NCBI RefSeq assembly: GCF_019679435.2
Contig: NZ_CP139781.1
Location: 2,852,001-2,916,000, forward strand
DNA length: 64,000 nt
Direction: 5' to 3'
Origin: Actomonas aquatica
GTDB taxonomy: Bacteria > Verrucomicrobiota > Verrucomicrobiia > Opitutales > Opitutaceae
A program made the position numbers and the translations under genes. This document shows, piece by piece, positions 1 through 64,000 of this stretch (positions are counted from its first letter, which is position 1; the number at the start of each line of letters is the position of its first letter). The notes under the pieces were generated by a model that was given only the letters and a program-made list of their open reading frames with translations, was not told the DNA's origin and made no database searches.

Positions 1-373
1 CCGCATCCGGGCCATCGGTGCCCCACGTGGCCGGTCGCACTTCGCCCACCGCCACCAGCGGATCGTCACTCAGCTCGTCCCAGGGCAAACGCAGCGCGAA
101 GGTGCCGCCGCCCAGCTCAGCCGAGGCCAATTGCAGCGGTCCATGCGCCATAGCTTTGGCGATCAAGCGCGTGGGGATGTCGCGAGTCTGCTCGCCGGCC
201 CGCAGCAAGGTTCGCGGGCCCTGGCCGTCGGCCTGCGCCGGGCGCAGCAGCATGACACAACTCGCGTCCAGCGCGGGGGCGGCCTGCCGCAGCCACTCAC
301 GCCAAAACTGCGGTTCGTCGCGCTGCGAGCTGGGTTGCAGCCAGTCGGAGACCTGCAGCGGTTTCAGGGCCAC
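1..373 (-). CDS. Partial protein of unknown function, next gene in the TolC/HlyD operon
   Basis: An open frame without stops runs off the left edge of the window. The likely start is a GTG at 373, which overlaps the stop of the upstream HlyD-type gene (GTGGCCCTGA), so the two are probably translationally coupled. The 124 visible residues begin VALKPLQVSDWLQPSS and contain a WREWLRQ helix followed by alternating hydrophobic strands (CVMLLRPAQ, FALRLPWDEL). No signal peptide or membrane segment is visible in this part. The pattern vaguely recalls a GAF-like sensory fold at the front of some large adaptor proteins, but that is a guess. Position in the operon suggests a role in the same export or envelope machine. 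The rest of the gene lies outside the window. Confidence 0.6.
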   Translation of the reverse strand, partial: MALKPLQVSDWLQPSSQRDEPQFWREWLRQAAPALDASCVMLLRPAQADGQGPRTLLRAGEQTRDIPTRLIAKAMAHGPLQLASAELGGGTFALRLPWDELSDDPLVAVGEVRPATWGTDGPDA

Positions 374-1236
374 TGGGCGGGCTCCTCCTCGGCCAGACTC
401 ACCCACCCGCGCAGTCCGGGCTTAAAACGTCCGGCGGTATTGTCGACCCGGGCTCGTGCGCGCATGAGCCCGCTGGAGGGATCCACCAAGGGATCCACAA
501 ACACGATGCGACAGGGCAACACCACATCGACCAGCGGCACCCGCACCCAAACGGTGTCCCCCACCTGTAGGGTGAGACCCTCTTCCGGATGAACATAAAA
601 ACGAGCGTCGAGCTGCGACTGATCCACCAACGCCAGCAAAGGTTCACCGCGTTCGACGTATTCGCCGGCCTCGTGATGGCGCACCGTGACGACACCGTCA
701 TGCACCGCACGCACCAGCCGGCGACTGAGTTGATCGAGGGCTTCGGCGAGTTCGATCTCGGCCACGCGTTGTTCGATCTCCTTTTCCAGCTTCTCCGTCT
801 CACTGGTCATGTCGTCGGCAAAGAGTTGGGCGGTGCCCTTGGCATCAAACTCACGCTTGCGCAGAACCTCCTGCGCACGTTCCACCCGCAAATCTTCCTG
901 CGCATGGACAAAGGTCACCAAGAGCGCGTCGGCTTTCACCGTATCGCCCTCGTCGACCGCGATGGATTCGATCACGCCGTCGACCGGTGCGCTCACCACC
1001 ATCGAACGCACGGGCTCGAGCACGATCTCGATCGGCGGCGCCGCGACGGCGCCAGCCGCGATTCCTATCCCGGCCAACAGGAGGGATTTTTTACAGAAGG
1101 AAACGAAGGTAAGGAAGGAAGACTCTGGTAGCCCTCTTTGCTTTCTTTGCGGCCTTGGTGTGAAGACCAGCGTCGGTGTGGCTCTACTGGCCTTCGTTTC
1201 CTTTGGTGAAAAAAAATCCATCGGTTGGCCTCTCAC
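364..1236 (-). CDS. HlyD/RND-type periplasmic adaptor (membrane fusion protein)
   Basis: The protein would bridge an inner-membrane pump and the TolC-family channel encoded just upstream. After a hydrophobic signal segment (residues 49-66, KKSLLLAGIGIAAGAVA) comes a lipoyl-like half (VVSAPVDGVIESIAVDEGDTV), a coiled-coil hairpin rich in E/K/R/L (about 110-175), a second lipoyl half (VHDGVVTVRHHEAGEYVERG) and a beta-barrel region ending WVSLAEEEP. The start is uncertain. A GTG at 1236 overlaps the TolC stop and an ATG lies at 1221, but residues 5-47 are encoded by a palindromic repeat element (1085-1225). The native start may therefore have been displaced. At 290 residues it is short for the family. 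Confidence 0.82.
   Translation of the reverse strand: MRGQPMDFFSPKETKASRATPTLVFTPRPQRKQRGLPESSFLTFVSFCKKSLLLAGIGIAAGAVAAPPIEIVLEPVRSMVVSAPVDGVIESIAVDEGDTVKADALLVTFVHAQEDLRVERAQEVLRKREFDAKGTAQLFADDMTSETEKLEKEIEQRVAEIELAEALDQLSRRLVRAVHDGVVTVRHHEAGEYVERGEPLLALVDQSQLDARFYVHPEEGLTLQVGDTVWVRVPLVDVVLPCRIVFVDPLVDPSSGLMRARARVDNTAGRFKPGLRGWVSLAEEEPAQWP
1085..1225. repeat. Palindromic MITE-like element inside the 5' end of the hlyD-type gene
   Basis: A perfect 13-bp inverted repeat, AAGGAAACGAAGG at 1097-1109 and CCTTCGTTTCCTT at 1191-1203, encloses about 80 bp. The enclosed sequence includes CTTTGCGGCCTTGGTGTGA, which resembles non-coding repeats scattered in many Opitutaceae-type genomes. It lies between the TolC stop and the signal peptide of the adaptor. 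It stays open in the adaptor frame, so the gene may now start inside or ahead of it. Confidence 0.6.
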
Positions 1237-2792
1237 TGCATCAGGGCGTCGAAGGGCGCCATGATGTTGAGTCCGCGGTGGGTCGCGGCCGAGTCATCGC
1301 GGGTCACCTCGATGCCATGGTGGGCGAGCAGGCGGCCGCTCACGGAGTGCAGCTCGGTCACGGCCTTGGTGAGGTCGACGCGGGCGGCGAGTTCGCGGGT
1401 GCGGGAGTCGGCCAGGCGTCGTTGCAATTCGGATACCGCAAAACCGGAAGTCTGTCCGTTCTCAAGACGGGCGCGCTCGAGGTTGAGGCCCTCCTCGGCA
1501 AAACGCACCGACTCGCGGGCCGTGGCGAGGCGTTGCCCGAGGACTTCGAGACGACTCACCGCGTTTTCGATCTCGATCGAAATACGTTCTTCCAACTGAT
1601 CCACGCGCAGCTCGGCCTGGCGCAGGCGCAGGGCGGCGGCTTGGGACTTGGCGCGGCCGTCGCGACGGCTGAGAGGAACCGTCACGCTGAGTCCGCCGCT
1701 CCACTGCGGTTCATCGGCCGAGTAGGCGCGGTCGATGGCATCACCGTAATCGCCCGCAAGACCGTAAAGGCCGTAGGAAAAATGTAGGTCGAGCTGCGGC
1801 AGCGCCTCGTTGCGGGCGGCCGCCTGGCGAATCGACTCCTGCCCTACCCGCTCGCGAGCGAGCTGAAAGTCCGGCCGCGCTTCGAGCGCAGCGGGGAAAA
1901 ACTCGGCCTTGCTGAAGACCGGCGCGGATTCGAGCAGCACGGCGTCGACCGTGGGCAACGAGGTCACACCGCTGGCCGAGGTCGGCAACGCGAGCAGGCG
2001 CACCATCTCGAGCTGACGCTCGCGCAGGAAGTCGCGGGCTTGGATGAGTTCCTCGTTGGCCTCGGACACGCGCACGTTGGCTTCGGACACATCCACCGGA
2101 CTCAACATGCCGAGTTCGCGACGACGGTTGGTTTCGTTGAGAAACTGATCGGCCACGCCAACGGCGCTTTGCTTCACCGCCACGTTGGCTTCGGCGTAGG
2201 CGAGATCGTAGAAGGCATTAAGGACCTCGACACACTTGTTGTTCACCATGATCTCGCGAGTGCGTTCGGTGATGAGCAACTGGGCGCGTGCGACGCGCAG
2301 GTTGGCGAGGTTGGCGGCTTTGCCGAATCCGCGCAGCAGAGGCTGGCGCAGGGTGATCCCGCCGAAGGCATCAAACTCCGGCGAGAAGAGTGCATTGGGC
2401 AGGCCGGAGCGGTTCACGGAGTTGTCCAGTTCGCGCATCTGCAGCGACACCTCGTAGGTCGTGCCCCACGGGAGTTTGCCGCCCACGCCTCCCCGCATCA
2501 CCACGTTCTCTTCTTCAAACAGGCGCTGCTGGAGCGCGGCAAAATCGATCGAGTTCTGGGACTTGCGGTTGTCCTCGTAGTTGGCCTCGGCGAAGGCGGA
2601 CGGCAGGAACGCGGCTTCTTCCACGAGGATCTCCTGCGCCGCGATCTGCGGCGTGAGGGCTTCGACCTGGAGGTCAAAATTGGCGGAGAGCGCGCGCTCC
2701 AAAGCGGAGCGTTCGGTCAGGGGAACCTGCGCCAGGACGGAGGCGGTGAGAGCAGTCGCCAATCCGCTGGCGACAGCGTGTTTAAGTGTCAT
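1233..2792 (-). CDS. TolC-family outer membrane efflux protein
   Basis: This is the outer-membrane exit duct of a tripartite exporter. The 519 residues begin with a signal peptide (LATALTASVLAQ). Two related halves follow, each with long amphipathic alpha-helices and short strands (VLNAFYDLAYAEANVAVKQ; RLRQAELRVDQLEERISIEI), which is the usual TolC layout. The motif TLRQPLLRGFG, typical of TolC-family proteins, is at about residues 148-158. Length fits the family (about 450-550). It is the first gene of an operon with the HlyD-type gene; its stop overlaps that gene's GTG start. It lies 139 bp downstream of the giant LEPR-XLL gene on the same strand, which suggests it exports that protein. No dedicated ABC component is visible in the window; it may lie beyond the left edge. 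Confidence 0.9.
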   Translation of the reverse strand: MTLKHAVASGLATALTASVLAQVPLTERSALERALSANFDLQVEALTPQIAAQEILVEEAAFLPSAFAEANYEDNRKSQNSIDFAALQQRLFEEENVVMRGGVGGKLPWGTTYEVSLQMRELDNSVNRSGLPNALFSPEFDAFGGITLRQPLLRGFGKAANLANLRVARAQLLITERTREIMVNNKCVEVLNAFYDLAYAEANVAVKQSAVGVADQFLNETNRRRELGMLSPVDVSEANVRVSEANEELIQARDFLRERQLEMVRLLALPTSASGVTSLPTVDAVLLESAPVFSKAEFFPAALEARPDFQLARERVGQESIRQAAARNEALPQLDLHFSYGLYGLAGDYGDAIDRAYSADEPQWSGGLSVTVPLSRRDGRAKSQAAALRLRQAELRVDQLEERISIEIENAVSRLEVLGQRLATARESVRFAEEGLNLERARLENGQTSGFAVSELQRRLADSRTRELAARVDLTKAVTELHSVSGRLLAHHGIEVTRDDSAATHRGLNIMAPFDALMQ

Positions 2793-2877
2793 GGGGGAGC
2801 TGGGTTAGATACTGGAAGCAGCGTTGCCCGGTATAAGGACAAGCCTCGACCTTAGCAGCCCGAATGCGATCGCACGA

Positions 2878-2894
2878 CCCCCTCCATGGGGGGG
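2878..2894 (-). promoter_or_regulatory. C-rich/G-rich dyad upstream of the TolC operon
   Basis: CCCCCTCCATGGGGGGG lies 86 bp upstream of the tolC-type start, in the gap after the giant gene. Read on the minus strand the core is CCCCATGGAGGGG. The same core with one change lies upstream of the giant gene (26308-26322), and a third version is at 52753-52765. It could be an activator site (the LuxR-type regulator at 26.4-27.2 kb is a candidate) or a hairpin in the leader transcript. No T run follows, so a simple terminator is less likely. Confidence 0.45.
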
Positions 2895-2931
2895 CCTTAG
2901 GAAGATCACCTACGTCGCGCGACGCAGCGGA

Positions 2932-5900
2932 TTAGAGACCGCGCAGGGCGCGGGGCTGCTCGAGGGCCTTGAGGCCGGTCGCGGCGGCCAAATCGGTCGC
3001 AGCGGCGGCGTGCACCACCCCGGTGGCGGCGCCGTGACCCGTGGTGAGCAAGATCGGTTCGCTCCCGGCCGTCGCATCGATCAGTGCGCTCCACCATGCA
3101 CCGTCTTCCGCCTCCCCGGCCTCGGCCGCGATCACGAAGTCGTAGGCGGCGGCGAAGTCGAAGGTGAGGCTCATGCGGCGTTGCAGGTCGAGCAGCTCCA
3201 CCGGGTTGCGGTTGTTGAGGTCGATCGCGAAGGAGCCGCTCGCCCACGCCCCGGTGAGGCCGAAGTTGAGTTCGCTCACGCGCACGTCGCCGAGACCGCT
3301 GGTGGCGAGATCGAAGGAAAGCGTTTTGCTGGTTTCGCCAGCCGCAAAGGTGAGTCGTCCACCGAGCGGGTTGGCCGCACTCGATTCGTTGGCTGTGAGG
3401 CGGTAGTTGAGCGCGAGCGACTGGGTGGCGGGATTGGAGAGGGTCACATCAATCTCGATACGCCCGTCCGTCGTGTAGCGCACTTCATCGGCCACCGTGA
3501 TGGTCGGGTAGGACACCACCGAGAAGCGGGTGGTCGCGCTGCCGTGAGCGTCGCTGCCGACCAAATCAAAGACGGCGAGACCACTCAAATCGGTGCGGGC
3601 GGTCAGCACGAGTTGGCCATCGCGGATGACCGCATCGACGGTGGGATTGGCGCCCAGCGCGGTGATCGCGTAAGCGGCGTCGCCGTTGGGATCGTCGAAG
3701 ATCTCGGCCAGGTCGAAGGAGACCGACTGCCCGGCGGTGAGCACCTGGTTGGGCACGGGTTGGGCGACTTGGACAACCGGATTGATGCCATCGAGGGACA
3801 GCACGAAAGCCTGTGTCGTGGACGCTTCGCCGTCGCTCACCGTCACGGTGAGGGTGGTCTCTCCGTTGTCAGCGAGTCCGGTGGGAACGACCAGCGTCCA
3901 CTCGCCGTTGTTATGCTCAAAGCTCACGGCGTCGGCAGCGACGATGCTCTCATCGCTGGAGGTGACGGTGAAGCTGAGATCGGACGCGCGGCTATCCTCG
4001 TCGGTGAGGGTCAGCGCGATGTGCGCCTCGTGGGCGCCAAGGGTGATCTGATCGGCGATGGCGGCCAACTCCGGCCCCACGGACGGGGTGAGCTGCACTT
4101 GGCTGCGCAGGTCGTCGAGCGCGTCGTCGCTGAATTGGTCGGTCACATCGTCGGCGGTGCTGCTGCCATTGCCGAGGGATTCGAGCGAGGTGTTCACGGC
4201 ATCGAGGAAGACGGCCTTGTTGGCGGCGAGGGCACGATCGACATCACCGCCGGCGGCGACCGTCTCGGAGATGTCCTGCGCGACGTTGCTCAAGACCGTG
4301 GCAGCGGCGGTGGCGACGGTTTCATCGAGGTCGCGGCCGGTGCGATTGCTCGCGCCGACGAGCACGGTGGCGACGGTCTGCGCGTCGGTGAGGTCGAGGT
4401 CGACGATTCCGTCGCCGTCGTTGGCATCGGCGATGAGCACCGAGGCGAGATGATCGATCACGGCGTCCTGCAGCCCGGCGTCGCCGTTGTTGCCGAGCAA
4501 GCCCGCACCACCGGTGACGAGACTGGAAAGCATGGCGCCGGCGCCCAGAGTGGCGCTTTCGGTGGCGGCCCCCGCTCCGGTGTCGGCGAGCGGGTTGAAG
4601 CTGTCGACATCCACATCGTCGGGCAGGTTGAAGGCATCGGCGATGAGGCCGGAGGCGTCGTCTTCGGACAGGCCTTGATCGACCAGCGAAACCTGCAGGG
4701 AAGTGAGCGGATTGATATTACCCTCGATGCCGCTGCCGTAATTGGTGGCGAGGCCGGCGGCGGCGACCGGGTTGGTGAGACCGTTGTCGTTATCGGTGCC
4801 ACCGGTGATGACAAAGACGCCCTCGGACGGGTCGATGCGGCCATTGCCGTTGGTGTCAAACGGCGCGAGTCGGCCGAGGCGGGCGGCGGCATCGATGTCG
4901 AGTGGATCGGCAAAGGTGAAGATGCCCATGTCGTCCGGCGTCACCCGCACCTCGCCGGCATCGTAAACGCCGTTGCCGTTGGCGTCGGCAAAGACGAACT
5001 CCGCATCCACCACCGGCAGGCTGCCCTCCACGGCGGTATCGATGCGGGTGAGCGGCGCGCGGGCCCCGTAGAGTGCAAGTTCGAGTCCGAGAGCCTCAAC
5101 ACCGTCGAGCAAGCCATCGCCGTCGTCGTCGAAGACCGCGAAGGCCGTGCCCTCCACCAGCGGGTTATCGGTATCAAACGACGTTACTTCGTCAAAGCTC
5201 GCCACGACGTTGAGCTCACCGTCATCGAAGACGCCGTTCCCGTTGGCATCACGGTAGAGCAAGCGATCGTCGGCGGTTTGGTCGACCACCATGCCATTGA
5301 CCGCGTAGAGGCTGATTTCATCGGCGCTGAGCACGCCATCGCCATTCGTATCAAACGGCGTCAGCTGACCCAGCGGACGATAGGCCACCGTGACCTCCCC
5401 CTCGAGGACTTCATTGCCCTCGGCGTCAGGATCAAACGCGGTGGCAAAATCGAAGTTGCCCTCCTCGTCGGCCAGCGTGAACGGCTCACCCTCGTCGAGC
5501 ACGCCGTTGCGATTCACGTCGAGGAAGACGGTCGAGCCGCCCACATCGGACAGCCAGACACGGAAGCCGCCCTTGAGGCGCACATGCACCGTGAAGTTAA
5601 ACTTCCAGATGCGGATGCTCACATCCATGCGGCCGCTGTTCAGATCAATGGAAGCGCGGTAACTGGTCGAGGCGCTGTAGGTTTTCTTCCACCACAACAC
5701 TTTGAAGGTCTTGCGCGCCCAGGCGCTGCCGCTGGCCGTCGCCCGCGCCCGGTCGTGCCCCACGTCGAAGTAAATGTCGCCCCGCGCGCCGATATCGCCG
5801 CCGAAGTAGAAACCGATGTGGCCATCAACGCGCCAATGGCCGTTGCTGCTGTTGAAGTAACCGCTCACCGAACCGTTCAGCCCCCACATGCTGACCTTCG

Positions 5901-8900
5901 ACTGCGGCACCGAGATGTAGATGCCGCCATCGATGGAGCGGATGTTCAGCGCACCATCGATAAGCAGCGTGCCGCCCAGCACCACGAAGCGCACGCGATC
6001 GATGCTCAGCGACCACCCGTCGGCATTGGCGGAGAAGTGACCGCTGATGCCGGCGTAGTCACCCGGAACATACACCGTGCCACGCAGCGAGCCGCGAATG
6101 CCTTCGTGGTCGACGGTGATGGAAATATTGCCGACCGCGCCGATCGTGCGATTGCCCACATCCATCCGCGCGGTGCCGGTGAGGCTGAAGGTGCCGTCGG
6201 AGTGGATGTAACCGTCGAGGGTGAAGTTGGAATTGAGCCCCGGAATGCGGCTCTCGGCCGACATGCGATTGATCGCGATCTCCAAGACCCCGTTGCGTTG
6301 GCGCACGTTGAGGTCGCCGTCGAGCAGCATCAGACCGCCGAGCAGGACGAAGCGCGACGAGCCTTCCAAATCGAAGCCCGAAGAGTCGGCCGTGAGCGAA
6401 CCGGTGAAGCTCGCATAATCTCCCGGCACGTAGAGCTGGCCGCTGAACGATCCGGCAAAACCGTCCTGCGTGATGTGCACCGTGATGTCGATTTCCGCAC
6501 CGACGGTGCGGTTGCCCACCGTCAACGAGGTCGTGCCGGTGAGGGAGAACTGCCCGTTGGAGCGGATGTAGCCACTCACGGCGATGTGCGAGCCCAGTCC
6601 AGGCACACGAGACTCCAGGTCGATGTCATCGAAGGTGAAGCTCAGCGTGTTGTTGCGGTAGGAAATGCCCAGGTCGCCATCGAGCACCACCAGCGCGCCC
6701 AGCAGGGCAAAGCGGGAGCTCACCGCCAGATCGAAGCCATCGCAGTCGGCGGCGAAGGTGCCGGAGAAGCTGGCGTAGTCGCCCGGCACGGTGAGACGAC
6801 CGCTGACATCGGCGGAAACACCCTCGTCACGAATCACCAGATCGAGCGTGGCCGTGGCGCCCAAGGTATCGTTGCCCACGGCGAGCGAACTCTGGCCGGT
6901 CAGATAAAAGTCACCGTCAGCGTGAATGTAACCATCGATGCGGAAGGTGGTGTCCCAGCCCGGGATGCGCGACGTCACGTGAATGTTGTCGAGTGCGACC
7001 GAGAGTTCGCTGTTGCGCAGCGTCATGGCGAAGCCGCCGTCGAGGATGAACGCTCCGCCGAGCAAACCGAAGCGCGCTTGAATATCCAAGTCGAAGCCGG
7101 CGCTGTTGGCCGAGAAGCTGCCGCTGAAATCGTTGTAGTCGCCCGGCACATACAGGGTGCCGTCGATCGCGCCGGAAATGCCGGAGTCCCGCACGCGCAG
7201 GTCGACGGTGCCACTGACGCCCAACGTGGAGTTGCCGACACCGACATCGGCGCTGCCGCTGAGATCGAAGGTCCCGTCGGAGTTCACGTAGCCATCGAGC
7301 GTGAAGCTGGAGTCCCAACCCGGGATCCGGCTCTCCGCGCTCATGCGATTGATCGCAATCTCCAGCACGCCGTTGTGCTGGCGCACGTTGATGCCGCCAT
7401 CGAGCAGGACCAGACCACCGAGCAGCACGAAGCGCGCATTGCCTTCGAGATCGAAGCCGCTGGTGTCGGCGGAAAGACTGCCCGTAAAGCTGCCGTAGTC
7501 GCCCGGCACATACACGCTGCCGCTGAAGTCACCGGCAAAACCGTCCGGCGTGAGGCTCACATCGATATCGACTTCGGCGCCGACCGTGTTGGTCCCGACG
7601 TCAAACGAGGTGGTGCCGAGGATCTCGAAGTCCCCGCTGCCGTCGATGTAACCGCTCACGGTGAACGAGCCATCCAGCCCCGGCACCCGCGACTGCGCGG
7701 TCATTTCCGCGATGGTGAAGCGACTGCGCTCGGTGGTCTGCACCAGCGTGAACGAACCGTCCAGGAGCACGATGCCGCCGAGCAGCACAAAGCGGGTGGA
7801 GGCCGAGATCTGGTAACCCGTAGCATCGGCCGCGAAGGTGCCGCTGTAGCTGCCATAGTCGCCCGGCACGTAGAGTGAACCGGAGACCGCGCCGGCGATG
7901 CCGTCGTTGTTCACGCGCAACTCCACGGTGCCGTCGGCCCCCAGCGTCGTGTCGCCGACGTCGAGCGTCATGGAGCCCTGCAGATCGAAGACGCCGATCG
8001 AATTGATGTGACCGCTTACGGTGGCGGTCTGCTCAATACCCGGGACGCGCAAGGTCAGCTGCACCTCGTCCAGCGCGAGACTGAAGATGCCCTCGGACAA
8101 GGTGGCTTCGAACCCACCGTCGATGCGCACGATGCCACCGAGCAGCACGAAGGCGGTTTCATCGACGGTCAGACGCGCCTCATCGGCGGTCATGGCAAAG
8201 GTGCCACTGAGGTGACCGTAGTCACCGCCCGGCACGTAAAGATCGCCGCTGACGGTTCCGGTGAGGCCAGTCTCGTTGTTCAGGTTCGCCTGCAAGGTGC
8301 CGAAGGCCCCGGCGAGGTCGCGGTCGCCCATGGCGAGGGTGAAGCTGCCGTTCAGGTCGAAGTCGCCGGTGGAGCTGATGAAGCCGTCGAAGTGACCGTC
8401 CATGCCCGGCAAGAGCGTCGCATCCATGTCGGCCCAGAGTTGCGCTTCGCCGTCGGTCCATTGGAAGGCCGCCTCGCCCGTGAGCTCAGTGAAGCCGAGG
8501 CGCAGGGTGGCGTCGACGAGGCCAACTTCGTAAGTGGACGGCGCCACCTCTTCCCAAACGCCGTCCCACGTGTTGATGCGGAGGTAGGCCGAGCCCTCGA
8601 GCGTCATGAAGGCGTTGTCGATGCCACCCCACTCGAGCGCGAGATTGGCCACAAACCCACGGTCCGGGTGAATGAACATGCGCCCATCCAGGCTCGCGGT
8701 GGCGCCAAAGAAATCGACCGTGCCCTGGGCGCTCATCGCAAACTCCACACTGTTGGCGGAGAGATCAAATTCGCCCTGCACGCTGAGGCCGCCGCTCACG
8801 TTGATCGCGCCGCTCATGTGCGTGCGCAGCATATTACCGGCTTCGATGGTGATCTCCGGCACGTCGATGCCCGAGGCACTGAAGGCCGCCACCGTCACCG

Positions 8901-11900
8901 CGTCGCTCATCGTGCTGGCCCGCAACGTCCACGTGCCGTCGAAGTCGATCCCCGGCACGCCGTCGCCGCCCGTGAGCGAGAGGTCGAGGTTGGTCACCAC
9001 CCCGTCTTCGCCGATGAGAATGAAGCCCGACGCGTCATAGGCGAAGGGGCGCCAGTCGCCGATCCCGATCGAGGCACTGCCATCGAAGGCGATCGCGCCG
9101 TAACCCTGCTCCCAGTCAACCGTGAGAATCGATTGGCCGGAAAGCTGGGCACCGAGCACATCGAAGCTCATCACCCCGGCGATACGCAGCGAATTGGCCG
9201 CAATGGTCAGACCACCCGCCTCCTGTTCGGTGTCGGTCGTATTGAGCGTCATGGTGACGCCTGCATCGTAATCCGGCGTCAGCTTCATGCCCGCGACGGA
9301 GAGCGAATCGGTGGAGCGCGTCAGGCTGTAGGCCCCCCAGACGCCGTCGCCGGTGATGATCATGTCCGCGACGACGTTGGCCTCAAAGAGCGTGAGTCCG
9401 TCAAAGTCGCCACTCGCCGGCAGGCCGACCGAGACGGTGCCGCTGTTTTCAAACGCCACGCCGCCGTCGCCCGCGTAGAAACGCTGGTTGCCCGTCAGCG
9501 AAGCGACCCCCACGCCGATCGCACCGGAGCGAAGAATCTCGATGTAGGACCCGGCGGCTAGCGCAACGTCGCCCGCCTGCTGGGCCGCGCCGGTGGTGTT
9601 GAGCAGGAGTTGAATCGATTCCTCGGCGCCGATCGTGCCGAAGTCGATGCCGAGCGCCGCGGCGGCATCGGTGCCGACCTGGCGATCCATGTCGATGGCC
9701 GCCCAGACGCCGTCGCCACCGACATGCAACGCACCGACCATGGTCGCGTTGTAGAGCGCCAGCTCGGTGCCCGGGATGCCGACCCACACCTCTTGGTCGA
9801 AGGTGATGTCGAGGTTTTGATCTTCCACGATCAGCGACATCGGACCACCGGAGCGCGCGATGCCGAAGTCGATCTCACCCACCGTATCGATGGCAAAGTA
9901 GTTGCCCGCCTCCAGCGCCACGCCAGCGATCTCACGCGCTTCGCCCGTGGTGTTGAGACGGAGCAAGAAGGATTGTTCGGCCTTAAACGGCAGCGTTACA
10001 CCACCGAGTTCGATGCGATCCGAGGCCAAACTCTGCTCCAGATCGATCGCGGCGATCGCGCCAGTTGAGTCGAAGCGGAAGCCGCCCGATTGGGCGAAAC
10101 GCGCCAACTCGCCGAGCCCCGGAATCGTGAGCTCCAACTCGGCCACACTCTGCATCTCAAACACACCGGCCGTATCGGCCTCGAAGCGGAACAGGCCCGT
10201 CATCGTAGCAATGCCGTAAGACATGCTGCCGCTCACTTCGAAGCGCGCGTAAACTCCGGCCTCCAGCTCGACATCGCCGAAGGTGTAGCTGTTACCGGTG
10301 GTATTAACCGCCAGGCGATACGACGCATCGGGTCCGACCTCCATGCCGAAGGCGTCGAGCTGGGCAAAGGTCGGCACCACCTCCAGCGCCGTCGCGATGC
10401 CGTCACGGTTGATGACCAAACCGCCGTCCACCGCGAAGTTGAAGAGCTGCAGGTCATCGCCGCCCGCGAAGCCCGGAATGCTGATGTCGACCTCGCTCTC
10501 CATCTCCAACAACAACCCCGTGCCATCGACGCGGAAGATGTAATCACCACTCGAGGTGAAGCCGCCGAGATCGATGTCACCGTGCGCCTCCACTTGATAG
10601 AGCGGACCCGCCGGCAACGTGAGATCGAAGAGCTGGTATTCGCTGCCCGTGGTGTTGATCACGAGCTGGTAGGTGAGGTCGGTGCCGAGATACTCGCGGA
10701 TGGCCGCGTCGCCGGCAGCGAGCTCCAGATCGAATATACCCGCCACGCCGTCGAGACCGAGGTTAAACGCCCCCGTCGCACTGAAGCTCAGCAGCGGGTC
10801 GCCTTCCGGACCGAGGTCGTAAGTGAACGATGTGAGCATGCGCGTGCGGTTGAGCGATCCCTCAATCGCGAAGCGTCCCGACAGGTCGATCGCGCCCACC
10901 GTCGCGGTGCCTTCCACCGCCAACTGCAGGATCGGCCCGGCCGGAATATCGCCCTGCTCCACCCCGGTGGTGTTGATCACGATCGAAGCCGAACCGGCAA
11001 AATCGAGCCCCGGAATATCCAGTCCCAGATCCTCCGCCGCGACATCGAGAGCGATGTCTTCCACGATGCCCGGGATGTCGAGGTTGATGCTGAAGTCGAT
11101 CGGCACCTCCAACAACACGGTGTCTTCGGCCCGCAAGACCAACGCCGCCGAAGCGGCAAACCCGATGCCGGTGGTCGAGGCGGTGAGGTCGTAAACGCCG
11201 CTCATCGACACATCGCCGATCTCCAGGTTGCCCTCCACCCGCACACGAGCGCCCAGGCCCGGCGGCACGCCATCCCGTTCGGTATGGGTGGTGTTGATAC
11301 CGAGCGTGTAGGTGGCGTCGGCACTGAAACCGAAACCGTATTGGTCGCGATTGTTGGAGCCCTCGGTCAGCGAGAGACTCGCGTAAAGGCCGGAGCCATC
11401 GAGGGCGAAGCTGCCATCGTAATCGAAGCTGTAGAACGTGATACCCGCGACCCCCAGCGAGACACTGCCGGTCGAGTCGATGAGGATGCTCCCCACGCCG
11501 ACCGAGAAGCCGTAGGTGCCGCTCAGGCGCAGCGCGCCGATCACCATGTCGCCCGAAGCCTCGACCCGGGCATACGGACCGGCCGGCAGGTCCAGTTCCC
11601 CCACCGTCTGCGCCGCGCCCGTTGTATTGATTTCCAAGCGGTAGCTGGCCTCCAACGAGAACCCGAGCGCGCCCGTATCCAGCCCCGCGGTCGGCAGGTT
11701 GATGGCGAAGCCGCCCCAGATGCCGTTCACGCTCGCGCTCAGCCCACCCACCACGTCGAAGGTCAGCAAGTTCAGGTCACCCACCGCGAGGTGGAGCGAA
11801 GCATCAAACGCGATGGTGAGACTCGTATCGAACAGACCCGCCCCATCGGACACCTCCAGGAAATAGCTGCCGTCAAACTCCAGTCCGCCAACCTCGATCT

Positions 11901-14900
11901 GACCGTTCATCGCCACGCGGAAGGAGCCGCCCTCATCCAGCGTGAGCCCGGGCACCTCGATGCCCCCCACGGTGTAGCTCGCAATGGTCGTCGCTTCGGT
12001 AAAGGTGCTGACCCGTAGGTGGTAGTCGCCGTTCAGCGTGAGCCCGGGGATGCCGGCGCCGCCGACTAATTCGAGATCGAGATCAAACCCGACGCCCGCA
12101 TCGGCGATGAACACAAAGCCGGTCGCTTCGTAACTGAACGGCGTCCAGTCTCCGAGCGTCATGTCGTAGGTGCCACGCACGAGGCCACCGATCACGCGGT
12201 TGGTGCTGTCGATGGTGAAGAGCACGTTGCTCTCGATCGTCTGCCCCAGGACCCCAAACGAAAGCAGCGCGCCCATACTGAAGGAGCCCGCGCGCAGCGT
12301 CTCCTCTCCCACCATCTGGTCGTCGCTGGTGGTGTTGATGGTGAGCGTCCAACGGTTCTCGTAGTCGGGCGTGAGATCGACTCCAGCGACGGTGATCGGA
12401 TTCACCACATCGGCCAGCGTGCCCAGCCCATAGACCCCACCCGGGGTGAGGTTGAGTTCGATCGAGGCTTCGCCGTTGTAGAGGGCGATCTCATCACTCA
12501 CGCCGGCAATCGCCGGCAGGCCGAAGAAGATGTCCAGGTCGCCGCCGAGCAACAGTCCGTGCTCATCGACACGGAAGATCATCGCGCCGGTCACACTCGC
12601 CACCCCGATCGAGAGCGAATCTTCGCTATAAACCTCGAGGTAGTGACCCGCCTCCAAGACCACCTCGCCGAGCACCACTTCCTCACCGGTGGTGTTGATG
12701 CGCAGCATGCGCACCTGGTCGAGGCCGATCGTGTCGACTTGCAGACCCAGCGTATCCAAACCGCTGAGACCGACCGGTGCGTTGAGAATGACCGCGCCCG
12801 CGATACCGTTGGCCTTGATGGAGAGGCCACCCTGCGTCTGGTAGCGTAGCAGGCTGATATCCGTGCCCGGCAACCCGAGGACGAAATCTGCACTGGTCAC
12901 CAACTCGATACCGGTCTCGCCCACCTCGAGCACGTAGTATCCTTCGAACCAACCCGGACCGAGATAGATCGCGCCCTCGGTGGCGATGCGCAGGTAGCGA
13001 CCGGCGTCCAAGGTGACACCGTTGATGGTCTGCTCAGCGCCCGTGGTATTGAAGAGAATCGTCGCGGCTTGTTCGGCCCCCATCGGCAACTCGATTTCGA
13101 ACAGCGAAAGGGATTCCTGTGCCCCCATATCCACGTCGATGGCGGCTACCACCCCGTCCGGTCCGATCCGCATCCCGCCGGTCGCTCCCACCCGGAAGAG
13201 CTCCACCGGATCGCCACCGATCACCGCGGGGAATTCCGCGATCATATCCGTGGCAAGGAGCAGTTCGGCGGTTTCGTTTTCCACCGACAGGCTGAAGTCA
13301 CCTTCGAAGCGCGTGACGCCGTAAGTCAGGCTCGAGCTGAACAGCACGCGGGCGTAGTGCCCGGCCTCGAGATCGATGCCCTCGATGGTTTGCGCCGCGC
13401 CCGTGGTGTTGATGCGCAACGCAAAGTTGGTCTCGGTGTCGAGGTTCAGACCGACCGATTCGAAGTTAATGTCGTTGGGCACCACATCGAGCGCGGCCAC
13501 CAGACCATCGAGCCCAAGGTGCATGCCGCCGACGGCCGTGAGGTTCATCAGCGTCAGCTCGCCGACCGCAATCTCGGCCGAAGCGTCCATAGTCAGCGCC
13601 ACGCCTTCGCCACTGGCCACAAGGGTGAAGGTGCCCACCAGCGAAAGCCCGGCGGCGTGGAACGTGCCAATCGCGCCAATTCCCACGGTCGGCCCCGCCG
13701 GCAACTCGCGATCGCCGAGCGTGTAGGGCACGGGGCGCGTGTTGACTTCGACGAAGAAGTAGAAGTCGGCCGAGAAGTAGTCTTGGAAAACCGGAACGCC
13801 TCCGGTCAGGGCGAGGTTCAGGTAACCCGCCGCGCCGAGCAGCGTGAGTTCGATTTCGCCCGTTCCAGTAAAACTCAACACCGGCTCGTTCGCTGGCCCC
13901 AGATTGACCGCAAAGTCACTGATCATCGTCACACTGCCCAAGGTGCTCTCGAAGCCGAAGGTGCCATCGAGCGCGAGCCCACCGATCACCGCCTGGCCTT
14001 CGATGTTGAAGCGCAGGATCGGGCCGGGCGGGATCTCACCCTGTTGCTCGGCCGTGGTGTTGATCATGATCTGCGCCGCACCACTCAGCTCGAGTCCGGG
14101 CACATTGATACCGAGGTCAGCCAGGGAGAGTTCGAGGTCGATCTGCTCGATGATGCCCGGGATATCCAACTCGATCTCAAACTCGAGTGGCACCCGGAAG
14201 AGTTCGTCGCCCCCCGCGCGGAAAATCAGCGCGGCCGAAGCAGCGAAACCGATGCCCGTCGTGGAGGCATTGAGCGTATACACGCCGTCGATCTCCCAGT
14301 TACCGATGACCAGCGCACCCGTCGCGATGATGCGCGCCCCCAGACCCGCCGCCACCCCGTTGATCTCCTCTTGAGTGGTGTTGAGCGATAGCTCGTAACT
14401 GGTCGCCGCACTGAAGCCAAAACCGTAAACCGTCGGCGCGCTGCGCGACTGCGCCAACGCCAGCTGGGCAAAGATCCCGTCGTCGCGAATGAGCAAGGTG
14501 CCGGCGAAGTCAAAGGAAGCGAACTCGATGTCGCCGATGCCGAGACTCACGGAACCCGTGGCCACGGCCGACACGCCGTCGACGGCGGCGGACAAGTCGT
14601 AGGTGCCCACGAAGCGCCATGCGCCCACGATGAGCGCCCCTGCTGCCCGCACATGGGCATATCGACCGGCGTCGAGCGTCACGTCGCCCAGCGTTTGGTC
14701 GGCGTTGGTGGTGTTGACCTGGAGTTGGTTGGTGGCGTCGAAGGAGAAGCCCAGCCCGAGCGAGGGCAGGCCCACACTGGTGTCGATCACCAGGTCGGCC
14801 CAACCGTAGAGTCCACTGGCATCGATGCGGAAGATGCCCTGCGCGTCGTATTGATAGAAAGTGATGTCGGCCACCGCGAGGCGCACCTTGGCTTCGTAGT

Positions 14901-17900
14901 CGAGCTGCACCTGACCATCGGCCACCTGGAAGTCGAACACGCCTTCGAGGTCGACGAGATCCAGCAACTTGAGTGTGCCCTCGGCGCGCACGATGAGATA
15001 CGGCCCGGCCGCACCGATGGATTCACCATCCGCCGACGGAGGACCGCGCGGCAGGTGGATGCGTGTAACCGTGGAACTGGCGGCCAACTGCGACGGCAGG
15101 GAGAAGTCCACGTCCTCGCCGGTCGTATTCATGATAAACTCGTAGTGGCCGTCCAACTCCACCCCGATGGCCGCCAACACGTCGTCGTCCGGATCGAGAT
15201 CGAGGGTAAATTGAGCCGCCATGCCCGGCGCGATGCCGTTCAGCTCCAGATGGAGATAACCTTGCGAATTGAAGCGTAACAACGGCGTGGATACCGGCCC
15301 CGCCAGCAGCGTGCCGCTGGTGAGCACATCGAAGCCGTTGGCCGACCACGTCATGCTGGCCAGCCCCTGCAAGCGGAAGAGCTCGGTGCCACCCGGCGCA
15401 AACGAAAGCAGGCCCTCGACCAAAATGCTGGCTTCGCCCGGACCGACCGTGAAGGTGCGCGGTTCCTCCTGGCCCGCCAGGGTGAGCGAGTAGTCGATCG
15501 CCTCGCTGGTGGTATTGAAGCGCAGCAGCGCGAACGCCTCGATATCGAGGCCGATGCTCTCGAGTTGGGTGAAGTCGGCCGGCGCCAGCGCGAGCATGCC
15601 AGCCAGTTCGATGGTTTCGTCTTCGCCGAAGAAGACGCTGAAGTCGCCCGCCATACCCACCACGTCGCCGAGATACGGCACGGCCGCGCGACCATCGACC
15701 GTGATGTGCAGACTCGGGGCGTTAAGCGCGACCTCGAAGGACACGCCGCCTCCCAGCACGAAGCCCGGAATGCCCGCGATCTCCAGCTGCGCCCCACCCT
15801 CCAAACGAATGATGAACTGCTCGAACGGAGCCGCCGGCGGATTGTCCGGATCGACCGTCTCGCCGAAGTCGAAGGACAGCAGGCCGTAAATCGTCGCCAC
15901 CGGCACCTCGCTCGGCAGCTCGGCAAGGAAGATCACCGTGCCGTCGCCTTCAGTGATGAAGGCGCTCATGTCGATGTAGAGATTGGCCGTGAAGCTGAAG
16001 GAGCCGCCGAGCTGGAACGCACCGCGCGCCAGGAACCGCCCGCGCGAATCCATCTTGAAGTCGGCCTGAATGTTGAAGGTCGCCGTGCTCGCGTAGATCG
16101 AGAAGATGGTGACGCCGCCCTCGATGGTGAAGGGACTGAGCAGCAGGCCGAAGTTGCCCGATTCCGCGTGCGCCGCGATTTGCGTGGCGAGCGAACCTTC
16201 GAGGATCTCACGCCATTCGTTGAAGCCCAGGTCGCCGGACGGAGTGAACTCCGGATGGTCCCGCAAGGCCAGCGGATCGTCGACCGAGGGCAGTTCGGAA
16301 TTGAAAGTGATGCCGCCGCGGAAATCCGTGAACGCGATGCCGACGTAGGGAATCGTGAGCGGCACGGTCGCCTTGATGTAACCCTGCAGCGGACCAAATT
16401 GCGAGAGACCGAGGTAGACCTCCAACCCGCCATAACCGGCGACATTGATCGAGCCACGCACCGCCCCCCACAACACGCCGTCGGCCACCGTCGTGGTGGT
16501 GTCGTCATCGGCGATCTGGTTGCCGGCCGCATCGAGGCGCACCATGCCGAGCACGAGACCCGCCGACACTTCAGCGGAAGCGATTTTGCCGCCCACCGAC
16601 AACGCGACTTCCCCCAGACCGATGATCGGGAAGGCACCCGATTTGAGCGCGCCCACATCGATGACCAACCCTTCGATGCTGCCGTAGAGCGTCAGCTGAC
16701 TGCCCGCGAGATTGTCGATGCCTACCGAGGCGCTCAGCCGCAGCGTAAAGTCGAGTGGATCCGCCGCGAGGTCCGGCCAGGCGAGTTCAAAGACCGACAC
16801 CTCGATCGGCATCCACTCCGGCCACTTGATCAACCCGCTGGCGCTCGCCCCAAACTCGAAGGACACCGCAAAATCTTCGGCCGGAATCAGGGCACCGTTA
16901 GCCGCGACCGCGAAGTTGCGCGCGCTACCACTCAGTCCGACGCCGGGAATGCTCGCCGTAAGCGAACCGACCGACAACAGGACCTCATCTCCCGTGGCGT
17001 CGAAATCAAAGGTCGCCGCCGTCGCCTCCAGCTCAAGCAAACTGCCGAGCGTGACCGACAGGCTGTCCACCGATGCCGACCGCAGGTCCAAAACCGGATC
17101 GGCAAACGTGATGCCGCCCGTGTCCTGATCAACCGTCGTGATGGTGAGACTGAGACCGACCGCGGCGTTGGTCACCTGCACATAGTTGCCCAGCGTGAAA
17201 CTCACCGCGAAGTCCGCATCCACCGCGAGCACGCCCGTCGTCACATCCAGCGATCCCGCGATGGTAGCCGAAACCGCGCCCGACACGTTGCCCGTGCTCG
17301 ATCCCGCCGCGAGCGACAACGAACCACCGAAGTCCGGCACCCACGCACCCTCGGCGTAACCACCCAGCATGATGCTGCCCGAGAAACTGAAGGACTCGCC
17401 CACGTTCAAATCGCTGACGCCGATCTCGATCGGTCCCAAATCCCACGGGGTAATCACGCCGTCGACCACCCGCACGGTGAAGGATACCGTATCCGTGCCA
17501 TCGTCCGCCGTCGTATCGCCGATGCGCAGGATCGGCGTGAACGGCAGCGCACTCAGTTTCGAGAAGTCGAAAACGCCGTCCACCGACAGATCAAAGGCAT
17601 CGAGGCGGAACACTTCGCCCTCATCGCGTTGGCCGTTGCCGTTCGTATCGCCGAGGAAGCGCGCGCCCACGCCATTGAGGTTGAAGGGCAACACACCGGC
17701 CAACGCCAGGCTGTCCGCGAGGCCCGAGGTATCGAGGCTCATCGCCACCGCACTGGGCGCGCCACCCGACGTGAGTTCGAAGCCTGTCACCGTGCCGCCC
17801 ACGCCAAGTCCCGGCAACTCCACCGCGATTTCTCCGAGCGAGAGCACCACGTCACTCGCCGGGCGGATGCTGACCGCCGTCGCGTTAAAGCTCACCAAGC

Positions 17901-20900
17901 CCGGCACGACAAACGCCACACTCGCCGCCTCCAAAATGAAGGGATCCGATTCCGCCGTAAAATCGTAGCTGCCGTTAAAGCCGGTCACACTCGCCGTGAA
18001 ACCGGTGCTGTCCGGGAACAACGCCGCGGCGCCCGCAGACAGGTTGACCGAATCGAGCGAGATCCCCGCACCGGTGATGCTGAAACCACTGAAGCCCACC
18101 GCGACCTCCGACGCACTCAGGATCGAGCCGACCGTCATCTCTCCCGCCGTAGCCTGCACCGACAGATCCAGCAACTCCAGCGCCCCCGACTCCCAAGTGC
18201 GCACCGTAAAGTCCACCGCGATGCCCGCGTCGACAAAGTCGATGCTGTTGCCCAAGCCAAAGGTGATCGCCGTCGACAGGCTGAGCTGCAGCGTGCCCGC
18301 CGCCACGTCGTGGGCGCCACTCACGTCGACGGTGGTCGAGGTCGGTGCGCTGGCGGCGTTGTTTGCCGGGGGCCGCAATGAGGTCAACGTGAGCGCTCCG
18401 CCCAAGGTGCCCGACCAAACGCCCGCCGAATAGCCGCCCAGAGTGACACTGCCGTCGATCTGCAGCAGACTGCCAATCCGCAGCTCCTCGATGCCCAAGG
18501 TGATCGTGGGCGACTCGATGATATGCAGGACGCCCTCTTCCACCTGCACCGTGAAGGCAAACTCGACCGGCGTCGCATCATCGCTGCGCGAGGTCTGATC
18601 CCCGATGACGATGTAGGGGGTGAACGGCAGGGCCGAGAACAGCCCGAAGTTCAGGGTGCCCGCCACCGAGAGGTTGAAGTCCTCGAAGGTGATCCGCTCC
18701 CCTTCCCCGAGCCCGGCCAATGCGACGCGCGTGATGTTCAGCGGCAACAGTCCGGCCAGCTGGAGGTCTTCCGCGAAACCCGAGGTGTCTAGCGTGATGC
18801 TGGTCGCACTCGGCGTGCCGTTGGCGGCGAGTTCAAACCCCGTGACCGAACCATTCACGCCGAGGCTAGGCAGATTGGCTTCAACCGAAGCCAGCGACAT
18901 GATCACCGCATCGTTGGGCGTGAGACTCACGCCGGTCGCGCTGAAGGTAACCTTACCCGCGAGCGCGAAGTCCACCGTTGCGGCGGTCAGCTCAAAGGTG
19001 TCCGGATCGGTGCTGAAGTCGTAGCTGCCCGAGAAGCCCGTGGTCGTCGCGGTGATGCCCAGGCTGTTGCCCGGCAGCAGCGTCGCGCTACCCGCGCTCA
19101 GGCTGATCGAACCCAGCCCCACCCGACTGCCGCTCACGGTCAGGCCGGTAAGTCCCGCAGTCACGTTGCTCGCACTGAAGAGCGACCCTACCGTCAACGT
19201 GCCGATGGCGAGGTTGGCTTCGGCGATTCTGAACACCACGCCGTCGGTCTCATCGTCGCGGATCGTGAAGTTCGTCGTGGCGACCGCCCCACCCAGCGTG
19301 ATCGTAGTGCCGATGCCGAGGTCGAGCGTCGCGGCGGTGTTCACCGTGATGGTGCCCGTGCTCACGTCGACCGAGCCGGTCACTGCAGCCGAGGCGCTAC
19401 CGGTCACCGTGCCGTTCAACGACGTTACCGTGAGCGCACCCGCGAAGGTTCCGCCCCACACGCCGTCGGTGTAACCGCCCAACGTCACGCTGCCGTCGAT
19501 CTCCAGCAGGCTGCCGATCTGCAGTCCCTCGATGCCCAGGCTGATGGTGGGCGTATCCCAAATCTGGATATCGCCGCTATCAAGTCGCACCGTGAAGCTG
19601 AACTCCGCCGCCGTCTCGTCATCGCTACGCGAGGTCTGCCCATCAATCGTGATACTCGGCGTGAACGGCAGGCCGCCCAAGCCACTGAAGTCGATCGTGC
19701 CGGTGACCGTGAGGTCAAAGTTGTCGAAGCCGACTCGTTCGCCCTCCGCCGGCGGCGTCAGCGCGATGGTCGCGATGTTAAACGGCAACACGCCACCCAA
19801 CCCCAGGTTGTCCGCCAGGCCGGACGTATTCAATGTGATGCTGGTCGCCGTCGGCGTGCCGTCGGCAGCAAGTTCAAAACCGGTGATCGATCCACTCACC
19901 CCAAGACCCGGTAGGCTCGCTTCAACCGAAGCCACCGCCATGATCACCGCATCGTTGGGCGTAAGGCTCACGCCGGTCGCGCTGAAGGTCACTTTACCCG
20001 CGAGCGCAAAGTCCACCGTAGCCGCAGTCAGCTCAAAGGTGTCCGGTTCGGTGCTGAAGTCGTAGCTGCCCGAGAAGCCCGTGGTCGTCGCGGTGATGCC
20101 CAGGCTGTTACCCGGCAGCAGCGTCGCCGCACCCGCACTCAGGCTGATCGAGCCCAGCCCCACCCCACTGCCGCTCACCGTCAGGCCGGTCAGCCCCGCC
20201 GACACGTTGCTGGCACTGAAGAGTGACCCGACCGTCAGCGTGCCGATGGCGAGGTTGGCTTCGACGATGCTGAACACCACGCCGTCGGTCTCGTCGTCGC
20301 GGATCGTGAAGTTCGTCGTGGCGACCGCCCCACCAAGCGTGATCGTGGTGCCGATGCCGAGGTCGAGCGTCGCGGCGGTGTTCACCGTGATGGTGCCCGT
20401 GCTCACCTCGACCGATCCGGTCACTGCGGCCGAGGCGCTGCCGGTCACCGTGCCGTTCAGCGACGTGACCGTGAGCGCACCAGCGAAGGTTCCGCCCCAC
20501 ACACCGTCGGTGTAACCGCCCAACGTCACACTGCCATCGATCTCCAACAGGCTGCCAATCTGCAGGCCCTCGATACCCAGGCTGATGGTGGGTGTATCCC
20601 AAATCTGGATATCGCCACTATCGAGCCGCACCGTGAAGCTAAACTCCGCCGCCGTCTCGTCATCACTGCGCGAGGTCTGCCCATCAATCGTGATGCTCGG
20701 CGTGAACGGCAGGCCGCTCAATCCACTGAAGTCGATCGTGCCCGTGACCGTGAGGTCAAAGTTGTCGAAGCCGACCCGTTCCCCTTCCGCCGGCGGCGTC
20801 AGCGCGATGGTCGCGATGTTGAACGGCAACACGCCGCCCAGCCCGAGGCTGTCCGCCAAACCAGACGTATCCAATGTGATGCTGGTCGCCGTCGGTGTGC

Positions 20901-23900
20901 CGTCGGCCGCGAGCTCAAAGCCGGTGATCGATCCACTCACGCCGAGACCCGGCAGGCTCGCGTCAACCGACGCGACCGCCATGATCACTGCATCGTTGGG
21001 CGTGAGGCTCACACCCGTCGCACTGAAGGTAACTTTGCCCGCGAGCGCGAAGTCCACCGTCGCCGCAGTCAGCTCAAAGGTATCCGGATCGGTGCTGAAG
21101 TCATAGCTGCCCGAGAAGCCGGTGGTTGTCGCGGTGATGCCCAGACTGTTGCCCGGCAGCAGCGTCGCCGCACCCGCGCTCAGGCTGATCGAACCGAGCC
21201 CCACCCCACTGCCGCTCACCGTCAGGCCGGTGAGTCCCGCGGTCACGTTGCTGGCAGTGAAGAGTGACCCTACCGTCAGCGTGCCAATCGAGGCCGTGGT
21301 GGTGCTAAAGCTGAGGGCGATGCCATCGCTCTCCGTCGGGGCGATGGTGAAGTTGGCAGTGAGCGCGGTGTCGGTGAACGCGATGGTCGAGCCGATGCCG
21401 AGGTCAAGCGTCGCGCCGGTGTTGACCGTGAGGGTGCCCGTCTCGGCATCAAGCGATCCGGTGACCGTCGCGCTCGCCGAGCCAGTGACGGTCTCATTGA
21501 GGGACGCCACCGTGAGCGTGCCGCCGAAGTCACCGACCCAAACGCCGTCGGTGTAACCGCCCAGCGTGATCTGGCCATCGATGGAAACCAGGTCGCCGAT
21601 CTGCAGATCGCCCACGCCGAGCGTGATGCTCTCCGTTTGCCAAATTTGGAATGAGCCCTCAACGACCCGCAGGGTGACGGCAAAGGCGTCGGTGCCGTCA
21701 TCGAAGGTCTCCGCCCCCACCTCCACGATCGGAGTGAAGGGCAGCGCACTCAGCACGCTGAAGTCGAAGGTTCCGGTGACGGTGAGGTCGAAGGAGTCGA
21801 GCCGGAAGGTCTCGCCCACGTCGCGCACGCCATTGCCATTGGTGTCGCCGAGGAAGTCGACCGCGATGCCCGTGATGCCGAGCGGCAACAGTCCGCCCAG
21901 CTCGAGTCGCTCGGTGAGGCCGACGGTGTCCAACGTGAAGCCCACCGCCGAAGGCGTGCCATCGCTGGCGATCTCGAGCCCGGTGATTTCGCCGGTGATG
22001 CCAAAGGCCGGCAGGTTGGCGGTCAGGTTGGCCGCAGCAAAAACGGTATCACCCTCGGGACGGATCGAGATGCCGGAGGCTTGGAAATCAACCAAACCGT
22101 CGATCGCGAAAGCGAAGGTGTCGGCGGTCAGCGCCAAGCGATCATTCGCCACGCTGAAGTCGTAGGTGCCACTCAGGTTGGTGGCCGAGGCGGTGAAGAT
22201 CTCGCCGTCCGGGAAAAGCACGGCAGCGTCGGCCGCGAGCGTTACGCTATCGGCGGAGACCGCACCATCGAGGAAGGAGAAGCTGTTGAAGCTCAGCGAC
22301 ACTCCACTGAGGGAGAGGGTCGAGCCGATGGAAACACTGTCCAGGTTCAGGCTGCCGGATCCGATCGTCAGGCCATTGGTGCGCAGCGACAGGTTGGCAG
22401 CCGTCAGACTCGGAGGGCCGGTGCTCGGGGCGCTGGTCAGGAAAAGAAGTTCCACCGTAACGTTCTCGATCGAGACGAGCTCCTGCTCGTCGGTCACGTT
22501 GCGTTCGTGCCGCAACACGACACCGGCGGCGGCCACCCGCACGATATTCTCCGCGACGACCTCAAACTGGTCGGCGGTGGTGGAGAATTCCTGAGTGGCA
22601 AAATTGAAGCTGCCGGCGACCGCGATCGAGTCGGCATCGTCACCATCGGTGATGCTGGCGGTGAAGGGCGCCCCGTCCGGACCAAAGGTGCTGTCGCCGC
22701 CGCTGAAGGTCAGCGCGCCCGACCACGTGCCGGCGTTGAGGTCGCTGATCGCCGAAATGCTGGCGCTGAAATCGGCGATGCTCAGATAGGTGCCTCCGGC
22801 GGGATTGGTGATCGCGACGAGGTCGTTGGAATACGTGCCGGTGAAGGCGAGTTGGTCCTGATCGAAGGTCGCGCCCAGACTCACCGTCGGCGCGATCCCG
22901 ACATGACTGAGCACGTCGAGTGCGGTGTCGAAACTGCCGCTGCCGTTAAACGTGGCGGAACTCAGATCGACCGCGAAGCTCCAACTCGCGACATCGAAGC
23001 CGAGCCAGGAGGTCGCACTGCCGCTGCCGGCCAAGGTCCAACTCAGACCGTCGCCCGCCCGCGTGCCGGTGAGGTTGAGGTCGCCCCCGGCCACCTCCGG
23101 CAAACTCAGTTGCGCGCTCAAACCGGGCGTGCCGCCCACGATCGTGACCAGCGTGCCCGAATCGCGCGAGAGCGCATAGGCGTTGGTATAGGCCAGCTGC
23201 AGCGGACCGGAGGTCACCGCGAACTGCGTGTCGACCGTGCCTGCAGCGGTCGCCGTCGTGCCGCCGCTATCGTAATGCAAGCGCACCTCCGTGCCCACCG
23301 TGGTCGTGCCGGTGACATTCACGGTGCGTCCGCCTTGGCGCAAAGAACCCGACAGCGTCGCGCCGCCGGCCAAGGCCAACGCCAGGTAGGTATCGGACAA
23401 CAGATTGAAGGCACCGTCGCGCAGCTCGAAGACGACGTGCTGCACCAGGGTGGCCACCAGATCGAGCACCGCGGTCAAACTCGCCTCGTCGGCAAAGCCC
23501 GCGAAGAGATCACTCGGCTCCACCCAGGCGTTGGCAAATCCCGCCGCGAGCGACCGATCCGTCGCCACGGTGCGGTCAAGGGTGGCGACGAAGTCCACGC
23601 CCGGCGCGCTGGTATCGACCGAATAGCCGGCGTTTTCCAAGGCCGTGATCGTCGAAGCCAGGTCGGTGGCTCCGCTGATAGTCGGCAGCGCCAGCGATCC
23701 CGCGAGCGCGCTAAGATCAAAGAGGTCGTCCAGCTCCGCCGGCAGCGTGGGCACGGTGAAGGTGGCCCCGGTGAGATCGAAGTCGTTCAACATCGTCTGC
23801 AGCGTGGTGCTCGCCGCCCCCAGACCGTCGCCGACCACGGTCGCGGTAGTGTCGGCCGGCTGTCCACCCACCGTGACTACGTTGAAGGTCGTCCCCTGCC

Positions 23901-26184
23901 ACGCCGCCTCGACGCTGAATTCGGCACCTACGATCACCTGAATATCTGCCGGATCGCCGATGAGGGATCCATTGATGACCACCATGCCGACAATCGCAGT
24001 GCCTTCGCTCGTGTCGCTGAAGTCGGCATCATTGGCGTTCAGCGTGATGCCGCCGGAACTACCGAACGTGACTGCCCCGGTGAGCGACAGGGCGTCAAAG
24101 GTGTCGACCGCCAGCACGTCGAGCTCGATGCCCCATGTGCCGGTGAAGGTGATCGCCTGACCGCCATCGATGGTCAGGGCCCCGGTCGGCGCGATGAGGC
24201 CGCCGATCCCAATGCCGCCGTTGGCCGTGAGTCGGCCTTGGCCCGTGAGCGTGCCGGCACTAAAGTCGATCGCCGCGGCCGCACGCAGGTGTGAGGCCGT
24301 ATCGCGCAGATTCAAGACGCCACCGCTGATCATCAGGGCCGCCGTGCCAAAGAGCTCGGCACTGGCAGTGCCCGCCAAACGGAATTCACCGCCGCTCAGC
24401 GTCCAAATCGCCGCATCCTCGATCCGCAGCACCGAGGCGTCGTTGGCCGCGAAGAGCCCGTCAATTTGCTCGAAGCTGGCATCGTTGGTGAGCTGCATGA
24501 ACGCCTCGTCGTTGAAACGCCACGTCCCCTCCGTCTGATACAACCGGGCCGAATCCCGCACCAAAATCTGCGAGTGCGTCGCGGCGGTGAAATCACCCGC
24601 GATGGCAGCCACGGCATTCTCACTCAGGTTAAGGAAAGACCCAGTGAGGCTCAGCCCCTGAAGCGAGAGCATGCCACCGGCGCCCATATTCAAGGTCGCA
24701 CCGTTGACCAAGGCCAGGGTGCCCGCATCAAGCGCCAGCGCGGTCAAATCCAAGGTAAGGTTATCGACCGTGATGACCGCATCGGCGGCGAGACCGGTGA
24801 TTATGACCTCATCACCCGCCGTCGGCAGATGACCATTGGCCCAGTTGGCCAGGTCACTCCAATCGCCGCCGGCAGGACTGATCCACGTCGCGGTGAGCGG
24901 CAGGTAAGTCAGCACGGTCAGCGCACCGGACTCCCAGGTCGCCGTCACCGTTTGGTTGGTCCCAGGCAGGATAGCGAACGACGGTGCGCCGACGGGGAGC
25001 TCTCCGGTGATGGTGAGCAGATTGCCCAAGAACGTCTCGTGCAGCGTGTCCCCAAAGTCGGCCGCGGACGCGTCGAGCGTAACCACACCACCGGCGTCGG
25101 TCTCAACATTCACCGTGCCCGCGATGGAGACCTGGTCAAAATCACCGGTGCCAAACACCTCGAGTTCGATGCTCCAGGCACCGATGAGATCCAGCACTCC
25201 GGGCACTTCGTCTTCACCGTAAACGATGTCGATTGTGCCCGCCGTATCCACTCCACCGGGACGCAGGATGGAGTCGGCGAACTCGAGCCGTTGGTTGAGT
25301 CGGTAGGTGCCCTCGCCCCGCAGAACACTGTTGTTGAAGGTGACGACGGACTCGTTGAACGCCGCCAGAGTAGCGTTGCTCAAAGTCACCACCGCATCGG
25401 TCACATCGAGCGTGGAATCGTGGTAGAGATTCACCTCGCCGGTCTGCACCACCAACTCTCCGCCGCTCATGACATAGGCACCGCTGATCGCAAACTGCTC
25501 GACCAAACTCGTCGTGAGCACGCCGGTCGTCTGGGTGAAGGTCGTGCCAGTATTCACGTGGGCAAATCCGCCTTGGCTCCAGGTAGCTCCGGACCACGTC
25601 AGACTCGCGCCCTCTTCCAGCAGCTCAAACCGCGTGTCGCTGTCAAAATGCACATCACCGGTGATCGTGCTGTCCCCGGAGGTCAGCACGAGCTGGCTAC
25701 CGGTATTGACGGTAAGCTCCACCGTATTGAGCGCGCCGTTTATCACCAGAATCGTGCCGTTTTCTAGCGTGAGACTCGCGAGGGCGGCCGTGTTGCCGTT
25801 GAGCGTGACACTCGCCTCCGGTCCCACACCGGTGATGACCACATCGTCACCTGCCACCGGCACGAGGCCGTTCTCCCAATTTGACGGATCGTTCCAATCA
25901 CCGCCCGCCGGGTTGACCCAGACGCCCCCCGCCGGCGCGACCACCAACGGGATCGCCTCAGCGGTATCCCCAAAATCATCGCCATGCTCACCTGTCAGGG
26001 CGGCCATGAGATCGCCGGAAAAATCATCCGGCTGCGCCAGCACCTCCACCCGCGCACCGGCATCGGCGCCATCGAGCAGCGCCGCCGCAGCGCCGCCGCC
26101 GAAGCCATCGGCGGAGAGCATGATCCGCGGCTCCAAAGCCTGGACCTCAAACGCTTGCTCAAACTCCGCGCGACGGATCGACAT
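2932..26184 (-). CDS. Giant repetitive surface/secreted protein with LEPR-XLL N-terminus (7750 aa)
   Basis: The start chosen is the ATG at 26184; a TTG two codons earlier (26190) is also in frame. Residues 17-27 read ALEPRIMLSAD, the LEPR-XLL signature of giant proteins in Planctomycetota and Verrucomicrobiota. Layout: (1) about 80-700, Gly/Asn-rich modules with WxxPAGGDW, resembling autotransporter-type beta repeats; (2) about 1000-2900, LGGYxxGVW modules, including near-identical 347-residue units; (3) about 3500-5650, many modules each containing INTTG; (4) about 5900-6750, seven 120-residue VPGDY modules; (5) about 6880-7140, calcium-type loops (DVNRNGVLDEGE, DTNGDGVLSADE, DANGNGVYDAGE); (6) two Ig/cadherin-like domains and a Calx-beta-like tail to the C-terminus. 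RTX nonapeptides are not evident. Probable role: adhesin, surface filament or sheath exported by the adjacent TolC/HlyD system. Function is inferred only from architecture and neighbours. Confidence 0.9.
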   Translation of the reverse strand: MSIRRAEFEQAFEVQALEPRIMLSADGFGGGAAAALLDGADAGARVEVLAQPDDFSGDLMAALTGEHGDDFGDTAEAIPLVVAPAGGVWVNPAGGDWNDPSNWENGLVPVAGDDVVITGVGPEASVTLNGNTAALASLTLENGTILVINGALNTVELTVNTGSQLVLTSGDSTITGDVHFDSDTRFELLEEGASLTWSGATWSQGGFAHVNTGTTFTQTTGVLTTSLVEQFAISGAYVMSGGELVVQTGEVNLYHDSTLDVTDAVVTLSNATLAAFNESVVTFNNSVLRGEGTYRLNQRLEFADSILRPGGVDTAGTIDIVYGEDEVPGVLDLIGAWSIELEVFGTGDFDQVSIAGTVNVETDAGGVVTLDASAADFGDTLHETFLGNLLTITGELPVGAPSFAILPGTNQTVTATWESGALTVLTYLPLTATWISPAGGDWSDLANWANGHLPTAGDEVIITGLAADAVITVDNLTLDLTALALDAGTLALVNGATLNMGAGGMLSLQGLSLTGSFLNLSENAVAAIAGDFTAATHSQILVRDSARLYQTEGTWRFNDEAFMQLTNDASFEQIDGLFAANDASVLRIEDAAIWTLSGGEFRLAGTASAELFGTAALMISGGVLNLRDTASHLRAAAAIDFSAGTLTGQGRLTANGGIGIGGLIAPTGALTIDGGQAITFTGTWGIELDVLAVDTFDALSLTGAVTFGSSGGITLNANDADFSDTSEGTAIVGMVVINGSLIGDPADIQVIVGAEFSVEAAWQGTTFNVVTVGGQPADTTATVVGDGLGAASTTLQTMLNDFDLTGATFTVPTLPAELDDLFDLSALAGSLALPTISGATDLASTITALENAGYSVDTSAPGVDFVATLDRTVATDRSLAAGFANAWVEPSDLFAGFADEASLTAVLDLVATLVQHVVFELRDGAFNLLSDTYLALALAGGATLSGSLRQGGRTVNVTGTTTVGTEVRLHYDSGGTTATAAGTVDTQFAVTSGPLQLAYTNAYALSRDSGTLVTIVGGTPGLSAQLSLPEVAGGDLNLTGTRAGDGLSWTLAGSGSATSWLGFDVASWSFAVDLSSATFNGSGSFDTALDVLSHVGIAPTVSLGATFDQDQLAFTGTYSNDLVAITNPAGGTYLSIADFSASISAISDLNAGTWSGALTFSGGDSTFGPDGAPFTASITDGDDADSIAVAGSFNFATQEFSTTADQFEVVAENIVRVAAAGVVLRHERNVTDEQELVSIENVTVELLFLTSAPSTGPPSLTAANLSLRTNGLTIGSGSLNLDSVSIGSTLSLSGVSLSFNSFSFLDGAVSADSVTLAADAAVLFPDGEIFTASATNLSGTYDFSVANDRLALTADTFAFAIDGLVDFQASGISIRPEGDTVFAAANLTANLPAFGITGEITGLEIASDGTPSAVGFTLDTVGLTERLELGGLLPLGITGIAVDFLGDTNGNGVRDVGETFRLDSFDLTVTGTFDFSVLSALPFTPIVEVGAETFDDGTDAFAVTLRVVEGSFQIWQTESITLGVGDLQIGDLVSIDGQITLGGYTDGVWVGDFGGTLTVASLNETVTGSASATVTGSLDAETGTLTVNTGATLDLGIGSTIAFTDTALTANFTIAPTESDGIALSFSTTTASIGTLTVGSLFTASNVTAGLTGLTVSGSGVGLGSISLSAGAATLLPGNSLGITATTTGFSGSYDFSTDPDTFELTAATVDFALAGKVTFSATGVSLTPNDAVIMAVASVDASLPGLGVSGSITGFELAADGTPTATSITLDTSGLADSLGLGGVLPFNIATIALTPPAEGERVGFDNFDLTVTGTIDFSGLSGLPFTPSITIDGQTSRSDDETAAEFSFTVRLDSGDIQIWDTPTISLGIEGLQIGSLLEIDGSVTLGGYTDGVWGGTFAGALTVTSLNGTVTGSASAAVTGSVEVSTGTITVNTAATLDLGIGTTITLGGAVATTNFTIRDDETDGVVFSIVEANLAIGTLTVGSLFSASNVSAGLTGLTVSGSGVGLGSISLSAGAATLLPGNSLGITATTTGFSGSYDFSTEPDTFELTAATVDFALAGKVTFSATGVSLTPNDAVIMAVASVEASLPGLGVSGSITGFELAADGTPTATSITLNTSGLADNLGLGGVLPFNIATIALTPPAEGERVGFDNFDLTVTGTIDFSGLGGLPFTPSITIDGQTSRSDDETAAEFSFTVRLDSGDIQIWDTPTISLGIEGLQIGSLLEIDGSVTLGGYTDGVWGGTFAGALTVTSLNGTVTGSASAAVTGSVDVSTGTITVNTAATLDLGIGTTITLGGAVATTNFTIRDDETDGVVFRIAEANLAIGTLTVGSLFSASNVTAGLTGLTVSGSRVGLGSISLSAGSATLLPGNSLGITATTTGFSGSYDFSTDPDTFELTAATVDFALAGKVTFSATGVSLTPNDAVIMSLASVEANLPSLGVNGSVTGFELAANGTPSATSITLDTSGFAEDLQLAGLLPLNITRVALAGLGEGERITFEDFNLSVAGTLNFGLFSALPFTPYIVIGDQTSRSDDATPVEFAFTVQVEEGVLHIIESPTITLGIEELRIGSLLQIDGSVTLGGYSAGVWSGTLGGALTLTSLRPPANNAASAPTSTTVDVSGAHDVAAGTLQLSLSTAITFGLGNSIDFVDAGIAVDFTVRTWESGALELLDLSVQATAGEMTVGSILSASEVAVGFSGFSITGAGISLDSVNLSAGAAALFPDSTGFTASVTGFNGSYDFTAESDPFILEAASVAFVVPGLVSFNATAVSIRPASDVVLSLGEIAVELPGLGVGGTVTGFELTSGGAPSAVAMSLDTSGLADSLALAGVLPFNLNGVGARFLGDTNGNGQRDEGEVFRLDAFDLSVDGVFDFSKLSALPFTPILRIGDTTADDGTDTVSFTVRVVDGVITPWDLGPIEIGVSDLNVGESFSFSGSIMLGGYAEGAWVPDFGGSLSLAAGSSTGNVSGAVSATIAGSLDVTTGVLAVDADFAVSFTLGNYVQVTNAAVGLSLTITTVDQDTGGITFADPVLDLRSASVDSLSVTLGSLLELEATAATFDFDATGDEVLLSVGSLTASIPGVGLSGSARNFAVAANGALIPAEDFAVSFEFGASASGLIKWPEWMPIEVSVFELAWPDLAADPLDFTLRLSASVGIDNLAGSQLTLYGSIEGLVIDVGALKSGAFPIIGLGEVALSVGGKIASAEVSAGLVLGMVRLDAAGNQIADDDTTTTVADGVLWGAVRGSINVAGYGGLEVYLGLSQFGPLQGYIKATVPLTIPYVGIAFTDFRGGITFNSELPSVDDPLALRDHPEFTPSGDLGFNEWREILEGSLATQIAAHAESGNFGLLLSPFTIEGGVTIFSIYASTATFNIQADFKMDSRGRFLARGAFQLGGSFSFTANLYIDMSAFITEGDGTVIFLAELPSEVPVATIYGLLSFDFGETVDPDNPPAAPFEQFIIRLEGGAQLEIAGIPGFVLGGGVSFEVALNAPSLHITVDGRAAVPYLGDVVGMAGDFSVFFGEDETIELAGMLALAPADFTQLESIGLDIEAFALLRFNTTSEAIDYSLTLAGQEEPRTFTVGPGEASILVEGLLSFAPGGTELFRLQGLASMTWSANGFDVLTSGTLLAGPVSTPLLRFNSQGYLHLELNGIAPGMAAQFTLDLDPDDDVLAAIGVELDGHYEFIMNTTGEDVDFSLPSQLAASSTVTRIHLPRGPPSADGESIGAAGPYLIVRAEGTLKLLDLVDLEGVFDFQVADGQVQLDYEAKVRLAVADITFYQYDAQGIFRIDASGLYGWADLVIDTSVGLPSLGLGFSFDATNQLQVNTTNADQTLGDVTLDAGRYAHVRAAGALIVGAWRFVGTYDLSAAVDGVSAVATGSVSLGIGDIEFASFDFAGTLLIRDDGIFAQLALAQSRSAPTVYGFGFSAATSYELSLNTTQEEINGVAAGLGARIIATGALVIGNWEIDGVYTLNASTTGIGFAASAALIFRAGGDELFRVPLEFEIELDIPGIIEQIDLELSLADLGINVPGLELSGAAQIMINTTAEQQGEIPPGPILRFNIEGQAVIGGLALDGTFGFESTLGSVTMISDFAVNLGPANEPVLSFTGTGEIELTLLGAAGYLNLALTGGVPVFQDYFSADFYFFVEVNTRPVPYTLGDRELPAGPTVGIGAIGTFHAAGLSLVGTFTLVASGEGVALTMDASAEIAVGELTLMNLTAVGGMHLGLDGLVAALDVVPNDINFESVGLNLDTETNFALRINTTGAAQTIEGIDLEAGHYARVLFSSSLTYGVTRFEGDFSLSVENETAELLLATDMIAEFPAVIGGDPVELFRVGATGGMRIGPDGVVAAIDVDMGAQESLSLFEIELPMGAEQAATILFNTTGAEQTINGVTLDAGRYLRIATEGAIYLGPGWFEGYYVLEVGETGIELVTSADFVLGLPGTDISLLRYQTQGGLSIKANGIAGAVILNAPVGLSGLDTLGLQVDTIGLDQVRMLRINTTGEEVVLGEVVLEAGHYLEVYSEDSLSIGVASVTGAMIFRVDEHGLLLGGDLDIFFGLPAIAGVSDEIALYNGEASIELNLTPGGVYGLGTLADVVNPITVAGVDLTPDYENRWTLTINTTSDDQMVGEETLRAGSFSMGALLSFGVLGQTIESNVLFTIDSTNRVIGGLVRGTYDMTLGDWTPFSYEATGFVFIADAGVGFDLDLELVGGAGIPGLTLNGDYHLRVSTFTEATTIASYTVGGIEVPGLTLDEGGSFRVAMNGQIEVGGLEFDGSYFLEVSDGAGLFDTSLTIAFDASLHLAVGDLNLLTFDVVGGLSASVNGIWGGFAINLPTAGLDTGALGFSLEASYRLEINTTGAAQTVGELDLPAGPYARVEASGDMVIGALRLSGTYGFSVGVGSILIDSTGSVSLGVAGITFYSFDYDGSFALDGSGLYASLSLTEGSNNRDQYGFGFSADATYTLGINTTHTERDGVPPGLGARVRVEGNLEIGDVSMSGVYDLTASTTGIGFAASAALVLRAEDTVLLEVPIDFSINLDIPGIVEDIALDVAAEDLGLDIPGLDFAGSASIVINTTGVEQGDIPAGPILQLAVEGTATVGAIDLSGRFAIEGSLNRTRMLTSFTYDLGPEGDPLLSFSATGAFNLGLDGVAGIFDLELAAGDAAIREYLGTDLTYQLVINTTGSEYQLFDLTLPAGPLYQVEAHGDIDLGGFTSSGDYIFRVDGTGLLLEMESEVDISIPGFAGGDDLQLFNFAVDGGLVINRDGIATALEVVPTFAQLDAFGMEVGPDASYRLAVNTTGNSYTFGDVELEAGVYARFEVSGSMSYGIATMTGLFRFEADTAGVFEMQSVAELELTIPGLGELARFAQSGGFRFDSTGAIAAIDLEQSLASDRIELGGVTLPFKAEQSFLLRLNTTGEAREIAGVALEAGNYFAIDTVGEIDFGIARSGGPMSLIVEDQNLDITFDQEVWVGIPGTELALYNATMVGALHVGGDGVWAAIDMDRQVGTDAAAALGIDFGTIGAEESIQLLLNTTGAAQQAGDVALAAGSYIEILRSGAIGVGVASLTGNQRFYAGDGGVAFENSGTVSVGLPASGDFDGLTLFEANVVADMIITGDGVWGAYSLTRSTDSLSVAGMKLTPDYDAGVTMTLNTTDTEQEAGGLTIAANSLRIAGVMSFDVLGAQLSGQSILTVDWEQGYGAIAFDGSASIGIGDWRPFAYDASGFILIGEDGVVTNLDLSLTGGDGVPGIDFDGTWTLRASTMSDAVTVAAFSASGIDVPEITIEAGNMLRTHMSGAINVSGGLSVQGEFDLSANSVEFAMSAQGTVDFFGATASLDGRMFIHPDRGFVANLALEWGGIDNAFMTLEGSAYLRINTWDGVWEEVAPSTYEVGLVDATLRLGFTELTGEAAFQWTDGEAQLWADMDATLLPGMDGHFDGFISSTGDFDLNGSFTLAMGDRDLAGAFGTLQANLNNETGLTGTVSGDLYVPGGDYGHLSGTFAMTADEARLTVDETAFVLLGGIVRIDGGFEATLSEGIFSLALDEVQLTLRVPGIEQTATVSGHINSIGVFDLQGSMTLDVGDTTLGADGTVELRVNNDGIAGAVSGSLYVPGDYGSYSGTFAADATGYQISASTRFVLLGGIVLLDGSFTLVQTTERSRFTIAEMTAQSRVPGLDGSFTVSGYIDGSGDFEILGTTSFDVGTNTVGAEVDIDVSLTPDGFAGDFSGSVYVPGDYGSFTGSLSADTSGFDLEGNARFVLLGGLVLLDGGINVRQHNGVLEIAINRMSAESRIPGWDSSFTLDGYVNSDGTFDLSGSADVGVGNSTLGVSGTVDLRVRDSGISGAIDGTLYVPGDYNDFSGSFSANSAGFDLDIQARFGLLGGAFILDGGFAMTLRNSELSVALDNIHVTSRIPGWDTTFRIDGYIHADGDFYLTGQSSLAVGNDTLGATATLDLVIRDEGVSADVSGRLTVPGDYASFSGTFAADCDGFDLAVSSRFALLGALVVLDGDLGISYRNNTLSFTFDDIDLESRVPGLGSHIAVSGYIRSNGQFSLTGTTSLTVGNRTVGAEIDITVHITQDGFAGSFSGQLYVPGDYASFTGSLTADSSGFDLEGSSRFVLLGGLMLLDGDLNVRQRNGVLEIAINRMSAESRIPGLNSNFTLDGYIHSDGTFSLTGTARMDVGNRTIGAVGNISITVDHEGIRGSLRGTVYVPGDYAGISGHFSANADGWSLSIDRVRFVVLGGTLLIDGALNIRSIDGGIYISVPQSKVSMWGLNGSVSGYFNSSNGHWRVDGHIGFYFGGDIGARGDIYFDVGHDRARATASGSAWARKTFKVLWWKKTYSASTSYRASIDLNSGRMDVSIRIWKFNFTVHVRLKGGFRVWLSDVGGSTVFLDVNRNGVLDEGEPFTLADEEGNFDFATAFDPDAEGNEVLEGEVTVAYRPLGQLTPFDTNGDGVLSADEISLYAVNGMVVDQTADDRLLYRDANGNGVFDDGELNVVASFDEVTSFDTDNPLVEGTAFAVFDDDGDGLLDGVEALGLELALYGARAPLTRIDTAVEGSLPVVDAEFVFADANGNGVYDAGEVRVTPDDMGIFTFADPLDIDAAARLGRLAPFDTNGNGRIDPSEGVFVITGGTDNDNGLTNPVAAAGLATNYGSGIEGNINPLTSLQVSLVDQGLSEDDASGLIADAFNLPDDVDVDSFNPLADTGAGAATESATLGAGAMLSSLVTGGAGLLGNNGDAGLQDAVIDHLASVLIADANDGDGIVDLDLTDAQTVATVLVGASNRTGRDLDETVATAAATVLSNVAQDISETVAAGGDVDRALAANKAVFLDAVNTSLESLGNGSSTADDVTDQFSDDALDDLRSQVQLTPSVGPELAAIADQITLGAHEAHIALTLTDEDSRASDLSFTVTSSDESIVAADAVSFEHNNGEWTLVVPTGLADNGETTLTVTVSDGEASTTQAFVLSLDGINPVVQVAQPVPNQVLTAGQSVSFDLAEIFDDPNGDAAYAITALGANPTVDAVIRDGQLVLTARTDLSGLAVFDLVGSDAHGSATTRFSVVSYPTITVADEVRYTTDGRIEIDVTLSNPATQSLALNYRLTANESSAANPLGGRLTFAAGETSKTLSFDLATSGLGDVRVSELNFGLTGAWASGSFAIDLNNRNPVELLDLQRRMSLTFDFAAAYDFVIAAEAGEAEDGAWWSALIDATAGSEPILLTTGHGAATGVVHAAAATDLAAATGLKALEQPRALRGL
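5900..8400 (-). repeat. Seven tandem 360-bp coding repeats (VPGDY modules)
   Basis: The codons for VPGDY recur near 6060, 6420, 6780, 7140, 7500, 7860 and 8224. The spacing is 360 bp six times, apart from one 363-bp step at the last. Each 120-residue unit carries the pattern VPGDYxSFxG, then SRFVLLGGLVLLDG, then SRIPG and a TLGA-type strand. Units have diverged at the nucleotide level but keep their length almost exactly, which points to a regular stacked structure. Confidence 0.85.
9200..15530 (-). repeat. Array of INTTG modules, about 105-120 residues each
   Basis: On the plus strand the complement of the INTT/NTTG codons (GTGGTGTTGAT and variants) recurs about every 315-360 bp, for example near 9595, 9950, 10295, 10650, 10965, 11290, 11625, 12330, 12690, 13045, 13400, 14055, 14375, 14710 and 15510. 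Each module carries INTTG, a short loop, LxAGxYxRVxASG and a strand pair of the type IGxxRLSGTYxFSV. Copies are diverged, so the array is old compared with the 1041-bp units. Confidence 0.8.
18760..21300 (-). repeat. Near-identical 1041-bp tandem coding repeats
   Basis: The same sequence landmark (complement of SLGITATTTGFSGSYDF) occurs at about 19040, 20081 and 21122, exactly 1041 bp apart (347 codons). Two full units and flanking partial ones differ at only scattered positions, so they are recent duplications or kept alike by gene conversion. Each unit contains LPGNSLGITATTTGFSG, TLGGYTDGVW-type strands (GSVTLGGYTDGVWGG) and GIGTTITLGG. 347 is close to three times the 116-120-residue module seen elsewhere in the protein. 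Confidence 0.88.
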
Positions 26185-26307
26185 GATCAAAAAGCGACAC
26201 GTCCGCGCCGAACACAGCGTTCGGCCGGAGCAAGCGAGGATAGAAGTGGAGAGAAGCGGGGCAGCACTTGGCAGAGCCTATACTACAAACTGAGGGCAAA
26301 GAGACCA

Positions 26308-26322
26308 CCCCTCCTTGGGGGG
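26308..26322 (-). promoter_or_regulatory. C-rich/G-rich dyad upstream of the giant gene
   Basis: Plus strand CCCCTCCTTGGGGGG; on the coding strand the core is CCCCAAGGAGGGG, one base different from the element before the TolC operon. It is centred about 130 bp upstream of the giant gene's ATG, in the 180-bp gap after the LuxR-type gene. Twenty-two bases after the element, on the coding strand, is TAGTAT (26285-26280), a plausible -10 box. The layout would suit an activator site for co-expression of cargo and exporter. A leader hairpin or LuxR-gene terminator are alternatives. Confidence 0.45.
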
Positions 26323-26364
26323 ATCACTCCCGCCCCTCCCCGGAACTCCGCGTCAACCGCGCCC

Positions 26365-27195
26365 TCAGGACGCCGATTGCGTGATCACCGGCACCGTCAC
26401 AAACGGCGATGTCGAGCCCATACCACGCGTCTCATCCTGGCGACAGATCCGCAACGCCCACAGCGCCGCCGCCAGCCGGTTGGGCGCGCCGATCTTCTGG
26501 AAGATCGTCTTCACGTAACCCTTCACGGTGTAGAGCTGCAGGCGGAGCAGGATGGCGATCTCTTCGTTGGTTTTCCCTTCCGCCAACCATGCCAGCACCT
26601 CGGCCTCGCGAACCGTCAAGCCGGCTCGGTGCAGCGGCTCTGGCGACGCGCCGCGTTGCAGCACGGCGTCGCGCGACTTGGCCAGTTCCCGGGCATTGCC
26701 CAGGTGATCCTGCGCCAAAGCCAACAGGTCCCGATCCTCGCTGGAAAAGTCCGCGCCTTTGTGCCGCTCGATGCCGAAAAAACACACCTCACCGGACGTG
26801 CCCGGCACAAACACCGCGCAGTGATCATCGATCCCAAGCATGCGGTAAACCTCCGCAAAAATATCGAGCTGCTTAAACTCCCGCCGGGAGAAAAAGTCGC
26901 TGCGCGTGAAAGGCTTTCCGTCGTTGATCGAAAAGTCCCAGCAGTAGAGCGGATATTTTTTCATCAACGCCCCAAAGGCCTCCATCGCCCGATCGAGCTG
27001 CGGCACCGTGTGGTTAAAGCCGATATCGAGTTTCGCCGCCGCCGTATTGAGCGAACCAAACGCGATCAAATCGGAGGCCACCAGTTTCTCCAAAAAGGCA
27101 AAGGACCTTTCGGCATAGTTACCTTTGCCCAAGCCAGGTCGGTAGAGTTCCACGCACGCAGTGCTGAAACGCTTGATGTCGGAGTCGGAAAGCAA
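26365..27195 (-). CDS. LuxR-family transcriptional regulator
   Basis: The C-terminal 65 residues form a LuxR-type helix-turn-helix: LTVREAEVLAWLAEGKTNEE followed by IAILLRLQLYTVKGYVKTIF and QKIGAPNRLAAALWAL, with the conserved Glu, Gly-Lys-Thr-Asn/Ser-xx-I and V-K-x-h pattern. The first 190 residues are a GAF- or autoinducer-like sensor region (GIDDHCAVFVPGTSGEVCFFG) without a receiver Asp motif. The start is a TTG at 27195; no nearby ATG fits. It is on the same strand as the giant gene and ends 180 bp before it. It may therefore regulate the giant protein and its export genes, possibly through the CCCC-N5-GGGG elements. The ligand is unknown. Confidence 0.85.
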   Translation of the reverse strand: MLSDSDIKRFSTACVELYRPGLGKGNYAERSFAFLEKLVASDLIAFGSLNTAAAKLDIGFNHTVPQLDRAMEAFGALMKKYPLYCWDFSINDGKPFTRSDFFSRREFKQLDIFAEVYRMLGIDDHCAVFVPGTSGEVCFFGIERHKGADFSSEDRDLLALAQDHLGNARELAKSRDAVLQRGASPEPLHRAGLTVREAEVLAWLAEGKTNEEIAILLRLQLYTVKGYVKTIFQKIGAPNRLAAALWALRICRQDETRGMGSTSPFVTVPVITQSAS

Positions 27196-27323
27196 GACTC
27201 GCCTAGGGAAATACCTCTATTGCAAACCTTGCACGCCAAAAGTCCCCGCTTCGTCCCCCGGTTGACCCCATCGGCGCACTTGCAATCGAACGCGGGGGCC
27301 GCACAGTGATCGATCCGTTCTTT

Positions 27324-27343
27324 GATTGAGCGAGCTCTCAATC
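27324..27343. other. Perfect inverted repeat in the ssrA/luxR intergenic region
   Basis: GATTGAG at 27324-27330 and CTCAATC at 27337-27343 flank a 6-bp spacer that itself contains part of GAGCTC. The site is 58 bp upstream of the tmRNA 5' end and 128 bp upstream of the luxR-type start. No T run follows. It may be a regulator site; nothing else clear is seen in the roughly 200-bp gap (27196-27400). Confidence 0.35.
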
Positions 27344-27400
27344 GAACACGTGGTTCCGCGAAACCTCTCCAGGTGATGCGCGAATCACACCCAGATTTCT

Positions 27401-27758
27401 GGGGGTGTTCTGGATTCGACCTTTGGTTGGATTGTCTCGCTGCCGGCCGAGCATGAAGGTCTCTCGTTAAACCTCCTTCGAACCATAATAAATGGCACCT
27501 ACGAAGAAATGCCCCTCGCTGCTTAATTAACGTAGCGACGATCGCCCAGTGACGCCTGATAGCTGACGTGATCGCCGACATCAGGTATAGCGCATTCTGC
27601 GGCCCGCGGAGTTTGCGTCGTATCTTCGACCCGGGGGTTGGCTGACGTTTTGGCTGGGTTCACTGCCTGACGTCAGCGAGATCAAACTGAACCTATGCCG
27701 GTAGATGCGGGCCGAGAAGGCCAGAGGGACGCGGGTTCAATTCCCGCCACCTCCACCA
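27401..27758 (+). ncRNA. ssrA: tmRNA (transfer-messenger RNA), 358 nt
   Basis: tmRNA rescues ribosomes stalled on broken mRNAs and tags the nascent chain for proteolysis. The 5' end GGGGGTG (27401-27407) pairs over 7 bp with CACCTCC (27748-27754), followed by an encoded ACCA tail. The T arm GCGGG-TTCAATT-CCCGC precedes the acceptor stem. The 5' motif TTCTGGATTCGAC matches the conserved tRNA-like start. An internal frame ends in PLAA and stop. It is a one-piece, not permuted, tmRNA. A double hairpin terminator follows directly. Confidence 0.95.
27491..27526 (+). other. tmRNA tag-peptide reading frame (NGTYEEMPLAA)
   Basis: The frame AAT GGC ACC TAC GAA GAA ATG CCC CTC GCT GCT TAA encodes NGTYEEMPLAA, ending in the LAA degron read by ClpXP-type proteases. 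The preceding codons in frame are ATA ATA (27485-27490), not the usual GCN resume codon, so the exact first residue is unresolved. Confidence 0.85.
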
Positions 27759-27815
27759 ATTTTTGGCCCAGCCAAAAATTGCCCGCCATAGCCTCGTGCG
27801 AAGGCGGGCTTTTTA
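27758..27815 (+). terminator. Double hairpin terminator of ssrA
   Basis: AATTTTTGG (27758-27766) pairs perfectly with CCAAAAATT (27772-27780). It is followed by GCCCGCC (27781-27787) pairing with GGCGGGC (27803-27809) and a T run. This is a canonical rho-independent terminator. Confidence 0.85.
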
Positions 27816-27920
27816 TTTAACGCCCCTCGTGCCCCTCGCGACGGCGAGAATCGAGCCGCGTCCCGGGCGCTCCGCGCCCACGCGGGTGTCAAGCTTAGCC
27901 CGGCTGCCGCCGGGCTGGAC

Positions 27921-28028
27921 AATTCCCGCCACCTCCATCCGCCTTCGCCACGGCTTCGGCCGACTCCACCAATTTTTGGCTAAGCCAAAAATTGCCCGCC
28001 ATAGCCTCGTGCGAAGGCGGGCTTTTTT
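27921..28028 (+). repeat. Partial duplication of the ssrA 3' end plus its terminator
   Basis: AATTCCCGCCACCTCCA (27921-27937) repeats the tmRNA 3' end at 27739-27755. A 26-bp insertion follows, then CTCCACCAATTTTTGGC and an almost exact copy of both terminator hairpins (GCCCGCC 27994-28000, GGCGGGC 28016-28022, six T). The offset between terminator copies is 213 bp. The 3' end of ssrA is a classic integration site, so this looks like an attachment-site scar. The 110 bp between the copies holds no gene. Confidence 0.8.
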
Positions 28029-28047
28029 CACGCCCTTCCTGCCCGCC

Positions 28048-28850
28048 GGGGCCCCGAGTTGGAGTCCGTTTGAAGCATGGACCTACAAACTACAAAGCCT
28101 GACCCCTTTCCGGCTCCCCAGGCCTCCCACCGGCACAGACGCTTTTTAGGCTTTCTCCGGTTTCGATGGCAAAAATCCGTGTTTTATCGGTGTGATCCGT
28201 GGCCCGTATTTCATCTAACTAAGTAGAACTAAGGTCCGTAGTCCGGCGATGCTCATGGGGAAGCCGCGCCATGCATCGAACCAAACCACCTTGAGGGAAT
28301 TTCAAGACCACGGGGGTGAACCCCGGTCACGCCGCTGCAGACCGGGGCCCTTTCCGAGCCCCGAGTTGGAGTCCGTTTGAAGCATGGACCTACAAACTAC
28401 AAAGCCTGACCCCTTTCCTGACCCCTTTCCGGCCCCCTATTTCATCTAACTAAGTAGAACTAAGGTCCGTAGTCCGGCGATGCTCATGGGGAAGCCGCGC
28501 CATGCATCGAACCAAACCACCTTGAGGGAATTTCAAGACCAGGAGGGTGAACCCCGGTCACGCCGCTGCAGACCAGAGCCCTTCCAAGCCCCGAGTTGGA
28601 GTCCGTTTGAAGCATGGACCTACAAACTACAAAGCCTGACCCCATGCCGGCCCCGTTTGAAGCATGGACCTACAAACTACAAAGCCTGACCCTTTACGCG
28701 GCTTGACCCCTTACGCGGCTCCAAAGTCTACCAACTGATGACCAAACCACGGCGTCAAATGCGCGTATCCATATCTCGGCGACAGAAATAGACGACCACC
28801 CCCTCTAACTAAGCGCCATTCAGGCCTGACCCCTTATCCGGCGCAGGGAC
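28048..28850 (+). repeat. Cluster of dispersed repeat units left of the RT operon
   Basis: A unit of about 200 bp is present twice in direct orientation (starting near 28207 and 28438, offset 231 bp). It runs from TTCATCTAACTAAGTAGAAC through GTCCGGCGATGCTCATGGGG to ACTACAAAGCCTGACCCC. Shorter copies of the end segment are at about 28048-28105 and 28655-28690, and CCTGACCCC recurs near 28824. A related unit lies in inverted orientation at 32520-32760. The GCCTGACCCC ends recall REP-like repeats mobilised by tyrosine transposases, but no transposase gene is present. No protein gene is supported between 27759 and 28985. Confidence 0.75.
28137..28222 (-). repeat. Dispersed repeat shared with 37035-37110 (opposite orientation)
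   Basis: Read on the minus strand this segment contains TTAGATGAAATACGG, GGCCACGGATCACACCGATA and CATCGAAACCGGAGAA, closely matching the plus strand at 37041-37108. Roughly 70 bp are alike. It is a dispersed intergenic repeat of unknown mobility. Confidence 0.7.
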
Positions 28851-28985
28851 GACCGCCAAAGTGGATATTCTTCCCAATCGCTGGTATCGCGTTGTTCTAT
28901 TTCTACCAGACCCTTCGGTCCGGAGTCACTTGTTGACCAACGACGACATGACACCGCTTCTGCCGTCTTTGGCCTGCCTTTAAAT

Positions 28986-29098
28986 AAAAAAGCGCCACTC
29001 AGCCGCCAACCATCGTGTGTGGGATTGCTCCCCCAACCGATTCTGAAGCGGTTAAGCATCGTCCTCTGAAGAAAAATAACGTCGGAAGCCGAGTGGCT
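28986..29098 (-). ncRNA. Candidate DRT3-type ncRNA with CACACAC element
   Basis: Starting 5 bp after the stop of the second RT gene, GCCACTCGGC (29097-29088) can pair with GCTGAGTGGC (29003-28994) over 10 bp, one G-U included. TTTTTT follows (28991-28986), as at an intrinsic terminator. Inside lie a small hairpin, AACCG (29053-29049) with CGGTT (29039-29035), and the unpaired CCCACACACG (29023-29014). Known DRT3 systems carry an ncRNA whose ACACAC element templates an alternating GT strand. Sequence, place and strand all fit, but expression is not shown. The true 5' end may lie inside the RT gene. Confidence 0.7.
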
Positions 29099-29102
29099 GA
29101 AA

Positions 29103-31034
29103 CTACTCGTATGCGAGGATGTATTCTCTTTTCAAGAGATTATTCTCTAACCAACTACGATCGTTCCAATCGACGGTAATACCCCTGCCACTGAACTCAT
29201 TTATCAGGCGAGCTGCTGTAGTGCTCAGATTCTCTTTACTAATAATTTTTTCCGCGAGACGAACCCGGTCAGGCTCAGGGACCAGAGGGCAGGAAATGTA
29301 GTCAAGAAAGAACAGAAGCGTCTCTGTCGACCGTAGCCCAATTGGGCAATGACCAACGATTTTTGATCCTATATCCACAAGATCGCCCCGTAGCTGATCG
29401 TAGCTAACCTGGCTTTCAATGTATAATACAATGGTTACCCAAAGAAAGTAATAGCCCCCGTTGGAATCATAGCTTTCAATATTAGTGTAGTCAAAGCGGC
29501 GAATATGAGCAACAAAATGCTCTTCAAGAAAGCTGGGAGGTAGCCTATGCCGTTCATCCAACGCGGAGAGGATTAGGAGGATGTTCAAAATCTCCACCGA
29601 GAAATCAAGATTATTTCCATCGTCGAAAATCTCAATAGATTTTCTTCCGAGATCAAAAATCTTCTTCTGAATAGTTTCCTCGCCATCAGAAAAGTGGACT
29701 GCAGATGAATCAACTACCGCTTTAACAATTTTCGCTACCTTGTCAGTTGGAACAACGCGCGGGTCCATCGCGTGTATAAAGAAAATCAAATCAAGATCGA
29801 CGAGTAACCACATGAAGCTATCCCGAGTTGGCTCACCTCGTTCATTTGCCTTGGCGACAACTCGAATAAACTGCGCAATCTTTTTCTGAATTACCGAAAG
29901 CAAATAGTTTGAGACGCTTGCATACTGGACATCATGCTTCCTAAGAGCACCTTTAATGTCTGAAATTGCACGGTTGGCTGCACGCGAGGGGTTTCCGACC
30001 CTAGTTGGCAGGTTATCGCCATTTACGCGCCTAGAGTAGAATTTGTCCAAATGCGAAGAAACCTCGTGCTTGAACATAGAGATGTTAGTAATGAACGGGC
30101 GCCCAATTTGATTAGTTTTCGCTTCATTCAAATGAAGCTTGAAAAACGCCAACTCCTCTTCAAGGGCCTGAATAAATCTACCGTAGACACCCTCACCATT
30201 AGTGAAGATAAAGTAATCATCTACATATCGCCGAAAATCATAGTCCCTATTCTGTTCTATTTTAGAACTTGATAGCTTTCGAATCACACGAACATCGACC
30301 TCCTGAAGAATAATTTCAGCAAAAATTCGAGACATTTCAGGGCCAATAATTATGCCGTTAGTTTCCCGATAGTTGCTGTTTTGCATCAGTTGGTCGAATC
30401 TTCGGTCAAATCCGCCCTTTTTAGCTTTGTCGCGCTTTGCGACCCTTCGGCTCTTTGTCGCCCAGCTGATCGAATGAGTGTAGATTCCGTTAAAGCACTT
30501 AGCAACGTCCACCTGGGACATCCTCCGGAATCGTTTCTCAAGAGTCTGGTATTCGTATGACTCGTAAAAACGAAAAAGAAAGGAATACCTACCGTAGGCG
30601 AAGTAGGAACTACATTGAATGCTGTCTCTCCCCTCCTCTTCTACTCCGAGTGGTGAATTCGATTCACCAGTGGGGTTCTTACTTTTGAAAGAGCTCGCGA
30701 TCTTCGAGGGAAATCGAAGCGAACACTGCGACTTTCGGCAATAGAAGGTTATCAAGTCGCCAAAGGACTCGTAAAAATCACAAGCTTCGAGCTGTGCAAC
30801 GGGATGCATGATCGACAAGGTTCTCAACCCAGAGTTGGTCCGCTTAATACGATAATCGAGTGGCTTGAGAGCTCCGAGGGATCCAGTGAACAACTTCTCT
30901 AAAAAGTTCCGATTTCTGGTTGCTCGTTGATGAATCAAGGTATTCGAGAACCAAAGCGGGATCTCGTAAGGAAGCACTTCGGTAAGCAAGGGACGAAGCG
31001 CATCATTCTTGTTAATTTGTTGAATGCTACTCAT
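29103..31034 (-). CDS. drt3b: Defence reverse transcriptase, UG8-like second subunit of DRT3
   Basis: The 643-residue protein has a recognisable RT palm: motif A around VDVAKCFNGIYTHSI (Asp176), motif B around NGIIIGPEMSRIFAEIIL, and the catalytic RRYVDDYFIF (270-273). A long extra C-terminal region (about 380-643), mostly helical, lacks maturase, HNH or protease motifs. This excludes a group II intron protein and is unlike a retron RT. Size and pairing with a second, shorter RT match the UG8 component of DRT type 3, which as I recall makes the complementary strand of an alternating-dinucleotide DNA. Its start overlaps the upstream RT stop by 8 bp (ATGAGTAG), so the two are coupled. G+C is well below the flanks, a sign of acquisition. 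Confidence 0.82.
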   Translation of the reverse strand: MSSIQQINKNDALRPLLTEVLPYEIPLWFSNTLIHQRATRNRNFLEKLFTGSLGALKPLDYRIKRTNSGLRTLSIMHPVAQLEACDFYESFGDLITFYCRKSQCSLRFPSKIASSFKSKNPTGESNSPLGVEEEGRDSIQCSSYFAYGRYSFLFRFYESYEYQTLEKRFRRMSQVDVAKCFNGIYTHSISWATKSRRVAKRDKAKKGGFDRRFDQLMQNSNYRETNGIIIGPEMSRIFAEIILQEVDVRVIRKLSSSKIEQNRDYDFRRYVDDYFIFTNGEGVYGRFIQALEEELAFFKLHLNEAKTNQIGRPFITNISMFKHEVSSHLDKFYSRRVNGDNLPTRVGNPSRAANRAISDIKGALRKHDVQYASVSNYLLSVIQKKIAQFIRVVAKANERGEPTRDSFMWLLVDLDLIFFIHAMDPRVVPTDKVAKIVKAVVDSSAVHFSDGEETIQKKIFDLGRKSIEIFDDGNNLDFSVEILNILLILSALDERHRLPPSFLEEHFVAHIRRFDYTNIESYDSNGGYYFLWVTIVLYIESQVSYDQLRGDLVDIGSKIVGHCPIGLRSTETLLFFLDYISCPLVPEPDRVRLAEKIISKENLSTTAARLINEFSGRGITVDWNDRSWLENNLLKREYILAYE

Positions 31035-32211
31035 CTGACCATGCCTGCTTCAGCCGGTTGACCTTCCTCCTCGTGTAACTGACAACAGTTCCGTCTCGCG
31101 ATGCGCGGTAAAATGAGATCCTTCGAAGGCGGTCTCTCTGATCGGCTGTCAACCTGCTTCCAAATCTCGTGCCACCGGAAAGTATCTTATTCATGAATCC
31201 ATCGAAGACTTTCAGTTTCTCCAGCGAACTAATATAACGGTAATTGTATTTCAACCCCGACAGGACATCACCGGTATCGCTCTTCTTCACAATCTTTGAA
31301 CACGAGAGATATCTGCACCGCGCAAGCAGGGTTGAGAAGTCGCCGTCATTTTCAAAAGCGATAAATGACTTGATAATCCTCCGCTTGACCTTATTGATTT
31401 TATTTTTCGAGATCGAAATGATGACTTTCGGCGCATTGCTTCCGGTAGAAACTGTTTTGAAGTGGTATCCTAGGTAGGAGAAATCTGCGCTTCTCACATC
31501 ACAAACAAGACTCCGGGTTCCATCATTTCGCAGTTCAAGCTCAAGCTTCTGTAGCTCTTCGGCAATGAAATGCTTAACGTCGTTGACGGACTCAGAATCG
31601 GTAAGGACTACGATGTCATCAACATATCGCGCAAAGTAGAAGGTGCACGGCATCGCTTGAATGGCTCGATCAAAGGGCTCCATGTAGAGCTCTGACAATG
31701 TCGCGCTTAGCGCAATTCCCCTTGGAAGTCCCGAATTGCCATTTTCGAGCAGTTTCCCATTAAGTGATTCAATCATTGATAGGCTGCGATTGCTAAGGAG
31801 CATGTCACTCCGTAGCTTCTCTATCAGCTTCTCGAACCTTATGCTTTCGTAGAAGGCTCTGACATCTTCTCTAATGATAGAAAGCTGCCCACCATCGCCA
31901 AGTAGCGCGCGAATCTCGCGGATGATACGATTCCGATCTGACTGAACAACTTTGTAGATTCTTCTCAGGTGCCGATCGATGAGCTTGAGACCAAAATGAT
32001 CTTTAGCCTGGTTGAGCTTGATTGTGGTGTTCCCATTATGGGAACTCATAGATATGCCATCTATACGGAACGAGGATTTTTCGAGGGCAAGAAACATCGA
32101 ACGCATCACTGAGTCGATCTCGCTGGACCGAGACCATAAATCCCAGCGTTGCACGTCATTCCTCGAAATGACCTTTAACAAACTATCAGGACCTAGAGTT
32201 TGTTGAAGCAT
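31027..32211 (-). CDS. drt3a: Defence reverse transcriptase, UG3-like first subunit of DRT3
   Basis: The 394 residues form a compact RT: motif A SIIREDVRAFYESI (Asp116), motif B NSGLPRGIALSATLSELYM (161-178 region), and the catalytic ARYVDDIVVL (Asp198, Asp199). Then come the palm/thumb strands (FSYLGYHFK) and a basic C-terminus (RRKVNRLKQAW). There is no maturase, integrase or nuclease domain. Size, the partner RT directly downstream and the candidate ncRNA identify it as the UG3-class subunit of DRT3, reported to copy an ACACAC template in the ncRNA. The ATG at 32211 is the first gene of the operon. The base composition is AT-rich against its neighbours. The DRT3 assignment is from architecture, not from an alignment. 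Confidence 0.82.
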   Translation of the reverse strand: MLQQTLGPDSLLKVISRNDVQRWDLWSRSSEIDSVMRSMFLALEKSSFRIDGISMSSHNGNTTIKLNQAKDHFGLKLIDRHLRRIYKVVQSDRNRIIREIRALLGDGGQLSIIREDVRAFYESIRFEKLIEKLRSDMLLSNRSLSMIESLNGKLLENGNSGLPRGIALSATLSELYMEPFDRAIQAMPCTFYFARYVDDIVVLTDSESVNDVKHFIAEELQKLELELRNDGTRSLVCDVRSADFSYLGYHFKTVSTGSNAPKVIISISKNKINKVKRRIIKSFIAFENDGDFSTLLARCRYLSCSKIVKKSDTGDVLSGLKYNYRYISSLEKLKVFDGFMNKILSGGTRFGSRLTADQRDRLRRISFYRASRDGTVVSYTRRKVNRLKQAWSDE

Positions 32212-32519
32212 AGATCATTAGCTTGATTGGAGGGCTGGCAAAGGGCTGATGCCGTCACTATCAACATAGCAGCCTAACTTGTAGTCCTCGCTTCTGCAGC
32301 ATTTGTTTTGGGAGAGAGCTGAAACCCCTTGACCGAACTCAATGGTCAGAGGAGGGAACTGGCAGAGATGGTAGTGCGGATCGTGCATGGGAAAGCGTCA
32401 TGCCGAGTCTAGTGTTGCGGACGCGGAGGCCAGTGAGCCTGCAACGGCAGCAGAAGCTGCTCGATTCGAACCGCTTTGGCGAGTCGGAATCAGGTAATTC
32501 CCCTACATTTGTAGCGCGA

Positions 32520-32760
32520 AGCCGGGGAGAGCCGGGAGGGGTCAGGATCAGCCGGGAGGGGTCAGGCTTTGTGGGGTTGTAGTTCAATGCTCCAATCCGA
32601 CTCCAACTCGGGGCTCGGAAAGCGGCCCTGGTCTGCAGCGGCCGGACCAAGAGGCACGCCCACCTCGTTTTGAAATCCTCTCCGTGCGGCTCGGCTCGGT
32701 TCGTGGCGCGGTTTCCCCGTGGGCATCGCCGAACTATGGACGTCAGGCTCGGAACGCTTC
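32520..32760 (-). repeat. Inverted copy of the left-flank repeat, right of the RT operon
   Basis: On the minus strand this reads GTCCATAGTTCGGCGATGCC, CCGCTGCAGACCAGGGCC, GAGCCCCGAGTTGGAGTC, then ACAAAGCCTGACCCCTCCC. It matches the units at 28207-28640 in order, at roughly 70% by eye. A second GCCGGGAGGGGTCAGG follows. The 32212-32780 gap otherwise holds only the RT-operon promoter region, where I see no convincing -35/-10 pair. Confidence 0.7.
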
Positions 32761-32779
32761 GTTGCATGCCCTCCAAACG

Positions 32780-32812
32780 AAAACGCCGGGCGGCCTTGGG
32801 AGGCGCCCGGCG
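32780..32812 (-). terminator. Terminator of the TonB-receptor gene
   Basis: On the minus strand CGCCGGGCG (32812-32804) pairs perfectly with CGCCCGGCG (32792-32784) across an 11-base loop, and TTTT follows (32783-32780). It lies 36 bp after the receptor stop. Confidence 0.8.
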
Positions 32813-32847
32813 GGGGGGAGGATGATTCGCGGGGAATCGACCTGGGC

Positions 32848-35800
32848 TTAGAACTCGAAGGTGTTGGACAGGGTCCAGCTGCGCTTCGGGGCGATGCGGT
32901 AGGCGGCGAAGCTGCCGTCCGGCTGGGCCGAGATCGGGATGAGCTTATTGTCGCCGCTGAACGCGTTGTAGACATTCAGCTGCACGCGCCAGTCGATGCG
33001 GTCGGTCAGCTTGCGGCGGTAGCCGAGCCAGAGGTCGACGTTGGTTTCGGCCGGGCCCTTCACCGGAGCGGCGAGGTTATACTCCACCGTCGTCGGATCG
33101 GTCGGATCACCCATCGGCGGGTAGGCGATGATCACGCTGCTTTGGTAACGCAGGCCACCACCAACGTTGAAGCCTTTGAGGCGGCCTTCGGAGAAGCTGT
33201 AGTTGGTGATCAGGTTGGTGCGCCATTCGCGCAGTTCCGGCACCGTGGTGTTTTCCACGAGCTGAGCGAGGCGCCATTCGGAACCCGGCGCGCCGGCGAG
33301 GCCTTCGCCGTCGAACCAGTTCTTGCCCGCCGTGACGACGTCTTCGGTGCCCCAGAAGTGCTGGAGGCGGCCCACGCCGTTGCCGTCGGCGATGCGCAGT
33401 GAGTCGGCCACGAGGGTCATGAACTCGCGGATGTGCGCGTTGCCCACGTTGGTGCGACGGGCGTCGGTCTTGCTGGCGTTGAAGGCCACGCGCCAGTTGT
33501 CGGTCGGCTGGGCGGCGAGCTCGATCTCCCACCCCTTGGAGACGTTGTCTTCAATGATGGCGAAGCCGGTCGGCACGCTGTAGGTGACTTCGTGCGTGGA
33601 GGGCCCGAAGTCGCCGAAGGTGTCGATGCGCCAGGCATCCCAGAAGCGCGGATCCACGGCACGCTGGAAGGTGCGCACGGCGTTGATGACTTCGGCTTCG
33701 AGGGACGGCGACACGACCCAGGAGCCGTCGGCCGACACGATGTCACCGGGGCGCAGCGGACGGCCGTCGTTGAAGAGGTGGAAGTTGTAACGCATCGGTT
33801 CCCAGATGCCGGTGGCGCCATCGGTGATGTCTTCGTCGTTGGCCGTCTGACCGGCGATGGTGGCGTCGTAACCCCACGGACGAATGTTGTATTCGAAGAC
33901 GTTGGCGTAGTTCTGCGTGAGCTGCATCCAGCTGCCGATGGCGGCGGCGTTGATCTGCGTGCTGGTGGCGTTGTAGTTGGAAGTTACATACCGATTTACG
34001 CGCAGGGAGTATTTGCCGTCCTTGGTCTCGATGCGGACACCGCGGTCGACGGTCTTGCCGGAAGGTGCGGGGTGCGACTCGCCGTAGATGTCGACGCGGG
34101 AGGAGTCCGGTTTGAAGTTGGTCGACTGGCTGTAATACAGGCTGAGGTTGAACGGCATGCGGTCCATCAGGCGGTCGAGCACCGGAAGGTCATCGACGTG
34201 GGCAACGATGCTGTAGGAACGCGACTGCACCTCGGCGCGGGCGCCGTTGGTCGGCAGGTGGTAGTAGCTGTCGCTCAGGTCCACCGCACCGCGATCCTGG
34301 CTGGGATCGAAGTCGTTGGGCGACATGTCGAAGGCCCAGGACTTGGCGATGTCCTTGCGCCAGCCGTAAGTGCCGACGATGGCGTTGTTGAGCATCTTGC
34401 CCTGCCACACGAGGGCCTGCGAATCGGTCGTGGCCTTGTTGAGGGTGGCGCGGGTGGTGAGACGGTCGCGGTTGGCCGCGGAGGCGTTGGCGTCGACGAT
34501 GTTGAGGTTCGTCGTGGTCCAGCCGACGTAGTTGGCCGGGTTCTCCGCCTCGGTGGAGCTGTATTCGGCGCTGCCCGGCTGATAGAAGTTGTTGTTCCAC
34601 GGCGTGCTCGGATCGATCGCGCTGTTCCAGGTGGAATCGAAGTAAGTGATCGGACCGCCGGTCATCACGACGTTGCCGGTGACGACGGGGAGATTGGCGG
34701 TGTCCATCGACTGCCCGAGCAGGGAGTCGCCGAGGTAAACGATCTGGGTTGGCGTGAGCGAACCGTTGAAGCGCTCGTTCGGGAGGCCGGCCAATTGATA
34801 GAAGGCGTCGTCGAAGATGCCGTAGCGCTGCCACTGGCGGCTGTCGGATTCGACCGTGTCTTCGGCGAGCAGGCCGGTGAAGGTATGCGAACCGAGCAGG
34901 TTGCTCAGCCAGGTGTCGCGGCCTTCGGTGAAGTCATACTTGGCAAAGGCGGTGGCGCGCAGCGACTCGCGGTCGGCGTCGTAGGAGCGGTTGGACCAGG
35001 CGTTGTTGGTCGAGACAAAGGCGCGACCGACATTGGGGTTGGGCGTGCCATCGGAGTAAGGCTCGGTGGCGCTCGGGCTGCCGTCGCCGTAAACCGCCAT
35101 CGGGTCGACCTGCAGGCGCACGTCGCCGGGCAACAGGGCGTTCTGGCCGTTGGCGTAGTTTTCGTTCGAGTAGTCGAGCGAGATTCCGACGCGGTCGTTG
35201 AGGTAGGTCTGCGAGAGGCTGAGGTTGAGCACGTCGAAGTCCTGCCATTCGCGCTTCGTGTCACCGTCGATGAGATGGTGATAGAAATCGAAGAGACCGT
35301 CGTTGGTCATGAGGTTGTTCTTCCACAGACCGGCGGTGGAGTAATCGGCGCCGGAGTTGATCGCCCACTGCGCGGTGCCGTGCAGCGAAACCCAGCCATT
35401 GTCCGGCATGGCGGCGATACCGCCGTCGACCGCGCCATCGGAACCGATGCCACCGCTCACGAAGGCGCCGACCACATCGGTCACCATCATGGTTTGCACC
35501 CCGTCATTGAAGAACACGGCGGGCCCGGAGCGGGCGGACGGGAAACCGAAGGTGCCGATGTAGGGCTCGTAAGCCGGATTCGGCGAACCATCGGCGGCGA
35601 GGTTCACGCGGAACTGGCCGTGGTTGGCCCGACCGGAGAGATGGTCGAAGGCTTGGAACTGGTTGTAGGTCGCCTGCCCCAACTCGGTGAACCACGGCGT
35701 GATCGCATCGGAAGGCGGCAGGAAGCGCGGATTGTTGCTGTTCACTTCACCCGTCTCGTAGTTGGCCTTGAAGGTGGTGCGCAGGCCGTTCTGGTTGAGA

Positions 35801-36579
35801 AACTCCGGCTCGTAGCGCAGCGCGGCGTAGAGACGCTCGTCGCGCGAGAAGGCCTCTTCCTGACGGAAACCTTCGTCCTCGGTGAGCGCGTTGATGCGCA
35901 CGGCCAGTTGGCCCGGCAGCAGCTCGCGGTTGAGGTCGAGCGTGGCGCGCATGGTGCCGTAGCTGCCGACGCGGAACTCGGCCTCGCCGAAGTTGCGGAA
36001 CTGGGCGCTCTTGAGGCCCGTGTTGATGATACCGGCCGGACTGCCCTGACCGAAGAGAATGGAGTTGGCGCCGCGTTGCAGATCGACGCGATCAACGTTG
36101 TAGGCGTCCCACGGAATGTCGGAGCGGAAGAAGTCGCGGGTATTGTCGGCGGCGGCGAGACCACGCACGCGGTTGTTCTCGCTCGGGCGAATGGTGTCTT
36201 CGTTGAGCGCGGCGGCGTCGCCCACGCCGGCGAAGTTGCCGCGATAACCACTCACCTCGGTGCCGGTGGTGTATTGCAGCAGGGAGGCATTGTCGGTCGC
36301 GCCGACGTCCTGGAGGAACTCCTTGGTGACGACGGAAACCGCACTGCCGATATCGCGCAGCTCGGTGTTGAGGCGGTTGCCCGCGAGAGTCTGGGAGGCA
36401 GTGTAACCGACATCGGAGTCGGCCGTCACCTCAAACGGCGAAAGGACCACAATGGCCTCCTCATCGGACGACGCCGGATCCGGCGCATCCTGCGCGCGGA
36501 GCGCCAGTGGACTCAGCGCGGCGGTGAGGCCGACGGCGCCACTGATGATCCGGTGATAAAACGAACCTTTGGTTTTCAT
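32848..36579 (-). CDS. TonB-dependent receptor, probable saccharide uptake
   Basis: This is an outer-membrane receptor that would import oligosaccharides with TonB-ExbB-ExbD energy. It has a signal peptide (IISGAVGLTAALSPLALRAQ), then VVLSPFEVTADSDVGY, the TonB-box-like start usual in Opitutaceae. The plug domain (about 60-200) includes LQRGANSILFGQGSPAGIIN. A 22-strand-type barrel follows, ending in the terminal aromatic RSWTLSNTFEF expected for barrel insertion. The length of 1243 residues is large but normal for this group. It is the last gene of the minus-strand saccharide cluster but is separated from the glycosidase by about 780 bp, including a LacI-type operator at 37001-37012. It therefore probably has its own promoter under the same regulator. 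Confidence 0.92.
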   Translation of the reverse strand: MKTKGSFYHRIISGAVGLTAALSPLALRAQDAPDPASSDEEAIVVLSPFEVTADSDVGYTASQTLAGNRLNTELRDIGSAVSVVTKEFLQDVGATDNASLLQYTTGTEVSGYRGNFAGVGDAAALNEDTIRPSENNRVRGLAAADNTRDFFRSDIPWDAYNVDRVDLQRGANSILFGQGSPAGIINTGLKSAQFRNFGEAEFRVGSYGTMRATLDLNRELLPGQLAVRINALTEDEGFRQEEAFSRDERLYAALRYEPEFLNQNGLRTTFKANYETGEVNSNNPRFLPPSDAITPWFTELGQATYNQFQAFDHLSGRANHGQFRVNLAADGSPNPAYEPYIGTFGFPSARSGPAVFFNDGVQTMMVTDVVGAFVSGGIGSDGAVDGGIAAMPDNGWVSLHGTAQWAINSGADYSTAGLWKNNLMTNDGLFDFYHHLIDGDTKREWQDFDVLNLSLSQTYLNDRVGISLDYSNENYANGQNALLPGDVRLQVDPMAVYGDGSPSATEPYSDGTPNPNVGRAFVSTNNAWSNRSYDADRESLRATAFAKYDFTEGRDTWLSNLLGSHTFTGLLAEDTVESDSRQWQRYGIFDDAFYQLAGLPNERFNGSLTPTQIVYLGDSLLGQSMDTANLPVVTGNVVMTGGPITYFDSTWNSAIDPSTPWNNNFYQPGSAEYSSTEAENPANYVGWTTTNLNIVDANASAANRDRLTTRATLNKATTDSQALVWQGKMLNNAIVGTYGWRKDIAKSWAFDMSPNDFDPSQDRGAVDLSDSYYHLPTNGARAEVQSRSYSIVAHVDDLPVLDRLMDRMPFNLSLYYSQSTNFKPDSSRVDIYGESHPAPSGKTVDRGVRIETKDGKYSLRVNRYVTSNYNATSTQINAAAIGSWMQLTQNYANVFEYNIRPWGYDATIAGQTANDEDITDGATGIWEPMRYNFHLFNDGRPLRPGDIVSADGSWVVSPSLEAEVINAVRTFQRAVDPRFWDAWRIDTFGDFGPSTHEVTYSVPTGFAIIEDNVSKGWEIELAAQPTDNWRVAFNASKTDARRTNVGNAHIREFMTLVADSLRIADGNGVGRLQHFWGTEDVVTAGKNWFDGEGLAGAPGSEWRLAQLVENTTVPELREWRTNLITNYSFSEGRLKGFNVGGGLRYQSSVIIAYPPMGDPTDPTTVEYNLAAPVKGPAETNVDLWLGYRRKLTDRIDWRVQLNVYNAFSGDNKLIPISAQPDGSFAAYRIAPKRSWTLSNTFEF

Positions 36580-37000
36580 GGAGTATGCTGATTGGTGCTA
36601 GGAGTGCCACGATGCGTCCGATACCTGCTGGCGAAACGTCCGGAGATCCGACGGCCAAATCGGCGACCCGCTCCGGCGAAACAGTTGTCATCACAAACTG
36701 AATACGCCGGGCAGCGAGGCGGGATATGGGGTGCGGGGTGTCGGCCAATCACGAGGAGCGGCCGAGCAGAGGGGGACGGGTAACTAACCGGAAATCAAAA
36801 CGACGATCAGAGGCGGGGGTTTAGGGATTTTTCCGGCCCGCACGCTGCCGATCCAGTGATCGAGTCAGCCCACGGGCCTGGGGTTAAGGTGGGGAGGAAA
36901 TGAGACCTGAGTGCTCATGCATCCGCCGGCGGGAACCGGCAGGTTCTGCAGAATGCGAAGACTGTGGCGCGCCCCTCGCGCGGACTCAGCTCCATCTGCT

Positions 37001-37012
37001 GTTTACGTAAAC
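37001..37012. promoter_or_regulatory. Probable LacI-family operator upstream of the TonB receptor
   Basis: GTTTACGTAAAC is a perfect 12-bp palindrome with the central CG typical of LacI/GalR sites. It matches 11 of 12 bases at 43931-43942 in front of the lacI-type gene. It lies 422 bp upstream of the receptor ATG. The rest of 36580-37000 shows no gene or clear promoter. Confidence 0.6.
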
Positions 37013-37034
37013 TGCCGGGTAAACCGGCTGGTTC

Positions 37035-37290
37035 TAATTCGTTAGATGGAAAAAGGGGCCACGGATCACACCGATAAACACGGATTCGTGTCATCGAAAC
37101 CGGAGAATGCCCAAAATGTGTCTGTGCCGGTGGGTGGGTCGGAGCTCAATAGTCTTGTGTCCGCAGGATGGTCGCACTCGGGCCACGCTTTCACCTCCGG
37201 CTCAAGCGCAGCTACTCTGGAGGAACAGGGCATATCCATCCGTGCATATCCGTGGAATCCGTGGCTGAAAAACGACGTAACTCAGTAGAA
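37035..37290 (+). repeat. MITE-like intergenic element with inverted ends
   Basis: The left end GGCCACGGATCACACCGATA and the right end CATATCCGTGGAATCCGTGG carry inverted CCACGGAT/ATCCGTGG motifs about 200 bp apart. The left 70 bp also occurs inverted at 28137-28222. The right flank has AACTCAGTAGAACTA, similar to the edge of the repeats at 28.2 kb. The short frames inside are repeat-derived and not supported as genes. Confidence 0.6.
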
Positions 37291-37300
37291 CTAGGGGCAC

Positions 37301-37327
37301 AAAAAGACCGGGCGCGGCGGCCCGGTC
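37301..37327 (-). terminator. Terminator of the GH87-like/GH65 operon
   Basis: On the minus strand GACCGGG (37327-37321) pairs with CCCGGTC (37312-37306), extended by GC pairs, and is followed by TTTTT (37305-37301). It lies 36 bp after the glycosidase stop. Confidence 0.8.
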
Positions 37328-37362
37328 GGATGGTTTGGCAGGCGGCGTCGAGGCGCGCGCGA

Positions 37363-39105
37363 CTACGGGCGATGCACCTCAAAATGCTCCGACTCGTTGT
37401 GCACCTCCACGGCGGTCGCGGTCTCCTCGAGTGTCAGGTCGCCGCGCGCATCAGCGCGCACGAATACCGCGTGACTCGAGTCAGTGCCGAGGCCTACGCC
37501 TTCCACCGATAGGGCCGAGATTTTGGTGTCGCTCAGGATGCCCTTGCCGTCGACGGAACCGGGGCCGACGACCGTGAGGCCATCGGAGAAGCTGTCGACG
37601 ATCTTGATGCGTTCGATTTGCAGTCCCGCGATGTTTTGGTGGTGCATGCAAAGCTGCATCGAACCGCGCCACGCCCAGCCGTGATCGTAGCCGCCGCAGC
37701 GTTCGAGCACATTGTCGCGCACCACGGTGGTGCCGCTGAAGTTGTTGTTGATGCCGCGCTCCTCATCGACCGTGGGAAAGGTTGTGCTGATGAGAATACC
37801 GCAGCCGGTCCCGATGTCGGTGAAGTGGCAAAACTCCACGCGATTGTTGGCGCCGCCGTAAACGGACGCTCCATTCGCGAGGAAGGTCAGTTGGCCGGTG
37901 CAGTGCCGGATGACGTTGTTGCCGGGCACAATGTTTTCGTCGACGTAGCCCTGATCCGCCGGGGCCGGCCAAATCGCAAAACAATCGTCGCCAGTGCCCC
38001 GTGCGCTGCAGTTTTCGATGACGGAATCGGTCGTGGCCACGCAGAGGTTCACGCCGTCGGCAATCAGGTTGCGGAAGCGGCAGCCCGTGATGGTGAGCCG
38101 CGCGCCGTTGTAGATCCAAGCGCCCGCTTTGGTGTGCTCGATCCAAAGGCGCGCGATCGTGGCGTCAGCACAACCGGCTCCGACGACGCCGTCGTTTTCC
38201 TCCTGGTCGTTGCGGTAATTGAGCGCACCAGTGATGGCAAAGTCGGCCAGGGTCATGCCCTCCCCTTTGAGTTTAAACCGCACCCGCCGATCGGCCTGAT
38301 CGTAGAGCGCCGGGGAACCTACAAACGTCGTATACCACATGCCGGCTCCCTGGATGGTGACGCCGGAGGGCACGTCCAAATCTCCGGTCACCAAATATTG
38401 CCCGGCCGGCACCCACAGCGGACGCCCGGTGGCGGCGGCTTCTGCAATAGCGTTGCGGAGCGCTCCGGTGTCATCGATCACGCCGTCCCCCACCGCGCCA
38501 AACTGACGTGCGTCAAGCGCCTGCTCCGGGGCGGACACGGGCGCGCCCATGGTTTCAATATCCACGAGGTCCAGCACGACCGGCACGTCATCCGCAACGA
38601 TCGCCTTGGCCAGACGCACCGTATCGCCGGCCGCGATGACCACCCCCGGCACTCGCACCTCATCGTAGAAGTTGCGCGGCTTACCCTTCGCCGCGTCGTT
38701 GGAGAACGGATACGTGCCATAAAGCCAGACGTTGCGCGGGCTGAGCGGGATCGTGCGCACGATCTGGTCATTGACTGAAAGCACCAGCGTCGTGCGCTGC
38801 GGTTGGTCCGGCACATTGTAGCGCAGCACCAAGGCGTCACCGCTAACGGGAGCTTGGAACTCGACGAAGCTGCCAGCGGAGGACAAACGCACCGCCCATT
38901 GATGCGAGGATTCGGTTTCAATCGTGTGCGGCGCATAACCCGGCCCAATCTGTTCGCCATCGGTGGTCATCGCCTCCGCCTCAACCGTAGTCCACGGCAG
39001 GTAGGCGCCATAGGGCGGCAGATCGGCGGCGAAGAGGGAGCTCACTCCCGCGAACAGAACAGACAGAGCAACGGCTATGCGTCGCGGAAGGCGCAAAACG
39101 GACAT
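37363..39105 (-). CDS. Secreted beta-helix glycosidase with N-terminal CBM (GH87-like, possible alpha-1,3-glucanase)
   Basis: The protein has a signal peptide (RIAVALSVLFAGVSSLFAAD). A CBM35/CBM6-like beta-sandwich spans about 35-185 (YLPWTTVEAEAM). A right-handed beta-helix begins DARQFGAVGDGVIDD (198-212), the usual start of the pectate-lyase-3/GH28-like fold. Within it IADGVNL (Asp350) and GTGDDCFAIWP (Asp373, Asp374) are spaced like the three catalytic aspartates of GH87 alpha-1,3-glucanases/mycodextranases. This spacing and the GH65-PGM neighbours suggest cleavage of an alpha-1,3-glucan to nigero-oligosaccharides. The family assignment is tentative; another polysaccharide-acting beta-helix enzyme is possible. 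The gene lies 35 bp after the GH65 gene, in one operon. Confidence 0.6.
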   Translation of the reverse strand: MSVLRLPRRIAVALSVLFAGVSSLFAADLPPYGAYLPWTTVEAEAMTTDGEQIGPGYAPHTIETESSHQWAVRLSSAGSFVEFQAPVSGDALVLRYNVPDQPQRTTLVLSVNDQIVRTIPLSPRNVWLYGTYPFSNDAAKGKPRNFYDEVRVPGVVIAAGDTVRLAKAIVADDVPVVLDLVDIETMGAPVSAPEQALDARQFGAVGDGVIDDTGALRNAIAEAAATGRPLWVPAGQYLVTGDLDVPSGVTIQGAGMWYTTFVGSPALYDQADRRVRFKLKGEGMTLADFAITGALNYRNDQEENDGVVGAGCADATIARLWIEHTKAGAWIYNGARLTITGCRFRNLIADGVNLCVATTDSVIENCSARGTGDDCFAIWPAPADQGYVDENIVPGNNVIRHCTGQLTFLANGASVYGGANNRVEFCHFTDIGTGCGILISTTFPTVDEERGINNNFSGTTVVRDNVLERCGGYDHGWAWRGSMQLCMHHQNIAGLQIERIKIVDSFSDGLTVVGPGSVDGKGILSDTKISALSVEGVGLGTDSSHAVFVRADARGDLTLEETATAVEVHNESEHFEVHRP

Positions 39106-39140
39106 GATGATACGAGCTAAGGGGTTTACGAAAAAAGGGG

Positions 39141-41435
39141 TTAGTAAGCCACGGTTACGGTCGTGCCCGGGGGGCAGGTCACCGCTTCCCCCGCGAGGTC
39201 GAGCGTATGGAAGCGCGCATTCGCGGGGTCGGCAGCCACGGTCAACTTGGACGGCGTGATGTCCACCTGGAAAGCGTCACCGCGATAACACAGCGAGAAG
39301 GCGAGACGTTGCCACTGCCGATACAGTCGCGGGCGAATATGGAGCCCATCGCGATCGGCTTGCACGCCGCCAAAGCCCATCACCGCCGTCATCCACGCAC
39401 CACCGTTCGCGGCCGGGTGCGAGCCGCCGATGAACACCGTGCCGGCAAATACCTTGTAGGCGGCTTCGAGGTCGATCTTCGCGGTCTTGAGAAAGTAGCG
39501 GTAGGCGTAGTCGAGGTTGCCAAACTCCGCCGCCACCATCGCGTAGGCGCAGGCGCTGAGACTGGACCCGTGCTCGGTGCGCGGCTCGTAATACTCCCAG
39601 TTGCGTCGTTTCGTATCGGCGTCGTAGCGGTCCTTGAAGAGGTTCAGCATCATGACGACGTCGGCCTGCTTGATCACCTGCGTCGGCACCGCCAAACCCT
39701 GTCCGGCACCGAGGTATTCGTTGGGATGCACGCGCTTTCCCTTCACGGCGTCGACGGATACATCATCCAATTTGAAGTAGCCCTCAAACTGCTCAATGAG
39801 TCCGGTCTGTGGATCGGGTTCCGGCACGTGCAGATTCGCCGCCAGATCTTCTAGGCAGGCCAGTTCATCGGCCATGCCGAGGCGCTTGAGCAAAGCCTCC
39901 AATTCGGCCGGGTGGTGCTGACGAAAATGCGCCACCACCGCCAACGCGATGCGCACCGTTTCCCGCGCCACCTGACTGGTGAACGCGTTGTTGTTCACCC
40001 GCTCGTGGTATTCGTCGGGGCCGATCACATCGAGGATCTCGAAACGCTGCTTCTCGCGTTTGAAGTAGGCGTAGGAGTCGTAAAACCGCGCGCACTCCAG
40101 GATCACTTCCGCCCCACCCTCGCGCAGCAATGTATCGTCGCCGGTGTGCTCGAAGTGCTTCCAAATCGCGATGGCGACGTCGCCGCTGATATGCACCTGC
40201 TTGTCGCGAAAGTGCGTGCGCAAATCGCGTCCGGTGGTCGGGTCGCCGACGTTAAAATAACTGCACGCGTCGTCGCCGGTTTCCTGACTCTCCCAGGCGT
40301 AAAACGCCCCGCGGTAGCCGGGACCTTCCGTGCGCGCCTTGCGCCGAGCCCCATCCAAGGTGCGCACGCGGTAGCGCAGCAGTTCCGTCGCCGCCGCCGG
40401 GTGCGTGTGCAGGAAGAACGGAAACATGAACATCTCCGTGTCCCAAAACACGGCGCCTTTGTAGACCTGACCCGACAGCGCTCGCGCCGGGATGGACAAG
40501 CCACTGCCCGGCCATGGCGCCGTGATGAGAAGCTGGAAGATGCTGTAACGCAGCGCCTGCTGCGCCTCCGGATCACCATCGATCACCACATCGGACCGTG
40601 ACCACTTTTCCCGCCACGCGGCCACGTGCGCCGCATGACATGCTTCGTATCCGGACTGCTGTGACGCGCGTGCCACTCGGCAGGCCTCTGCCACCACACG
40701 GTCGTTGGCGACATCGTTACCGGTGACCACCGCGAAGAACTTCGTAAACTGCAGCGGGCTCTCCGGCGTGAGCGCCTGTTCAACCTCCCGCAACGCGCTG
40801 ACGGCTTCGTTCGCCAGCGTCGCCTCATCCCAAGCGGGAGCGATGCACTCCGCCACGGCCACGCGTTGCTGGTTTTCGTGCGTGAGGCCTTCGACCACGA
40901 GCGTGCCGTTCGGCGCGCTGGCGGAGAGCTCCGGCAGATGCGGACCGTTGATGTCCCAGATGCGACCATCGATGCCGGTGCGAATTTTCACGGTCATCGG
41001 CGCATCGACGGAGATCGTCAGCCGCACCACGCCGAGATGGCGTTCCTCCACGCTGATGAAACGTTCCGAACGCAGCGTCAGGGCGGAGTCCGCCGGACCG
41101 ACGCGAAACACCGTCTCGCGGGTAAAGACCGCTTCGGCGAGGTTCAGCGATTGGATATGGGACAGCACGCGATCGCCGAGCTCGCTTAACAACACGCCAT
41201 CGACGCTCAGCTCCGTGAAGCCACCGTTGGGGGCGTTGACCGGCTCGCGCCACGCCTCCCCCACCCGATCGTAAAGACCGGCGAGGGTGATCCCCACCGA
41301 TTGCTCCGGACCGTATTCATCCAGCGTGCCACGGTAACCCATGTAACCGTTGGCGAGCTGATACAGGTTCCCGCGGCGCATGATGCTCTCCGCATCACCG
41401 CTCGCGTCACTTGTGCTGATAACCCAAGAATCCAT
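39141..41435 (-). CDS. GH65 alpha-glucoside phosphorylase (nigerose, kojibiose, maltose or trehalose type)
   Basis: GH65 enzymes split alpha-disaccharides with phosphate to glucose and beta-glucose 1-phosphate. The 764 residues match the family's length. The N-terminal beta-sandwich domain includes RRGNLYQLANGYMGYRG (20-36). The (alpha/alpha)6 catalytic barrel carries KGAVFWDTEMFMFPFF (326-341) and IGPDEYHERVNNNAF (471-485), which holds the general-acid Glu. HGSSLSACAYAMVA, part of the phosphate-side pocket, is near residue 620. No signal peptide is present, so it acts in the cytoplasm. It is 13 bp downstream of the MFS gene. The linkage cannot be told from sequence alone; the neighbouring GH87-like enzyme favours nigerose. 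Confidence 0.9.
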   Translation of the reverse strand: MDSWVISTSDASGDAESIMRRGNLYQLANGYMGYRGTLDEYGPEQSVGITLAGLYDRVGEAWREPVNAPNGGFTELSVDGVLLSELGDRVLSHIQSLNLAEAVFTRETVFRVGPADSALTLRSERFISVEERHLGVVRLTISVDAPMTVKIRTGIDGRIWDINGPHLPELSASAPNGTLVVEGLTHENQQRVAVAECIAPAWDEATLANEAVSALREVEQALTPESPLQFTKFFAVVTGNDVANDRVVAEACRVARASQQSGYEACHAAHVAAWREKWSRSDVVIDGDPEAQQALRYSIFQLLITAPWPGSGLSIPARALSGQVYKGAVFWDTEMFMFPFFLHTHPAAATELLRYRVRTLDGARRKARTEGPGYRGAFYAWESQETGDDACSYFNVGDPTTGRDLRTHFRDKQVHISGDVAIAIWKHFEHTGDDTLLREGGAEVILECARFYDSYAYFKREKQRFEILDVIGPDEYHERVNNNAFTSQVARETVRIALAVVAHFRQHHPAELEALLKRLGMADELACLEDLAANLHVPEPDPQTGLIEQFEGYFKLDDVSVDAVKGKRVHPNEYLGAGQGLAVPTQVIKQADVVMMLNLFKDRYDADTKRRNWEYYEPRTEHGSSLSACAYAMVAAEFGNLDYAYRYFLKTAKIDLEAAYKVFAGTVFIGGSHPAANGGAWMTAVMGFGGVQADRDGLHIRPRLYRQWQRLAFSLCYRGDAFQVDITPSKLTVAADPANARFHTLDLAGEAVTCPPGTTVTVAY

Positions 41436-41448
41436 GCAAAGTTTCCGC

Positions 41449-42957
41449 TCAGGTGCGACGACCCTCGTCCTTCACCCGCAGCATGAGCACCGCCGCGACC
41501 ACCATGGACGCGCCGCCCAATACCAGGGCCAAAATCGCCTGACCGTGAAACACCGTGCGCACCAACAGGCCCAGCACCGCCGCGGCGAGGATCTGAGGGA
41601 TCACGATGAAGAAATTAAACATGCCCATGTAGACGCCCATCTTCCGGTAGGGCACCACACTGCTGAGAATCGCATAAGGCAGCGTGAGCAGACTCGCCCA
41701 GGCCACACCGAGACCGACCATCGACACGATCAGAAGCTTGGGGTCGCGAAACACATACATGGACGCCAAACCGAGTCCGCCGATGACAAGACACACCACG
41801 TGCGTGAAAACACGACTGGTGCGCTTCGCCATCACCGGCAGGACAAAGGCGACCAAGGCGGCGACCCCGTTGTAAACCGACATGAGCACACCCACCCAGT
41901 TGGCGCCCTCGTTGTAGGCGGCCGACTGCGGGTCACTGCTGCCGAAGTGGTGACTCGTGACCGCGCCGGTGGCGTAGATGAAGAACGCGAAGAGCGCGAA
42001 CCAGGTGAACACCTGCGCCAGCGCCAACTGCCGCATGGCCGACGGCATGTGCCCGAGGTCGTAAACGATCTCCACCAGCCCACCGCGGTTGCCCGCCCGG
42101 TAGCGCCACGCTGCCACCAGTTGCAGCACGCCGTAAGCGGCCACCCCGCAGGACAGGATGTAGAGGCCCTTGTCCCAACCGAGGGAGCGAATCAGGAAAG
42201 TGAATACAACACCGCCGACCAGCAGTCCTAGGCCAGCCAGCGTGTTGCGTCGCGCATCCAGTTCGAAGGACGGCTCCGCAGCGGGATCGGCCGCGCCCGT
42301 GTTCTCCTCACCGTGGAAGGCCTGCTGCTCCTCCGGCGAATACTCTTTCACGCGAAACACGGTCCACATGACGGTGAGGAAGTAGACGCCGCCACCGAGG
42401 ATGAACGACCACTTCACCGAGTCAGGCACCACGCCGGCGGGCGCGGTGTTGGCGACTTGAAACACGTTGCTCAGCAGCCACGGCATGAGTGAACCCACCA
42501 CCGAGCTCGCGCCGATAAAAAAGGTCTGCATGGCGAAACCCGCCGTGCGCTGCTCGTCCGGCAGCATGTCGCCCACAAAGGCGCGCATCGGCTCCATCGT
42601 GATGTTGATGGAGGCGTCGAGGATCCAGAGCATGCCCGCCGCAAACCACAGCGCCGGCGAGTTGGGCATGATGAAGAGCGCCAGCGAGGCGAGGATGGCG
42701 CCTGCGAGGAAGAAGGGTTTGCGTCGCCCGAGTCGGTTCCAGGTGCGATCGCTGTAGTAACCCACGATGGGTTGCACGATCAGGCCGGTCACCGGGCCGG
42801 CGATCCACAGAATCGGGATCTCGTCGATCGACGCGCCGAGCGTCTCGAAGATACGACTGACATTGGCATTCTGCAGCGCGAAGCCGAACTGAATGCCCAC
42901 GTAGCCGAAGCTCATGTTCCAGAGCTGCCAAAAGTCCAAGCGGGGTTTTGCTTTCAT
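41449..42957 (-). CDS. MFS sugar transporter (GPH/SLC45-like disaccharide symporter)
   Basis: The 502-residue protein has about 12 hydrophobic segments. The N-terminal half contains NMSFGYVGIQFGFALQNANVS and YYSDRTWNRLGRRKPFF, the loop 2-3 signature of sucrose/maltose-type MFS transporters (RxGRRxP). A cytoplasmic loop of about 40 residues rich in E/A divides the halves. It would import the disaccharide released outside or in the periplasm and feed the GH65 phosphorylase downstream (13 bp gap) and the beta-phosphoglucomutase upstream (18 bp gap). ATG start at 42957. Confidence 0.9.
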   Translation of the reverse strand: MKAKPRLDFWQLWNMSFGYVGIQFGFALQNANVSRIFETLGASIDEIPILWIAGPVTGLIVQPIVGYYSDRTWNRLGRRKPFFLAGAILASLALFIMPNSPALWFAAGMLWILDASINITMEPMRAFVGDMLPDEQRTAGFAMQTFFIGASSVVGSLMPWLLSNVFQVANTAPAGVVPDSVKWSFILGGGVYFLTVMWTVFRVKEYSPEEQQAFHGEENTGAADPAAEPSFELDARRNTLAGLGLLVGGVVFTFLIRSLGWDKGLYILSCGVAAYGVLQLVAAWRYRAGNRGGLVEIVYDLGHMPSAMRQLALAQVFTWFALFAFFIYATGAVTSHHFGSSDPQSAAYNEGANWVGVLMSVYNGVAALVAFVLPVMAKRTSRVFTHVVCLVIGGLGLASMYVFRDPKLLIVSMVGLGVAWASLLTLPYAILSSVVPYRKMGVYMGMFNFFIVIPQILAAAVLGLLVRTVFHGQAILALVLGGASMVVAAVLMLRVKDEGRRT

Positions 42958-42975
42958 GAGGCGGGAAGAAGGGGG

Positions 42976-43821
42976 TCAGGGTTGAAGTGCGCGACGAGCG
43001 AGCACCAAGCGGCGCAGGTCGGGCAATCTGATTTCCGCCAAGTCCGCCACCACCAGATCCGCCCCATGGTCGCGCAGGGCGGAGGCGTTGTCTTCCCGCG
43101 CCAGCCCGATGGTCAGCGCAAAGCCTCCGCGACGCCCGGCTTCCACCCCGGTCACCGCATCCTCGATGACCACACAACGGTCCGGCGACGCATCCAACCG
43201 CGCACAAGCCGTCGTGAAGATGTCCGGAGCTGGTTTGCCGCGGAGGCCCAGCGCTGCTGATACCAACCCATCCACTACTGTGGCAAAGAGCCGCGCGGTG
43301 CCGGAACGCTCCAACACCAGCGCCGAGTTGCGACTCGAGGTCGCCAGCCCCACCCGCACGCCGGCCTCCTGCAGGGCCTCGATCAACGCCACGGTCGAGG
43401 CGAAGACCGCCACCCCGTCGCGTTCGAGGATGCGGTTGAACTCAACGTTCTTCGCGTTGCCGAGCCCGCCCACGGTCGTATCGCCCGGCGCGTCCTCTGG
43501 TGACCCCATGGGCAACTCGATCCCGCGCGAAGCCAGAAAGGTCGCCACCCCTTCGTAGCGCGGACGCCCATCGATGCGGGCCAAATAATCTGCCGGAAAT
43601 TCAAACGGCGCCAACGCCTCGCCCGTGGCCACCGCACGACGCGCCAGGAAGCCGTCGAACATGCGGCGCCACGCCTGCGCGTGCACCTCCGCCGTGCGCG
43701 TCACCACCCCGTCCATGTCGAACACCACCGCGTCGACCACCTCGGCCAGCAGGGCCGCGACGGCACGGGGTTCGGCGAAGTTGGTGGACTCCGACACAAC
43801 AGGAGACGGATGAGAAATCAT
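42976..43821 (-). CDS. pgmB: Beta-phosphoglucomutase (HAD family)
   Basis: This enzyme converts the beta-glucose 1-phosphate made by GH65 to glucose 6-phosphate. The HAD motif I VVFDMDGVVTRTA carries both aspartates (nucleophile and acid/base). ARIDGRPRYEGVATFLASRG and GLGNAKNVEFNRIL are typical of the cap of the PGM type that accompanies GH65 genes. SSRNSALVL gives motif II, GKPAPDIF the motif III Lys, and VVIEDAVTGVEAGRRGG motif IV. The ATG at 43821 is preferred; an in-frame GTG at 43866 would add 15 unlikely residues. It heads the minus-strand operon and is divergent from the lacI-type gene across a gap of about 150 bp with one operator. Confidence 0.88.
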   Translation of the reverse strand: MISHPSPVVSESTNFAEPRAVAALLAEVVDAVVFDMDGVVTRTAEVHAQAWRRMFDGFLARRAVATGEALAPFEFPADYLARIDGRPRYEGVATFLASRGIELPMGSPEDAPGDTTVGGLGNAKNVEFNRILERDGVAVFASTVALIEALQEAGVRVGLATSSRNSALVLERSGTARLFATVVDGLVSAALGLRGKPAPDIFTTACARLDASPDRCVVIEDAVTGVEAGRRGGFALTIGLAREDNASALRDHGADLVVADLAEIRLPDLRRLVLARRALQP

Positions 43822-43930
43822 CGGCAGCAAAACGGGGGTTGGAAAGGGGTTGAGAACGGCGGCCACCGGTCACGGCAGCCGCGGAAACGCAGCATCGGTC
43901 ATTGCGAACTCGACGCACATCGACTGCTCA

Positions 43931-43942
43931 ATTTACGTAAAC
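43931..43942. promoter_or_regulatory. Probable LacI-family operator between pgmB and the regulator
   Basis: ATTTACGTAAAC contains the palindrome TTTACGTAAA (43932-43941), 28 bp upstream of the regulator ATG and 110 bp upstream of pgmB. It shares 11 of 12 bases with 37001-37012. Its place suggests autoregulation and control of the divergent operon. Confidence 0.65.
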
Positions 43943-43969
43943 CCAGCCCTCGCCCCTTTCCCCTCCGCC

Positions 43970-45076
43970 ATGCCCCGTTCCGGCCCCAGCCTGCAATCCA
44001 TCGCCGACCGCGTCGGCGTCACCAAGATGACGGTCTCGCTCGCCCTACGTGACCACCCGCGCATCCCCGCCGCCACACGCGCCCGCATCAAACGCGAAGC
44101 TGAAGCGCAGGGTTATAAACCCAACCCGGAGGTCTCGCGCTTCCTCTCCGCGATCCGCAAATCCAAGCCCAGTGGCAACGGCCTGCCGCTCGCCTGTATA
44201 ACGACCGGACCCGCGCCCGAGATCTGGCGCCAGCAATCTCCCACCGAAAACGCCTACTGGCACGGCGCGCAGGAACGCGCCAAACTTTACGGCTACTACG
44301 TCGAGGAATTCTGGCTGGAGGAGCCACGCATGAGCGCGCGCCGCCTGAGCGACATCCTGTGGAATCGCGGCATCAACGGCGTCATCATCCCGCCGGTGCT
44401 GCGGGTGTTTTCCGAGACCAACCGCGAGGTGAGTCTGCAGCTCAAATGGGAACGCTTCTGCGCCGTCACCATCGGTGATCCGCTCACCTCCCCCGAGCTT
44501 AACCGCGTCGTGCACGACCACTACACGTCCATGGTCACCGCGCTCAATCGCCTCATGCAGCTCGGCTACCGCCGCATCGGCCTCTGCTTGCCGGAACACA
44601 TGGACCTCACCGTCAACCAGCGTTGGCAGGCCGGCTACCGCGTGTTTCGCGCCAACCACCAGATCGAGCGCATCGATCCACTCATTCAGCCCGAACTCAC
44701 GGGCGATGTCGTGCGGCAATGGATCACCGCCAACCGCATCGACGCGGTGCTGTGCGCGGGCCACCACATGCCCAAATTCTTCCGCGATGCAGGCATTCGC
44801 ATCGGCGAGGAGATTGGTTACGCCGACCTCGATCTCTACCCTTCCGATCCCGAATACGCCGGCATCAGCGGCATCACGCAGAACTCCGAGATGTTGGGCA
44901 TGGCGGCGGTCGACATGATCGTCTCCGGCTTGCAACGCGATCAGGTCGGCATTCCCGAAGTGCCGTTCGTCACGCAGGTGCGCGGCAGTTGGTTTGACGG
45001 CAAATCCACCCCACCCGCCGACCAGCTCAAACCCCGTCGCCGCACTCCCACGCGCAAGCGCACGAAGTCTGACTGA
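43970..45076 (+). CDS. LacI-family transcriptional regulator
   Basis: The N-terminal helix-turn-helix reads SLQSIADRVGVTKMTVSLAL followed by RDHPRIPAATRARIKREAEA, with hinge EAQGYKPNPEVSRFLSAIR. This is a clear LacI/GalR DNA-binding domain. A periplasmic-binding-protein-like effector domain follows (NGVIIPPVLR, RLMQLGYRRIGLCL, NRIDAVLCAGHH). The ATG at 43970 is chosen because it begins directly before this domain; upstream in-frame codons to 43850 run through the operator and are not credible. The C-terminus is unusually basic (KPRRRTPTRKRTK). It is divergent from the pgmB-MFS-GH65-glycosidase operon and probably represses it until sugar binds. The inducer is inferred, not seen. Confidence 0.92.
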   Translation: MPRSGPSLQSIADRVGVTKMTVSLALRDHPRIPAATRARIKREAEAQGYKPNPEVSRFLSAIRKSKPSGNGLPLACITTGPAPEIWRQQSPTENAYWHGAQERAKLYGYYVEEFWLEEPRMSARRLSDILWNRGINGVIIPPVLRVFSETNREVSLQLKWERFCAVTIGDPLTSPELNRVVHDHYTSMVTALNRLMQLGYRRIGLCLPEHMDLTVNQRWQAGYRVFRANHQIERIDPLIQPELTGDVVRQWITANRIDAVLCAGHHMPKFFRDAGIRIGEEIGYADLDLYPSDPEYAGISGITQNSEMLGMAAVDMIVSGLQRDQVGIPEVPFVTQVRGSWFDGKSTPPADQLKPRRRTPTRKRTKSD

Positions 45077-45304
45077 GCCACCCCGGCGCCGCGCGCCAGC
45101 CAGACAGTTGCAAGAGCCGGCGGGTCGTCCCGGCCTGACCGGCTTTCGTCCCGCCGCACCCGCGATTGGTGTATTTGTTTTCTGGTGACGAAACTCCGCT
45201 GTCACTCCGCTCGTCGCATGAGGTTGACCACCCTCGAGCGAAAACAGCCGACAGGTCGTCGGCCACGTCCGCCCGTCCGGTCATTCAAACCGAAATCCAT
45301 CCTC

Positions 45305-45991
45305 ATGAAGTTCACCTCCCTCTTTTGTTCCACGCTGCTCGCCGCGCCGATGCTGCTCAGCGCCCAGTCTTCCTTCTCGATCACCAGCGATTTTGCCTAC
45401 GCCTCCGACTACGTGTTTCGCGGCATCCACTACGCCGATGAATCACTGCAACCCTCGATCTCATTTTCCGCCGGCAACCTCTACGCCAGCGTGTGGACCA
45501 ACCAGCCGATCACCGGCGGCACCGACAACGAATTCGATTTCACGCTCGGCTATGCGTTGCAGCTGAACGACACGTGGGCGCTCGACTTGGGCGCAACCTA
45601 CTACGATTACCCGGAGACCACCGGCAACGTGGAGCAATTGGAGCCCTACCTCGGACTCACCGCCACGCTGGCGAACGGATTCAGTTCCTCGACCTACCTC
45701 TACTACGAATCCGAGTTTGAGGTCACGACCCTGAGCACCGTGCTGGGCTACAGCCAACAGCTCCAGGACACGCTGAGCCTGGACCTCGCGGCGGAGGTCG
45801 GTGGCGTGATGCCGGACGCCGACGACGACTACACGTATTGGGCCCTGTCGGCCCAACTCACCCACGCGCTCAACGACACGGCGTCCGCCTATCTTGGGGT
45901 GACCTACAGCAACACCGACCTCGACCACAGCGTGCGACCCGACGGCAAAGAACGTCTTTTTCTGACCACTGGCCTGCAGTTCGGATTCTGA
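45305..45991 (+). CDS. TorF-like outer-membrane protein (Gcw_chp family)
   Basis: The 228-residue protein has a signal peptide (KFTSLFCSTLLAAPMLLSAQ), then SSFSITSDFAYASDYVFRGI, the usual opening of the TorF/Gcw_chp putative porins. Alternating amphipathic strands follow (SFSAGNLYASVWTNQPI, DFTLGYALQLNDTWALDLG), ending in a terminal aromatic (GLQFGF). The ATG at 45305 precedes the signal peptide; earlier in-frame codons from 45185 are not credible. It is a probable small beta-barrel. The substrate is unknown. It stands alone; 45077-45304 shows no other gene. Confidence 0.8.
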   Translation: MKFTSLFCSTLLAAPMLLSAQSSFSITSDFAYASDYVFRGIHYADESLQPSISFSAGNLYASVWTNQPITGGTDNEFDFTLGYALQLNDTWALDLGATYYDYPETTGNVEQLEPYLGLTATLANGFSSSTYLYYESEFEVTTLSTVLGYSQQLQDTLSLDLAAEVGGVMPDADDDYTYWALSAQLTHALNDTASAYLGVTYSNTDLDHSVRPDGKERLFLTTGLQFGF

Positions 45992-46081
45992 GGCGCGCGC
46001 GCCACTGCATCCGATCCGCGTTTAAACCGCCCCTCCTCCTGGTCGCGCATCCAGCGAGGTGGGGCGTAAACCGCGGGGTGA

Positions 46082-46657
46082 CTACCCGCGATCGAAGTCG
46101 TAGAGCAGTAGGTCGAAGATTTCCTGATACTCCGGCACCGTCATGTCGTTGCACCAGATTTGGAAATACATGACCGCCCCGCGGATGACCTTCACGCCGG
46201 TCACGACATGCATAAACCCGTCAGGCGGTAGTTCACTCACCTTCCGCGCCCGGGCGTCGGAGAACACACAATACACGCCGGAACCTTCTTCCGGCACCAA
46301 GGCCTGCCATCGGTAGTCCTGCTCCTTCGACTGCGACAAAAACATCGAGCTATTTTGCACGACCAGATTCCGCTGCCACTCGGTCTTGCTCGCCTCGGCC
46401 GGAACCTCACCGGAGATGTAAACGCGCAAGGAGATACGCCACACCGGGTTGAGCATTTCGATGAGCGTGACGCCTTGGGAATCCGTCTCCTGCTCAAAGG
46501 AATATCCCAACGGCACCCGAGTGCTGAGCTTCACCCGTTGCCCCGCTGTGAAGGATTCCGTGCGGGATTGCCCCTGCGCCGTTGTGGCCACCGCGGCCCC
46601 CAGCACCCACAGCACCACGCCCCACATCTGCGACGAACGTTTCCACTTCATCCTCAT
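46082..46657 (-). CDS. Secreted protein of unknown function
   Basis: The 191 residues begin with a basic stretch and hydrophobic signal (MWGVVLWVLGAAVATTAQGQ). A mixed alpha/beta domain follows, with VPLGYSFEQETDSQG, WRISLRVYISGEV and MHVVTGVKVIRGAVMYFQIW. Two cysteines occur, in VYCVFSD and IWCNDM. I do not recognise a family; the layout is that of a small periplasmic domain. It is convergent with the porin gene and stands next to the secreted paralogue at 46.9 kb. Confidence 0.65.
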   Translation of the reverse strand: MRMKWKRSSQMWGVVLWVLGAAVATTAQGQSRTESFTAGQRVKLSTRVPLGYSFEQETDSQGVTLIEMLNPVWRISLRVYISGEVPAEASKTEWQRNLVVQNSSMFLSQSKEQDYRWQALVPEEGSGVYCVFSDARARKVSELPPDGFMHVVTGVKVIRGAVMYFQIWCNDMTVPEYQEIFDLLLYDFDRG

Positions 46658-46855
46658 GGCTACTAGGATCTAACCAATCCGGCGTCGGGTCCAAGCCTCG
46701 ACACCAATCGTTGCACAACCCCCGCAGGCATTCGCCGGGCGCCCTATTTTCACTCACCGACCGGCGGCTAAAAACGGACAGTCAATCGCGCGCGGAGTTG
46801 CGCAACCGAACCAAGGACGTTCGCTGAGGCCAGCTTACCCCTCCCCCCAACCTTC

Positions 46856-47821
46856 ATGGACCGCCCCCTACTCCCCCCTTTCGCGGACCGGCGCGTGCGC
46901 ACGTTGCTGGCCTACTTCGCCGGACTGACCTTGTTGTTGCCTCTCGCCCAAGCCAACCGCCGCGTCGCCGTCAAAGCCACTGCCGAAGACGACTACGTGG
47001 CCGAGCGCTACGACGCCAACGGCAACCGTATCGCCCAAACCTACGTCTTCCTTGAAGGCACCTTCCACGGCGGCGCGATTCGTGATCGCTCCCTCGAACG
47101 GGCCGAGATCCAAGAGATCGCCCGCACCCTCGCCCCCTATCTGGCCGAGAAAGATTTTCTTCCCACCGATGACGCGGGCAATGCCGACATCGTGATCGCC
47201 ATTCACTGGGGCACCACCGTGTCCCTGAAGCACAACTCCGACTACGTCTCGGAGCTCATGATTCAGGCCCGCGACCGGCAAATGGAAGCGCAGGAGTTTT
47301 ACCAGAACACCTATATGGAGGACGGCGAAGAGACCATTCCCACCGACTACGCTCAGGGCCTCCTGCAAGATTCCGCCCGTCAAGCCGCCGAAGCGCCCGA
47401 CTACGAATGGGCACGCCTCGCGTCCACCCGCTCCGAGCGCGACTTCGAAAACCGCCCTACCGCCACCCTGCTCGGCTTTTCCGATGTGCTCAATCGCGAC
47501 ATGAGTCGCGCCGTCATGGGCGAAGACGCCCGCACCGTGAACGCCATGCTGGAGGAGGATCGATACTTCGTCGTGCTCGCCGCCTACGACCTCAAAAATC
47601 GCGGCGAGGACGGCACCCCGCAACGTCTCTGGGTCGCCCGTCTCAGCACGCGCTCCGCCGGCACCAACTTCACCGAAGCGCTCGATACTTTGGGCGAAGT
47701 CGGCAGCAACTATTTCGGTGAACACCACCCCGACCTCGCCATCGAGCGCAAGCCCGTGAAGGTGCAAAACGCCGAGGTCGAAGTCGGCGATCCCATCGTC
47801 GTCGAAGACCCACAAAACTAA
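46856..47821 (+). CDS. Secreted protein, paralogue A of a local family
   Basis: The 321-residue protein starts with a signal segment (VRTLLAYFAGLTLLLPLAQA). Conserved blocks shared with the gene at 55984-56973 are VKATAEDDYVAERYD, YVFLEGTFHGGAIRDRSLER, LAPYLAEKDFLPTD, ADIVIAIHWGT, TATLLGFSDVLN, EDARTVNAMLEEDRYFVVLA, SAGTNFTEAL, and the tail NAEVEVGDPIVVEDPQN. The ADIVIAIHWG strand resembles the core of DUF4136-like periplasmic domains, but I cannot name the family. No enzyme motif is visible. The context of neighbouring secreted proteins suggests an envelope role. Confidence 0.75.
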   Translation: MDRPLLPPFADRRVRTLLAYFAGLTLLLPLAQANRRVAVKATAEDDYVAERYDANGNRIAQTYVFLEGTFHGGAIRDRSLERAEIQEIARTLAPYLAEKDFLPTDDAGNADIVIAIHWGTTVSLKHNSDYVSELMIQARDRQMEAQEFYQNTYMEDGEETIPTDYAQGLLQDSARQAAEAPDYEWARLASTRSERDFENRPTATLLGFSDVLNRDMSRAVMGEDARTVNAMLEEDRYFVVLAAYDLKNRGEDGTPQRLWVARLSTRSAGTNFTEALDTLGEVGSNYFGEHHPDLAIERKPVKVQNAEVEVGDPIVVEDPQN

Positions 47822-47926
47822 AACGCCGGAGACAACAGAGCCAAATTGCCCTTGCCGTTTTGGGCATCGGAAAACTCTGTGGGGAACTGACGCGAACTGG
47901 CCCTTCGTTAACCCCTTCCCCCCGCC

Positions 47927-49579
47927 ATGCCCTCCCGTTTTTCGGCCACTCGGATCGTCGCCCCGTTTCCTCTGATCGCAGTGCTGCTCGCGGCGAACGC
48001 GCGGGGCCAAGAGACGCCCTTCGAGCTGAATACGTCGACAGTGCAGCTCCGTGAGTTCGCCATCACCGAGCGCCGCGCCCCCGATGCCCCCGAGGAGGTG
48101 TGGGACTGGCGCAGCGGCACCGTCGATGACATCGAATTCATCAGCAGCGCCAGCGAAGAGCGCACCGAAAAGCTCGTCACGCACCTCGGTGAGTTCGCCA
48201 ACCTGCTACACTGGCTGATTCCGCAGTGGCCGCGCCCCGCCGACCCACCTCTGCGCCTCATCATTTGTGGTTCCCGGGGCACGTTTGCCGAGCTGCGGCC
48301 CGTGACCACCGACGACGCTCGACCGGATACCCTCAGCGCCTACTACCACGGCTACCGGCACAGCTATGCCGTTATCGATGACAACGACGGATTGCAGGTC
48401 TGGGACTGGCAGCCCGTGACTTTTACAGCGACCCAGATTTCTGATCGGCCTTTCACCAACCGGGGCACCGGGCCCTTTCTGCGGTTTGCTCCGACCACCG
48501 ATTTTGGGCAGATGGGATTCGGCACCAATACCACGGAGCTGCTCGAACGGGAATACGTCCGCCACCTGCTGCTGAGCCAAGGATGGAGCAGTCCCGCGTG
48601 GTTTACCGAGGGCATGGCTCGTCTCGTCGCCACCGCCAAAGTCGACGGCGATCGCGTGCGTATTGGTCGGCTGGATACGGTCCAGATGGGCGAATTCGGC
48701 CAAACCGCATCCGAGCTCAGTCTGCGCTTCCACCGCCAGGCCATGAAACCCCTCATGGAGCTGTTCACCGTCAACTACGACAGCCCCGACTATCTCAACG
48801 CGCGCGGCAGCAAGTTCTCGGACCAGTCGCTGGCTTTCGTGCACTACAGTCTCTACGGCGCGAAAGGACGTTATCAGGCCGCGCTGCTCAACTGGCTGGG
48901 ACGCCTGCAGATCGATGCTCCGAGCGAAGCCGCGTTCCGCGAGTGTTTTGGCACGAGCACGAGTTCCTTCGGCGCCCAACTTCGCGGCTACTTCGATGGC
49001 GGACTCTACCGCTCACCCGTCACCTCGGCCGACGACCTCCCGACCGCCCCCGAGTTGGTCATCGGGCCCGCCGATCCCGCGCAGGTCGCCGTCTTCAAGG
49101 CCGAAACGCAGGCGCTGGCCGGTCGCGCTGTCGAGGCGTCCGCCCTGCTCGAATCCTCGCTCGCCAATGGTTTCGCGAACTTCGCCCTACACGTCGCTCG
49201 CGCCGAACTGGCGTTGGCCGCACGCGACTATGAGACTGCCGCCGCCGCGCTCGCGACTGCCAGCTCCCTCGACGAACCGCTCTCCGATGAATACCGCGCG
49301 GCGCGTCTGGAACTCGAAGTCAGAAGCGAACCCGCGCTCGACTCCGCGACAGCCAAACGCCTCCTCATCGATGCCCTGCAACTGCAGCAGCAACTCCCGG
49401 GGCAGAATCTCCGCTTCACCACCTTGTTGGCGGAAATTTTCCTCCGCTCGCCTCTCAAGCCCGACGAAGCATTCGTGAATCTGCTGGAGACGCGCGCCGC
49501 CAACCTTCCGCCCAACGCCGAGCTCACTGCAGTGATTCAACAGGTGCGCGCCAAAGCAGGCGGCAGCTTCTCGCCCTGA
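47927..49579 (+). CDS. Secreted protein with degenerate gluzincin-like domain and TPR-like tail
   Basis: The 550-residue protein has a signal peptide (PLIAVLLAANARGQ). The N-terminal region includes LRLIICGSRGTFAEL. The block LEREYVRHLLLSQGW-SPAWFTEGMARLVA follows the pattern of DUF1570/peptidase-MA-like gluzincins (HExxH ... PxWFxEG). The first His and Glu of HExxH are replaced (EYVRH), so zinc peptidase activity is doubtful. A tail of helical pairs (about 390-540; ALHVARAELALAARDYETAA) looks TPR-like. It may be a binding rather than catalytic protein. It is 105 bp after paralogue A, on the same strand. Confidence 0.65.
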   Translation: MPSRFSATRIVAPFPLIAVLLAANARGQETPFELNTSTVQLREFAITERRAPDAPEEVWDWRSGTVDDIEFISSASEERTEKLVTHLGEFANLLHWLIPQWPRPADPPLRLIICGSRGTFAELRPVTTDDARPDTLSAYYHGYRHSYAVIDDNDGLQVWDWQPVTFTATQISDRPFTNRGTGPFLRFAPTTDFGQMGFGTNTTELLEREYVRHLLLSQGWSSPAWFTEGMARLVATAKVDGDRVRIGRLDTVQMGEFGQTASELSLRFHRQAMKPLMELFTVNYDSPDYLNARGSKFSDQSLAFVHYSLYGAKGRYQAALLNWLGRLQIDAPSEAAFRECFGTSTSSFGAQLRGYFDGGLYRSPVTSADDLPTAPELVIGPADPAQVAVFKAETQALAGRAVEASALLESSLANGFANFALHVARAELALAARDYETAAAALATASSLDEPLSDEYRAARLELEVRSEPALDSATAKRLLIDALQLQQQLPGQNLRFTTLLAEIFLRSPLKPDEAFVNLLETRAANLPPNAELTAVIQQVRAKAGGSFSP

Positions 49580-49627
49580 GATAGGGTCGTGGGGCGAGAT
49601 TGGTCATCACGGGTGCATGCCGCCCAC

Positions 49628-50887
49628 TCAGCGGTCGTCGCCGCTACCACGCAGGCGTCGCACAGATTCCAGCGCAAGCTCGTTGCCCTCGTCGGCAGCG
49701 AGCTCATACCAGCGCAGTGCTTCCGCCACGTCGGCCTCAGCACCAATGCCCCGCTCCAACAGGAAACCCATGTTGCTCATCGCCACCACGTGCCCCTTCT
49801 CCGCCGCCCGGCGCGTCCACTCCAGGCAAGCCTCTTCATCATGCTCCACGCCTTGCCCCTTAAAATACATCAGGCCCAAGGCACTCATCGCTGACGCGTG
49901 TCCCCACTCGGCGGCAGAGTTCAGCAGCGTGAAGGCCTGGGCGAGGTCATCCTCCGACGGGTCGTCGCTCATCATCAGTTCGTTGGCTCGCTGGAAACGA
50001 GTCGCCGCCACGTAGTCGCGCGCCTCGTGCAACCGTTGCATCAGGTTCTCGGCCAAGGATTGCAAGGTCCCCACTTTCTCGGCCGCGGCCGCCAGCAGGA
50101 GCGCATCCTGCCTCGTCGTGGCTTCCTCCACTTCGAGCTGGAAGTTCTCCTGTTCAATCAGCGCATCCACCACTTCTTTGCGATGGAGCAGCGTGACCTG
50201 ACGCGAGACTTCCTCGTCCGCCTCGATTGCGCCAAACGCATTGGGGATCAATCCAAAGGCCGCCCACAACGCTTGCTGTGACTTGGGCGTCAGCCGCTCG
50301 GCAAACGGCCCCGAGATGAAATGCAGCTCCTCCATCCGCGCATGCACGGTGAACGGATAGGATTGGTCGTCCGATTGAAACGAGCCTTCGAGCAGCCCCA
50401 CGTCATAGCGGCCCTGCAGCGGAAACTTGCCGCCTTGGAAAAAGATCATGCCCGACACCGCCGAAGTATCCGGGGCCTGACTCAGCAACAGCTGCACGCC
50501 CTTGCCTTCCCAATGTCCCCAGATGTTGTCCGGCACCGCCACCCGCTGCAGGCGAATGTCGCCGCTGTCCCGCGCGATGATCAGCGTTTTTCCATCAGCC
50601 GAGACCCGACACACAAACGGCGCCGCCGCTCCCGCCTCATCGTAAAACTCCCCTTCCAACTGCTGCGGTGTGGGCGTCGCCTGCAGGGTGTAGTCACGTG
50701 GACCAATACGCAGCGTGCCGGTGTAGCGCTCATCGTCGGCCAGCAGACGCAAGGCCACCTCGACCTGCGCGTGTTTACCGGCGTAAACGCCCTTGTAGGG
50801 CGCACTCGCGGCGAAGGGGTTTTGCGCGGCGAGCGGCACCGCGCCCAGCAGGGCGGATAAAAGAGCAAGAGCGAGACGTCGGGTCAT
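49628..50887 (-). CDS. Secreted Sel1-repeat protein
   Basis: The 419-residue protein begins with signal peptide TRRLALALLSALLGAVPLAAQ. The first half is beta-rich (YKGVYAGKHAQVEVALRLL, GTLRIGPRDYTLQATPTPQQ). A helical linker follows at about 230-310. The last 105 residues contain about three Sel1/TPR-like repeats (GHASAMSALGLMYFKGQGV, AAEKGHVVAMSNMGFLLERG, YELAADEGNELALESVRRL). Such repeats mediate protein binding. The ATG at 50887 is chosen because the open frame upstream to 51805 is antisense noise over the neighbouring gene. It is 20 bp downstream of the 596-residue secreted protein, so probably in one operon with it. Confidence 0.78.
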   Translation of the reverse strand: MTRRLALALLSALLGAVPLAAQNPFAASAPYKGVYAGKHAQVEVALRLLADDERYTGTLRIGPRDYTLQATPTPQQLEGEFYDEAGAAAPFVCRVSADGKTLIIARDSGDIRLQRVAVPDNIWGHWEGKGVQLLLSQAPDTSAVSGMIFFQGGKFPLQGRYDVGLLEGSFQSDDQSYPFTVHARMEELHFISGPFAERLTPKSQQALWAAFGLIPNAFGAIEADEEVSRQVTLLHRKEVVDALIEQENFQLEVEEATTRQDALLLAAAAEKVGTLQSLAENLMQRLHEARDYVAATRFQRANELMMSDDPSEDDLAQAFTLLNSAAEWGHASAMSALGLMYFKGQGVEHDEEACLEWTRRAAEKGHVVAMSNMGFLLERGIGAEADVAEALRWYELAADEGNELALESVRRLRGSGDDR

Positions 50888-50907
50888 GGGCGTGAAGGGG
50901 CTGAAAG

Positions 50908-52698
50908 CTACAGCCGCAAATGCGACGGCAGAGGCTTGGTGGTTTTGTCCGCAAGAAAGGCCAGAGCCTCGGCTCGCGTGTGGAAATAATGCGTCTTGAT
51001 CGAGACGCCATCGCTGTGGAACTCCGCGGTCACGGGCACCCGCGTCAGCAAACTCGACTGCACCAACGCCTGCCATTCCCGCATCGCGACCTCCTCCTCC
51101 GCGCTCAAGGTAAAGGGCTCGCGCGGGCGCTCGGACACCGGCAACTCCTGCATTTCGCTGTAGACCGGGAAATCCCCGCGCGCCTGCAACCGCGCCCACA
51201 GCTCGGTCCGCTCCGCGTCGCGCACCGACTGCGCCTGCCGATTGCGTTCCGCCCGCTCGCGCGCCTCGCGTTCGCGTCGCGCCTCGACCTGCGCCCGAAA
51301 CGCCGGGTCGTTGCGCATGCGGTCCCGGAATTTGTCGGTGGAGAGCCGCAGGCCGCGGATCTCCGGCAGGAAGGGATCGTCGAGGTTGAGGTGGCGGTTC
51401 GCTTCGAGCACCACATAAACCAGCGTCGTCACCCCGCGCGAAATCTCGTCCGCCTCGCGCTCGGCCGCGGCCTTTGCCTGCCGGGTGGCCAACGCATCCT
51501 CCGCCGCCGCGAAGGGGTCGCGAACCGGAGCCGATCGCTGACCACTTTCCGGCTCCTCGATCTCGGAAGCGGTCGAAGCGACCTGCTCCTGCTCCGCCAC
51601 CGCAAAAGGATCGAAGGTCGGCGCGGATCCAGCGACCGCACCTGCGGCCTCGCCCGCTGCGTCTTCGGCATTGTCCTCCGCCAGTTCCGTCGCCTCCGGC
51701 ACGTCCTCGATCAGTTGATCCGTCATCAACCGCTCGGCGCGCGCCGACACAAACGACGCCGGACTCCGCCCGGGCATGAGCGGTGCCTCCAGGAGCGTCA
51801 CCCACGTCTCCCCTTCCCGCAGTTTGGTCGTGAAAGCGCGCTCCTCATTCAAAAACGGGTAGTCGACCGTGAGCTCCACGGCGGCCACATCCCGCGGCAC
51901 CTGCTCCGCGGGGATGCCCGCGGGCAGAAACTCCATCGTCAGCCGCACCGCCTCGTAACTTTTGCCCATCACCCGCACCTGCAGTTTCTCCACCCGGCCC
52001 CGGCCTCCCTGCGTCCAGCGTATCGCTTTTTCGAATACCCAGCCGCTGTGCTCAAACTCCGGCGCGGGGATGTCGGCGTCACCCACCAGCTTGTCGATCG
52101 CCGCCTGAATGCGGTCGACCGCCAAGGCCTCCTCCAAATCGGACCGCCCGTCTTGCGGACGCTTGATCGAGTCACCGACAAACGAATCGAACGGCATGCC
52201 CGGTTTCCACCCGAGCAATGCCCGCGCCGAGATGACCTCGAGATTCGTCAACGCGAAGCCCGCTTTAAAAATCGCCTTGGCTTCCTGCTCGCTCAGATGG
52301 CCGCCCGCACCATCGAGGAAAAACTCATCCCAATCGGGCGAACCGGGAAAATCCGAGCTGAACCCTTTGTGCGCTGCCGGCACCATCGGTTCACATTCGA
52401 TCCACGCCGCGATCGCTCGGCCGCCCTGCGCCACTTGGGCGCGAAATTTCACCACCCCCAGATCCTGCGTCAAATCCACCGGTTCCCACGCCATCACATA
52501 CATCTGGATCGGCTCGCCCAGAAAGGTGTCGAATTTGTAGCGCAATCGCAGTGTGCCGAGGTTGTGTCCCCGATCGGATTGCGCCTGCTCGATGGCCAAC
52601 TCTCCCTTGTAAGTGTGGGGTCCGGCCCGTCCGACCGACGTCCCCCACCCCGCGAGCAGCACCCACGCCCCGATCAACCAGCTGACTCGTCGGACCAT
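50908..52698 (-). CDS. Secreted protein of unknown function
   Basis: The 596 residues carry a signal segment (RRVSWLIGAWVLLAGWG). A beta-rich N-terminal region contains HTYKGELAIEQAQSDRGHN. An acidic Ala/Glu-rich linker spans about 330-410. A highly charged helix follows, AFRAQVEARREREARERAER, probably a coiled coil (about 475-500). The C-terminal strand-helix segment is VSIKTHYFHTRAEALAFLAD. No known catalytic motif is seen. The following Sel1 gene is 20 bp away. A plus-strand frame of similar length over the same bases is antisense noise. Confidence 0.65.
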   Translation of the reverse strand: MVRRVSWLIGAWVLLAGWGTSVGRAGPHTYKGELAIEQAQSDRGHNLGTLRLRYKFDTFLGEPIQMYVMAWEPVDLTQDLGVVKFRAQVAQGGRAIAAWIECEPMVPAAHKGFSSDFPGSPDWDEFFLDGAGGHLSEQEAKAIFKAGFALTNLEVISARALLGWKPGMPFDSFVGDSIKRPQDGRSDLEEALAVDRIQAAIDKLVGDADIPAPEFEHSGWVFEKAIRWTQGGRGRVEKLQVRVMGKSYEAVRLTMEFLPAGIPAEQVPRDVAAVELTVDYPFLNEERAFTTKLREGETWVTLLEAPLMPGRSPASFVSARAERLMTDQLIEDVPEATELAEDNAEDAAGEAAGAVAGSAPTFDPFAVAEQEQVASTASEIEEPESGQRSAPVRDPFAAAEDALATRQAKAAAEREADEISRGVTTLVYVVLEANRHLNLDDPFLPEIRGLRLSTDKFRDRMRNDPAFRAQVEARREREARERAERNRQAQSVRDAERTELWARLQARGDFPVYSEMQELPVSERPREPFTLSAEEEVAMREWQALVQSSLLTRVPVTAEFHSDGVSIKTHYFHTRAEALAFLADKTTKPLPSHLRL

Positions 52699-52752
52699 GT
52701 GAGCGGGGTCTAGCCACCCCCTCCGCGTGAGACAACCCCTTAGGCCCTATCG

Positions 52753-52765
52753 CCCCGTGGAGGGG
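52753..52765 (+). promoter_or_regulatory. Third CCCC-N5-GGGG element, upstream of the epimerase gene
   Basis: CCCCGTGGAGGGG differs by one or two bases from the cores at 2879-2891 and 26308-26322 (minus strand). It lies 123 bp upstream of the epimerase ATG. Twenty-one bases later TAAATA (52787-52792) could serve as a -10 box, a spacing similar to that before the giant gene. Confidence 0.35.
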
Positions 52766-52888
52766 GAGTAACGCCGGCAACTTTCATAAATATTCATCGC
52801 GACCCTGCCCGGCTATTCGACGCAATAATGAGCAGGCGATGCGTCTTCCGGCGTATCCACGCTTTCACTTCACCCCTCCTCGCGACGT

Positions 52889-53737
52889 ATGAAACTCGGT
52901 ATTCACGCCTACGCTTGGTGTTCGCAATGGACCAATGACACCCTCGACCTCATCGACCGGGTCGCGGGTCTGGGTCTCGACTTCATCGAGATCCCGTTGA
53001 TGTGCCTCGACACCTTTGACGCTCCCGCCATCAAAGCCCGCCTCGACGCCGTCGGACTCGGAGCCGTCACCTCCACAGTGCTGCTGGCCGACACCGACAT
53101 CACCAGCGACGACCCCGCCGTGCGCGAACGCGGTCGCGCCTACCTCGAAGATTGTGTGCGCGCCACCGCCGCCATCGGCGCCAGCAGCTTCTCCGGCGTC
53201 ATCTACTCCCGCCACCCCGGCAGCCTACGCGCCCGCCCCACCGAGGAGCATTGGCAACGCTCCGCCGACGGCCTCCGCCCCGCCGCCAAACTCGCGGGCG
53301 AGCTCGGCGTGCTCGTCGGAATCGAGCCGGTGAACCGCTACGAGAGTTATCTCATCAACACCTGCGCCCAAGCCCGCGAACTCATGGCACGCATCGATGC
53401 GCCGGCCATGCGCATCCACCTCGATACCTACCACATGAACATCGAGGAAAAGAGTTTCGCCGATGCCACCCTCCTCGCCGGCTCCGATCTCATTCACTAC
53501 CACCTCTGCGAAAATGACCGCGGGATTCCCGGCACCGGCCAGGTCGATTGGGACGGCATCTTCCGCTCCCTCGCCGCCTTGAACTACCAGGGCAACGCCG
53601 CCCTCGAGAGCTTCGTCGACAACACCGACAACATGAACACGTGGGTGTGGCGCCAACTCGCCCCCGACGGCGACACCTTGCTGCGCGAAGGCGTGGACTT
53701 CATCCGCCGCAAACAACGCGAACACGGGCTGCTTTGA
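52889..53737 (+). CDS. Sugar isomerase/epimerase (AP-endonuclease-2-like TIM barrel; tagatose/psicose 3-epimerase type)
   Basis: The 282-residue TIM barrel starts KLGIHAYAWCSQWTND and carries the four metal ligands of the ketose 3-epimerase group: Glu146 (GIEPVNRYE), Asp179 (HLDTYHMNIEE), His205 (YHLCEND) and Glu240 (ALESF). The Arg211 region (NDRGIPGTGQVDWDGIF) is also typical. It probably interconverts a free ketose or acts on a related keto-sugar in the cytoplasm. Its stop overlaps the start of the next gene (TGATG), so the two are coupled. Substrate unknown. Confidence 0.85.
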   Translation: MKLGIHAYAWCSQWTNDTLDLIDRVAGLGLDFIEIPLMCLDTFDAPAIKARLDAVGLGAVTSTVLLADTDITSDDPAVRERGRAYLEDCVRATAAIGASSFSGVIYSRHPGSLRARPTEEHWQRSADGLRPAAKLAGELGVLVGIEPVNRYESYLINTCAQARELMARIDAPAMRIHLDTYHMNIEEKSFADATLLAGSDLIHYHLCENDRGIPGTGQVDWDGIFRSLAALNYQGNAALESFVDNTDNMNTWVWRQLAPDGDTLLREGVDFIRRKQREHGLL

Positions 53738-55704
53738 TGCGACGCTCCACCATTCTGGTCGGCTGGATTCTGGCTGCGGTCGCCGCCTGCGCGGCTCCGC
53801 GCATCGAAGAACTCGGCGTGCCCGTGCGCGGCGTGGGTTGGGTGCGCCTGCACCCCGGCACCGGCCCCGACGGCGAACCTTCCCTGCTCATTACCATGGC
53901 CCAACACAAGGACGGCGCGTTTGTCCTCGATGTGGATATGGAGACCGGCCACTGCCGCCAGTTCAACATCGGCCGCGACGAAGCGGCGCTCGCGCCCTCC
54001 AGCTATCGCAGCCCGCGCACCGGCGTGCTCTGGCTCGGCTCCGCTTATACCGGCCATCTTCACCGCTACGACCCGGCGCATCCGGAAAAGGGTTTCGAGG
54101 ACCTCGGGCCGGTCGACACCGACTACGCCACCTTCCCCACCGGCATCGCCGAGGGCCCCGACGGCCGCATCTACGTCGGCGCTTACCCGGGAGCCTGCCT
54201 CTCCGTCTACGATCCGGCTTCCGGCGAATGGACGCGCCACGGCCGCATGGATCCAGTCGACAAATACTACTACCCGCTCGTCGGCGACGACGGCACGGTC
54301 GCCGGTCAAATCAAGAGCACGCATTGGCGTATCGTCGCGTTTGACCCCGCCACCGGCCAACCGCACCGCGTGGGTCCACACATCGTCGAACCCACCGCCA
54401 ACAAACAGCGTTACCATTTCTACAAGGGCACCGACGGCCTGCTCTATCTCGACAGCTTCGCCGGCGCCTTCCGTATCCAAGGAACGGATGCGCTGCCGGT
54501 GGAACGCTCCGCCCTCCCGCCCGAACGACCGGCCGTGGAGGCCGCCTACGGCCACGGTTACCAACAGCTGCCCGCGCTGCCCGACGGACGCGTCGTGGAA
54601 TGGGCCGATCCCTACGACATCGACTTTCGCCGACTCCGCCTGCGCGATCCGGCCGACCCCAGTCGCGACACTGTGCTCGAGCTCGATTGGCAAGGCAGTG
54701 GCTCGGAACTCTGGACGCTGCACTTCGGCCCCGACGACCGCCTCTACGGCAGCAGCATGCTACCCGAGCGTTTCTTCGCCACCGAAGCGGACGGCGCCGA
54801 CATGATCGACTACGGCAGGGTGAGCCACTCCCTCGGCGAGGCCTACTCGATGATCAATCTCGACGACGGCACCATGGCGATCGCGTCCTACCCCAAGGGC
54901 CGCCTTTCGCTCTACGATCCGCGCCTGCCTTATCGCTTCGGCACCGGTCCCGGCGCCAACCCGCTCGACATCGGACCCACCGACAAAATCGGCGACCGGC
55001 CTCACGCGATGGCCACGACGCCCGATGGCCGCCTCTGGATCGCCTCCGCGCCGCAATACGGACTGATCGGCGGCACCTTGGCGTGGCGAAACCTGCAGAC
55101 GCTCGAGCACGGCAGTCACCGCCACATCATCGAGAACTGTTCACCCTTCAGCCTACTGTGGTTGCCCGAACTCGAACGCTTGTTGGTCGGGTTCATCGTC
55201 GAGCCCGGCACCGGCCGCGCGGCCGAAGTCGAGCGTGGTGGCTACGCCCTCTGGGACCCGGTCACCGACTCCGCCACCTACATCGGCGACTTCGGTGATG
55301 ACGCATTGGTCGGCGTAACCTCGCTCGCGCCCGGTCCCGACGGACTCGTTTACGCGATCAGTGCGCGCAATCCCCGCCTCGTCACGCACTACGATGCTCA
55401 ACCCGCGCCCAGTCGCCTGCTGCTACTCGACCCGGCCCAACAACGTGTCGTCGCGGCGGCGCCCATACCGGAGTCATTCGGTCCCATGCCGTTTGAAACG
55501 GCGAACACCCTGCGCTTCGACAGCGACGGCACGCTCTACGGCACGACAGCCCAAACCGTCTTCCGCATCCAACCCGGCACCGTCGAAATCGAAGAAGTCG
55601 CCCGCTTCACCGACGGTGATGCCACCGTGATCGGCCCCATTCGCGACGGTTGGCTCTACTTCGCCAGCATCTACCGGCTGCGCCGCCTGCAACTCGCGCC
55701 GTGA
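53737..55704 (+). CDS. Secreted beta-propeller-like protein
   Basis: The 655-residue protein begins RRSTILVGWILAAVAACAAP, a signal peptide. Repeated blade-like units follow, of the type GPDGRIYVGAYPGACLSVYD, GTDGLLYLDSFAG, TPDGRLWIASAPQYG, GPDGLVYAISARNPR and DSDGTLYGTTAQTVFR. These are typical of SMP-30/NHL/YVTN-type six- or seven-bladed propellers. The ATG at 53737 overlaps the epimerase stop; the earlier in-frame codons from 53548 are antisense or shifted frame over that gene. It may bind or process a sugar acid or lactone that the epimerase also handles, which is an inference from the coupling only. Confidence 0.75.
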   Translation: MRRSTILVGWILAAVAACAAPRIEELGVPVRGVGWVRLHPGTGPDGEPSLLITMAQHKDGAFVLDVDMETGHCRQFNIGRDEAALAPSSYRSPRTGVLWLGSAYTGHLHRYDPAHPEKGFEDLGPVDTDYATFPTGIAEGPDGRIYVGAYPGACLSVYDPASGEWTRHGRMDPVDKYYYPLVGDDGTVAGQIKSTHWRIVAFDPATGQPHRVGPHIVEPTANKQRYHFYKGTDGLLYLDSFAGAFRIQGTDALPVERSALPPERPAVEAAYGHGYQQLPALPDGRVVEWADPYDIDFRRLRLRDPADPSRDTVLELDWQGSGSELWTLHFGPDDRLYGSSMLPERFFATEADGADMIDYGRVSHSLGEAYSMINLDDGTMAIASYPKGRLSLYDPRLPYRFGTGPGANPLDIGPTDKIGDRPHAMATTPDGRLWIASAPQYGLIGGTLAWRNLQTLEHGSHRHIIENCSPFSLLWLPELERLLVGFIVEPGTGRAAEVERGGYALWDPVTDSATYIGDFGDDALVGVTSLAPGPDGLVYAISARNPRLVTHYDAQPAPSRLLLLDPAQQRVVAAAPIPESFGPMPFETANTLRFDSDGTLYGTTAQTVFRIQPGTVEIEEVARFTDGDATVIGPIRDGWLYFASIYRLRRLQLAP

Positions 55705-55719
55705 GACTCGCGGCGCTCA

Positions 55720-55803
55720 AATGCCATGCTCGAGGACGATCGTTATTTCGTCGTGCTCGACGCCTACGACCTCAAAGATCGCGGGCTCAAGCCCGGCAAA
55801 TAG
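55720..55803 (+). pseudogene. Decayed fragment of the 46.9/56.0 kb secreted-protein family
   Basis: Translation from 55720 gives NAMLEDDRYFVVLDAYDLK then DRGLKPGK and stop. This matches NAMLEEDRYFVVLAAYDLKN of paralogue A and YAMLDEDRYFVVLAAYDLKA of paralogue B. The fragment has no start, signal peptide or the rest of the domain. It sits 180 bp before paralogue B, so it is the remnant of a third tandem copy. Confidence 0.85.
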
Positions 55804-55983
55804 GTCGCATAAATGGGGCTCAGTTTCTGAACTCGACCGGCGGGAACCTTCGCCGAGACTCGACCTCGGGAGTCGCCCTGTCGGCGCTGCTGATCGAACG
55901 GTCAACCGCGCAGGGCACTTGCCACGCGTTCGGCTCCGCCATTCGGTCGCCGCCGCTCGGTTCGCAACCCATCTACCCCTCAA

Positions 55984-56973
55984 ATGGATTCAGCACTCCG
56001 AAAAACGCGGTGTCATCTGCTTGGCGCCATTGTCGGTTTGGTGGCGGTATTCTCCACCGTCGGCCATGCCGCCAAACCCGTGGCGCTCAAAGCCACCGCC
56101 GATGAGGATTATGTTGCCGGCCGTCTCGACGAATCCGGTCAACCACGCATCCAAAAATACGTCTTTCTGGAAGGTAAGTTCTACGGCGGCGCCGTCCGCG
56201 ACCGCACCCTCGAAAAAACCGAAGTCGCCGAGGTCGCCCGCGCCCTCGCCCCCTATCTGGCCCGCAAAAACTTCTTCCCCACCAACGATGAGCGAGAAGC
56301 CGATATCGTTATCGCCGTGCACTGGGGAGTGAGCGTAGCGCTGAGCTACAACTACGACTACATCAACAACCTCATGGAACAGGCCAGGGAGCAGCAGCGC
56401 CTCGAGGCCGACTCCTATTTCAACAACTACACTGCCGCCGACAGTATCGCCGCCGGCAGTCCGGTGGACATCAGTGCCGATTCGGGCAACGTTCCCGACT
56501 ACGCCCAGCAGCTGTTGAAGGAAGCCTCCGCCGAGCGCGCGGCTGCGCCGGACTATGATTGGGCCCGCATGGCCATTGCCCGCACCGAGCACGAGGTGTC
56601 GCTCAGCACCACCGCGACGCTGCTGGGATTCTCCGATACCCTCAACCTGGACTCGGAACGCGCCTTCACCGGCGAAGATGCCCGCACCGTCTACGCCATG
56701 CTCGACGAGGATCGGTATTTTGTCGTGCTCGCGGCCTACGACCTGAAGGCGATCCGCAACGGCGAATCCAAGAACCGCCTCTGGATCGCCCGCATCAGCA
56801 TCCCGTCGGCCGGCACCAATTTTACCGACGCGTTGCAACGCCTCGGCGACGTGGGTTCCGACTTCTTCGGCGAAAACAGCGACATCCTCACCATCCGCCG
56901 ACCGCCACCGAAGAAACAAAAGGCCGAGGTTGAAGTGGGCGAACCGGTCGTGGTGGAAAACCCCGACAACTGA
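55984..56973 (+). CDS. Secreted protein, paralogue B of a local family
   Basis: The 329 residues contain a signal segment (HLLGAIVGLVAVFSTVGHAA) and the same blocks as paralogue A: LKATADEDYVAGRLDE, YVFLEGKFYGGAVRDRTLEK, LAPYLARKNFFPTN, ADIVIAVHWGVSVALSYNYD, TATLLGFSDTLN, YAMLDEDRYFVVLAAYDLK, SAGTNFTDALQRLGDVGSDF, and tail KAEVEVGEPVVVENPDN. A variable insert at about 140-170 separates the halves. Function is unknown; no catalytic motif is seen. The pair plus the fragment at 55720 indicate local duplication. Confidence 0.78.
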   Translation: MDSALRKTRCHLLGAIVGLVAVFSTVGHAAKPVALKATADEDYVAGRLDESGQPRIQKYVFLEGKFYGGAVRDRTLEKTEVAEVARALAPYLARKNFFPTNDEREADIVIAVHWGVSVALSYNYDYINNLMEQAREQQRLEADSYFNNYTAADSIAAGSPVDISADSGNVPDYAQQLLKEASAERAAAPDYDWARMAIARTEHEVSLSTTATLLGFSDTLNLDSERAFTGEDARTVYAMLDEDRYFVVLAAYDLKAIRNGESKNRLWIARISIPSAGTNFTDALQRLGDVGSDFFGENSDILTIRRPPPKKQKAEVEVGEPVVVENPDN

Positions 56974-56985
56974 AGCGCCGAACAG

Positions 56986-57774
56986 CTACCGCTGCAGCGG
57001 CCGAATCTCGATGTTGCGAAACCACACGGTCTGCCCTTCGGCCTGTAGGGCGATGTGACCGAAGCTGATCTCCGGTGGCGCTCCAGCTGCGAGCAAGCGT
57101 CGCGCATCGGGATCGCGTTCATCGAGCGTCGGGCGTTCGTAACGCAGCACCTCCACGCCGTTGACGCGGTGAATCACGCGCTCGTGTCCGTGCACCTCCA
57201 CCTCAATGTGGATCCATTCGTCCATCGGATACAGTCGCGAGGTCGCCTCGATGATGTGATCGGTCGAAAAAGTCCCGTTGAACACCAGGTTGGTGCCCGG
57301 CGTGCAGGCGTTGCCGGTCTGCCGTCCGGCCGAAGTGCCTTCGGCGAGAAACTGACACTCCAGACTCACCGGCCAGTCTTGATCCAACCGCATGCTCAGC
57401 GGCGACTGCGAGTGCACCATCACTCCGCTGTTGCGATGAATCCAGGGCGGCGCACCGGCCATCGAGTCTCCCGTCAGCTTGTAGTCGAGCCGCAACACGT
57501 AGTGCGAATACGGGCTGTCGCTGTAGAGGTGCCCGAAACGTCCGTCGAAGGACTCGTAACCACTGTAGTCGACCTTGAGGATGCCATCCTCCACCCGAAA
57601 CGTATCGCGGTAATTGTCGCCCAGTTCGTGCCCGGTGATCTTCACCGTCCAGCCAGCGAGATCGCGCCCGTTAAAGAGCGAGTGCCACTCGGCGTCGGCG
57701 GAGCGCGCCGCCGCTGCCCCGAACAGACAAGTGACCAACAGAGAAATGAAACGGCGGTTTACGGGGAGCATCAT
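56986..57774 (-). CDS. DUF1080 (3-keto-disaccharide hydrolase-like) secreted protein
   Basis: The 262-residue protein has a signal peptide (FISLLVTCLFGAAAARSADA). A concanavalin-like beta-sandwich follows, opening EWHSLFNGRDLAGWTVKI with the typical FNGxDLxGW motif. Later blocks are FRVEDGILKV, HRNSGVMVHSQSP, MDEWIHIEVEVHG and WFRNIEIRPL. This is the DUF1080/3-keto-disaccharide hydrolase family, abundant in Planctomycetota and Verrucomicrobiota. It probably acts on oxidised sugars in the periplasm. ATG at 57774 or 57771. It is convergent with paralogue B. Confidence 0.88.
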   Translation of the reverse strand: MMLPVNRRFISLLVTCLFGAAAARSADAEWHSLFNGRDLAGWTVKITGHELGDNYRDTFRVEDGILKVDYSGYESFDGRFGHLYSDSPYSHYVLRLDYKLTGDSMAGAPPWIHRNSGVMVHSQSPLSMRLDQDWPVSLECQFLAEGTSAGRQTGNACTPGTNLVFNGTFSTDHIIEATSRLYPMDEWIHIEVEVHGHERVIHRVNGVEVLRYERPTLDERDPDARRLLAAGAPPEISFGHIALQAEGQTVWFRNIEIRPLQR

Positions 57775-57873
57775 TTACAGGAAGGGGTAAGCAAATAGGC
57801 GAAACAACACCGGGAGCCTCCGGGCTGCCTCCCGCGACTTCAACCGCGCAATCCCAAGCTGTCGGCTCGATGC

Positions 57874-58665
57874 TCAATCAAACCGCGCTGAGCCATGATC
57901 ATGCACGACCAAGGCCCGCAGCGCAGCAGTCGACAGGAGCGGTGAGTCCTCACCGTCCCAGTCGGCTGCGTCGAATTCCTGAGAGAGCGGCAACGTCGCA
58001 TCCGTTCGCAACAGCGGCCCCGACGCATCGATCAATCCGTGCAGCACCGGCGCGGCAAACTGACCGCTCGCCTTTGCCATCGCCCGAACCTGCCAAAACG
58101 GCACCTCCACGCCACGCGAGGCGTTCCCATAATCATAAGCCGTAATCGAGAGCACATATACCGCGTCCACCAGGGTCGCGCCCACCCCTCGCTTCAAATC
58201 AGCCGGCATCTCGTGCCATTCCGCATCGTAGGGCGCTTCATAGCCGAGCTGTGGACGCCACTTCATCCGCACAACCGGAGCGTGCAAAAACTCGGCCTTG
58301 GCTTCCTGTCGTCCCAGAATGGATCCCCATACGACACCGATCACCAAACGCGGTGGATGTGCTTCATCCGCGGGGACCATTCCGCGCTCTCCCAGCATTG
58401 CCACCACATGCTGCAGAAGGGCCTCTCGGTCGGGCGCGGCGTCTCCGGGCACGCCTCGCCCAAACGGCACATAACCGTGGGTGATCAGCCGATAGTGTAG
58501 AGGATTCAGTTCCGGATCGGGCGCCGCCTGGCGACTGCCCACGTCCGTCACGGTGCAACGAAATAAGGCCCGATCTGCCTCACCCGCGGTCGCCGCGAGC
58601 GCAATGGTGCCAAGGAAACAAACCGCTCTCATCAAGCGGAGCGGCGAAGGAAAGGAAGTAGCCAT
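57874..58665 (-). CDS. Secreted protein, distant relative of the 46.9/56.0 kb family
   Basis: From the ATG at 58665 the protein has 263 residues with a signal segment (LMRAVCFLGTIALAATAGEA). HPPRLVIGVVWGS, preceded by VVAMLGERGMVPADEA, aligns in place with ADIVIAIHWGT preceded by LAPYLAEKDFLPTD in the paralogues. YVLSITAYDYGNA aligns with RYFVVLAAYDLKN. Overall similarity is low, so shared ancestry is an inference. No active-site motif is evident. The upstream in-frame codons to 58725 lack a credible start. Confidence 0.6.
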   Translation of the reverse strand: MATSFPSPLRLMRAVCFLGTIALAATAGEADRALFRCTVTDVGSRQAAPDPELNPLHYRLITHGYVPFGRGVPGDAAPDREALLQHVVAMLGERGMVPADEAHPPRLVIGVVWGSILGRQEAKAEFLHAPVVRMKWRPQLGYEAPYDAEWHEMPADLKRGVGATLVDAVYVLSITAYDYGNASRGVEVPFWQVRAMAKASGQFAAPVLHGLIDASGPLLRTDATLPLSQEFDAADWDGEDSPLLSTAALRALVVHDHGSARFD

Positions 58666-58723
58666 GGGGATAGGGGTAAGCGACTCAGCATCCGACCGCG
58701 CCCGAGTCGCTGAGTTCCGGCTC

Positions 58724-58750
58724 AAAAAAAGGGGCGGCTGCAGCCGCCCC
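58724..58750 (-). terminator. Terminator of the GH51 gene
   Basis: The perfect palindrome GGGGCGGCTGCAGCCGCCCC (58731-58750) is followed on the minus strand by seven T (58730-58724). It lies 28 bp after the GH51 stop. Confidence 0.85.
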
Positions 58751-58777
58751 TACGCTATGAGATTCTGGATACGCCAA

Positions 58778-60754
58778 TCACTTCACCGGGATGGTGAAGA
58801 GCGCAACGCCCAGCGCCGGAACCTCGAGGGGCTGGGTGGCGTCGACGCCATTCGTTTCGACGATATCGATCACCCGCGGTTCGCCCGGGGTGTTGTGGTC
58901 GTGGCGATGCTCACCCGCGATGACGTAGCGGGTCGCATCGCCCGTGGCCGAACCGGCGACCAGGTCGATCGGCACGGCGACGGCGTCCGTAGTGGGATTT
59001 ACAATACCAACGGTGAGCGTCTTGCCGTCGGCCGTGAGGGCGGCGACCACGTCGAGGGGCTCCGCAATCTGCGCGGCATCGAGTTCGATGGGCTGCGTGC
59101 CGTAGTGCTCGCGGTAGAGCTGCAGCACCAGACCGGTGGTCTCCATTTCGGCGGCCGTCTTGGAGGTCTTGATCGCCCCGATCACGTTCACCGTCTGCGC
59201 ATAGAAAGCGAGGTGGATGATGTCGGTATTGCGGTAGTATTCGTGCAAACCGGCGGCGATGCCGAGGCCGTCGTCGACGCGATAGGTGCAGCCGAGTTCA
59301 CCGTAGTCGTAATCGCGGTGCCAGTAGTTCCACTCGTCCATCGAGATCGGGATGATGCGGCCGTTGAGCTCGGGGATCTTGGCCTGCAGCTCGCGGTGAC
59401 CCTGCGCCTTGGTGCGGATGGCTGCCTTCACGAGACCGACGTGCTCAACGAGGCCGACTTCTTGGTTTTCGGTCCACGGCGTGCGGCCCGAATAAAAGTG
59501 CTCGGAGATCTCCGTCATGTAGTCGGCACTGGCTTCCATGATGCGGTGCGACCAGCCCTTGCCGACGCGCACCTGCTCGGGGTCGTTGGCTTCATTGATG
59601 CCACCGAGTTCGCCCACGGCCACGAGGTGCAGGGACGGGTCCTTGGCCCACATGGCGGCGGCGACTTGGTTGTGCTTCAGCACATATTGCGAGATCTGCA
59701 TGAAACCGAGCTGCCAGGTGCCAAACATCTCATTGCCGACACACCAATACTTCACGTCGTAGGGCTCGGCGGTGGCGTTCTGCGCCCGCCAAGTGCCGGC
59801 GGTCGTATCAGCAGATCCATTACAATACTCCACCCATTGCGCGGCCGAGTAGGCGTCACCAAACCCGGTGTTGGCGGCGATGGAGGGCTCGGCGCCGATC
59901 TCGCGGCAGAAGGCGATGAACTCGTCGGTGCCGAAGTCGTTGTGCTCGACGCCGGTCCAGGCCGGATTTTTGCGCGGCGGGCGACGATCGCGGTCACCGA
60001 TGCCGTCACGCCAATCGTAGCCGGACACGAAGTTGCCGCCCGGCCAACGATAGATCGTGCCGTTGAGATCCTTGAGCAGCTCGAGGGTGTCGGCGCGCAT
60101 GCCATTCACGTTGTCGGCCGGCATGATCGACGCGGTGCCCACCATGATGTCGCCGGCGTCGGCGTGGATGGTGAAGCTCGCTTTCTCGGTCGCGACCGGA
60201 GAATTGAAACGGAAGGTGCGCTTCATGTAACCCGCGTTGGCCGGCACATCGACGGTCACGCTGTCGGCGCCACCGTCCCAACTGAGGCTCACGGTGACCG
60301 TGGCCGGCTGGTCGCCGAGCGCCTCGATCCAGACGTAGCCCGGGTAATCCATGCCCGGCTTGAGGGCGAGGTCGTGCTGGCGGATACCGTGACCGGCCGC
60401 GACGCGCGGCGTATGGTCACCCACAAAGGAATCGGCCGCGACCATGGTCACACCGGCCGGATCGCCGACGATTTCCCACGGCGAGGCGCCGACGACCGGA
60501 AAGTCGGTGTCGACGAGGTCTTTGTAGGGATCGTAATCGGCAGTGATCGGGAAATAGAACTTACGGTCCTCCAGCATCTCGGCCCAAATGCCGCCGTAGA
60601 TACAGCGACCCAGGTGCTCGATAAACTGGCCGTAGATGTAGGGGTTGATGTCGTCTTCGGCCTTGGCCTGCAGATCGATCTTCACGGGAGCGGCGGAGAC
60701 GAGGGGAGCAGACATGGCGCAGACGGCGGCGATCAGGGGAACGAGACGCTTCAT
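58778..60754 (-). CDS. GH51 alpha-L-arabinofuranosidase, exported
   Basis: This enzyme removes alpha-L-arabinofuranosyl side chains from arabinan or arabinoxylan. From the ATG at 60754 (658 residues) it has a signal peptide (RLVPLIAAVCAMSAPLVSAA). Then come PYIYGQFIEHLGRCIYGGIW, a GH51 hallmark, an inserted beta-sandwich (about 85-215), RWPGGNFVSGYDW, the acid/base Glu342 in VGNEMFG and the nucleophile Glu474 in SMDEWNYWH. A C-terminal beta domain completes it. It is divergent from the AraC regulator and the sugar ABC genes by about 100 bp, which suggests one arabinose regulon. Confidence 0.93.
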   Translation of the reverse strand: MKRLVPLIAAVCAMSAPLVSAAPVKIDLQAKAEDDINPYIYGQFIEHLGRCIYGGIWAEMLEDRKFYFPITADYDPYKDLVDTDFPVVGASPWEIVGDPAGVTMVAADSFVGDHTPRVAAGHGIRQHDLALKPGMDYPGYVWIEALGDQPATVTVSLSWDGGADSVTVDVPANAGYMKRTFRFNSPVATEKASFTIHADAGDIMVGTASIMPADNVNGMRADTLELLKDLNGTIYRWPGGNFVSGYDWRDGIGDRDRRPPRKNPAWTGVEHNDFGTDEFIAFCREIGAEPSIAANTGFGDAYSAAQWVEYCNGSADTTAGTWRAQNATAEPYDVKYWCVGNEMFGTWQLGFMQISQYVLKHNQVAAAMWAKDPSLHLVAVGELGGINEANDPEQVRVGKGWSHRIMEASADYMTEISEHFYSGRTPWTENQEVGLVEHVGLVKAAIRTKAQGHRELQAKIPELNGRIIPISMDEWNYWHRDYDYGELGCTYRVDDGLGIAAGLHEYYRNTDIIHLAFYAQTVNVIGAIKTSKTAAEMETTGLVLQLYREHYGTQPIELDAAQIAEPLDVVAALTADGKTLTVGIVNPTTDAVAVPIDLVAGSATGDATRYVIAGEHRHDHNTPGEPRVIDIVETNGVDATQPLEVPALGVALFTIPVK

Positions 60755-60853
60755 GAGGCTGGGGGTTGGAGGGAGGGGAAACGCGACCAACGGCTGCCTT
60801 TGACGTTGCCGCGCGGGGAAGAGGCAGGATAGCCCAAAGCCGTCGTGAGCGCC

Positions 60854-61717
60854 ATGCTTCCACCCCTCCTGCCCTTACGTGAAACCCACATCGTGGGTCC
60901 GCACTGCGTTGAATGGGTGCTGTCGCCGGAACGTTTCCCCCAGCTGCGCCGGGGTCGTTTTGCGTGGATCGGTCACAGTGAGCTGCGCCCGCCTTACCGC
61001 ATGGTGCGCATCCCCTCGGCCTTTGCCCACATCGTGGTCTGCACCGCCGGCGAGGGCCGCTGCGTGATCGACGGCAAAGTGGTGCCCTGGCGGGCCGGTC
61101 AGGCCCTGCTCGCCCCGAGTGGACGCGACCATGGCTTCGAGGCGGTGAGCGAGGAGCCCTGGCATCTGGCCTGGGTGTTCGCCCACGACCGGGAGGGGCC
61201 GCCCTTGGTGGACGCCGCCGGGCCGCAGTTGATTGATGCCGAGGTGGGCGACTTCGCCGACACCGTGCGGCTCATGGTGCGCGAGGCCTACGGTGAAGCC
61301 GATCCGGCGACGATGCAGGCCTGGGTAAGTTTGCTCCAAACCCACACCCTGCGCCTGACCGGCGGACCGCGCCGTGACCCCCGCTTGATCCGGCTTTGGC
61401 GGGAGGTGGAGGCCGATCTCGCTCGGCCCTGGGATGTGACTCAACTCGCCCAACTCGCGGCCGTGAGTGAGGAACATCTGCGGCGCTTGTGCCGCCGCTA
61501 CCACCGCCGCACGCCCGCCGCCTACCTGACTCGCCTGCGCATGCATCGCGCGGGTGTGCTGCTGCGCGCGACCAATGTGACGGTCGAGGCGGTGGCCGAG
61601 CAGATCGGGTTTGGCTCCGTGCATGCCTTTTCCACTGCCTTCAAACGCTGGAGCGGCGTGCCGCCCTCAACCTATCGCCAGCTCGGTGACCGTGTGCTGC
61701 CGTCGCAGGCGGACTGA
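60854..61717 (+). CDS. AraC-family transcriptional regulator
   Basis: The 287-residue protein has an N-terminal cupin-like sensor (HIVVCTAGEGRCVIDGKVVP, WRAGQALLAPSGRDHGF). The C-terminal double helix-turn-helix reads WDVTQLAQLAAVSEEHLRRL and VTVEAVAEQIGFGSVHAFST followed by AFKRWSGVPPSTYRQ, the AraC signature. The ATG at 60854 is preferred; a GTG three codons earlier is possible. It is divergent from the GH51 gene and upstream of the sugar ABC genes, so it probably activates both in response to arabinose or an arabino-oligosaccharide. Confidence 0.9.
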   Translation: MLPPLLPLRETHIVGPHCVEWVLSPERFPQLRRGRFAWIGHSELRPPYRMVRIPSAFAHIVVCTAGEGRCVIDGKVVPWRAGQALLAPSGRDHGFEAVSEEPWHLAWVFAHDREGPPLVDAAGPQLIDAEVGDFADTVRLMVREAYGEADPATMQAWVSLLQTHTLRLTGGPRRDPRLIRLWREVEADLARPWDVTQLAQLAAVSEEHLRRLCRRYHRRTPAAYLTRLRMHRAGVLLRATNVTVEAVAEQIGFGSVHAFSTAFKRWSGVPPSTYRQLGDRVLPSQAD

Positions 61718-61734
61718 CCTCACGAACCGCAACC

Positions 61735-62085
61735 ATGCTTGCCCGCCCGAACCGCGCCGCCTTTGCTGCTTCTGTGCTGACGAAGCTCAAGCAGTGGCTG
61801 TTTCCGCCCAGCGACGATACCCTCGATGCGCTCACCACCCTCCTGACTGCCGCCCGGGACGACCGCTCGTTGCGCGCTCAGGTCCTCATGTTGGTGCGGC
61901 TGCCCGACGGCCAGCGCGAGGCCATCGTCAACTCCGCCGTCGAAGAGATGCGCCTCAAAGGCGAACCTGCCGACATTCGCGCCGCGTTTGCCTTGCTCGG
62001 TCCCGCCGACGGAGCCCAACGCGCGGCCGATTTTTTGGGCGGCACCTTTGCCCGGCCAAACGGTCAACCCGAGAAAGCATCGTAA
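61735..62085 (+). CDS. Small helical protein of unknown function
   Basis: The 116 residues are helix-rich (AAFAASVLTKLKQWLFPPSD, LRAQVLMLVRLPDGQREAIV, ADIRAAFALLGPADGAQRAA). There is no signal peptide or membrane segment. The gene starts 17 bp after the AraC stop and ends 57 bp before the binding-protein gene, in the same direction. No family is recognised. G+C and codon use match the neighbours, which supports a real gene. Confidence 0.6.
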   Translation: MLARPNRAAFAASVLTKLKQWLFPPSDDTLDALTTLLTAARDDRSLRAQVLMLVRLPDGQREAIVNSAVEEMRLKGEPADIRAAFALLGPADGAQRAADFLGGTFARPNGQPEKAS

Positions 62086-62142
62086 GCCCACCTCCCCTCC
62101 CACGAACCTCTCCCTTCAACCCCCTCTCCCCCTCCCATCCCC

Positions 62143-63129
62143 ATGATGAAACGTCGCCCCTTCCTCACTTCCCTCGCCGCCTCGGCCGCGCTGCTTCTCG
62201 GCTTCACCGCCTGCAGCAAGTCCGGCTCCGATGCCGCCGCCGGCAACTCCGGTGACAGTCAGCTCACCGTTGGCTTCGCCCAGACCGGTGCCGAATCCGC
62301 CTGGCGCACGGCCAACACCAATTCCCTCCGCAATGAGGCCGAAAAGCGCGGCATCGAACTCAAGTTCGCCGACGGCCAGTCCAAGCAGGAGAACCAGATC
62401 CGCGCCGTGCGTTCCTTCATCGCCCAAGGCGTCGACGCCATCGTGATCGCGCCCATCGTTGAGACCGGTTGGGATCCCGTGCTGCGTGAAGCCAAGCGCG
62501 CCAACATCCCGGTGGTCGTGATGGACCGCACCGTCGCCACGTCCGACGAATCCCTCTACGCCGCCTTCGTCGGTTCCGACTTCTATGAAGAAGGTCGCAT
62601 GGCCGCCGACTGGTTGGCCGAAAACGCCGGCGACCGCACCAACATCGTTGAGCTCCAAGGCGAGCCCGGTTCCGCCGCCGCCAACGAGCGCCGCAAGGCC
62701 TTCGCCGACGCCCTCGCCAAGCACCCGAACCTCAAGATCATCGATTCGCAGACCGGCAACTTCCGCCGCGCCGAAGGCAAGACGGTCATGGAGGCCATGC
62801 TCAAGACCCACGGCGACGCCATCCAGATCGTCTACGCCCACAACGACGACATGGCCCTCGGCGCCATCCAGGCCATCGAGGAAGCCGGCAAAACGCCGGG
62901 CGAGGACATCATGATCGTCTCCATCGACGCCATTAAGGAAGCCGTGCAAGCGGTCGCCGACGGCAAGATGAACTGCACCGTCGAGTGCAACCCGCTCTTC
63001 GGCCCGAAAATCTACGACACCATCGAGGCCATCCTCGCCGGTAAGCCGGTCGAGAAGAAGTCCTACAACAAGGACGAGTTGTTCGACCAGACCAACGCCG
63101 CCGCCGCCCTGCCCTCACGCCAATACTGA
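62143..63129 (+). CDS. Sugar ABC transporter substrate-binding lipoprotein (YtfQ-like)
   Basis: The 328-residue protein has a lipoprotein signal (LLLGFTAC, Cys24). A periplasmic-binding fold of the ribose/galactofuranose type follows: LTVGFAQTGAESAWRTANTN, GVDAIVIAPIVETGWDPVL, VVVMDRTVATSDESLYAAFV, IVYAHNDDMALGAIQAIEEA, MNCTVECNPLFGPKIYD. The AQTGAESAWRTANT opening is characteristic of YtfQ, the galactofuranose/arabinofuranose binder. With the GH51 and AraC genes alongside, L-arabinofuranose is a likely ligand. A terminator-like hairpin lies 38 bp downstream, before the ATPase gene. Confidence 0.9.
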   Translation: MMKRRPFLTSLAASAALLLGFTACSKSGSDAAAGNSGDSQLTVGFAQTGAESAWRTANTNSLRNEAEKRGIELKFADGQSKQENQIRAVRSFIAQGVDAIVIAPIVETGWDPVLREAKRANIPVVVMDRTVATSDESLYAAFVGSDFYEEGRMAADWLAENAGDRTNIVELQGEPGSAAANERRKAFADALAKHPNLKIIDSQTGNFRRAEGKTVMEAMLKTHGDAIQIVYAHNDDMALGAIQAIEEAGKTPGEDIMIVSIDAIKEAVQAVADGKMNCTVECNPLFGPKIYDTIEAILAGKPVEKKSYNKDELFDQTNAAAALPSRQY

Positions 63130-63167
63130 GCGCCGGTCAGGTCGACCTCCTTCCGATACAACATCTC

Positions 63168-63196
63168 AGCCCCGCCCACCCGGCGGGGCTTTTTTG
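63168..63196 (+). terminator. Hairpin between binding-protein and ATPase genes
   Basis: AGCCCCGCC (63168-63176) pairs with GGCGGGGCT (63182-63190), followed by a T run. It would reduce transcription into the ATPase gene and so set a higher level of the binding protein. The 63197-63424 stretch shows no gene. Confidence 0.8.
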
Positions 63197-63424
63197 CGCC
63201 CGCGTCGCGACTCCCGCACGCCGGGCGCACGGAAATTCCGCACCGTCAGATTTTGCGCGGGGATGACCTTGCGCTGTCCGGTGGCTAACGGTTTGGCTTT
63301 TCACGGTCGCCCGCTTCGGTCCCCAAGATTGACGCTCAAAGCGCCCCCCACGTTTGATCTTACTTCCCGCCGAGCGTTCCGCGCTTCGGCCCCGTCCGCC
63401 CCCCCGTCCGTCCGTTCCCTCAAC

Positions 63425-64000
63425 CATGCCCCCCGCATCACCCCCTCCCCCGTTGCTGGCCCTGCGCGGCATCGGCAAACGCTTCCCCGGCGTCATCGCG
63501 CTGGATGGGGTGGATTTTACGGTGCAGCGTGGCCAGATCCACGCCCTCCTGGGCGAAAACGGCGCCGGTAAATCGACCCTCATCAAGGTGCTCACCGGCG
63601 TGCATCGCTCCGACGGCGGCACCTTCGCCCTCGACGGCCAACCGCTCCACGCCGAGTCGCCGCGCGACGCCGAAAACGCCGGCATCAGCACCGTCTACCA
63701 AGAGGTGAACCTCGTGCCCTCGCTCAGCGTGGCCGAAAACATCGCCCTCGGTCGGCAGCCCGGAAAATTTGGCTTCATCAACTGGAAGGCCGTGCGCGCC
63801 CGCGCTCGCGCCGCCCTCGCCCGCCTCGGCATCACCTGCGATGTCGACGCCGAGCTCGGCAGCCTGTCCGTCGCCCTGCAGCAGATGGTCGCCATCGCCC
63901 GCGCCCTCGATATCGACGCCAAGGTCCTCATCCTCGATGAGCCGACCGCCTCGCTGGACGAGCAGGAGGTCGAGGAACTGTTCCGCATCATGCGCCAGCT
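63425..64000 (+). CDS. Sugar ABC transporter ATP-binding protein (YtfR/RbsA-like), 3'-truncated by window end
   Basis: The visible 192 residues cover most of the first nucleotide-binding domain: Walker A LLGENGAGKSTLIKVLTG, Q-loop STVYQEVNLVPSLSVAENIA, a signature-like LSVALQQMVAIARAL, and Walker B VLILDEPTASLDEQEV. The order and wording match the double-ATPase sugar importers (RbsA, MglA, YtfR). It follows the YtfQ-like gene, so it powers the same importer; permease genes should lie beyond the window. ATG at 63425. Confidence 0.92.

What the first reader, a model, noticed from the sequence alone, without database searches (positions are those of the whole stretch)
28986..29098. Candidate DRT3 ncRNA with an alternating CACACAC element directly after the RT pair
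The sequence shows a 10-bp closing stem, an internal hairpin, an unpaired CACACAC and a T-run end, starting 5 bp after the second RT stop on the same strand. DRT3 systems are known to use an ncRNA with an ACACAC template for alternating-repeat DNA synthesis. This would be a template RNA in a lineage (Verrucomicrobiota) far from the studied enterobacterial examples.
Basis: partly seen in the sequence, partly recalled or inferred. Interest (0 to 1): 0.82.

Follow-up and report, generated by a model that had tools for sequence, protein, structure and literature searches.

The report
DRT3 template RNA in a verrucomicrobial genome
Two anti-phage reverse transcriptase genes are followed by a short structured RNA with an ACACAC template; this is a recognisable member of the known DRT3 defence system, in a bacterial group where it is rare.

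Summary
Window 28986-29102 (minus) directly follows an intact Drt3a-Drt3b pair. It has a closing helix (11+5 bp), a GNRA-loop hairpin abutting ACACAC, and a T-run. 'Unpaired CACACAC' is not borne out: folds pair parts of it.

The fold alone would not convince; comparison does. Among 106 non-redundant drt3b loci (window included), 98 carry ACACAC on the sense strand within 300 nt of the stop, against 65 of 2112 control tiles and 1 of 106 antisense. A covariance model built from six homologues without the window gives one hit in the 64 kb, exactly here, but weakly (E 0.029); a whole-genome search with it returned nothing. Across eight sequences the closing helix is 97% paired, with two-sided changes at 9 of 14 pairs. 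Drt3b keeps the published dA gate, dC gate and priming tyrosine.

Best reading: an ordinary DRT3 whose RNA templates poly(dTdG) while Drt3b makes poly(dCdA). Its Drt3b is sister to a gammaproteobacterial clade and lies in a low-GC island beside tmRNA, suggesting horizontal transfer. New member of a known kind. Expression, DNA products and defence were not tested.

The parts
31027..32211 (-). Drt3a (UG3, class 2 reverse transcriptase), 394 aa
   Evidence: PADLOC Drt3a 1.3e-101; PDB 9z6y_A Drt3a 6e-29; RYVDD catalytic motif in the translation
29103..31034 (-). Drt3b (UG8, class 1 reverse transcriptase), 643 aa, with dA gate E24, R71, catalytic D176 and D272/D273, F181, dC gate R236 and priming Y642
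   Evidence: PADLOC Drt3b 4e-185; PDB 26cz_A 2e-96 and 9z6y_H 3e-73; residues mapped by alignment
28986..29102 (-). DRT3 ncRNA, about 113 nt, ending in TTTTTT at 28986-28991; exact ends not known
   Evidence: fold z -3.4; covariance model without the window hits 28990-29101, E 0.029; P1 covariation
29081..29097 (-). P1 closing helix, 5' strand
28994..29010 (-). P1 closing helix, 3' strand
29021..29032 (-). hairpin GGGA-GCAA-UCCC directly 5' of the template (GNRA loop)
   Evidence: the counterpart in 5 of the 7 homologues has GAAA or GUAA at this place
29015..29020 (-). ACACAC template for Drt3a (CACACAC at 29015-29021)
   Evidence: hexamer downstream of drt3b in 98 of 106 loci

Best explanation
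This is a DRT3 anti-phage operon with its cis-encoded template RNA. The RNA's two ends pair into a long helix (P1). A GNRA-loop hairpin and P1 frame a short ACACAC segment. Drt3a copies ACACAC into GT and resets repeatedly to make poly(dTdG). Drt3b, primed from its own Tyr642 and gated by Glu24 and Arg236, makes poly(dCdA) without a nucleic-acid template. The two strands anneal, and accumulation of the duplex during infection stops the cell. Shown here: both genes, the gate and priming residues, the RNA's position, the helix covariation and conservation of the hexamer. Inferred from published E. coli work: transcription, template use, the DNA products, the trigger and defence.
For: Drt3a and Drt3b identity. 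ACACAC sense-strand within 300 nt of the drt3b stop in 98 of 106 non-redundant loci, against 65 of 2112 tiles elsewhere, 31 of 636 tiles inside drt3b, 1 of 106 antisense, and a mean of 6.3 (maximum 13) in shuffles. P1: 14 pairs, 97.3% of cells paired, 9 pairs with changes on both sides over 8 sequences; whole-structure covariation score 0.42 against 0.19 shuffled and at most 0.09 when slid. On the six-homologue MAFFT alignment, made without the window and not fitted to a structure, P1 is 98.8% paired with 3 pairs changed on both sides. Held-out model: one hit in 64 kb at the right place and strand, full length. The window's 5'/3' helix beats all 97 swapped partners. Published mechanism: PMC13174585 (abstract, passages, sections 7 and 10 read).
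Against: The held-out hit is marginal (16.6 bits, E 0.029). With filters off the next site scores 13.7 bits. A whole-genome search with R1 returned nothing, with 150 of 293 candidates scored. R1 finds, of 50 sources, only its three training loci given, L013 and the window; none of the other 45. R2, which includes the window, finds none of 41 more distant loci. So beyond its clade only the hexamer and general layout carry over, and the closing-helix swap test was not passed by 52 of 98 loci. One search's alignment was fitted to the structure. The predicted fold partly pairs the template, and the consensus fold of six homologues pairs the AC run with an upstream GU-rich stretch. Rfam has no match to the element. 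Eight of 106 loci lack the hexamer within 300 nt.
Confidence: 0.93

Rival explanations
1. The element is only the operon's 3' end: a long stem with a T-run that stops transcription or protects the mRNA, and CACACAC is there by chance.
For: T-run directly after the stem; strong stems beside ACACAC are not rare in this GC-rich window (3 of 9 other sites reach -30 kcal/mol).
Against: The terminator scan finds no site here (my inference: the loop of about 70 nt is far beyond its limit). The hexamer recurs in 98 of 106 loci with one-strand bias. The helix sequence changes while pairing is kept, and the hexamer does not change in the eight aligned sequences.
Confidence: 0.03
2. A real DRT3 ncRNA in a system that no longer works, or works poorly, in this host: a decaying island acquired by transfer.
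For: Low GC (0.43-0.50 against 0.55-0.66 around it), next to tmRNA with partial copies of its 3' end and other repeats; not found in the seven genus relatives searched; template one AC unit shorter than in six of seven sister sequences.
Against: Both genes are uninterrupted and all mapped active-site residues are intact; P1 pairing is kept.
Confidence: 0.1
3. The RNA is mainly a scaffold or regulator, and the AC segment is not copied.
For: The Frontiers review describes a structural role for the ncRNA in the Drt3 assembly (PMC13314766, passages); the template is partly paired in the folds.
Against: In E. coli, mutating the ACACAC segment removes poly(dTdG) and defence (PMC13174585, passages); the hexamer is invariant in the eight aligned sequences and present in 98 of 106 loci.
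Confidence: 0.03

Closest known systems
E. coli DRT3 (EcoDRT3; Wang et al. 2026, PMC13174585; PDB 26cz appears to be its Drt3b)
   Same: ncRNA downstream of drt3b, ACACAC in the RNA, E22/R241/Y666 counterparts, catalytic residues
   Different: Drt3b 32% identical to the E. coli LR-45 relative; RNA not found by our clade model outside its clade; different host phylum. That 26cz is EcoDRT3b is inferred from residue numbering.
Drt3a/Drt3b chains of PDB 9z6y/9z6z (presumably Deng et al. 2026, not read)
   Same: Both proteins match along most of their length
   Different: Lower-scoring Drt3b match than 26cz (250.7 against 327.1 bits)
   Same: Sister clade (SH-aLRT 99); P1 helix, ACACACGA motif, and in most of them a hairpin 5' of the template
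   Different: Drt3b about 41% identical (37% for L013); six of the seven have one more AC unit; no T-run directly after P1
DRT9, DRT10 (class 2 RTs with template RNAs)
   Same: The EcoDRT3 RNA loop is said to lie like the DRT9/DRT10 template (PMC13174585, passages)
   Different: Single RT and other templates (recalled); no test here beyond PADLOC scores

Membership tests
DRT3 | Adjacent Drt3a (UG3) and Drt3b (UG8) genes | tested here: met
   PADLOC best hits Drt3a 1.3e-101 and Drt3b 4e-185; genes overlap by 8 bp
DRT3 | Catalytic residues in both RTs | tested here: met
   RYVDD in both translations; D176, D272, D273 in Drt3b
DRT3 | Protein-template gates of Drt3b (E22, R241) and priming Tyr (Y666) | tested here: met
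   E24, R236, Y642 aligned; the same letters in 95, 106 and 104 of 106 loci, with D for E in 9
DRT3 | ncRNA downstream of drt3b, same strand, with ACACAC | tested here: met
   sequence, position and covariation; transcription not testable here
DRT3 | Template in an open loop | tested here: inconclusive
   partly paired in the single-sequence fold; the alignment fold of six homologues also pairs part of it
DRT3 | Match to the published DRT3 ncRNA covariance model | not testable with these tools
   the model is not held; Rfam gave no match to the element; own model R1 used instead
DRT3 | Alpha-repeat C-terminal domain and hexamer of Drt3b | not tested
   only sequence alignment along 26cz; no structure was predicted
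DRT3 | Poly(dTdG)/poly(dCdA) products and phage defence | not testable with these tools
   needs expression experiments

The most novel reading that the evidence does not exclude
The DRT3 RNA is a fast-evolving scaffold whose most constant part is an AC template that can grow or shrink by repeat units (ACAC to nine letters or more) while the protein gates of Drt3b stay fixed. In a few lineages (Snodgrassella L024, L039) no AC template is found within 300 nt of drt3b although both RTs and the gates are kept, so there the Drt3a strand may have another sequence, or the RNA may lie elsewhere.
Probability: 0.25. Interest if true: 0.6.

Novelty: new member of a known kind. Interest (0 to 1): 0.4.

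Why it matters
It places a complete DRT3, template RNA included, in a verrucomicrobial genome. It also supplies compensatory changes that support the RNA's closing helix independently of the E. coli experiments. Both halves of the mechanism, the RNA template and the protein gates, are conserved together across several bacterial phyla. The shorter template and the few loci without the hexamer give natural variants for testing how long the template must be.

Tried and rejected
Rfam covariance search over the operon: only the neighbouring tmRNA passed its threshold. MAFFT alignments with the window or L013 misplaced P1, so the model was built on six rows and the other two were added by cmsearch. 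R1 in the whole genome: nothing, with 150 of 293 candidates scored. R2, with the window included, in 41 of the more distant loci held: nothing. Synteny of the insertion site: in G001 the tmRNA lies at about 0.23 Mb and the 84% homologue of the TonB receptor at about 3.9 Mb, so no empty-site comparison was possible; the L144 stretch was fetched and not used. Swapped-partner helix test across loci: 46 of 98 within the best 5%, 52 of 98 not, so this simple layout is not shown for about half of the family. Promoter- and terminator-like sites: no more than in shuffles. No structure was predicted. Fetched and not used further: L152.

Full report
What is there. On the minus strand the window holds two overlapping genes: 31027-32211 (394 aa) and 29103-31034 (643 aa). 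PADLOC profiles name them Drt3a (1.3e-101) and Drt3b (4e-185). The solved chains nearest in sequence are 9z6y_A (Drt3a, 6e-29) for the first and 26cz_A (2e-96) and 9z6y_H (Drt3b, 3e-73) for the second. Drt3b keeps the counterparts of the published dA gate E22 (E24), R71 (R71), catalytic D182 and D278 (D176, D272), F187 (F181), dC gate R241 (R236) and priming Y666 (Y642) (alignment; residue roles from PMC13174585 section 7). That 26cz is the EcoDRT3b of that paper is my inference from the residue numbering.

The element. Starting five bases after the drt3b stop, the strand reads a 5' P1 strand (29097-29081), about 50 nt of less certain fold, a hairpin GGGA-GCAA-UCCC (29032-29021), ACACAC (29020-29015), the 3' P1 strand (29010-28994) and TTTTTT (28991-28986). 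The fold has z -3.4 and 0 of 200 shuffles are as good. The template is not simply open: parts of CACACAC pair weakly, and the consensus fold of six homologues also pairs the AC run with an upstream stretch. Alone this would be weak evidence: this site has the second strongest neighbouring helix of the ten ACACAC sites in the 64 kb, but three of the nine others also reach -30 kcal/mol.

Comparison: the hexamer. The three phage-record hits were not fetched, and L112 gave no match in the right orientation. Of 133 loci with a match, the window included, 6 were dropped: no stop or too little sequence in L045, L050, L069 and L131; broken or very distant in L071 and L111. After removing near-identical ones, 106 remained. 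ACACAC lies within 300 nt of the stop on the sense strand in 98 of 106. It lies on the antisense strand in 1 of 106, in 65 of 2112 control tiles and in 31 of 636 tiles inside drt3b. Shuffles give a mean of 6.3 and a maximum of 13. The eight without it: L070 has CACACA; L030 and L062 CACAC; L040 ACACA at most; L019 only ACAC within 300 nt, though CACACAC at 365 nt; L120 a drt3b frame that ends early; and the two Snodgrassella loci L024 and L039 no ACAC within 300 nt. All eight keep both gates. An E. coli relative fetched later, L151, also has the hexamer.

Comparison: the helix. The window's Drt3b is sister to seven sequences from Gammaproteobacteria or their families (SH-aLRT 99, quick tree of 104 rows): L012, L013, L018, L042, L113, L114, L126. 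All seven keep both RTs and ACACAC. A covariance model from six of them, without the window and L013, finds one site in the 64 kb: 28990-29101 (-), full length, E 0.029. The same model finds L013's counterpart at a similar score, and none of 45 other sources beyond its training loci. With filters off the window hit stays first, but the next is only 2.9 bits lower, and the whole-genome search returned nothing. So the model score alone is marginal; its coincidence with the stretch after drt3b is what counts. On the eight-sequence alignment P1 has 97.3% of cells paired and 9 of 14 pairs with changes on both sides. The whole structure's covariation score is 0.42, against 0.19 in shuffles and at most 0.09 when slid (that alignment was fitted to the model). 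On the six homologues aligned by MAFFT alone P1 is 98.8% paired with 3 pairs changed on both sides. Six of the eight sequences have a GNRA loop in the hairpin 5' of the template (read; L018 and L013 do not). Six of the seven homologues have one AC unit more than the window.

Limits of the comparison. A model including the window finds none of 41 more distant loci. A swapped-partner test of a helix closing around the template puts 46 of 98 loci in the best 5% (about 5 expected) and 52 not; the window's own helix beats all 97 swaps. The E. coli LR-45 RNA has no unusual folding energy (z -0.8), but its fold also has a closing helix around ACACAC.

Origin. The operon lies in a stretch of 0.43-0.50 GC with 0.55-0.66 around it, just beyond the tmRNA gene (27401-27758). 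An 18-nt copy of the tmRNA end recurs at 27920. Apart from the window's own genome, Drt3b was found in none of 387 sampled genomes of the phylum at E 1e-30 and in one of 57 relatives at E 1e-20 (G017). G017's Drt3b (L002) sits elsewhere in the tree, on a long branch whose place is unsure. Horizontal acquisition of the window's copy is the likely reading, and G017's was probably separate.

Mechanism and known work. PMC13174585 (abstract, passages, sections 7 and 10 read) reports for E. coli DRT3 that Drt3a copies ACACAC into poly(dTdG), that Drt3b makes poly(dCdA) by protein templating, and that the duplex drives abortive infection. PMC13314766 was seen in passages. The other papers of the DRT3 searches and the one paper for defence RTs with Verrucomicrobi* were seen as listings only. 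I saw no mention of this locus in what I read. The published homologue tables and the covariance model of 41 systems were not available to me, so I cannot say that this locus or clade is absent from them.

Verdict. This is a member of DRT3 with its template RNA, of moderate interest for its host, its covariation evidence and its short template.

Noticed in passing
window 27401-27758 (+) and 27738-28027: tmRNA gene (tag GTYEEMPLAA) with an 18-nt copy of its 3' end at 27920 and a 69-nt repeat at 27746/27959, as at a used integration site next to the DRT3 island.
   Followed up: partly
window 28042-28708: Four copies of an 80-nt repeat and two of a 150-nt repeat between tmRNA and the ncRNA.
   Followed up: no
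window 2932-26190 (-): One open frame of 7752 aa with a highly repetitive sequence; Pfam gave only a sub-cutoff match for the 4730-aa part scanned.
   Followed up: no
L024 and L039, 300 nt after the drt3b stop: Snodgrassella DRT3 loci with both RTs and intact Drt3b gates but no ACAC-type template found.
   Followed up: partly
L019, L030, L040, L062, L070: DRT3 loci with only shorter AC runs (ACAC to CACACA) within 300 nt downstream of drt3b; L019 has CACACAC at 365 nt.
   Followed up: partly
L042, L012, L018, L113, L114 upstream of the hairpin: A GUGUUUGU-like stretch 5' of the hairpin could pair with the AC template in the free RNA (alignment fold); the window has a weaker analogue.
   Followed up: no
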